Origin: a virus
Virus record (IMG/VR): IMGVR_UViG_3300028557_001360
Span: 1-29,162 of that record
Length of the DNA stretch: 29,162 nucleotides
Reading direction: 5' to 3' (one strand)
Shown here: positions 1-29,162 of the stretch, in pieces
Position numbering within the stretch: position 1 is the stretch's first letter
Layout: every line of letters begins with the position of its first letter
Made by a program: the position numbers and the translations under genes
The notes under the pieces: generated by a model
What the model was told of the DNA's origin: nothing
The model's database searches: none
Seen by the model: the letters and a program-made list of their open reading frames with translations, nothing else

Positions 1-1125
1 CTCAGATATTTCATACAACTCTCTAGCTTCATCATTCAATCTATTTAAATAAGTATCGTTAAATAGTTGTTTTTCTGCTAATTTATTTAAACAAGTTTTA
101 ATCCATACATTATTTTGTATATTATCGTCATCTAGCATCTTATCTAGATATATATATTTATCTTTTTGGAAGGTAATATCTAAGCTTACTTGTGGTAATT
201 TGATCGTTGGAATAATTTGAGGATTGAATAAGTCGTAAAATTCGACTTTGTGCAATATAGTTTTAGAATTTTCAACCATGGCATTAAATTCTTCTTTAGA
301 AAAGTCATGTTTTAAATACTCCCACACTTCTTCTTCTGACATCATGTACGCTGTAGAATAAAAGTCATCAACTTCTCGCTCACCGTGCTTTGAATTTAAG
401 AAAGCCTTATGGATGTATCTATCTTCTTTATTGAGGTAGTGTGAATCCGTTGCAAAAATTAGAGGAATTTGGAAAAAACTGGCAATAGATTTCATTCTAC
501 AATTAACTATTCTCTGTTCTTCCGAATCATTTGGGGCTATTTCTAATAATAAGTCTTGCCCAAAACACTGCTGTAAAAAATCAATAAATAAATATATCTG
601 CTGCTTATAGAAAGTGGTTTGCTGCTCATCTCCCGCTCCTTCTGCTGCATGTAATTTTAAGATATACTGTGAGAGTTCGCCACCAATACAAGCAGTTGTG
701 GCAATCAGTGTTCCTTTGTACTTATTTGTTATATCTAACAACTCTTGCTTTGTTACAGGGACGCGCTCAAGCCCTCTATCATAATAAGAATGAGACCAAG
801 CTATGCTACTAAACTCCCTCAGTGCGCGATGGCCCTCAGCATTTTTAGCCATGAGTAGAAAGTGAGGATATTTTCCACCCATACTTCTATCATCAGTAAG
901 ATAGATCTCATTTCCAAGTATTAGTTTCATTTCAGAATCTTTATATTTCTTTTTATAGTATTGAATAGCTTCTACATGAGCGCTTAGGGACTCATGGTCT
1001 GTTATTGCTAGACCAGAAAGTCCCAATTCATGTGCTCTATCTATTAAATCGCTCGGCTTTATGATGCAATCTAGTAAGCGAAGATTTGAGAAGTGGGTAT
1101 GATTATGCACAGAGACGTAAGACAT
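1..1125 (-). CDS. dnaE: DNA polymerase III alpha subunit (DnaE type), N-terminal PHP part, partial
   Basis: This is the first 375 codons of a replicative DNA polymerase; the frame stays open to base 1, so the catalytic palm lies outside the window. The N-terminus carries the PHP (polymerase and histidinol phosphatase) domain: HNHTHFS at residues 7-13 (HxH), LAITDHES around 39-46, and GNEIYL at 71-76. Further on are TTACIGGELSQ and FATDSHYL, both typical of bacterial PolC/DnaE PHP domains. In the family this metal-binding domain is structural or proofreading, while polymerisation is done by the missing C-terminal part. The ATG follows GGAGG with a 10-base gap, and a consensus promoter sits 35-63 bases upstream, so the polymerase has its own transcription start although it follows the speD unit. 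A free-standing PHP phosphoesterase is less likely because the insertions match DnaE. Confidence 0.9.
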   Translation of the reverse strand, partial: MSYVSVHNHTHFSNLRLLDCIIKPSDLIDRAHELGLSGLAITDHESLSAHVEAIQYYKKKYKDSEMKLILGNEIYLTDDRSMGGKYPHFLLMAKNAEGHRALREFSSIAWSHSYYDRGLERVPVTKQELLDITNKYKGTLIATTACIGGELSQYILKLHAAEGAGDEQQTTFYKQQIYLFIDFLQQCFGQDLLLEIAPNDSEEQRIVNCRMKSIASFFQIPLIFATDSHYLNKEDRYIHKAFLNSKHGEREVDDFYSTAYMMSEEEVWEYLKHDFSKEEFNAMVENSKTILHKVEFYDLFNPQIIPTIKLPQVSLDITFQKDKYIYLDKMLDDDNIQNNVWIKTCLNKLAEKQLFNDTYLNRLNDEARELYEISE

Positions 1126-1159
1126 TCACTCATATCCTCCTAGTTTATTATATATAATA

Positions 1160-1188
1160 ATTATACTATATAATAGTAGTTCTGTCAA
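1160..1188 (-). promoter_or_regulatory. Consensus sigma-A promoter for the DNA polymerase gene
   Basis: On the minus strand TTGACA (1188-1183) and TATAAT (1165-1160) are separated by exactly 17 bases. Both hexamers are perfect matches to the vegetative consensus. The site lies in the AT-rich gap between the end of speD and the dnaE start. Confidence 0.88.
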
Positions 1189-1193
1189 TATAA

Positions 1194-1559
1194 CTACTGT
1201 AAGAGGCCCCGCTCTATAAACTTCTCTACTGATTTAGTAGGCTTTAAAATATTTTTGAATATTTCTACAGCTTCTTCAGGAAAGCATAGATTAGAGCATG
1301 TATAGCAATCAAATGCAACAAACCCAAATTCTGGATAAGTGTGTATAGAAAGATGAGATTCTTCAAGTAGCACTAGTACAGTTAGCCCCTGAGGCTCAAA
1401 ATCTTTATGTATTACGTCAACAACTGTGGCCCCAGTTGCATTTGCGGCAAGCAAGCATAGTGATTTCATGAAAGGTAGATTATCTATGCGATCAGAGTCG
1501 CAACCCCAGAAATCAACTACGCAATGCTTGCCATAAGTGCCAAATGAATTTTGTTGCAT
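1194..1559 (-). CDS. speD: S-adenosylmethionine decarboxylase proenzyme (SpeD/SpeH class 1b family)
   Basis: A 121-residue pyruvoyl-dependent decarboxylase. In the family it normally makes decarboxylated AdoMet, the aminopropyl donor for spermidine. The self-processing site is LLEESHLSIHTYPE, giving Glu67-Ser68 cleavage with Ser68 becoming the pyruvoyl group. His73 and Cys88 sit at the positions of the processing His and the proton-donor Cys (numbering offset by five from the Thermotoga enzyme, from memory). The length fits the short prokaryotic class. I chose the ATG at 1559 rather than the GTG at 1577: GGAGG lies 11 bases before the ATG, and the ATG overlaps the preceding stop (TAATG), indicating translational coupling to the virion-like gene. 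Some SpeD relatives, including phage ones, are reported to act on ornithine or arginine, so the substrate is not certain. No spermidine synthase gene is in the window. Confidence 0.9.
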   Translation of the reverse strand: MQQNSFGTYGKHCVVDFWGCDSDRIDNLPFMKSLCLLAANATGATVVDVIHKDFEPQGLTVLVLLEESHLSIHTYPEFGFVAFDCYTCSNLCFPEEAVEIFKNILKPTKSVEKFIERGLLQ

Positions 1560-2980
1560 TAATATATTTCCCTCCACTGAGCTGTAACCGCAGCTTTTGC
1601 GCGCACGTTTCCTGTTTCTGTTGTTTTTACAGATATAATATATACTTCAGAATTTGTAGAGTCATAATTTTGAACAATAAAGTTCTTTTTTGAATCAGTT
1701 GCAGAGGGTATTCCAGCAACTCCTTGACTATTTGCAGAACCACCAGCTGGAATGACTACAGAAGATAATACATTTATTACAGTAGTAGAGCCAGTAAACG
1801 CAGCAGCATCAATGGAATATTCAACAACACTATTTGTATTTACTGAAACCCAAGTTAATGAGGAAGTTCCGCCAGCATTGACTAAATAACTTGCATCTGG
1901 AATTTTTATAATTTCAACATAACTTGAATTGTCTTGTATGTGTGCAGTAATATTATTTAATTTTACAGTTGCTCTATTTGGATAGCCTTGATAGGTATCT
2001 TTTAGTCTAAATGCAAGCACTGGAAATCTAGAGGCACCAGTTGTCGATGTTTGTCTTAGTGACCCACTATCAATAGACCAATCAATTCCGCTTTGTATAT
2101 ATCCACCTTCTGCCATAACAGAAGAACATATTTGAGAGAAGCTTGCACTTGCTGATATAGCTGCAGTATTTACAATTTCGCATCGAACTGGCAGGTTTGG
2201 ATTAGCGATATACACAGTATTATCGAAGTTTGAGTGATAGTATTCATGCGCAACTATATATTCACCATTATGCACGAATCCACATCTAACTCTACCAACT
2301 CCGAGCCATTGAAAATCTATAAATATTAGCTGCGCTTTAGATATATTGAGATTAAATTCACTCTTGCCAGTCCCATCGCAACGATCAATATTCCATTGAC
2401 TTTGTGGTATTCGCGTACCAACCTCTGATGCTGTTCCAGTAACATACGATCGTATAACCCAATTTAATGTACCAGCATCTGTACCGTTTGATGTTGGAAG
2501 TCCTACCTGTTCAAAATAGATTCCATCTCTATCATCAAAGTATCCAGTTCTTTTTGTAACATTCGCTTCTGCATATCCAAAATTAAATGAACTTAAAATT
2601 AATTGTGACTTGCCAGGTTGATAGTGATGGTATAATTTTGTTTGATGTATTACATATGAACCACTACTAGTGCCCGTTGCCAATGTTGCAGCTGCTTGAT
2701 TTAAGGCAAAAGAGACTGTGCCACTAGCACTTACAGAATCTAAAAAGTTTGGGTCAATTGCATATAAATGCTTATAGTCTCCAAGAGTAAGTGGTTCGCT
2801 CACTCTCGCTCTACCAAATGCATCTACACTTCCATTATCTCCTGTACTACCAACACTAACAACTCTAATAGCATCTTGAGAAAGTTCAAGAACATCCGAA
2901 CGTTCGTTTTCTTCGCCAATAAAGTAGGCGCTCTGTGGTGGATAACTTATCGCCAGCTCAGGTCCTGAAATCTCTACCAT
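1559..2980 (-). CDS. Putative virion structural protein (tail/capsid-associated, unknown detail)
   Basis: 473 residues with a Ser/Thr/Gly/Ala-rich, beta-strand-like composition typical of phage virion proteins. No catalytic motif is visible. Around residues 225-270 it has the stretch FQWLGVGRVRCGFV followed by NPNLPVRCEI; I recall this kind of sequence from uncharacterised structural proteins of marine and other tailed phages. The C-terminal part (about residues 365-455) looks like a separate beta-rich domain. There is no signal peptide or membrane segment. The ATG follows a purine-rich GGGGGAG site. It sits between recJ and speD and overlaps the speD start by one base, an odd place for a structural gene since all neighbours upstream are replication genes. 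The virion assignment is inference. Confidence 0.6.
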   Translation of the reverse strand: MVEISGPELAISYPPQSAYFIGEENERSDVLELSQDAIRVVSVGSTGDNGSVDAFGRARVSEPLTLGDYKHLYAIDPNFLDSVSASGTVSFALNQAAATLATGTSSGSYVIHQTKLYHHYQPGKSQLILSSFNFGYAEANVTKRTGYFDDRDGIYFEQVGLPTSNGTDAGTLNWVIRSYVTGTASEVGTRIPQSQWNIDRCDGTGKSEFNLNISKAQLIFIDFQWLGVGRVRCGFVHNGEYIVAHEYYHSNFDNTVYIANPNLPVRCEIVNTAAISASASFSQICSSVMAEGGYIQSGIDWSIDSGSLRQTSTTGASRFPVLAFRLKDTYQGYPNRATVKLNNITAHIQDNSSYVEIIKIPDASYLVNAGGTSSLTWVSVNTNSVVEYSIDAAAFTGSTTVINVLSSVVIPAGGSANSQGVAGIPSATDSKKNFIVQNYDSTNSEVYIISVKTTETGNVRAKAAVTAQWREIY

Positions 2981-2991
2981 CTTTTCTCCCC

Positions 2992-4740
2992 CTAAAAATA
3001 ATGTTGAATTTCTTTTGCTTTTGCATAATCTTCAATAAGGACTTGTGGATACAGGCCCCCACTCCACTCATTCATCTGAAATCTACCAACTACATCTAAT
3101 GTGATAAATCCATGCTGTGGTGGCTTTAGTGTAGCGTATTCTTCTAATGACATATTAAATTTCATAAAAGAAATATCGTTTGATGTTATTTTTAACGTTG
3201 GATTTTTATCCGCAGAAAGTAAGACAATATCATCAATCTTTATCTTTATGTTTTTTACGCAAAAGAGTGGCTCTTCAAACCCCTTTCCCCACAAACTCTT
3301 TAAAGAATGTATCTCTTGAAAGAATGAGAAGTTCAATTGTGAGACATCTAGAATACCATCTACTAAATATTGATTATCAAAATTTATATTTAGAAGTTTA
3401 GTATTTGCATATTGAATAAAATCTTCCAGTTTTTCTTTTTTGAATCCAACACCAAAAGCATTAGCATGGCCTTCTGCATACTCTGCTATGGAACTTTCTA
3501 TAATAAAATTTTTAAAATCTTTCAACTCAGATTTTTCATAACCCCTAGCAGAACCTTGCAGCAACTCATTCTCTGTTTCTTTTAAGATCATAACTGGGCG
3601 CTTATACTTTGCCATTATTTTATTTGCAATTAGTCCTGATAAGTTTTTATCAATATTCCCATTATCAACAATTGCAATAATTTTATTTTGTACCAAGTTA
3701 CTCTCCTGTATAATTTCTTCTATACTCTTTATAGAATCGTCACGCATTCTATTTTGACGACTTTTTATATTACTTACCATCCTACAAGCTGCCTCAAACA
3801 TACTTTCTGTATCGCCTTCTTTTGAGCCACGCTTAGTTGACTGAATTCTTTCATGAGCATCGCTATCTAGAAACGCTTTAAATATAATCATCTTTTCTTC
3901 TGCTGACCCAGCTCTAACAACAGCGTTTATAAGAGGAGAAATATAAAATCCTATGGTTGTTATACTGATTTCATTTCGCATTGAGTATGATTGTTTTTCG
4001 ATCAGAGCTTTTAAAAATATATTCTTTATATTATTTAACCCTTGTAAAATTAAACGTCTATTTTCAAGCTCAGTGGTATCCATCATATCTGCAATTAAAC
4101 CTAGTGCAACTAAATCTAGGAGACCATCTGCAATGTCCGTCTGACATTTTTCATCTAATACTTTACAAAATTTATATACTACGGCCGCACCGCTCAAGTT
4201 TTTATTCGGATAAACTCCGTCAATTGTAGGATTTACAACTATCGCTGTTGTTTCATCTTGTATATCAGATTCATGATGGTCTAGAATTATACAATCAATA
4301 TCAAGATTATTTAATAGCTCATGAATTTCTGCCTGATTTGAGCCAGCATCTGGTATGATTACTAGTTTATATTCATTATCTTTTAAATATTGAACAGTTT
4401 CTTCTAGTAAGCCATGTTGCTTGCCTGTGTGAATTCTATAATCAATATTATCTACTTTTTTTCCATAGTAACGATAAATCCAATTTAATAGCACAGCACT
4501 TGATGTATATCCATCACAATCAGAGTCTACCTGTATAAATATCTTACTACCTTCATGTAGGTGCATTAGGAATAGTATTGCTGCCATTTCTATATTTTTG
4601 ATAGATTGCGGATCATTAATACAAGCAGAAGAAGGAAAAATGAAGTTTTCAATATTTGATATGTCTATATTTCTATTATAAAAAATCTGCTCGACTAAGG
4701 TTAGATTGGGGTTCATTGGTTTTATTAATTCATACTTCAT
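2992..4740 (-). CDS. recJ: RecJ-like single-stranded DNA exonuclease (DHH/DHHA1)
   Basis: 582 residues. Family role: 5'-to-3' degradation of single-stranded DNA in recombination and repair, using two metal ions. Visible motifs in order are VDSDCDGYTS (residues 71-80, motif I), IIPDAGSN with D131 (motif II), ILDHHESD with D154-H155-H156 (motif III), GLIADMMD near 214-221 (motif IV), and EGHANAFG at 423-430, the GGHxxAxG-type substrate-binding loop of the DHHA1 domain. The C-terminal region (about 450-570) fits the OB-like domain of RecJ. The start is the ATG at 4740, one base after the primase stop and preceded by GGAGGG; an in-frame upstream extension to 4794 would lie inside the primase gene and has no advantage. 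Part of the dnaB-primase-recJ operon. Confidence 0.9.
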   Translation of the reverse strand: MKYELIKPMNPNLTLVEQIFYNRNIDISNIENFIFPSSACINDPQSIKNIEMAAILFLMHLHEGSKIFIQVDSDCDGYTSSAVLLNWIYRYYGKKVDNIDYRIHTGKQHGLLEETVQYLKDNEYKLVIIPDAGSNQAEIHELLNNLDIDCIILDHHESDIQDETTAIVVNPTIDGVYPNKNLSGAAVVYKFCKVLDEKCQTDIADGLLDLVALGLIADMMDTTELENRRLILQGLNNIKNIFLKALIEKQSYSMRNEISITTIGFYISPLINAVVRAGSAEEKMIIFKAFLDSDAHERIQSTKRGSKEGDTESMFEAACRMVSNIKSRQNRMRDDSIKSIEEIIQESNLVQNKIIAIVDNGNIDKNLSGLIANKIMAKYKRPVMILKETENELLQGSARGYEKSELKDFKNFIIESSIAEYAEGHANAFGVGFKKEKLEDFIQYANTKLLNINFDNQYLVDGILDVSQLNFSFFQEIHSLKSLWGKGFEEPLFCVKNIKIKIDDIVLLSADKNPTLKITSNDISFMKFNMSLEEYATLKPPQHGFITLDVVGRFQMNEWSGGLYPQVLIEDYAKAKEIQHYF

Positions 4741-4741
4741 T

Positions 4742-5785
4742 TTAGCCCTCCTGCAATGTAAATCGTTCTGATAATAAAAATTTAAAAGTGTCAATTCCCT
4801 TGTCTATAGGAGAATCTTTTATGTCTAGCAGATTCCACTTGTCAAACATAAAACTTATTAGTACTTTATTTGAAAACCTTTTAAAAATATTAGTTAAATT
4901 CTTCACTTGTTTCTCATATAGCTCGTCACCTATGCTACCAAACTCTTTATCAAATGCTACAATGACTTCTTCTACACCTAAGTCAACCAATAACTTTATT
5001 TGATATGCAGATATACTTGAGCCGCAACAAGCTACCGCACAACTATCTTCATATTTATCTAAAATAAGAACAGACTTTTCACCTTCAAATACTATTGCCT
5101 TCTTATATTTTTTTATATTTTCTTTATTATTACTGAGGCCGAAAAGATTATAAGATAAGGGATGGGGATAGCTTTTACCATTTATAAAAGCTACCCTATA
5201 CTTACCATATATTTCTTCTTCTTTAACAAGTGTTCTTTGTCGAACGCCAATTAATCTATTGTCTACATCAAAATGCGGTATTATTATACAACAACTAACT
5301 GGATTATATTTAATCTTATAGTCTTGTATAGTCTGCATTTCTATTCCTTCCTGCATCCAATCCTTAATAAGATATGAGCGCAGTACATTCAAGTCTGACT
5401 CATCATAAAAAGTGATTTCTTTTTCTATCTCTTCTTTATCTATTTTATTTGTGGTATATGCATCATTTGTAAAAAATGTTTTAGTATGTTTATACAGCCA
5501 ATATACACCATTGCTACTTGTTGATTCTTCTCTTTTATTTTTTGAATTTCTAGATATTAATTCAAATATATTAAAAAAATCTCCACAACCAGTATAGCAT
5601 TTAAACATCTTTGTATCTAAGTAATAGTAAAGTTTTTTACTGCCACAGCCAGGCTCGTTGTGACATACTGTATCAAATATCAAGGCACCCTGCACGTATA
5701 TGGGAGAATCAGAACCTAAAGCAGCTAGCGCTTCTATGATCTGCGATTCATTCAGAGTATCCTTTATAACTCTTAGATTTACCAT
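4742..5785 (-). CDS. DNA primase (zinc-finger plus TOPRIM)
   Basis: 347 residues; synthesises RNA primers at the phage fork together with the adjacent DnaB-type helicase. A CHC2-like zinc finger lies near the N-terminus: C41-H42, C47, C63 and C67 in a CHN..CG...CYTGCG arrangement. A DnaG-type core follows (residues 140-215, including IIPHFDVDNRLIGVRQR). The TOPRIM domain has VFEGEKS (232-238, catalytic Glu234) and VAFDKE (276-281, the acidic metal-binding pair). There is no C-terminal helicase-interaction domain of the long DnaG kind, so this is a compact phage primase. The ATG is five bases after the helicase stop, with only a weak ribosome site, suggesting coupled translation. Confidence 0.88.
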   Translation of the reverse strand: MVNLRVIKDTLNESQIIEALAALGSDSPIYVQGALIFDTVCHNEPGCGSKKLYYYLDTKMFKCYTGCGDFFNIFELISRNSKNKREESTSSNGVYWLYKHTKTFFTNDAYTTNKIDKEEIEKEITFYDESDLNVLRSYLIKDWMQEGIEMQTIQDYKIKYNPVSCCIIIPHFDVDNRLIGVRQRTLVKEEEIYGKYRVAFINGKSYPHPLSYNLFGLSNNKENIKKYKKAIVFEGEKSVLILDKYEDSCAVACCGSSISAYQIKLLVDLGVEEVIVAFDKEFGSIGDELYEKQVKNLTNIFKRFSNKVLISFMFDKWNLLDIKDSPIDKGIDTFKFLLSERFTLQEG

Positions 5786-5790
5786 AGCGT

Positions 5791-7266
5791 CTACTCTTTC
5801 TTTACAACAATTTCAAAATCCTCCATGTTTATTGTTGTATAGTCATTATCAGTTAAGAATAATGGCTCAACTCTACATGTAGCAAGATCCCCATAACACC
5901 ACAGCTTCACAGATTTAAACTTTCCTCTACGATTCTTATAAATGTGATGCACTATATTTGGCATTGGAATACATGATGCCTGAATAAAGGGTGTTAAAGC
6001 CTCTTTATCCTGCTCAGTAACAGGTAAGCTAATATATCCAACATCCACCTTATCTCCAATTGCTTTTGCTCCCCTCAATACGTTTTGGTTTGAAGTATCT
6101 CTACTCTCCCAATCTGCATTTAATTGAGTTGATGACATAATAAATACGCCCAGTTCATTACATAAATCTTTTAATCTAATAGCTAACATAAATAATATAT
6201 TATCTTCTCTTAATTTCATTCCTTTTGTTCTTTGTGATATCTCTTCTAGTATTTTTAAAGAACTATGAATATAATCAAACCCGTAATATAATACTCCATT
6301 TTCTCTTCTATTTCTACGTATTACATTTTCTATATCTCTTATAGAGAAATCAGGTAAATGCTCAATCCAAATAGGAGAACGGCCAAGGATTTGCGCTGCC
6401 CGCAAAACCCTATCCTCCTCATCATTGTAATAAGTGCCATTTAATATAGCATCTTCTCTAACGCCACTTATAAAAGCTAGTGCCATAGTCTGACATTCGT
6501 CAATGCCCAACTCTGTACTAATAAAGACTGAGGGTTCTGAGGTACCGTTCTGAACCCATTGTCGCTTTCTAGTGTCGTATATTTCATCGCATGCAAAATT
6601 ACATATATCAGCAATCATCATGCGGCTTTTGCCTAAGCCAGTGGGCGCACTACGTAAGTAAAATTTTCTTAATCGCGCACCTCGTGTAACTGAATTTATA
6701 AGTGAGCCATATAGTGGAATTCCAAACTCTGGCTGCTCTTTTAAAGATTCAATTAAATCTACTAAGCCTTCACCAGCCTGTTTAGAAATTGACCAAGTTT
6801 TAGATAAATAATCTAGTTTAATCTTCTCTATTCTTTGATCAATGCTATCTGCTAGCTGCTCTATGTCATGCTCATCTAGTATTTCTAACTCTTTATTAAC
6901 ATCAATTCCGTTAGAATCATAGGCTCGCAATAAAGTTAATTTCTTTAGTTTTCCATAATAATATTCAAAAGAATTTATATCTGCTTTTTGCTCGGCAGAT
7001 TCCAATAATTCCTTGCCTTTATAAGAGCTAAATAATTCTTTATGATCTGGTCGCGAATGTAAAAAGTTATCAATATCAAAAACAGATATTTGCTCTAAGC
7101 CCTGAACGACTAAATTGTTTATTATAGTGAATATCATTTTGTGAAACTTATTATCAAAATCACCTGTGCTAAAATAATACTTATCAACCTGCTCTAATAG
7201 TAGAGGAAATTTAAACAGGTTGAGCAGCACCGCTTCTTCTGTTTTTTGATCGTAGAATTTACTCAT
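5791..7266 (-). CDS. dnaB: Replicative DNA helicase, DnaB family
   Basis: 491 residues; hexameric 5'-to-3' fork helicase. Residues 1-110 match the DnaB N-terminal helical domain (starting QKTEEAVLLNLFKFP). The RecA-like motor starts near 180, with Walker A SAPTGLGKS (206-214) and a Walker B region YYGFDYIHS with the DnaB-like aspartate. Then come the sensor stretch FIMSSTQLNADWES and the segment VLRGAKAIGDKVDVGY, and finally an arginine-containing HIYKNRRGKF near the C-terminus. The ATG overlaps the stop of the upstream zinc-ribbon gene (ATGA), and the primase starts five bases downstream, so helicase and primase are made together. Confidence 0.92.
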   Translation of the reverse strand: MSKFYDQKTEEAVLLNLFKFPLLLEQVDKYYFSTGDFDNKFHKMIFTIINNLVVQGLEQISVFDIDNFLHSRPDHKELFSSYKGKELLESAEQKADINSFEYYYGKLKKLTLLRAYDSNGIDVNKELEILDEHDIEQLADSIDQRIEKIKLDYLSKTWSISKQAGEGLVDLIESLKEQPEFGIPLYGSLINSVTRGARLRKFYLRSAPTGLGKSRMMIADICNFACDEIYDTRKRQWVQNGTSEPSVFISTELGIDECQTMALAFISGVREDAILNGTYYNDEEDRVLRAAQILGRSPIWIEHLPDFSIRDIENVIRRNRRENGVLYYGFDYIHSSLKILEEISQRTKGMKLREDNILFMLAIRLKDLCNELGVFIMSSTQLNADWESRDTSNQNVLRGAKAIGDKVDVGYISLPVTEQDKEALTPFIQASCIPMPNIVHHIYKNRRGKFKSVKLWCYGDLATCRVEPLFLTDNDYTTINMEDFEIVVKKE

Positions 7267-7739
7267 ACTTCCTCCAATTGAATTTCATATATTTTTTTAA
7301 AGATTTCTGAACGAGGGGGGGCTATAGTGACCACAACCTTTTTCAAATCTAAAATCTCACTTGAATTAGCTCTACCTTGCTGGATAGTCCTATAATAGTT
7401 ACGCGCTTCTTTATAGTGATACGGAACAATACCAATGCCCTGAGCCTTCTCTGGGCGCATCTTTTTTACCCCATAACAATAGTTTAAAGTACCTAATATG
7501 CCGCTCAGAGTATAGTTATATTCAGTCTGGAACTGATTTATTTGTCTACCTATAAGGGCAAAGTTTACATCTCCATCCCAGAGTTCAAATATATAAGCAT
7601 TTAGTTCTTTTCTTAATAACTTATCCTGAGCATCACTCTCAGCGCATTGTATGTGGGCGTATCTCTTTTGAACTTGCGTAAATTGCTCTGTATTTCTGTC
7701 TATTGACTTTCCACAGAAGAAACATTTAACTGGCCTCAT
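7263..7739 (-). CDS. Zinc-ribbon protein of unknown function, upstream of dnaB
   Basis: 158 residues, not recognised as a named family. The N-terminus has a CFFCGKS knuckle followed by YAHIQC, giving a CxxC...HxxC zinc-binding pattern. The rest is soluble and charged, with an aromatic-rich helical stretch (FALIGRQINQFQTEYNYT) and a KEARNYYR segment. The ATG at 7739 is preferred over a GTG nine bases upstream because AGGTG sits six bases before it. The stop overlaps the dnaB start (ATGA), so the two are translated together. From position, a role in helicase loading or origin/primer handling is possible, but nothing in the sequence proves it. Confidence 0.75.
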   Translation of the reverse strand: MRPVKCFFCGKSIDRNTEQFTQVQKRYAHIQCAESDAQDKLLRKELNAYIFELWDGDVNFALIGRQINQFQTEYNYTLSGILGTLNYCYGVKKMRPEKAQGIGIVPYHYKEARNYYRTIQQGRANSSEILDLKKVVVTIAPPRSEIFKKIYEIQLEEV

Positions 7740-7754
7740 AAGCAACACCTATCT

Positions 7755-7780
7755 AAATAAAGGGGGCACGATGGCCCCCT
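7755..7780 (-). terminator. Rho-independent terminator after the RecA-like ATPase gene
   Basis: The minus strand reads AGGGGGC, a six-base loop, then GCCCCCT followed by TTATTT. The perfect seven-pair GC stem plus T-rich tail begins six bases after the stop of the ATPase gene. It separates that gene from the helicase/primase operon, for which no promoter is visible in the short gap, so read-through is likely. Confidence 0.88.
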
Positions 7781-7785
7781 CAGAG

Positions 7786-9050
7786 TTATTTTAATTGCTT
7801 TAAGTCATAAACGATAATGTCTAAAATATCTTTTTGATTTCTAGTCATTTCATTTACTTTCTTACCGTAGCCAATGTGGCGCTCAACAATATCAGTGATT
7901 TTTGTCACATTCTTTGGATCTTTTGTTACAAGAGTATTTGCAATCTGATTGAATTCATCTAGCAAATCTTCAAAGTCTGTATCAAATAAATTTTGTGTAT
8001 TGATATTGTCTTTACCGCTAGCAGTTTCCATGCCATCTTCTTCTGATTGTTTAATTACAGCATCTTGAATAGCCTTTACAAGATTCTTATAATTAAATTC
8101 AATATAATCTGGTGTGTATTTAAATCGAGAACCAGCCTCAAAGCGCTCAGTACCTCTCATAAATAACAAAGTCTTACTACCATCATCAGTATTAACAGAA
8201 CGACTGTAACCAATAATATCGCACATACGACCAGCAATTAATCTAGGTTTTGCAGGTAGAGTTGGTACAATTTTATTGTACTCTTCGCCTGTTTCATCCT
8301 TGAAAACTTTGTCTGTTGAGTGACTGATAAGAACTAAACCATAATCTTGCTGAACAATCGAGCGTAATTTGCTATCAAATTCTTTGCCAACCTTTGTGTA
8401 TCCACCACCAAAAGGAATATCTCCAATAGTATCTACATTATTCTGGGCGCAGATATATTGTTCGCAATAATCATACGCAATATCAACAGTATCAATAACA
8501 ATAGTTTCATACTTTTCTTTAACAGCAGGGTCTTTAAGCTGTCTAAGAACTTTTAAGAAGTCAATCCAACTATTAATTGGAAGAGCCATAACTCCAGGTA
8601 GAGCCGCATAGCCTTTTTCAAAAGCAACGATTAGTGACTTGGGGAATTTTGAGGCCGTTGTAGTCTTGCCTGATTTGGGCGGGCTCAGGCGAGCCGCGGA
8701 CTATCTCTTATCCAATACGATATATTGGACCTCAGCGCTTGGAATGGTACTTATCTCCATCCTACTCTACTCACTTCCGACTTTTAGTCGTGTTTTCGAT
8801 AGTCTCTAGCCCTTCTCTTTTAAGAGCTTGGGACGGGGTTCTCCTTCACTAATTCCCCGTTGGCATAATTGTGCATAGATATTATACTTCTATTACTCTA
8901 ATATTAGAGCCAATTACACACTCGCTAAGTTAGCGATTCACTGAGTTAGGAGAGCCTTATTGTGAAGGCTTACTCTCCATAGAAAAATACAGAATAACCT
9001 CTAAGGTCGTCACTTACCTGATGTGGTTTGATGCTTAATAGATCTAACAT
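7786..9050 (-). CDS. RecA-like ATPase (Sak4/AAA_24 type), split by a group I intron
   Basis: The gene is in two exons: 9050-8973 (26 codons) and 8679-7786 (297 codons plus stop), giving 323 residues after splicing. Exon 1 begins MLDLLSIKPHQVSDDLRG and ends in FYGE; exon 2 resumes PKSGKTTTASKFPK. Only the joined product has a Walker A motif, G25-E-P-K-S-G-K-T32. Walker B is TIVIDTVD (85-92). The length and pattern match phage ATP-dependent ssDNA recombinases of the Sak4/AAA_24 type, which work with SSB in recombination-dependent replication. AAAAGGAG lies eight bases before the ATG. An ATG at 8589 in exon 2 would miss the whole P-loop, so it is not the real start. The downstream terminator ends the transcript. 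The exact 5' splice base is uncertain by one nucleotide. Confidence 0.85.
8680..8972 (-). ncRNA. Group I self-splicing intron (no internal endonuclease ORF)
   Basis: About 293 nt interrupting the P-loop of the ATPase gene. P1: exon GGAGAG plus the next U pairs with GGCUCUCC in the intron (ending in a U-G wobble). P2-type hairpin: UCGCUA/UAGCGA. P5: ACGGGG/CCCCGU. P7: GACUAUC (8804-8798) pairs with GAUAGUC (8705-8699), in typical R and S contexts. P8: CGACU/AGUCG. Extra hairpins (GGAUGG/CCAUUCC and UCCAAUA/UAUUGGA) are as in subgroup IA phage introns. P9: GGCUC/GAGCC just before the end. With the frame-preserving junction the last base is G, as expected. No ORF longer than a few codons lies inside, so mobility would need an endonuclease in trans. 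Confidence 0.87.
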
Positions 9051-9069
9051 TCTAATATCTCCTTTTATT

Positions 9070-9648
9070 TTATATTACAAATAACTTTGTAGTATCCTGA
9101 TTATTTTTTTGCCAAACAAAGTGAGCATACTCAATGCTGTCAGTGTTAGAATTGCCAAAAAAAGAAATTCTCTTTGAATGAACAAAGATATACTTGGGTG
9201 GATTGCTTTCCCAAAATGGCTTTCTTTTCTTAGAGCCTAAGAAATTTAAACGTAATAGCATTATAACATAGCCATTCTCGGCAACATCGCTCAATGCTTT
9301 TTCAATTATCTCAAGAGCGTGACTAAAAGGTGGATTTGTTATTATAACATTGAAGTTTTGTTGTTTAACATCTAAATTAAGATAATCACTTTTCAATTCA
9401 GCAAGCGAATCTTCTCTAATATCAACTGTCATAATATTTCCTTTTATTCCAAAAGCCTCTAGTGCCTGTGGATAGCTCATCGGATGTTGAGCATCTCCAC
9501 CAGCACATGGATCAAGAACTAACTTAAAAACATGTTTGCCTTCTAATTCAATAAATTTATTTAAAAATTCTTTAATAACCTCAACTGGTGTTATATAATA
9601 ATCGGAAATATGATAATTTCTAGAATCACTTCTATTTGTACTACTCAT
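9070..9648 (-). CDS. DNA N6-adenine methyltransferase (phage Dam-like)
   Basis: 192 residues; predicted to transfer a methyl group from AdoMet to adenine N6 in DNA. Motif I-like DPCAGGDAQ lies near residues 46-54, followed by an acidic strand (VDIRED). The catalytic NPPF is in VIITNPPFSHAL near residue 105. The short, single-domain form is typical of phage orphan methyltransferases with no restriction partner, and none is visible here. The ATG overlaps the stop of the SSB-like gene (TAATG). It lies upstream of the RecA-like ATPase in the same operon, so it may mark or protect replicating phage DNA. Target specificity cannot be read from the sequence. Confidence 0.85.
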   Translation of the reverse strand: MSSTNRSDSRNYHISDYYITPVEVIKEFLNKFIELEGKHVFKLVLDPCAGGDAQHPMSYPQALEAFGIKGNIMTVDIREDSLAELKSDYLNLDVKQQNFNVIITNPPFSHALEIIEKALSDVAENGYVIMLLRLNFLGSKKRKPFWESNPPKYIFVHSKRISFFGNSNTDSIEYAHFVWQKNNQDTTKLFVI

Positions 9649-10502
9649 TAGAAATTAAATGCACCAATCTTGGGCTTCGAAGGTGTTTGTGCAGGAGTAA
9701 TTCCACCAGTAACAGGGCCTGGAGCTTTAAATCTTTCGGCAACTGCAATATTGCGAGCTTGAACCGCAGCATTTAATTCTTCAGGAGTTAACTCTTCATC
9801 TTCATAAGGCATTGTTTGAGCCCCAGTAATAACATTTTCTTTTCTTGTATAGGCAGATTGTACTACTTTAGCATTGCCAAATGCAGATTCTTCTGTTTTC
9901 TGAGAACCCACTGTATTAATAACTTGAACTCCCCAAATTTTTGTAAATGTATTGGGATTCATATTGCTAAAGAATTCAATTCCCTGTTTATTTTCTACTA
10001 CAAAACGAATTGGTAGCGCATGATTTCTATAATTGAAGATCAAACCATTTACAATAGCGCGACCTGTTTCTTGCTCATTTCTAATTTCTGGCTGAACAGA
10101 TTTTACTACAACATCTACTTCAAATTCTGCTCGCTTATTTGGATTATTAACAACAGTAATATATCCACCACTATTAATAAGTGAAGTTCTTTGCTCTCCA
10201 TCACTCATCCAATCATTTAATTCAAACGCTGAATTTACACGCAATGCTGTTGGATCTTCACTTCCATCATGGATAGTTTTACCATTCGTAAAAATTCCAG
10301 AAAGAACATCGTACTTTTGATTTGCTAAGCCTTTGGATGTTTTTTGTTGCTCAAAAACATCTACAACAATGACATTATTATTTCCAGTATCAATATGTAG
10401 CTTGCCACCAATGTAAGGCACACCAGCTTTTGTTACGCCGCCACGCATATTCTTTTCAACAAGAAACCCCTCAATAAGAGTTCGATTAATCATTTTTTTC
10501 AT
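9648..10502 (-). CDS. SSB-like OB-fold replication protein (putative)
   Basis: 284 residues. The N-terminal part has beta-rich segments (RTLIEGFLVEKNMRGG, then YIGGKLHIDTGNNNVIVVDVF) that look like OB-fold strands. A second similar part follows (EFEVDVVVKSVQPEIRN, then ALPIRFVVENKQG). The C-terminal 70 residues are low-complexity with acidic and Pro/Gly-rich sequence (YEDEELTPEELNA) and finish in IGAFNF, reminiscent of SSB tails that recruit partners. Position between a small gene and the methyltransferase/RecA-like ATPase supports a single-strand-binding or recombination-accessory role. Family identity is inferred from layout rather than a diagnostic motif. The ATG overlaps the upstream stop (ATGA) and follows AAAGGAG. 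Confidence 0.62.
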   Translation of the reverse strand: MKKMINRTLIEGFLVEKNMRGGVTKAGVPYIGGKLHIDTGNNNVIVVDVFEQQKTSKGLANQKYDVLSGIFTNGKTIHDGSEDPTALRVNSAFELNDWMSDGEQRTSLINSGGYITVVNNPNKRAEFEVDVVVKSVQPEIRNEQETGRAIVNGLIFNYRNHALPIRFVVENKQGIEFFSNMNPNTFTKIWGVQVINTVGSQKTEESAFGNAKVVQSAYTRKENVITGAQTMPYEDEELTPEELNAAVQARNIAVAERFKAPGPVTGGITPAQTPSKPKIGAFNF

Positions 10503-10714
10503 ACAGCTTTCTCCTTTGTAGAATTTACCGTGACTGGCTTTGTATCATGCCAAATTTTCAATAGTTTTTCAAATGTTTCAGTACGCTCATAAACCCAAAA
10601 AGTTTTGCCGTTTTGATGGGTTCCTTTGCTCATAGAATATAATCCATTTGCTTTTAAAAAGCGATGAAAGTTAATTGAAAAACATTGAAAGAAAGTCTTT
10701 TTGTTAGTTGCCAT
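10499..10714 (-). CDS. Small DUF5659-like phage protein
   Basis: 71 residues: FFQCFSINFHRFLKANGLYS followed by a GKTFWVYERTE strand and LLKIWHD. This CFS...FL...G...FWV pattern resembles the DUF5659 small phage proteins I recall, whose function is unknown. It is soluble with no membrane segment. It is the first gene after a near-perfect promoter and is translationally coupled to the SSB-like gene (ATGA overlap). A role as an early regulatory or accessory replication protein is possible but unproven. Confidence 0.72.
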   Translation of the reverse strand: MATNKKTFFQCFSINFHRFLKANGLYSMSKGTHQNGKTFWVYERTETFEKLLKIWHDTKPVTVNSTKEKAV

Positions 10715-10756
10715 TGAAGTATATCCCCTCTAGTTTTTATAATTTCTTACATATAT

Positions 10757-10785
10757 ATTATATCAAATTTTTATGTATTTGTCAA
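10757..10785 (-). promoter_or_regulatory. Consensus extended -10 promoter for the replication/recombination block
   Basis: The minus strand has TTGACA (10785-10780), a 17-base spacer ending in TGA, and TATAAT (10762-10757). A second TTGACA starts seven bases upstream of the first. The upstream glycosyltransferase stop codon (TGA) lies inside the -35 hexamer. Transcription would enter the 71-aa gene, then the SSB-like, methyltransferase and ATPase genes. Confidence 0.9.
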
Positions 10786-11483
10786 CTGTCAATTGTATCT
10801 GGATAATTTTTAATATCATCCAAATTAACACCAACAAATTTTCTAATTGAGTTTGTATATTTTATATTATGCTTTATACAAAGATTTGTTAAGATGCTTT
10901 GATCGTGCCTATGATCAATAAATCCTTCAAGATTAGGCTTACCACAAGTATTAGACATATCTGTTAGTATTCTTGGATCTTTGCAATAATTTAGCCACTC
11001 ATAGATAAAATTTTTAGTATTTGAATTATTTTTTAAAACTAGAATACCAGCTTCTGCTTGATGAGCATTCCAATACTTTTCTTCATCACAGTCCATAAAG
11101 TGAAAACAGTCTCTTTTTGTATAGTCTTTTTGAGTAAAAAATGATGTTGATACGACGATATCTTTATCTTTCATCAATTCTTCAATTTTATTTTTAGTTC
11201 CTGTTAAAAAAGTATCGCCAGAATCCAAATAAAATAAAATATCATCCTCGTTCAAATAATTTAAAACTTCTAAAATAATATATGGCTTCCAAAGCCAGTA
11301 ACCAGCGCCCCGAGGTTGGTCTAGAACCATTTTGTTTTCTTCATAAAATACAGTTTGTTTTAATTCTTTATCTGTTAATCTAAATAAACCTTCAAATCTT
11401 TCATTTACAGCCATATCTTTTAACACTTCTAGCCTTTGATAAAAGTATGGTTTGTTGGCCGCATAACATAATAATGATATCAT
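10782..11483 (-). CDS. Putative GT-A-fold glycosyltransferase
   Basis: 233 residues. Features of a sugar-nucleotide-dependent transferase are GAGYWLWKPYII (around 60-71), then DDILFYLDSGDTF with a D-x-x-D-type metal site, and a late FIDHRHDQSILT segment common in capsule and LPS-type transferases. There is no membrane segment. The donor and acceptor are unknown. The ATG follows AAGGAG. It stands apart from the main sugar cluster: a terminator lies directly upstream and a promoter overlaps its stop codon, an arrangement like an inserted accessory (moron-like) gene. Its -35-containing 3' end shows that its last codons also serve the next promoter. Confidence 0.72.
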   Translation of the reverse strand: MISLLCYAANKPYFYQRLEVLKDMAVNERFEGLFRLTDKELKQTVFYEENKMVLDQPRGAGYWLWKPYIILEVLNYLNEDDILFYLDSGDTFLTGTKNKIEELMKDKDIVVSTSFFTQKDYTKRDCFHFMDCDEEKYWNAHQAEAGILVLKNNSNTKNFIYEWLNYCKDPRILTDMSNTCGKPNLEGFIDHRHDQSILTNLCIKHNIKYTNSIRKFVGVNLDDIKNYPDTIDS

Positions 11484-11506
11484 TATATATTCTCCTTAAC
11501 TCTTAT

Positions 11507-11534
11507 AAATAAAAAAAGGGGAGCAAGCTCCCCT
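11507..11534 (-). terminator. Rho-independent terminator after the modular phage protein gene
   Basis: The minus strand reads AGGGGAG, loop CTTG, CTCCCCT, then TTTTTTATTT. The seven-pair perfect stem with U-tract lies one base past the stop codon of the upstream 418-aa gene. Confidence 0.92.
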
Positions 11535-11535
11535 A

Positions 11536-12792
11536 CTAAGACCTTGTAGACTTCGGATGTTGTTTTGGTAACAAATCATTATCAGTTACATACTTACTAT
11601 CTTTTGGCCTACCATTTTTTAATAAATACAAATATGCATTTACTCTTGCCATTGCCCAAGCACCTCTTGATACACCAGGTCTATGTGAAGTTGAATAAGC
11701 TCCTGCACCTCTACGATATACAGCTCTTAATTGACCTATTGTAGTGCGAGACCAAGACTCTTTATCTAGCTTTCTCATGCTTTCATTGTGCTCTGTAACT
11801 TTATTTCTTAAAGCAGTTTCAGTCTTTTCATCAATCTTTATCTCTCCACCAGGTCCCTGAGCACTATCTGGCTTGTTTACATCGCTACCTTTTATTCTAT
11901 CTCTCTTGGGTGCTGGAGTGCTAGCTCCAGTTTTTTTTTGAGCGTTAATTAATCCAAAATTTTCTGCTGATTCAAAACTCCCCATGTCTAAATCTAACTC
12001 TCTATAATGCTTCTTTAAATGGTTTTTAGCTTCTGTATTTTCTGGATCTGTTCTCATAAGAAAGGATAGTGCTGTCTGAACGCCATCTCTAGAAACAACT
12101 AATTTTCCATCTTTAATTTCATGATGTGGATATTTTAAAGCTTCAGAAGGAGCATCTTCCCAATTTTCTTCAACTATTAAATAGGCTTCTTTAACAAGTT
12201 CTCCAGAATTACTAGCTTCCATTATATCATTTCTTAGCTTAGTCTTATCAACATCTCCCCAAGATTTTGTTAAGCTAGCAGAGTCAACTGAATTATCAAT
12301 TTCAATTTTTTTAGCCGCATAATAATCTTGATCTTCTGGAATATGAGCGCCAATAATAATTTGATCTTCTTCATTTTCAATCCAAGCAGGAAATCCAAAA
12401 TCTTGAAGGTTGTCTTTGAACATGGTCCAAAACTTAACATCCTCAATTAACTCTTGATTTTCTGTATCAAGTGTATAATAAATTAAGTTTTTTCCACTTG
12501 GGGCCAAATTACTTATCGATCCAATAGGTAAATATCTTGATTTCACTCCATCTTCATCTGGATGAGCCTCGGCTGTATGTAACTGAGTTTCAATAGCCAT
12601 AAAATCAACTTCATTAATCTTGTCTAATGCTGTAATCGCATATTGCAATTCCATATTAGGCTTTTCTTTCTTTGCTCTACTCTGTATCTCTAAAGCTATA
12701 GCAACAGCCTGTTTATCAGGATAGCCTTCATCCACAAGTTGTGCTATATTGCTTCGTAGAGTTTTATCAGAATATCCTTTTTTTAGTGGCAC
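11536..12792 (-). CDS. Modular phage protein of unknown function
   Basis: 418 residues, not assigned to a named family. Three parts are visible. The N-terminal helical motif (MPLKKGYSDKTLRSNIAQLV, residues 1-20, continuing to about 42) is widespread at the start of phage head and protease-region proteins. A central part contains PSEALKYPHHEIKDGKLVV and an ALSFLMRT...HYREL helix (about residues 215-275). A C-terminal basic domain has YSTSHRPGVSRGAWAMARVN and ends GRPKDSKYVTDNDLLPKQHP. A Pro/Gly/Ser linker separates the last two. The start is GTG with AGGAG nine bases upstream; an ATG seven bases upstream is in another frame. Terminator-like hairpins flank the gene on both sides. A capsid-maturation or portal-region role is a guess from the N-terminal motif only. 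Confidence 0.65.
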   Translation of the reverse strand: MPLKKGYSDKTLRSNIAQLVDEGYPDKQAVAIALEIQSRAKKEKPNMELQYAITALDKINEVDFMAIETQLHTAEAHPDEDGVKSRYLPIGSISNLAPSGKNLIYYTLDTENQELIEDVKFWTMFKDNLQDFGFPAWIENEEDQIIIGAHIPEDQDYYAAKKIEIDNSVDSASLTKSWGDVDKTKLRNDIMEASNSGELVKEAYLIVEENWEDAPSEALKYPHHEIKDGKLVVSRDGVQTALSFLMRTDPENTEAKNHLKKHYRELDLDMGSFESAENFGLINAQKKTGASTPAPKRDRIKGSDVNKPDSAQGPGGEIKIDEKTETALRNKVTEHNESMRKLDKESWSRTTIGQLRAVYRRGAGAYSTSHRPGVSRGAWAMARVNAYLYLLKNGRPKDSKYVTDNDLLPKQHPKSTRS

Positions 12793-12854
12793 TGAACATC
12801 ACTCCTATAATTTTTTCCTATTATAGATGGATTTTCTTAGCTACTTTTTATAAA

Positions 12855-12882
12855 GTTTGCCCTATTACCTAATAGGACAAAC
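12855..12882 (-). terminator. Long hairpin over the nrdJ stop codon, possible terminator
   Basis: A 13-pair inverted repeat with a two-base GG centre (GTTTGTCCTATTA versus TAATAGGGCAAAC, one U-G pair) covers the last nrdJ codons and its stop. The tail (TTTATAAAAAG) is only partly U-rich, so termination may be partial; it could also stabilise the 3' end of the mRNA. Confidence 0.6.
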
Positions 12883-15213
12883 TCCATTTTCGCATCCTTC
12901 CATTACTTCATCAAGCTGGTCAGAATATAATTCAATATCATACCTCGCCAACATATCTAGCCGCAATGGTTTGTGAATGCTTGACATTTCATTGAATGTT
13001 GCTACATCAATAGTTTCATATGGAGCCAACTGATATGTTCCGCCATCAAGAGCTAAGAAAGAAACTCCTACGTATTCATCCCAGTTATGGAATATTTTCT
13101 CAAACAACTCGCGCCACTCGTTTGGTTTCACAGTAATTGTATTTGAAGTATTCATATCTGTGTAATTTCTTTGGAAGTGTCTGTAGATTTCAAATTGTTC
13201 AAGTGCACTTACATCTTCTTTCGTGCGCTTGGAGCCAGTTGCAACAGGGAAGTCAACTACCCAAGTGCGTGCATTTGCCATTTGCTCATAATAGTCTGCG
13301 CCAAGCGTTCCAACTTCTGGATTAATAGTCCAACCAGAATCGCGAACAGCAAGTGCAAGAGGGTCCTTGCTATTGATGCGAATGCGTCTAATATGATATG
13401 GTGCGTGTGAGAAGTGTAGGCCTGGACTTACACCACCAGCAACCTGAGATAGAGTTCCTTCTGGCTTGATAGTTGTCACAAATAGAGGAATTGGGATGCG
13501 CAATTCATCAGCATATTGTGTCACAGCATCGTGAGATACTTTTTTAAGAACATCCAATAGCTCATCTTGCTGAGCCTGATCCCACCCCAGCATCTCCATA
13601 GCATCTTGATACCCTGTCATGCTACAACCTGTAAGTCTAGCCATAGATTGTATCTTATGCCAGTCTGGTAGTTCTAGCTGAATTAGGGTCATTCTAAGAC
13701 CTGCTCGTGCAGAAAGTCTTTGAGCCTTAATTAAGCCTTCTCTATCAAGCACATATCGACTACCTTTATAGCTCTTTACTTCATGAACAAAGTTTTTAAC
13801 ATTAATTGTGGTGAGATTGCACAATCCTTTAGAGAATAGAATAATTTCAGCACATGGATTAACGCCAATTTCTTGAGCAATAGTCACAATGGATTCATGG
13901 TCTGGGCGTTTCACACCTTGGGCCTTTAAAATTCTCCGCGCAGCTTCATATAAATTAATCATGCCTGGCTCGCCCTCAAGTTGCATCATATCGCATAGCA
14001 TCATAACATATTCACGACTAGGCTTATCAATAAAGGCAACGGAATTATTGGACATTCTACGATGATGCAGGCCAGTGCCCTCATAGAATCCTTTGTCTTT
14101 AAAATCTATTTTCATTTTTTCAAAGCGAGTACGTGGGTAAGGAATACCAGATGTGCGAATAGATTTTTCAATCTCTAAAAACTTTTCATAATGCTCTGAT
14201 GTCCACAATCCATTCAAACCAAATTTTGCAAATACAGATTCATAGTCGTTAGGGTCAAGTAAAAAAATTTCTGCTGTTCTGCGCACTCCACCAACTACTA
14301 CATTATAGCCAATTAGATTTGCAATATCCATAATATGAATAGGGCGAACATATCCATATTGTGTATTTATTGAATCCACTTCTAATGGTTTCAGATTTTC
14401 AGGGTCTAATTGATTTGTAATTACCTTGTGAATCCCTTCAAACATTTCTTTTAGTGGTTCTGGACCTGATGCTGTACCACCAAAAGTTTTTAAAGGGGTT
14501 CCATTAGGCCTTACATAATTAAAATTTAAACGTATCAACTCTTTTGTTCTATATCTAGGATTAGTAAGAACTTCAAAGAATAAATTAAGAGCTTGAACCC
14601 ATCCTTCTTTACTATCTCCAATTATAATTGTAACTGCGCGCTCAGCTTCAGTAATAAATGATTCATTTTTAAGACCTGGGTGCCCCAAATACTCATAGGG
14701 TTCAAAAATCAAATGATAGCCTTTATTTCTAATTGATGGCAATAGCTTTGCATCATCTAAGCGACAACCAAAGCCAGCCCCTGTTCCAACGAGAAGTGCA
14801 TAAAATAAATCGCCTAAGTCATTCCACTTACTAATTTTTGTGTAGGCACAGTTAAAATTAGCCATAGCAAATTTTTGAATACCTTTATTATTGTAATCAC
14901 CAGCCCACATTGTGCGCCCACTCAAAAATTGATTCAGATTATACATTGATTCAAAGAACTCAATTGCCTCTTCTTGCATGCGCTCTCTGCGTTGTTTTGT
15001 GACAGGCATACCAATTCGATTACAATGCTCCCATTCTTGCATTACATTAAACTCAACAGCGCGCCTTACAGTTTCTTTCCAGACTTCTCTACGTTTTTTT
15101 TCTGGTAAATATCTAGAATATGTGCGGAGATATACGAACGCTCCCAAATCATTCATTTTGGGACTAAAATCTGCGTAATTAGAAAGGAAATCTTGTGAGA
15201 ATAAATTTATCAT
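12865..15213 (-). CDS. nrdJ: Adenosylcobalamin-dependent ribonucleoside-triphosphate reductase (class II, monomeric)
   Basis: 782 residues; reduces ribonucleotides to deoxyribonucleotides using vitamin B12 and needs no oxygen or small subunit. Key sites are visible: NFNCAY (C122), VGGVRRTAE (about 307-314), NPCAEI (C454, thiyl radical site, with E456), and SKGLCNL with C465 as the second disulfide cysteine. The C-terminal tail GCENGVCPIR has C774 and C779, the redox shuttle pair. Spacing of these cysteines matches the Lactobacillus leichmannii monomeric enzyme (739 aa). AAGGAAG precedes the ATG. It follows fcl by 12 bases, so it shares the gmd promoter. It supplies dNTPs for phage replication and would work in an anaerobic host, but the host must provide cobalamin. 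Confidence 0.94.
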   Translation of the reverse strand: MINLFSQDFLSNYADFSPKMNDLGAFVYLRTYSRYLPEKKRREVWKETVRRAVEFNVMQEWEHCNRIGMPVTKQRRERMQEEAIEFFESMYNLNQFLSGRTMWAGDYNNKGIQKFAMANFNCAYTKISKWNDLGDLFYALLVGTGAGFGCRLDDAKLLPSIRNKGYHLIFEPYEYLGHPGLKNESFITEAERAVTIIIGDSKEGWVQALNLFFEVLTNPRYRTKELIRLNFNYVRPNGTPLKTFGGTASGPEPLKEMFEGIHKVITNQLDPENLKPLEVDSINTQYGYVRPIHIMDIANLIGYNVVVGGVRRTAEIFLLDPNDYESVFAKFGLNGLWTSEHYEKFLEIEKSIRTSGIPYPRTRFEKMKIDFKDKGFYEGTGLHHRRMSNNSVAFIDKPSREYVMMLCDMMQLEGEPGMINLYEAARRILKAQGVKRPDHESIVTIAQEIGVNPCAEIILFSKGLCNLTTINVKNFVHEVKSYKGSRYVLDREGLIKAQRLSARAGLRMTLIQLELPDWHKIQSMARLTGCSMTGYQDAMEMLGWDQAQQDELLDVLKKVSHDAVTQYADELRIPIPLFVTTIKPEGTLSQVAGGVSPGLHFSHAPYHIRRIRINSKDPLALAVRDSGWTINPEVGTLGADYYEQMANARTWVVDFPVATGSKRTKEDVSALEQFEIYRHFQRNYTDMNTSNTITVKPNEWRELFEKIFHNWDEYVGVSFLALDGGTYQLAPYETIDVATFNEMSSIHKPLRLDMLARYDIELYSDQLDEVMEGCENGVCPIR

Positions 15214-15225
15214 TTTTTTCTTCCT

Positions 15226-16155
15226 TTATGTTTTATTTTTTAGATACCAATCATATGTTATTTTTAATCCTTCTTCTAGTTTGGTTTTAGAAGTCCAACC
15301 TAATGACGCCAATTTTTCTACATTTAAAACTTTTTTAGGGGTTCCATTTGGCTGGTTTAAGTCCCAAACTGCGAATCCATTAAACCCAACAATTTTAGAA
15401 ATAATATCTGCTAGATTTTTAATTGTTATTCCAATTCCAGTTCCAACATTTATAATTTCTGAATCATTATAATTTAACATACAAAAAATAGCGGCATCTG
15501 CCAAATCATCAGCAAACATAAACTCTCTTATTGGGGATCCATCTCCCCAAAGATTAACGCTGGCGGCTCCAGATTTTTTTGCATCATGAAACTTTTTAAT
15601 TAAAGCTGGTATAACATGAGAGCTATTTAGGTCAAAATTATCATTAAATCCATAAAGATTTGTGGGCATTAATGATATAGCATTAAAATTATATTGCTGT
15701 TTTAATGATTGACACGCAACTATACCTGCTATTTTAGCAATAGCATAAGAATCATTTGTTTCTTCAAGAGAACCAGTTAATAACTCAGATTCTTTTATTG
15801 GTTGTCGAGCGAATTTTGGATATATACAAGAAGAACCTAAAAATAATAATTTTTTAACTTGACTTTTATGAGAAGTTTGAATAACATTATTTTGAATATT
15901 TAAATTATCTAAAATAAAATCAGCCTTATAGTTTTTATTTGCCAATATTCCTCCAACTTTTGCTGCGCTTAAAAATACATATTCTGGCTGTTCTTCTCTA
16001 AAAAAGGCTCTAACATCTTTTTGATTTCTCAAATCCAATTCATCTCTAGTTCTGAGAACCAAATTTCTATAACCTTCTTCTTTTAGCTTTCTAACAATTG
16101 CTGAGCCTACAAGTCCTTTGTGACCAGCTACAAAAATTCTAGAATCCCTGTTCAT
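15226..16155 (-). CDS. fcl: GDP-L-fucose synthase
   Basis: 309 residues; epimerises and reduces GDP-4-keto-6-deoxy-mannose to GDP-L-fucose with NADPH. The N-terminal Rossmann site is [13 protein letters not shown]. The catalytic SDR residues are in [11 protein letters not shown] (Ser) and [10 protein letters not shown] (Tyr-x-x-x-Lys). PTNLYG and [15 protein letters not shown] are also typical of Fcl/WcaG, whose usual length is about 310-320. I prefer the ATG at 16155, with AAGGA about 11 bases upstream; an in-frame GTG at 16161 is possible. The start lies inside the 3' end of gmd, so the pair is translated together. Paired with gmd and a GT10 fucosyltransferase in this window. Confidence 0.93.
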
Positions 16156-17152
16156 TTTCACACATATCCTTTACTAAATTCTTAAATGAAGTTTTTGGAT
16201 ACCATCCTAAAATTCTACGCGCCTTATCTGAATCGCCTAATAGGGTCTCAACTTCAGCTGGTCTGAAATATTTTGGATTAACTCGTATAATAGTTTTTCC
16301 AGTATTAGTATCAATACCTACTTCATCTAAGCCTTGACCTTGCCATTCAATATTTATGCCAAAGTAGGGCGCTGCTTCAACTACAAAATCACGAACTGAA
16401 TATTGTTTTCCTGTAGCAATTACAAAATCTTGAGGGTGCTTTTGTTGTAACATAAGCCACATCGCTTCTACAAAATCTTGTGCATGCCCCCAATCCCTGA
16501 GTGCATTTAAATTACCCAGTTGCAATTCTTTTTGAGTGCCTTCTGAAATTGCCTTCAATCCCATAGTAATTTTACGAGTAACAAATGTTTCCCCTCTACG
16601 TGGAGATTCATGATTAAAAAGAATTCCTGTGCAAGCATATAGACCATATGACTCTCTATAATTTTTTGTTATCCAATATGCATACATTTTAGCAACTCCA
16701 TAGGGAGAGCGTGGATAAAAAGGAGTAGTTTCACGCTGTGGTGTTTCTTGCACAAGTCCAAAGAGTTCAGATGTTGAAGCTTGATATATTTTAGTTTTAT
16801 TTTCAAGATTCAAAATTCTTACTGCTTCTAAAATTCTTAGGGTTCCCAATGCATCAACTTCTCCAGTATACTCTGGAATCTCAAAAGAAACTTTCACATG
16901 GCTTTGGGCGCCCAAATTATAAATCTCATCTGGTTGAATTTGCTGTATAACTCTAATAAGACTTGATTGATCAGTTAAGTCGCCATAATGTAACTTAAGA
17001 TTTGGATTATTATATAAATGGTCAATTCTTTTTGTGTTTATAGAAGAAGACCTTCTAATGATACCATGGACCTCATAGTTTTTACTTAATAATAGTTCAG
17101 CTAAGTACGAGCCATCCTGCCCTGTGATTCCAGTTATTAATGCTTTTTTCAT
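16139..17152 (-). CDS. gmd: GDP-mannose 4,6-dehydratase
   Basis: 337 residues; converts GDP-D-mannose to GDP-4-keto-6-deoxy-D-mannose, the first step to GDP-L-fucose. Signature parts: [19 protein letters not shown] (NADP Rossmann site), [22 protein letters not shown] (catalytic Ser/Thr and Glu), [12 protein letters not shown] (Tyr-x-x-x-Lys) and [18 protein letters not shown]. Length is close to the 345-370 typical of the family. AGGAGG lies six bases before the ATG, an ideal ribosome site, and a consensus promoter starts 27 bases upstream. First gene of the gmd-fcl-nrdJ unit. GDP-mannose must come from the host because no GMP-type gene is present. Confidence 0.95.
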
Positions 17153-17178
17153 TTAAATCCTCCTAGATATAATATATA

Positions 17179-17207
17179 ATTATATCATATTCAAGTCATT
17201 CTGTCAA
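17179..17207 (-). promoter_or_regulatory. Consensus extended -10 promoter for gmd-fcl-nrdJ
   Basis: The minus strand has TTGACA (17207-17202), a 17-base spacer ending in TGA, and TATAAT (17184-17179). The -35 hexamer is also the Leu-Thr codon pair near the end of the upstream glycosyltransferase gene. Confidence 0.9.
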
Positions 17208-17882
17208 CTTACCCCCATCGAAAACAATATTTTTAGAATAATCAATTTTTGAATTTAAAGATTCTGAGTATATTGGATTATCATTTTCATCATAGCCATT
17301 TCCACAGAAACAATACTTATTAATTAAATTATTTCTACTTTGTGAGAACCAACCACTTATAAATGTATGTGATAAACAACTAGAGCTGTATCTTGGATAT
17401 ACATAATCTCTAAGAAAGATTTGATCGCTCAGATAGTATTGATGTTTGAATTTAAAGTCCTGCATTATTTTATACAAGGATTCATGCAATCTTCCTTTAA
17501 ATCCAAAAAGTCCAGCCATTATGGGAAATTGAAAATGAGCCTCATGATCTTTAATTGTGTGTAAAAGAGCATCACTATTTAGCCATTCTTCAACAGCCAT
17601 TACCTCTCTTAAAGTTATTCTATCATCAGAATCTCTAATTATTGTTATATTATTATCGTCTTCAAAGAGGGGGTCAAACCTCCAAAATGGCCCCCAACTG
17701 CTTTCATTAACTTCTATTACTCTTACATTATCATTTATATTATCTAATAAACTTAAATTATTTGTATAAATTCTAATTTGCCAATCTGGATAGTTTTTTT
17801 GAGCTAACTCAGCTTGCCTCTGTGCCCCTACAAAATACTTAATATCAGTTCCAAATGCAGACATTGAAATAATTTTATTCAT
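17196..17882 (-). CDS. Putative glycosyltransferase (RDSD-motif family)
   Basis: 228 residues. FWRFDPLFEDD, followed by IIRDSDDRIT around residues 82-91, provides the acidic cluster expected at a metal/nucleotide-sugar site. HTIKDHEAHFQFPIMAGLFG resembles the (R/K)DH..H...I.aG.(F/W)G block of uncharacterised transferases in capsule clusters and large phages. There is no transmembrane segment. The donor is unknown; given neighbours it could use a product of the RfbH branch. The ribosome site is weak (GAAGTGAT), and the gene follows the dehydratase by 12 bases. Its 3' end contains the -35 box of the gmd promoter. Confidence 0.68.
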   Translation of the reverse strand: MNKIISMSAFGTDIKYFVGAQRQAELAQKNYPDWQIRIYTNNLSLLDNINDNVRVIEVNESSWGPFWRFDPLFEDDNNITIIRDSDDRITLREVMAVEEWLNSDALLHTIKDHEAHFQFPIMAGLFGFKGRLHESLYKIMQDFKFKHQYYLSDQIFLRDYVYPRYSSSCLSHTFISGWFSQSRNNLINKYCFCGNGYDENDNPIYSESLNSKIDYSKNIVFDGGKLTE

Positions 17883-17894
17883 AATATCACTTCT

Positions 17895-18836
17895 TTACCA
17901 AATAAATTTTTCTTTATTAAATTCCACTATTCTTTTTAATTCATCATCAAAATTTGCATTGGGCTGCCACCCCAGATTTCTTAGCTTATCATCATTGATT
18001 GAGTATCTGACATCTTGGCCAGGCCTTGTATAATTAAAATCTAAATATTTTTCAAAATTATTATCATTTAAATAAAAGTATATTAATTTTTCTAAAACAT
18101 TTATATTCTTATCTTCATAATTGCCACCAATATTAAAAATTTCATTTACAACTTCAGATTCAATAATACGAATAATGGCTTGGGCAGTATCTTTAACATG
18201 AAGCCAAGTGCGCATTGGTTGACCTTGCTCATGAACAGGAATTTTTCTTCCTAATGAAATATATTTGCAAGATTTTGGAATCAATTTCTCTGGATTTTGT
18301 CGGATGCCATAATTATTTGATGGGCGCACGATAACATAAGGAACTTTATATGTTCTGGCCCAGGCTAGTACTAACATATCTGCGGATGCCTTTGTTGCTG
18401 AGTATGGGTTGGAAGGTTTCAACAAATCAGTTTCCACATGGGCACTTCCTATATTGTCTCCATAAACTTCGTCTGTACTAAAATGTAGCAATGTGGGCAT
18501 CTTATATCTATGTTTATTTTTTATAAGTTGCAATAAATTATGAACTCCATTGACATTTGTTTTTATGAATTCAACTGAGTCTTCGATCGAATTATCAACA
18601 TGGGTTTCTGCAGCTGTATTTATTATATAATCACAGTCATATAAAAATTGAAGGTCATTTATATCTGATTTTATAAATTTAAATGAATCATTTTGTGAAA
18701 ATTTTTCTATTAAATCTTCATGGGCCGCATACGTTACTTTATCAACACCTATAACTTTCCATCCTTTTTCTAAGCACATTTCTGTTATATGAGAGCCAAT
18801 GAAGCCGAGGCAGCCAGTAATATAAACTACTTTCAT
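17895..18836 (-). CDS. Nucleotide-sugar 4,6-dehydratase, RmlB-like
   Basis: 313 residues; extended SDR enzyme that makes a nucleotide-4-keto-6-deoxy sugar. Motifs: YITGCLGFIGSHI (NAD site), FSTDEVYG (Thr-Asp-Glu catalytic triple), NPYSATKASAD (Tyr-x-x-x-Lys), RPSNNYG, and the terminal NYTRPGQDVRYSINDDKLRNLGW, all characteristic of dTDP-glucose 4,6-dehydratases. It is somewhat shorter than RmlB (about 340-360). The STDEVYG form argues against an RfbG-type CDP-glucose dehydratase, although the adjacent RfbH-type dehydrase classically uses a CDP sugar; which nucleotide is used here is therefore open. Starts within the stop of the preceding SDR gene (ATGA). Confidence 0.85.
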   Translation of the reverse strand: MKVVYITGCLGFIGSHITEMCLEKGWKVIGVDKVTYAAHEDLIEKFSQNDSFKFIKSDINDLQFLYDCDYIINTAAETHVDNSIEDSVEFIKTNVNGVHNLLQLIKNKHRYKMPTLLHFSTDEVYGDNIGSAHVETDLLKPSNPYSATKASADMLVLAWARTYKVPYVIVRPSNNYGIRQNPEKLIPKSCKYISLGRKIPVHEQGQPMRTWLHVKDTAQAIIRIIESEVVNEIFNIGGNYEDKNINVLEKLIYFYLNDNNFEKYLDFNYTRPGQDVRYSINDDKLRNLGWQPNANFDDELKRIVEFNKEKFIW

Positions 18837-19621
18837 ATTATATACTGTTTCATTCCTTCCTCTAAGCCTTGAAACTTAAAATTAAAATTATTAAGAGTTT
18901 CAGAGCAACCTGTGTAGTTTTTATAATCTTCTTCAAATGAAATTTTACATTTTAAATTGTGGAAATTTTTAAAAAAAGTTACGATTTCTTTGAGGGTTTT
19001 CTTTTCTTTATAAACTATATTAACATCTTTTATTTCAGGGGAGTTTTCGATAAAATATTCAAAGATTGGAATTAAATCGCGGGCATAAAAAAAATCAAAA
19101 TGTCTATTTTTAATTATAATCTGATTATCATTTATAATTTTATCAAATAATATATTTTTTGAATTTGAAAAGCAACCAAATAATCGCAATGTATAGAAGT
19201 TATTAGCTGATAAAGATATATTAGATATAATATTTTTACTTAGACCATAATGATCTACTGGTCTAATATATTTTATTTCTATTTCTTTTTTTAAATTAAT
19301 TGAATATCTTCTATCATATTCTGCACCAGAACCTAAATTTATAAGTTTGCCAAATAAATCTCTTTGATAATATAAATTAAAGAAAATATTTAAATTTTGA
19401 TTAAAAGATTCAACATTAAAAACCTTTAAATCTCTTTCAAGACTTCCAGCGCAATTTATAATAATTTCTGGGCTATGCGTCTTTAATAAATTTGTTACTG
19501 AGTTAAAATTAGTTAAATCACACTCTGTTCTTGAAATTGGAACTATATTATATGGTAAATTATTTAATAAAAAACTTCCCAAAAATCCTTTTGAGCCAAG
19601 CAGTAGAATTTTATTTTCCAT
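18833..19621 (-). CDS. SDR-family nucleotide-sugar reductase/epimerase
   Basis: 262 residues. The N-terminal LLLGSKGFLGSFL is a Rossmann NAD(P) site, followed by IIINCAGS. An active-site-like DHYGLSKNI gives Tyr-x-x-x-Lys, and YTLRLFGCF corresponds to the post-catalytic strand. It resembles short 4-ketoreductases of deoxy-sugar pathways. From its position between the E1-like pair and the RmlB-like dehydratase, it may reduce the keto group of the product made by RfbH and the thiamine enzyme. Sequence is unusually rich in Asn, Phe, Ile and Lys, so the DNA looks even more AT-rich than its neighbours. The start overlaps the upstream stop by 11 bases and the stop overlaps the next ATG. Confidence 0.78.
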   Translation of the reverse strand: MENKILLLGSKGFLGSFLLNNLPYNIVPISRTECDLTNFNSVTNLLKTHSPEIIINCAGSLERDLKVFNVESFNQNLNIFFNLYYQRDLFGKLINLGSGAEYDRRYSINLKKEIEIKYIRPVDHYGLSKNIISNISLSANNFYTLRLFGCFSNSKNILFDKIINDNQIIIKNRHFDFFYARDLIPIFEYFIENSPEIKDVNIVYKEKKTLKEIVTFFKNFHNLKCKISFEEDYKNYTGCSETLNNFNFKFQGLEEGMKQYII

Positions 19622-20144
19622 AATCTGGAAATTCCACTAAGATAGTACTTTTATTTTTATAGTATGCATCTTTATATTCATCTAGTATTTTTTCTGGATT
19701 TTTCAATTCAACTATATCTATATTCTTACACATCAATCTAAATGCATCAGAGAAATTTCCTTTATGTTGATCTTGTGGGTCAACTGGAATTTCTGACCCT
19801 ACCGCAACACGCACTATAACCTTTGGATTATATTCTCCGTCGCTCATGAAATATAGTTTATCTAAATGATTTACAAGTTGATCTGTTGCACAGATAAGGA
19901 AGTTCCATCTTGGAAATACAGAGATTGGGACAAATCCATTTAGCGCCATTCCTACACTAAAGCCTAGTTGAAAATTCTCAGCCACAGGAAATTCTAGTCT
20001 TTTATCATCTGATATTTTTTGCAATGTATCAAACATTCCAGTACCTCCCCATGAAACAGATTGACCAATAAATAAAGTATCGCTTTGCTCGGAGAGCCAT
20101 ATCATGGCCTCTTCTAATTTTTCTTTATAATATTGTTGTGTCAA
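19611..20144 (-). CDS. Thiamine-diphosphate enzyme, E1-beta-like (pyrimidine-binding) subunit, minimal
   Basis: 177 residues, only about half of a normal E1-beta or transketolase C-terminal protein (about 325): the pyrimidine domain is present but the following transketolase-C domain is absent. FIGQSVSWGGTGMF is followed by FPVAENFQLGFSVGMALNGF, where E56 is the conserved Glu that activates the cofactor. VFPRWNFL and VRVAVGSEIPVDPQDQHKG also fit. The start is TTG, supported by AAGGAGG eight bases upstream; it overlaps the stop of the E1-alpha-like gene, so the two subunits are coupled and probably form one enzyme. Likely activity: transfer of a two-carbon unit from pyruvate or a ketose to a keto sugar, inferred from the neighbours. 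Confidence 0.8.
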   Translation of the reverse strand: MTQQYYKEKLEEAMIWLSEQSDTLFIGQSVSWGGTGMFDTLQKISDDKRLEFPVAENFQLGFSVGMALNGFVPISVFPRWNFLICATDQLVNHLDKLYFMSDGEYNPKVIVRVAVGSEIPVDPQDQHKGNFSDAFRLMCKNIDIVELKNPEKILDEYKDAYYKNKSTILVEFPDYGK

Positions 20145-20761
20145 AACTGTATCCTCCTTCCAGCGCCCGCATGAGGATATTTTGTATTGGTATATTTATA
20201 ATATATTAAATTAGGCTGTTCGACCCAATTTGCTACATTCGATATATACCATGGCTTATCTCTGCCCCAAATTAAATCTGTTGGAGTAGTAACTGATAGG
20301 CCGTTATCTTCTACGACAAATGTTATGGGCAGGTTATGATTAACTGAGTATTTATATGCTTCATGGAAGGCACCTGTTTCAGCGCTCATATCACCCAGCC
20401 AACACCATACCTTTGAATCTTCTTCTTTTCTTTTTATAGATTCAGCTATTCCAACAGCAATAGATGGAATTCCTCCAACAATAGAAGAGCAGACAATTTT
20501 GTACTCGTTTAAATTCATTACCATACTCTTTCCCTCAACTATTTTTGATAATAATTCGTCTGGGGGTACGCCCTTTAACAGGCATTGATAATGATTTCTC
20601 CAAGTGCAACAAACCCAATCATTTTTTACATCTACTCTTTCAAAGACTTTTTGAATTTGTTGCTCGTTATTATAGTATAAATGTATGGGTGCTTTAATTT
20701 CCGCATTATTAAATTTTTCAGCAACTAAACTTTCAAACTGTATCAAATTTTCTTTATCCAT
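20141..20761 (-). CDS. Thiamine-diphosphate enzyme, E1-alpha-like (diphosphate-binding) subunit, minimal
   Basis: 206 residues. TWRNHY (Arg-x-His like E1-alpha RDH) is followed by SSIVGGIPSIAVGIAESIK and the cofactor motif WLGDMSAETGAFHEAYKYS...VVEDN, that is G123-D124 to N153, which binds Mg and thiamine diphosphate. The usual C-terminal third of E1-alpha is missing; the protein closes with YPHAGAGRRIQF. I take the ATG at 20761 (AGGAG eight bases upstream, one base after the rfbH stop) rather than an upstream ATG inside rfbH. Together with the next gene it makes a compact two-subunit enzyme. Resemblance to the AviB1/AviB2 type, which attaches a two-carbon branch to a sugar, is from context and memory. 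Confidence 0.82.
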   Translation of the reverse strand: MDKENLIQFESLVAEKFNNAEIKAPIHLYYNNEQQIQKVFERVDVKNDWVCCTWRNHYQCLLKGVPPDELLSKIVEGKSMVMNLNEYKIVCSSIVGGIPSIAVGIAESIKRKEEDSKVWCWLGDMSAETGAFHEAYKYSVNHNLPITFVVEDNGLSVTTPTDLIWGRDKPWYISNVANWVEQPNLIYYKYTNTKYPHAGAGRRIQF

Positions 20762-20762
20762 T

Positions 20763-22088
20763 TTATATACTCCTAAAAAATTCATCAACACATTGTCCAA
20801 TATAATCAATTTGTTCAGGTGTTATAACGGGACTAGTTCCATGAAAAAATGTATCAAGTGTAACTTTTGTTGCATTTGGGTACTTGTGCAAATCCTTTGC
20901 TATATCAGCATACGCTGGTTGCAACATAATGTTACCTGCAAAATATGGTCTAGTTTGAATTTTTTTATCTTCTAAGAAGTCAATATACTTTGCCCTAGAA
21001 AAAGGTGCTACATCTTTTATAGTAAGTGGAAAAGCAAACCAGCTGGGAACACTGCCATTTGTAGCTTTTGGTAGAAAGAAAAAATCCTCATATTTTTCAT
21101 ATATAGCAAAAAGTAAGTTGTAATTTCTAATTCTTAAATTTGTTATTGTTTCTAATTTTTCCAACTGCTGTAATCCCATAGAGGCCTGAAGTTCGATTGG
21201 CTTTAGATTGTATCCAATTTCTTCATATACATATTTATGGTCAAATATTTCATTGGGCATTGATGGTAGCCAGTTGCTAAATCTCTTATTACATGTTCCA
21301 CATTTTAAAGTATTTGCTTTTGGTCCTACGCAATAACAACCACGACCCCATTCTCTAAAACTTCTTAGAATGGTTTCTTGCTCTTTTGTATTACACGAAA
21401 CAAAGCCACCTTCGCCCATTGTAATATGATGTGCGGGATAGAAACTACAGGAGGCCATCTCTCCAAAGCTTCCCAATGGCTTACCTTGAAATGTTGAGCC
21501 AAGTGCATCACAGCAATCTTCTAATAAAATTAAGTTGTATTTTTTTACCAGATCCATGACGCGATTCATATTCGGCGGATTACCTAAAACATGAGCAAAT
21601 GTAATTACTTTAATATCATTTTCTTGTAGAGCTTTTTCAGCTTGATCTAAATCTATATTTAAAGTTTCTAGTTCTATATCTACAAATATAGGTTCAAATC
21701 CAACTTGTAGAATAGGATTCAATGTTGTGGGAAATCCAGCAACAGGCACAAGAACTTTTGTTCCTTTGGGAAAATTATGTCCATTTTTACTTGTAAGACT
21801 TGTCATCATGAGTAGATTGGCACTCGATCCACTATTTGTCAGTATTCCATAGCTCTTATCAAAAAATCTAGGAAACTTACTTTCAAATTTTAGAGAATCT
21901 GAACCCATCACCAGCCAACCATTTAATAAACTTTGGACTGCGGCCACATATTCAGAGTGGTCAAAGTACGAACCTGCATAGTTAACATAATCTTTTCCAG
22001 CAGTCCAAGTTTTTGTAGCTTGTTTTTCTTCTATATACTCTTGTATTAAATTTAAAATATTATTTAATTTACTATCTCCAATATGCAT
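20763..22088 (-). CDS. rfbH: RfbH-type NDP-4-keto-6-deoxyglucose 3-dehydrase (PLP/PMP and [2Fe-2S])
   Basis: 441 residues; removes the 3-hydroxyl of CDP-4-keto-6-deoxyglucose to give a 3,6-dideoxy sugar intermediate. It has the DegT/DnrJ/EryC1 fold (NSGSSANLL; LLEDCCDALGS). The lysine that normally holds PLP is replaced by histidine: FYPAHHITMGEGG with H220, as in the Yersinia E1 enzyme. Cysteines C251, C253, C263 and C266 in GRGCYCVGPK...KCGTC fit the iron-sulfur ligands of that family, and FDHKYVYEEIGYNLK also matches. The length equals the usual 437 or so. I use the ATG at 22088 with GGAG seven bases upstream; the longer frame would run into the upstream gene. The NADH-dependent iron-sulfur reductase partner is not in the window. 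Confidence 0.92.
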   Translation of the reverse strand: MHIGDSKLNNILNLIQEYIEEKQATKTWTAGKDYVNYAGSYFDHSEYVAAVQSLLNGWLVMGSDSLKFESKFPRFFDKSYGILTNSGSSANLLMMTSLTSKNGHNFPKGTKVLVPVAGFPTTLNPILQVGFEPIFVDIELETLNIDLDQAEKALQENDIKVITFAHVLGNPPNMNRVMDLVKKYNLILLEDCCDALGSTFQGKPLGSFGEMASCSFYPAHHITMGEGGFVSCNTKEQETILRSFREWGRGCYCVGPKANTLKCGTCNKRFSNWLPSMPNEIFDHKYVYEEIGYNLKPIELQASMGLQQLEKLETITNLRIRNYNLLFAIYEKYEDFFFLPKATNGSVPSWFAFPLTIKDVAPFSRAKYIDFLEDKKIQTRPYFAGNIMLQPAYADIAKDLHKYPNATKVTLDTFFHGTSPVITPEQIDYIGQCVDEFFRSI

Positions 22089-22986
22089 AATTTGTCTCCA
22101 GAGAACTATATTGATTTTTTCTTTGTGGCTCATCTATTTGCAAAGGATATATCCAATGTTCGTTCATCATTTCGTGCCAACCAAAATAAATTTCATGATT
22201 CATCCATCTATTACCTTTTATACCAAAAAATAATTGCAATATACCACCTGTTTGAATCCCAACCTTACCATTTTCTTTTGCAAAATTAGCATATAATGCA
22301 GATTGTTGAGATACTGCTGAAAGAAGAATATCGTAGTCATACGTTTGAATTTTGGCTTTTATATATTCAACAGTATCTTCCCATGAGTTACAATTAGGAT
22401 ATTGTCTATCATCTAATAAGGGATGAAGTGGCGCTCTAATACAATCCACCAATTCAAAAGGAACTATGTTATTTTTATTCTCACCCCATACTAAATCAAT
22501 CTTTTCCCATTGTCTAAGTATGCTTTCGTAGTGTGGACTTATGACCAGTACCTTTTTGTCCTTCAAATTTTTTGTCCAAGGTTCTTCTGGTTTGCCAAAT
22601 TTTGCCCCAAGAAGAAGACACCCTGGGTCTAACACATGATAACTATCGCCAGTAAAAAAAACTGGCTTATCTTTAAATTTTTCTAAGAATCTATGATTGT
22701 GCCTTAATTCTTCGCCCACATCAACAAAACCTAGAATATCAGATTTTAATGCAGCATCTAAAACTTTTGGCAATACTTTTTGATAAGCATATTCCATTGT
22801 TGGAGGATATATTCCAGCCTCAACAAGAACACTAGTATTCCAAATAGATTCAAAGGGTCTAGCCCCCATATCTTGAAAGGATAAAACATGGCCTACCGTA
22901 TTATCAATTCTTACTATAGAAAAAGATTTATTTTCTTTTATCCAATTTGAAATAAGTGTGTTTATTTCAAAAAAATTATTGCTCAT
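22072..22986 (-). CDS. Uncharacterised polysaccharide-cluster protein, possibly a GT-D-like transferase
   Basis: 304 residues. No classical nucleotide-sugar motif is seen. The clearest block is KVGIQTGGILQLFFGIKGNR near the C-terminus (residues 254-273), which I associate with uncharacterised proteins in capsule and LPS loci, some described as GT-D fold. Earlier features are the alternating acidic/basic segment DVGEELRHNHRFLEKF and VLVISPHYESILRQW. Soluble, no signal peptide. It starts inside the fucosyltransferase stop (ATGA) and its 3' end overlaps the rfbH start by 17 bases, so it belongs to the same coupled operon. A role in transferring or modifying one of the cluster sugars is plausible, but I do not assign a reaction. 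Confidence 0.62.
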   Translation of the reverse strand: MSNNFFEINTLISNWIKENKSFSIVRIDNTVGHVLSFQDMGARPFESIWNTSVLVEAGIYPPTMEYAYQKVLPKVLDAALKSDILGFVDVGEELRHNHRFLEKFKDKPVFFTGDSYHVLDPGCLLLGAKFGKPEEPWTKNLKDKKVLVISPHYESILRQWEKIDLVWGENKNNIVPFELVDCIRAPLHPLLDDRQYPNCNSWEDTVEYIKAKIQTYDYDILLSAVSQQSALYANFAKENGKVGIQTGGILQLFFGIKGNRWMNHEIYFGWHEMMNEHWIYPLQIDEPQRKNQYSSLETNYAYWR

Positions 22987-23846
22987 ATAATACCTCTTGA
23001 GATTAAAATTTTCCTTAAAAAGTCATATAGAGGGCCTAGTGTTGGCATATCGTCAAATACAAATTCACGAACAATTCTTGCGAATGAATCTTTATTTTTT
23101 TCAAGATAGTCTATATATTTATAAAAATTTTCTAAATCTAAAAAATTTTTATAATTTATAAAGCTCAAACTATTGAAATCTTTTCTCACAGAATCGTGTC
23201 CAAAATATAGTGGAACTGTACCAGCAACTTTAGCCTCAAGAACCTTTTCTGTTATATAGCCATTTGAAAGTGCATTTTCAAAGCAAATATTGAATCTAAA
23301 ATTTTTCAACAATTCAATTTTGGAACCCGCAAATGGATTGTTAAATACAGAGCCAAATCCATATACAGGTTTATACTGATTCAATTTATTTGCAACTTCT
23401 AATCTATTGGGAACAGGATTACCAATAACAATGCTACAAAAGTATGGTCTATTCCAAACCTCATCCACATCCCATTGATACAATAGGTCAGACTTCTTTA
23501 TTTCTGCATGAATAAAATTAGGCTCATCCCACCAATTAATATATAAATACCAATGAGGAAGTCTAAAGTTTCTTCCATCGTGTGTATCAAAGTCAAAAGA
23601 TAAAGAGTAGTCATAGTTAATTAGATTAGGAGATTTATTTTCACCTGTATAAAATATTTTTATTGCCTTGTCATTTTTTACAGATTCAATTCTTTTTCCG
23701 AATGTAGCACCAAGTATTAAATCTGCTTCTTCTGGAGAGGAATTAAAGTTAATCTCTTTATCATTCAATAAGTCTTTAAAAACTAGATTAAACCAGTTAG
23801 AATGTACATCGAAGCCTGGCCACATATCAATATAAGAGATGTTCAT
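22983..23846 (-). CDS. Alpha-1,3-fucosyltransferase-like glycosyltransferase, GT10 family
   Basis: 287 residues; family enzymes transfer L-fucose from GDP-fucose to an acceptor sugar. The diagnostic GT10 block is complete: FRFNICFENALSNGYITEKV (184-202) followed by EAKVAGTVPLYFG to residue 216, with E190 and the Y-I-T-E-K core. IFYTGEN (64-70) upstream also matches bacterial fucosyltransferases, and no stalk or signal anchor is present, as in the soluble bacterial form. The ATG at 23846 has GGAGG five bases ahead; a TTG four codons upstream is unlikely. With gmd and fcl in the same window the donor can be made by the phage itself, given host GDP-mannose. The acceptor (virion protein or host glycan) is unknown. 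Confidence 0.87.
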   Translation of the reverse strand: MNISYIDMWPGFDVHSNWFNLVFKDLLNDKEINFNSSPEEADLILGATFGKRIESVKNDKAIKIFYTGENKSPNLINYDYSLSFDFDTHDGRNFRLPHWYLYINWWDEPNFIHAEIKKSDLLYQWDVDEVWNRPYFCSIVIGNPVPNRLEVANKLNQYKPVYGFGSVFNNPFAGSKIELLKNFRFNICFENALSNGYITEKVLEAKVAGTVPLYFGHDSVRKDFNSLSFINYKNFLDLENFYKYIDYLEKNKDSFARIVREFVFDDMPTLGPLYDFLRKILISRGII

Positions 23847-23847
23847 T

Positions 23848-24558
23848 TTAACCTCCAAAATAATGGACTAATTCATCTTTATAAAATCTTATAGTATGAA
23901 TAGTGGTTTGTAAGTTCTGATCGCACTTTTCAATAAGATATTGCATTTCTTTATATGCTTCTTCTTGTGCATAACCAGTGCCTTGGGGGTGCTGAACTGT
24001 ATAATTATAATCTCTTATAACCAATCTTTTTTGTAAAAAAGAATTGGCACATAATAAAAGATCGAGGCCCCAACCATATTTTAAATGAGTTAATTGTGGC
24101 ACAGCATTTTTCAAAATACTTAATACATCTTTATGTATCATCCATACTGTACAGTCTGGATTTGATACAACTTTTAAATTCTCGTATTGTTTGAATTGTA
24201 TTGTATTTACATCTGCATTATTTGCGCTGTACCAAGTATAGTCTACGTTGGGCGCATAAATACCCCATCCAAATTCATCAAAATATTTTATTCCATCTTT
24301 TACTAAATCCTGCCACTTATCAAAAGTAATATCACCTTGAATATGAAAAAATATATCTCCATCAAATAATTCAATTGCTTTTAAAAATTGATGAGCAAAG
24401 TAAGATTCTTCACCTATATTTACCCATTCGTCTTTTTTATTATTATCATCGCTATTTATGACAGTTACCTTATCAAAAATATTCTTTAAATCAGATTCAA
24501 TTTTACAAGTTTTTTCATATTGGCCTCGCCAATTAAATATAAAAGGTTGTATGTTCAT
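23848..24558 (-). CDS. Putative GT-A glycosyltransferase
   Basis: 236 residues. DGDIFFHIQGDITFDKWQDL around residues 65-84 is the acidic strand expected in a GT-A fold. VVSNPDCTVWMIHKDVL and LKYGWGLDLLLC follow, like the acceptor/catalytic region of GT2-type enzymes. No membrane segment. The ATG at 24558 has GGAG six bases upstream, better than an in-frame TTG at 24570. The stop is one base before the next gene. It lies in a run of transferases around the nucleotide-sugar genes, so it probably adds one residue of a small glycan; sugar and acceptor are unknown. Confidence 0.7.
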   Translation of the reverse strand: MNIQPFIFNWRGQYEKTCKIESDLKNIFDKVTVINSDDNNKKDEWVNIGEESYFAHQFLKAIELFDGDIFFHIQGDITFDKWQDLVKDGIKYFDEFGWGIYAPNVDYTWYSANNADVNTIQFKQYENLKVVSNPDCTVWMIHKDVLSILKNAVPQLTHLKYGWGLDLLLCANSFLQKRLVIRDYNYTVQHPQGTGYAQEEAYKEMQYLIEKCDQNLQTTIHTIRFYKDELVHYFGG

Positions 24559-24560
24559 GT

Positions 24561-25256
24561 TTATCTCCAAGGCACTTGTAAGTTATAGGGATTTCCATAT
24601 TGAACAGAGCTTTCATTTCCAATAACTTGCGAGCCTTGAATTGCGATTGGGGGCTCAAGCCAAAATACTGCAACTTTATTATTTCTTACTGCATTTGTAA
24701 ATTCTTCATCAATAGGTAATTTAATTTGCTTCAAGTTCTCATGAAAATGTTTTATAGCTGTTCGATTGAATATTAGACTATCAGCGCATCTAAATTGATC
24801 AACTGGGGATAATATAACTTGCTGACCATCTGACTGCAATCTAAGCCCCATACCACAACCAATAGAAATGCAATTAAAGTCAACGTCTTGGACTGTCCTC
24901 ATAATTTCATTCATAATTAAAATAAAATTAGGGTGAAGAATTACATCACTTTCTAAAATTAAAATTTTATCATAGCTCTTATTATATGCATCTTCAAATA
25001 CCTTTAAAAAATTTATTGCAATAGAAGCTTCTGAATTTCTAATTGGGTAGCCAGTTCTCCATGGATATAATGATTCTAATGTCCCATCTCTTACTACGTA
25101 TTGATTTACTTCATCTTCTGATAGCTCAGTGCCCCATTTATAAAACTCAATGCTGCCTTTTATACTATTAGTTGATAGCCAATTAGCCCAATTATCGTAT
25201 CGTTCTTTTTCAAATTTTTCAGAACAAATTATATAAACCCAATCTAGATTAATCAT
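24561..25256 (-). CDS. GT25-like glycosyltransferase
   Basis: 231 residues. WVYIICSEKFEKERYDNWAN at the start, then ASIAINFLKVFEDAYN and KILILESDVILHPNF (acidic E-S-D for the metal) with a later DSLIFNRTAIKHF and LPIDEEFTNAVR: the arrangement of LPS-type beta-galactosyl/glucosyl GT25 enzymes. No transmembrane segment. The start overlaps the stop of the cytidylyltransferase-like gene (ATGA). Donor unknown; GT25 members generally use UDP-sugars. Confidence 0.72.
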   Translation of the reverse strand: MINLDWVYIICSEKFEKERYDNWANWLSTNSIKGSIEFYKWGTELSEDEVNQYVVRDGTLESLYPWRTGYPIRNSEASIAINFLKVFEDAYNKSYDKILILESDVILHPNFILIMNEIMRTVQDVDFNCISIGCGMGLRLQSDGQQVILSPVDQFRCADSLIFNRTAIKHFHENLKQIKLPIDEEFTNAVRNNKVAVFWLEPPIAIQGSQVIGNESSVQYGNPYNLQVPWR

Positions 25257-25684
25257 TTAGCACTCCATTTCTCCAGAATCCAACTTGAACTATTCTTCTT
25301 GTAGTCTCCACCAACTGCAAACTTAAAAGTTAAATTATCGTCTTTTATTGACATTTCTGGTATATTATCTTTTGTTCGATCGCCACCATTGGCGAATATA
25401 ATGTGCTTAGTTGTAAATAGTTTTCTTACCTTTATAATAGCATCTTTTGCTGAATTATCTGTATCGTCAAAATGTAAAACCAAATCAACCATTCTTAAAT
25501 TAGAAATAACAGATTCTCGCTCATCCCAAGTTAAAAAAGGCTTACCCTTTTTTCGTGTAAGCCATTCATCACTATTTATTCCAACTACTAAAAAGTCTCC
25601 CAATGCTTTTGCCGCATTGAAATAAGCTATATGTCCCGAATGAATAGGGTCAAAACCACCTGTTACAAGAACTATTGTTTTCAT
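25253..25684 (-). CDS. Nucleotidyltransferase of the HIGH family (heptose-1-P adenylyl- or glycerol-3-P cytidylyl-type)
   Basis: 143 residues. TGGFDPIHSGHIAYF holds the HxGH motif (H15-S-G-H18) and WDERESVISNL the second, RTKDNIPEMS resembling the C-terminal active-site segment (RTxxIS). Such enzymes activate sugar phosphates or glycerol phosphate by transferring AMP or CMP. NGGDRTKDNIPE looks nearest to the adenylyltransferase half of HldE-like proteins, but substrate cannot be fixed from sequence. It is not RfbF (glucose-1-phosphate cytidylyltransferase has a different fold and about 255 residues), so it would not supply CDP-glucose for the RfbH step. Overlaps both neighbours by four bases. 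Confidence 0.8.
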   Translation of the reverse strand: MKTIVLVTGGFDPIHSGHIAYFNAAKALGDFLVVGINSDEWLTRKKGKPFLTWDERESVISNLRMVDLVLHFDDTDNSAKDAIIKVRKLFTTKHIIFANGGDRTKDNIPEMSIKDDNLTFKFAVGGDYKKNSSSWILEKWSAK

Positions 25685-25971
25685 TTTGCGTATACCTCAT
25701 TCAGTTTATTACAATAGTTTTGGGCCGACTCTTCATTTAAAAACTCTAGGCGGAGTCCTGCTTGCCCACGAAAAACTTTATCAATATCACATATATAAGT
25801 TTCTCTATTAACTTTAACTTGCTGAGGATAAGCTGTATCAACGAACGCAATCCAATCGAGAGCTTTATTAATTCCTAATAAGTGGGCTTGTAATGTCCAA
25901 TCTTCTTTAAATCTATAATTTTTATTATAGACAATATAAGTTTTATTTTTTAGTTTTTCTATTTGAAACAC
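25681..25971 (-). CDS. Small protein of unknown function
   Basis: 96 residues, not recognised. It starts at GTG, with no in-frame ATG, overlapping the end of the 69-aa gene by 29 bases; the ribosome site (AAGGTGG, 12 bases upstream) is far. Mixed alpha/beta composition with many aromatic and charged residues (TYIVYNKNYRFKEDWTLQ; DKVFRGQAGLRLEFL). Its stop overlaps the start of the nucleotidyltransferase (ATGA). Function not guessed. Confidence 0.6.
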   Translation of the reverse strand: MFQIEKLKNKTYIVYNKNYRFKEDWTLQAHLLGINKALDWIAFVDTAYPQQVKVNRETYICDIDKVFRGQAGLRLEFLNEESAQNYCNKLNEVYAK

Positions 25972-26152
25972 GAGTTCGACGCACCACCTTGGGCAGATTG
26001 TTGAATAGTTGTGATTTAGGGTCTGAAATTTTTGGGGCTTTATTAAGTAGCATATCTTGAAATAGGGGTGTTTGTGAAATTCTTTGTAGTTGTGTATCGT
26101 AGACTTTCATTTCTTCTTCAGCCTTACTCCAGCGCTCTAGCAGTGTTTCCAT
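25943..26152 (-). CDS. Small charged protein of unknown function
   Basis: 69 residues, not recognised. The N-terminal half is helical and acidic (ETLLERWSKAEEEMKVYDTQ); the C-terminus is strongly basic (VVRRTRVSNRKTKK), as in small nucleic-acid-binding or assembly proteins. The ATG overlaps the previous gene by 29 bases and has GGAG nine bases upstream. Confidence 0.6.
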   Translation of the reverse strand: METLLERWSKAEEEMKVYDTQLQRISQTPLFQDMLLNKAPKISDPKSQLFNNLPKVVRRTRVSNRKTKK

Positions 26153-26549
26153 CTAATTCAGCTCCATCAAAAAAATTATCTGGCAATGATTTCCATTCTG
26201 TGCGTTTTTGTGGATTTCTAAGTTTTTGATGTAGATCAGCCTTGTCCTGAATAAATTGTCCAATAGCCTCATCTAATTCTTTAGCTCGCTCAAAATCTGA
26301 TTCATATAGGCTTTTATAATATTCAGCCCTAGCTAGCAATCGCTTATATTCTTTTCGCTTAAGCCTTGCACGCTTTTGTAAAAAATCTTTTTGTGCACGC
26401 ATCTCAGCGATTCCTAAGCCTGTGTATTCGCTTCCATAATCTTGGTCATCTGGATGTAGTCGCGCAACACCCCACGCTGTAATGCCTTTTTTATTTAGAA
26501 CTACTCGTGCAACACCCATATCTTTATCATAATAGAATCTACGCCTCAT
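26124..26549 (-). CDS. Coiled-coil phage protein of unknown function
   Basis: 141 residues. A basic N-terminus (MRRRFYYDKDMGVARVVLNK) is followed by a long charged helix from about residue 60 (MRAQKDFLQKRARLKRKEYK, then RLLARAEYYKSLYESDFERA) with coiled-coil character. It overlaps the stop of the zinc-finger gene (ATGA) and has GGGAGG ten bases upstream, which decides against a TTG start at 26567. Second gene of the unit after the 26.77 kb promoter. Confidence 0.68.
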   Translation of the reverse strand: MRRRFYYDKDMGVARVVLNKKGITAWGVARLHPDDQDYGSEYTGLGIAEMRAQKDFLQKRARLKRKEYKRLLARAEYYKSLYESDFERAKELDEAIGQFIQDKADLHQKLRNPQKRTEWKSLPDNFFDGAELDGNTARALE

Positions 26550-26728
26550 ACGCTTTTTGCCTCCCAATCAAATTCCCTCTTTTCGATATGATTTATTTCA
26601 TCTCGACATTTAATACAATAAATCTTCTTTAAATGATTTCGTTCGCGTTGCTGAGAAGCTTTACGTGGAAGAAATGTTTCATTACTACATACTGTGCATA
26701 AAAATTTGGAAATGGTAAAGTTTCTCAT
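26546..26728 (-). CDS. Small zinc-finger phage protein
   Basis: 60 residues with FLCTVC near residue 11-16 and LKKIYCIKCRDEINHIE near 35-51: two CxxC pairs, and a conserved NH, the pattern of a very common small protein in Firmicutes phages whose function is not known. The ATG at 26728 has AAGGTG six bases upstream and is chosen over a GTG nine bases before. It is the first gene after the consensus promoter at 26759-26787. Confidence 0.75.
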   Translation of the reverse strand: MRNFTISKFLCTVCSNETFLPRKASQQRERNHLKKIYCIKCRDEINHIEKREFDWEAKSV

Positions 26729-26758
26729 ACATATCACCTTTTTCTTTTATATAATATA

Positions 26759-26787
26759 ATTATACCATAATTTAGGGCATCTGTCAA
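26759..26787 (-). promoter_or_regulatory. Consensus extended -10 promoter for the small-gene/glycosylation unit
   Basis: TTGACA (26787-26782), 17 bases ending in TGG, TATAAT (26764-26759) on the minus strand. It follows directly on the U-tract of a terminator, so it starts a new transcript. Confidence 0.92.
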
Positions 26788-26788
26788 G

Positions 26789-26818
26789 AAAAAAATAAAG
26801 CCCCTATTAAGGGGCTTT
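26789..26818 (-). terminator. Rho-independent terminator closing the lysis block
   Basis: AAAGCCCC, loop TTAATA, GGGGCTTT, then ATTTTTTT on the minus strand: an eight-pair perfect stem with a strong U-tract. The loop contains the stop codon of the 67-aa holin-like gene. Confidence 0.95.
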
Positions 26819-27010
26819 ATCGTCTTGAAATCCATGGTTTTCTGTATCTGGATTATTAACAATTCCTAGTAAAATTAAAATACCTAAAATTGAATTTACA
26901 TAAGAGTTCCAATCTTCTGGTAAAATATTTACACCAGAATTCTGAAGAATCATAAATACGAGTGCGGCTAGAGATGTCCAAAGGCCATAATTTTTTAGGC
27001 GATTTTGCAT
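26807..27010 (-). CDS. Small holin-like membrane protein (phi-LC3-like)
   Basis: 67 residues with two hydrophobic segments: LWTSLAALVFMILQNSGVNI (10-29) and YVNSILGILILLGIVNN (37-53), separated by a short polar loop. The VNSILGILILLGIVNNPDT segment resembles the phi-LC3 holin family. A polar C-terminus (ENHGFQDDKAP) follows. Located right after the lysin and just before the terminator, so it is likely a second holin, antiholin or lysis regulator. The ATG follows the lysin stop by five bases. Confidence 0.75.
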   Translation of the reverse strand: MQNRLKNYGLWTSLAALVFMILQNSGVNILPEDWNSYVNSILGILILLGIVNNPDTENHGFQDDKAP

Positions 27011-27015
27011 ATAAA

Positions 27016-28161
27016 TTATTTCCTCCTACTCAAAATGATTCCTAGAGTTCCCATATCAACTGGGTCTGTTGCTTTCCAATCAGCAGAAATACCGTAGTTT
27101 TTTTGCAAGAATTCTAACCCATCTTGGCGCCAATCTTTTTTCTTGGCTGCTTCTTCTGCCTCAACTTCGGCCCAATATTTGTCCAAGTATTTAAGAGGGT
27201 CTACATGAAATTTCCAGCCAAAACTAGGACTTGACTTCGACCGTATTTCATAATGAAGATGGGACCCAGCAGATTGGCCTGTATTGCCCTGATAGCCTAG
27301 CAATGTACCCTTATCTACTTTTTGATCTAGGCGAGCAACAATACTATCTAAGTGAGCATAAATATGAACATGTTTGTTCTTGTCAAGGACGCACACAGTA
27401 TTGCCAAATCCGCCTAAGCCAGTGCCTGTTTGTGCAAACGCTGCAAAAAGCACGTCACCAGGAGCTGTTGCATATACTTCACCTTTATGTTGTTTTACAA
27501 GATCTATTCCTGTATGAAAATGCTTTTTCCCTGTAATAGGATGAACGCGCTCAGCAAAAGGCGATGTGAGTCTATCATATGTTTCAAAATGTTTTATTGT
27601 CATGGGTAGTCCTTTCCGCACTATTAGTGCTGATGAAGTAGGGCGTTCCCATCCACTTGTTGGGCTGACAGATCCGCCCCCATCTAGGTTCAGAATATCT
27701 ATACAATCTGACATTCTATTAGCTAGCTCTGTGAGTGTTATATTATCGTGTGTTGTATATAAGCGAATAGTTCCATCAGGAAGCACTCCTATAGCAGAAC
27801 GTTTTGTGGCTCTCAATATATCAGGCGCTGTGTTTTCTGCCTTTGAATTTATAAATACTTTTCCATCTTTCTTAATCCCAGGTGTCGAAAGAAATGCTAG
27901 CTTATAATCTGTCCCCTGAATTTGACCCACATAGGGTCTACCTTCAAAAGGAATGATAAAGGCTGACCATGGAAGTTCTTTATAATACTTCTGGTAATAT
28001 TTACCATCCTTTATAACATGACCTATAGGCCAATACTTATTAGCTTTGTCTAAGCCAGCAAAAAGACAATTCTGATAATATATAGCATCATCTGGTTTTA
28101 TTTGAGAAGGTGCTTTACCTACCTCGATTAGTAGGTCTAAATCTTCTGGTCTAAGATACAT
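27016..28161 (-). CDS. Lysin: phosphodiester-glycosidase domain plus M23 peptidase
   Basis: 381 residues, the cell-wall-degrading enzyme of the lysis block. Residues about 55-185 resemble the NAGPA (phosphodiester alpha-GlcNAcase) domain: SAIGVLPDGTIRLYTTHDNI and LNLDGGGS (157-164). Residues about 195-325 are an M23 (lysostaphin-type) peptidase with HTGID (H216, D220), HIYAHLD (H270) and HLHYE (H301, H303) zinc/catalytic positions. A helical linker (WAEVEAEEAAKKKDW) leads to a C-terminal segment ending DWKATDPVDMGTLGIILSR, possibly wall-binding. It has no signal peptide, so export depends on the holin. It starts within the xkdX-like gene end. An alternative is a virion-associated tail lysin, but the neighbouring holins favour endolysin. 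Confidence 0.85.
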   Translation of the reverse strand: MYLRPEDLDLLIEVGKAPSQIKPDDAIYYQNCLFAGLDKANKYWPIGHVIKDGKYYQKYYKELPWSAFIIPFEGRPYVGQIQGTDYKLAFLSTPGIKKDGKVFINSKAENTAPDILRATKRSAIGVLPDGTIRLYTTHDNITLTELANRMSDCIDILNLDGGGSVSPTSGWERPTSSALIVRKGLPMTIKHFETYDRLTSPFAERVHPITGKKHFHTGIDLVKQHKGEVYATAPGDVLFAAFAQTGTGLGGFGNTVCVLDKNKHVHIYAHLDSIVARLDQKVDKGTLLGYQGNTGQSAGSHLHYEIRSKSSPSFGWKFHVDPLKYLDKYWAEVEAEEAAKKKDWRQDGLEFLQKNYGISADWKATDPVDMGTLGIILSRRK

Positions 28162-28285
28162 AAGCTTCGCCTGTTATCTCTTGATACTGGGACGCAGTAA
28201 TTACGCCTTTCTCAACGGCCTTGCCAACCATTATTTTGTTCCATAGTTTTCTATCATAGTTTCTTTTAATCATTTCAAAATCCAT
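28151..28285 (-). CDS. xkdX: XkdX-family small phage protein
   Basis: 44 residues: MDFEMIKRNYDRKLWNKIM, then VGKAVEKGVITASQYQEITG and EAYVS. This is the pattern of the PBSX XkdX family (small proteins next to tail-fibre and lysis genes; function unknown). GGAGG lies six bases before the ATG, and the stop lies inside the lysin start. It fills what would otherwise be a gap between 28162 and 28295. Confidence 0.85.
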   Translation of the reverse strand: MDFEMIKRNYDRKLWNKIMVGKAVEKGVITASQYQEITGEAYVS

Positions 28286-28295
28286 ATAAATCCTC

Positions 28296-28631
28296 CTATA
28301 ACATCATCATAGATTGAAACTCTAGAGATGCCGCAATTCTTTCTTCAGCACTTGGTTCAGGGGCTGGGGGATTTTCTTCAAAATAAGAAATAGCATCAAG
28401 TACTTCTTGATCTGTCATACCATCTGTAATTGGTGCACCTAATCTTTTATACATATCTTTTGTCTGATAAAATTCCATAAATACACCTAATGAGATTGGG
28501 GCGTCACATATGATATATTTCATATTATTCATAGCTGCTGCAGGATACTTTGCTTTTACCTGTTCTGCTGTAAGAACTTCACCAATGGGAGTTATTAGAG
28601 TATCTGTTCCATTCCAAATTTTATACTTCAC
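28296..28631 (-). CDS. Small phage protein (tail-fibre/lysis junction family)
   Basis: 111 residues: MKYKIWNGTDTLITPIGEVL at the start, a middle MYKRLGAPITDGMTDQEVLD, and a C-terminal PAPEPSAEERIAASLEFQSM. I recognise this as a type found just before XkdX-like proteins and holin/lysin genes in Firmicutes prophages; its function is unknown. No catalytic motif. It follows the holin by one base and precedes the XkdX-like gene by ten. Confidence 0.75.
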   Translation of the reverse strand: MKYKIWNGTDTLITPIGEVLTAEQVKAKYPAAAMNNMKYIICDAPISLGVFMEFYQTKDMYKRLGAPITDGMTDQEVLDAISYFEENPPAPEPSAEERIAASLEFQSMMML

Positions 28632-28632
28632 C

Positions 28633-29028
28633 TTATTCTCCTTTCTGCTTCAAAACATGTATTATTCTTTTTAATTGCGGTGGAAGTGGTAAACCCATTC
28701 TTCCATAATTTTCTACTATACTTATTAATTCATTACATATAAAGAAATAGATAGAGCCATATAAAATTACACTCGTTCCAAGCACTAAGTCTAGCTGATG
28801 TGACAATGCAACTACTGCAACAATAGCAAATTTTTTAATTAATCCCTTAAACCCTATTGAAGAAGATAGGCCCTGTCCACTGATGACAGCCGCACCCAGC
28901 CCCGACATATAATCGAGCACAATCACAAAGAAGAAGAGGCCAAGCAACGGAGTCCACCCCCCAAAAAAGTATGACACAAGTGCACCTATTACGGCTGCAG
29001 CTCCGTTTAGTATATTCTGTTTCATCAT
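28633..29028 (-). CDS. Holin (phage_holin_4 / Cp-1 type)
   Basis: 131 residues; forms membrane lesions that release the lysin. Hydrophobic segments at about 8-40 (AAAVIGALVSYFFGGWTPLL then GLFFFVIVLDY), 65-90 and 86-105. Family signatures are DYMSGLGAAV, LSSSIGFKGLIKKFAIVAVV, FFICNELISIVENYGRMGLP and LPPQLKRIIHVL. ATG codons at 29028 and 29025 follow GGGGGG; the second has the better spacing, so the first Met may be absent. First gene of the visible lysis block. Confidence 0.9.
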   Translation of the reverse strand: MMKQNILNGAAAVIGALVSYFFGGWTPLLGLFFFVIVLDYMSGLGAAVISGQGLSSSIGFKGLIKKFAIVAVVALSHQLDLVLGTSVILYGSIYFFICNELISIVENYGRMGLPLPPQLKRIIHVLKQKGE

Positions 29029-29045
29029 AACCCCCCATTATATAA

Positions 29046-29075
29046 AGTCCTCTTTTCTAAATGAAAATAAGGACT
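29046..29075 (-). repeat. Inverted repeat upstream of the holin, possible terminator of an upstream gene
   Basis: AGTCCT and TTTTC arms pair with GAAAA and AGGACT across a five-base loop with small bulges. Only TTTATA follows on the minus strand, so termination is uncertain. The remaining right-hand bases (29076-29162) hold no supportable gene. Confidence 0.4.
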
Positions 29076-29162
29076 CTTAATTTGGGGAAAAATGATATGA
29101 AGATTTTAAAAAATAACTTTGGGGTAAATTAAATTGTATATATGTGCAAAATACTGCCGTCT

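Follow-up and report, generated by a model that had tools for sequence, protein, structure and literature searches.

A viral gene cassette predicted to make a C4-branched 3,6-dideoxy sugar with a minimal two-chain ThDP enzyme

What might a virus make with an RfbH-type sugar dehydrase encoded beside the two halves of a ThDP enzyme? The initial annotation of this locus had proposed that RfbH, E1-alpha/E1-beta-like subunits and an SDR, coupled through one-base or overlapping junctions, form a pathway to a branched 3,6-dideoxy sugar. Checking of ORFs and junctions in the window (the whole 29,162-nt stretch of viral DNA analysed) verified the coordinates and the coupling, and confirmed five adjoining minus-strand genes (RfbH, PP, PYR, SDR and RmlB-like), with a 1-base gap between RfbH and PP and overlaps of 4 (PP/PYR), 11 (PYR/SDR) and 4 bases (SDR/RmlB-like); the ORF upstream of RfbH overlaps it by 17 bases. 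The span originally given, 19611-22088, holds RfbH, PP and PYR, but the SDR falls just outside it. A fifth gene that had been overlooked, encoding an RmlB-like 4,6-dehydratase, belongs to the set, and nothing had been said of the shortness of the ‘E1’ subunits (206 and 177 aa), which are without the normal E1 C-terminal parts. The features are as follows.

20763-22088, minus strand: RfbH/E1-type 3-dehydrase of NDP-4-keto-6-deoxyhexoses (441 aa, ATG start)
20141-20761, minus strand: PP subunit, E1-alpha-like ThDP-diphosphate-binding domain only (206 aa, ATG start)
19611-20144, minus strand: PYR subunit, E1-beta-like pyrimidine-binding domain only (177 aa, TTG start, GGAGG upstream)
18833-19621, minus strand: RmlD-like SDR, proposed last-step ketoreductase (262 aa)
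17895-18836, minus strand: RmlB-like NDP-glucose 4,6-dehydratase (313 aa; STDEVYGD, YSATK)
16139-17152, minus strand: GDP-mannose 4,6-dehydratase (Pfam), of a neighbouring GDP-fucose route, outside the conserved five
15226-16161, minus strand: GDP-fucose synthase-like SDR (Pfam), of the same neighbouring route, outside the conserved five
22983-23858, minus strand: GT10 fucosyltransferase-like protein (Pfam Glyco_transf_10 and FucT_N), a nearby glycosyltransferase outside the conserved five
25253-25684: CTP_transf_like gene (Pfam), recurring in some viral loci only

The window RfbH passed the cut-off of the NCBIfam RfbH equivalog NF011936 (452.7 bits; cut-off 423) and aligned with the solved Yersinia E1 structure 3bcx (E 4e-105). 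H220, singled out in the initial annotation, aligns with the histidine that 3bb8 has mutated to lysine, and the cysteine set named there was also borne out, as C193, C251, C253 and C266 align with 3bcx, with a longer spacing before C266 than in that structure. The four [2Fe-2S] cysteines were kept in all 46 aligned RfbH sequences, the window's included; as these had been selected by the PAHH motif, only the cysteine counts are evidence and the histidine count is not independent. PAHH was present in 60 of 60 viral RfbH proteins with at least 51% identity.

The window PP matched only one Pfam family, E1_dh, well above its cut-off (53.9 bits; cut-off 22), though a bacterial relative, L100, also matches TPP_enzyme_C narrowly (22.3 bits; cut-off 21.9). 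A PP profile matched human PDH E1 alpha (E 6e-12), and its AlphaFold2 model (mean pLDDT 89.0) matched 3exe_A in Foldseek (8e-9). PYR scored below the cut-off for Transket_pyr (20.1 bits; cut-off 27), which L100 matched at 44.0 bits; its profile matched E1 beta chains (5.5e-11) and its model (mean pLDDT 90.2) matched 3exe_B (5.9e-12). The closest folds are therefore E1 alpha and E1 beta of keto-acid dehydrogenases, with DXS and split-gene transketolase as further Foldseek matches of PYR. PP carries H57, G123-D124 and N153; G123, D124 and N153, invariant in 27 sequences, are presumably the GD...N ThDP motif. In the PYR alignment E56 and H127 were invariant, and E56, kept in 31 sequences and aligned with a glutamate of human E1 beta, is what we take to be the catalytic glutamate of the PYR domain. 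Both PP and PYR match PHROG 34187, a phage family with no assigned function. No transketolase C-terminal domain was found on PYR (177 aa), and all 77 closed viral PYR ORFs are shorter than 260 aa. The label ‘E1-alpha/E1-beta-like’ thus holds for domains and folds, but both chains are one-domain proteins, and the missing E1 C-terminal domain was counted against the branched-sugar reading. The best NCBIfam families for both chains are PDH E1, and PDH E1 alpha and beta have been reported among virome genes (PMC3877843), as would be expected if viruses carried PP/PYR as auxiliary metabolic genes for the E1 component of a keto-acid dehydrogenase complex of the host type. That can hardly be the case: the single-domain subunits fall far under the E1 cut-offs (71.4 against 393.85 bits and 47.6 against 321) and sit among sugar genes, and host PDH E1 identity was rejected on size, scores and neighbours.

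Relatives of PP were found in 118 viral-contig stretches in a single-sequence scan and in 315 in a profile scan, many from near-identical viruses. The best 80 of the 118, repeats of the same virus included, were examined as loci and held 65 distinct PP proteins; the matches detailed from the profile scan are likewise the best 80 of its 315. Five families recur in these 80 loci, namely PP (78), PYR (76), RmlB-like (73), RfbH/DegT (71) and SDR (68), the next commonest being GDP-mannose 4,6-dehydratase and GDP-fucose synthase-like proteins (19 each). The linkage of RfbH, PP, PYR and SDR noticed in one window is thus recurrent when neighbourhoods are searched, and the gene set is more than chance. 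Among the 65 distinct cases, PYR adjoined PP in 64, an RmlB-like protein of at least 50% identity was found in 61, an RfbH of at least 50% identity in 46 (adjacent in 29) and an SDR match in 57 (adjoining PYR in 50). Gene order varied over the 80 loci, with at least three arrangements by best hits: RFBH-PP-PYR-SDR-RMLB (19), RFBH-RMLB-PP-PYR-SDR (16) and RMLB-RFBH-PP-PYR-SDR (14); a further 16 had RMLB-PP-PYR-SDR without a close RfbH. When 20 viral records were chosen for having no close RfbH near PP, 14 proved to hold an RfbH homologue (3 at 66-68% identity, the others at 29-38%), and the six without one were 4.7-17 kb long. As a side observation, phrog_2 (terminase) also matched in 11 of 14 cellular control genomes.

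The two remaining enzymes were assigned less sharply. The window SDR scored 44.1 bits against Pfam Epimerase and was distantly RmlD-like (4wpg, E 1e-4), and it fell short of the RmlD equivalog TIGR01214 (28.4 against 224 bits). Viral SDRs, copies of the window's own excepted, were 26-49% identical to it, a poor conservation that was weighed against a branched product. The RmlB-like protein matched 2hun, called a hypothetical dTDP-glucose 4,6-dehydratase (E 1e-63), and missed the equivalog TIGR01181 (303.6 against 365.1 bits) even though this was its best-scoring family, another point against the same reading, whose nucleotide is a prediction. One virus carrying the cassette also has an RmlA-like gene, and together with the RmlB-like partner this suggests, from sequence, that dTDP is favoured over CDP. 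A nucleotidyltransferase was considered as a conserved cassette member and rejected, NTP_transferase being found in 3 of 24 viral records.

An E3 (DdhD-type) reductase was sought with PF00175 and found in none of 24 viral records chosen from the best 80 of 118 (10 of 14 control genomes were positive). This too was counted against the branched-sugar reading, although the records may be incomplete, the host may supply the reductase, and ascD/ddhD among published virome genes (PMC3877843) qualifies the viral absence. An RfbH without its reductase could instead act as an aminotransferase, giving an amino sugar while PP/PYR served a separate purpose; SpnQ transaminates when its reductase is absent, but ColD and E1 did not show transamination in the same source (PMC8987622). 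With the four cluster cysteines kept in 46 of 46 sequences and the catalytic histidine kept too, we consider such a role very unlikely.

Histidine occupied the PLP-lysine column in all 77 viral DegT-family proteins of at least 250 aa, which were found with a search profile built mostly from His-type members, and in 58 of 62 DegT proteins of at least 250 aa in bacterial PP/PYR loci. Without the length limit, 8 loci contributed eight further viral DegT-like ORFs of only 100-204 aa; all have lysine, seven of them score below the profile threshold, and these lysines were counted against a branched sugar. In a control of six genomes, 79 PF01041 places gave 30 loci and 27 scored ORFs, with 20 Lys, 1 Ser and 6 His. 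Five of the His proteins lay in PP/PYR loci, being assigned to the cassette family by score and place, and the sixth was RfbH-like by motif, so that outside that family histidine was seen in 1 of 22 control DegT proteins; one of these 22, L177 (Lys), also sits in the PP/PYR locus of L142. PP/PYR therefore goes with sugar 3-dehydrases in viruses and bacteria, which is what a C4-branching route needs.

The best 80 of 120 PP relatives in the genomes scanned pointed to a second context. Bacterial PP/PYR loci carry an HddA-like GHMP kinase and an HddC-like nucleotidyltransferase, both below the HddA/HddC cut-offs, and neighbour counts in GC-rich bacterial loci are lower bounds because the gene caller missed genes there, a separate search having turned up more. 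A PP/PYR tree rooted on S-SM2 alone (158 pairs kept, 143 after duplicate removal; P-TIM68 and other rows excluded beforehand for stops, a missing partner or a short hit) separated 63 viral from 79 bacterial sequences as two clades, supported at 0.969 and 0.964. A strict split of virus from bacterium was rejected when a later scan found 48 viral contigs of bacterial type, outside the tree; the clade split thus follows cassette type. This second viral cassette has B12-radical-SAM genes, frequently together with kinase and ColD-like genes. Among the matches listed, its 48 viral loci included 22 without a ColD-like hit (some, not all, on short contigs), 21 with an HddA-like GHMP kinase and none with the bacterial-type nucleotidyltransferase. 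In S-SM2 and P-TIM68, PP and PYR are fused beside genes annotated as carbohydrate kinase, nucleotidyltransferase and phosphoheptose isomerase, and no RfbH lies within the 8 kb flanks.

The second cassette with its 22 loci lacking a ColD-like hit, the bacterial loci with kinase and nucleotidyltransferase, and the fused forms were counted against the branched-sugar reading: the substrate may differ from one setting to another, as the second cassette shows. With the likeness of PYR to DXS and split-gene transketolase, the kinase-bearing loci and the fused forms lend weight to the idea of PP/PYR as a small split enzyme, transketolase-like or a decarboxylase, that prepares an unusual sugar phosphate and does not act on the RfbH product. 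We regard this as unlikely, since no kinase or isomerase is among the five families conserved in the best 80 of 118 loci, the other members of the viral set make and use a 4-keto sugar nucleotide, nucleotidyltransferases are scarce (the 3 of 24 and 0 of 48 above), and the closest folds are those of keto-acid dehydrogenase E1.

We judge it somewhat more probable than otherwise, from sequence, that the five genes encode an NDP-sugar pathway to a C4-branched 3,6-dideoxyhexose resembling yersiniose, of which donor, nucleotide and product are predicted. The RmlB-like enzyme, by its family, would convert NDP-glucose, probably host-supplied dTDP-glucose, to NDP-4-keto-6-deoxyglucose. RfbH, whose family and catalytic residues are clear, would use PMP and its [2Fe-2S] cluster to strip the hydroxyl from C3, giving NDP-4-keto-3,6-dideoxyhexose; as with SpnQ, a ferredoxin or flavodoxin system, here that of the host, may supply the electrons. 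PP and PYR, assembled as one ThDP enzyme, would decarboxylate an alpha-keto acid, most simply pyruvate, and attach the acyl anion at the ketone carbon C4, which would then bear a tertiary hydroxyl and an acetyl branch, a step suggested by predicted fold, conserved residues and gene linkage. The SDR would then reduce the branch ketone and nearby glycosyltransferases attach the sugar to virion or host surface. The pathway claim of the initial annotation is supported by the RfbH score, the recurrent linkage and the His-type 3-dehydrases, but it had omitted the 4,6-dehydratase and took no account of a substrate that may vary. The branching could also be right and the donor a longer or hydroxylated keto acid, giving an erwiniose- or caryophyllose-like product; longer and functionalised donors are indeed what ErwE and the enzyme of the caryophyllose route favour, but both are YerE-like, whereas E1-like enzymes seem to be specialists in C2 branches (PMC12247030), and we think this quite unlikely.

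If the pathway is real, almost the entire synthesis of a branched deoxy sugar is phage-encoded, a stripped-down ThDP enzyme forms a C-C bond on a ketone, a reaction sought in biocatalysis, and a role is found for PHROG 34187 and for genes in 315 viral-contig stretches. Branched sugars are otherwise known from some O-antigens and antibiotics. A bolder proposal, which we hold tentatively and a little on the doubtful side, is that PP/PYR is a new minimal, split two-domain class of ketone-acylating ThDP enzyme for 3-deoxy-4-keto sugar nucleotides, kept by viruses in two parallel cassettes, which on a large scale would thus write branched sugars onto their particles or hosts. PP/PYR may also account for some of the ‘viral PDH E1’ genes in virome catalogues; PMC3877843 reports PDH E1 genes as carbon metabolism and also lists transketolase and rfbF. 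As had been supposed, no phage pathway of this kind was found in the open-licence PMC literature searched; single genes are in print, such as rfbH in sargassum phages (PMC11295528), and the available portions of two further sources name phage LPS and sugar genes, with transketolase or pyruvate dehydrogenase not found in them (PMC7029224, PMC12911398).

The predicted route can be set beside several known systems. The CDP-yersiniose pathway of Yersinia pseudotuberculosis comprises DdhA-D, YerE and YerF, with an E1/RfbH-family 3-dehydrase upstream, and YerE-like decarboxylases are single chains with PYR, middle and PP domains. The viral set has two separate one-domain ORFs in place of that architecture, YerE being set apart by description only. 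The two-subunit branching enzymes, AviB1/AviB2 included, are by description full E1-type subunits with a C-terminal domain, and are set apart from PP/PYR on that basis. Colitose is unbranched, and the ColD/WbdK route resembles the bacterial L100 locus, in which the DegT partner of PP/PYR is ColD-like (2gms, E 5.7e-52). The 168-aa chain of the split ThDP enzyme AzcB/AzcC (9u8q) matches PYR in Foldseek, but remotely (11% identity), and its PDB title describes an alpha-imino acid decarboxylase. We know of no ThDP branching step in the spinosyn route; its SpnQ, likened here by description, is a [2Fe-2S] PMP 3-dehydrase acting on a dTDP sugar, and uses ferredoxin/flavodoxin reductases instead of E3 (PMC8987622). 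In Yersinia, the yersiniose branch arises when a ThDP enzyme transfers an acyl group to C4 of a deoxy-keto sugar nucleotide, and a ketoreduction follows (PMC12247030, PMC4753412, PMC10338323), as proposed here; there, however, the transfer falls to one flavoprotein, the TPP-dependent YerE of the decarboxylase group (PMC12247030, PMC4753412), in place of two E1-like chains. That pathway has a CDP-glucose dehydratase where the viral set has an RmlB-like protein, and an E3-type reductase was found in 0 of 24 viral records. Alike in design are the two-subunit E1-like ThDP enzymes for which attachment of a C2 branch to a keto sugar has been demonstrated or suggested: aldgamycin alphaKADH2, kibdelomycin KbDH-alpha/beta, AviB1/AviB2, Pau11/Pau12 and EvdU5/EvdS3 (PMC12247030, PMC4753412, PMC10338323). 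These serve antibiotic clusters, whereas the viral enzyme consists of PP and PYR domains only and is found with a 3-dehydrase. The sequence comparison suggests known branching chemistry carried out in viruses by a minimal split ThDP enzyme, on the way to a sugar that is itself predicted.

The genes of interest in the window, a viral record of 29162 bases, lie on the minus strand, where an upstream ORF is followed in order by those for RfbH, PP, PYR, an SDR reductase and an RmlB-like protein. From the upstream ORF through the RmlB-like gene, neighbours either overlap by 4 to 17 bases or are separated by a single base:

20763-22088, minus strand, RfbH
20141-20761, minus strand, PP, the E1-alpha-like subunit that binds the diphosphate of thiamine diphosphate (ThDP)
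19611-20144, minus strand, PYR, the E1-beta-like pyrimidine-domain subunit
18833-19621, minus strand, SDR
17895-18836, minus strand, RmlB-like

The tight coupling of RfbH, the two E1-like subunits and the SDR described in the initial annotation was therefore borne out. Its assignment of an RfbH-type dehydrase also held, as the protein scored above the curated RfbH cut-off and aligned over almost its full length with the solved Yersinia enzyme, an alignment that shows His220, the catalytic residue, and all four cysteines in position.

PP matched the E1 alpha family across the ThDP-binding part and PYR matched the first part of E1 beta. The predicted models were confident (mean pLDDT 89.0 for PP and 90.2 for PYR), and their best matches were human pyruvate dehydrogenase E1 alpha for PP (E 8e-9) and E1 beta for PYR (E 5.9e-12), with TM-scores by target length of 0.38 and 0.46 respectively. 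Residues H57, G123, D124 and N153 of PP were invariant in 27 sequences, as were E56 and H127 of PYR in 31; we take their roles to be those known from the E1 literature. PYR has no C-terminal transketolase domain, and its ORFs were shorter than 260 aa in 77/77 closed viral and 77/79 bacterial cases. Because this domain is missing, PYR should be classed neither with the keto-acid dehydrogenase E1 enzymes nor with alphaKADH2; it may work like them. Both window subunits matched PHROG 34187, a family of unknown function.

A scan of viral contigs with a single PP sequence gave 118 relatives, the best 80 of which were fetched as loci (a profile scan gave 315), and their predicted proteins were clustered without a list of expected genes. 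The most recurrent families in these best 80 of 118 were PP (78), PYR (76), RmlB-like (73), RfbH/DegT (71) and SDR (68), with the next family at 19; as 30% identity sufficed for joining clusters, the RfbH/DegT family takes in other proteins besides true RfbH. Cassette genes identical to those of the window occurred in two of the loci, and collapsing identical PP proteins left 65 distinct cases. PYR adjoined PP in 64 of these, an RmlB-like gene at 50% identity or more was found in 61, RfbH at the same level in 46 (adjacent in 29) and any SDR match in 57 (adjoining PYR in 50). For the 44 distinct cases flanked on each side by 4 kb or more, the values were 33 for RfbH and 43 for RmlB-like, and 30 had RfbH, RmlB-like, PYR and SDR together. 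The neighbourhood search proposed for the rfbH-E1a-E1b-SDR block recovered it in viruses. Best-hit order varied across the 80 loci (the three commonest full orders occurred 19, 16 and 14 times), and the five-gene set thus stays together despite rearrangement. A terminase profile matched 13 of 24 records picked from the 80 loci, which supports these being phages but falls short of proof, since the same profile matched 11/14 cellular control genomes.

Some viral loci without a close RfbH had a different DegT protein. That of locus L036 (4999-6138) was still nearest to RfbH (3bcx, E 8e-57) and was without the cysteine set. Similar RfbH-related proteins of about 380 aa, with the catalytic His kept and the cysteine set absent, were seen in L036, L021, L022, L023, L026, L027, L035, L037, L056 and L072, which suggests that these have lost the iron-sulphur cluster. 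A His at the catalytic-residue column separates 3-dehydrases from aminotransferases, according to PMC8987622. This His was found in 77/77 viral DegT proteins of at least 250 aa and in 58/62 from bacterial loci, the other four having Lys. For the DegT protein of bacterial locus L100, ColD was the nearest solved structure (E 5.7e-52), and all 57 members of its cluster had His-His at the site. The 27 control DegT proteins from six bacterial genomes comprised 20 with Lys, 1 with Ser and 6 with His; five of these six lay within PP/PYR loci and the sixth was RfbH-like by motif. Judged by this residue, PP/PYR goes with enzymes predicted to make 3-deoxy-4-keto sugar nucleotides. DegT relatives of the other type are present in viruses too, as Lys occupied the column in eight short DegT-like ORFs (100-204 aa) within cassette loci (L026:7452-8039, L060, L069, L071, L073, L074, L075 and L077). 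Whole-record searches of 20 viral records picked for having no close RfbH near PP revealed homologues in 14, with identities of 66-68% for three, and none in the remaining six, which are 4.7-17 kb long.

In yersiniose synthesis, a ThDP enzyme transfers pyruvate-derived activated acetaldehyde onto a CDP-linked deoxy-keto sugar, and reduction of the newly formed ketone follows (PMC12247030, PMC4753412). Antibiotic pathways use, or have been proposed to use, E1-like enzymes of two subunits for additions of this kind (PMC12247030, PMC4753412, PMC10338323). By analogy, the viral five-gene set would carry out ThDP-dependent acyl addition to a deoxy-keto sugar nucleotide followed by reduction of the new ketone, with each step most likely matched by one of the five genes. 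We infer the donor, nucleotide, stereochemistry and product; for the nucleotide, the RmlB-like gene points to dTDP, as does an RmlA-like gene (320.4 bits, below the cut-off of 360.65) that one of the viruses has in addition to the cassette.

The main rival is that PP/PYR catalyses a reaction other than C4 branching, and the other contexts of the pair leave room for this. A genome scan gave 120 PP relatives, of which the best 80 (47-56% identity) were kept, from Verrucomicrobia, Nitrospira, Burkholderiales, Pelagibacteraceae, SAR116 and others. The commonest neighbours in these best 80 of 120 loci were DegT (at least 57), GHMP kinase (at least 56) and B12-radical-SAM (at least 51), with two SDR families (at least 45 and 26) and a nucleotidyltransferase (at least 41) as further ones. 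Such a second cassette accompanies PP/PYR in bacteria and also in 48 viral contigs that a bacterial query picked up (L197-L244, e.g. L203:6500-12200), with B12-radical-SAM in 44, PYR in 43, an SDR in 32, ColD-like in 26 and GHMP kinase in 21; the fetched stretch had no ColD-like gene in 22 of the 48. Single viral contigs carried genes of both cassettes (L231 and L234) or a second PP/PYR pair adjoining a His-type DegT gene (L055, 9019-18657). In cyanophages S-SM2 and P-TIM68 a fused PP-PYR protein (L082:7977-9185 and L083:8046-9191) lies next to genes for a sugar kinase, a nucleotidyltransferase and a phosphoheptose isomerase, and RfbH was not found in the fetched stretch.

The window has further genes outside the cassette:

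1194-1577, minus strand, S-adenosylmethionine decarboxylase (Pfam AdoMet_dc, 108.1 bits), a polyamine-synthesis gene on a phage fragment
15226-17152, minus strand, GDP-mannose dehydratase and GDP-fucose synthase-like SDR, flanking the cassette
22983-23858, minus strand, GT10 fucosyltransferase-like gene, flanking the cassette
27016-28161, minus strand, phosphodiester glycosidase (NAGPA) and M23 peptidase domains in one protein
28633-29028, phage holin, near the NAGPA/M23 protein

With the GDP-sugar and GT10 genes beside the cassette, the phage might attach fucose too, and the NAGPA/M23 protein and holin are probably a lysis module.

The component genes are individually of known kinds. PMC11295528 already names viral rfbH, and PMC3877843 names PDH E1 and transketolase among viral genes, in each case as single genes; among the open-licence PMC papers listed, none was found to describe a sugar pathway that combines RfbH with a split and domain-poor ThDP enzyme. 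E3, the DdhD-type reductase partner of such 3-dehydrases, was not found in 24 viral records chosen from the 80; ascD/ddhD appear among virome genes in PMC3877843, and E3 may therefore be present in some viruses. SpnQ, a dTDP-sugar 3-dehydrase, draws its electrons from ferredoxin or flavodoxin systems instead of E3 (PMC8987622), and a host could supply a system of this kind to the viral RfbH.
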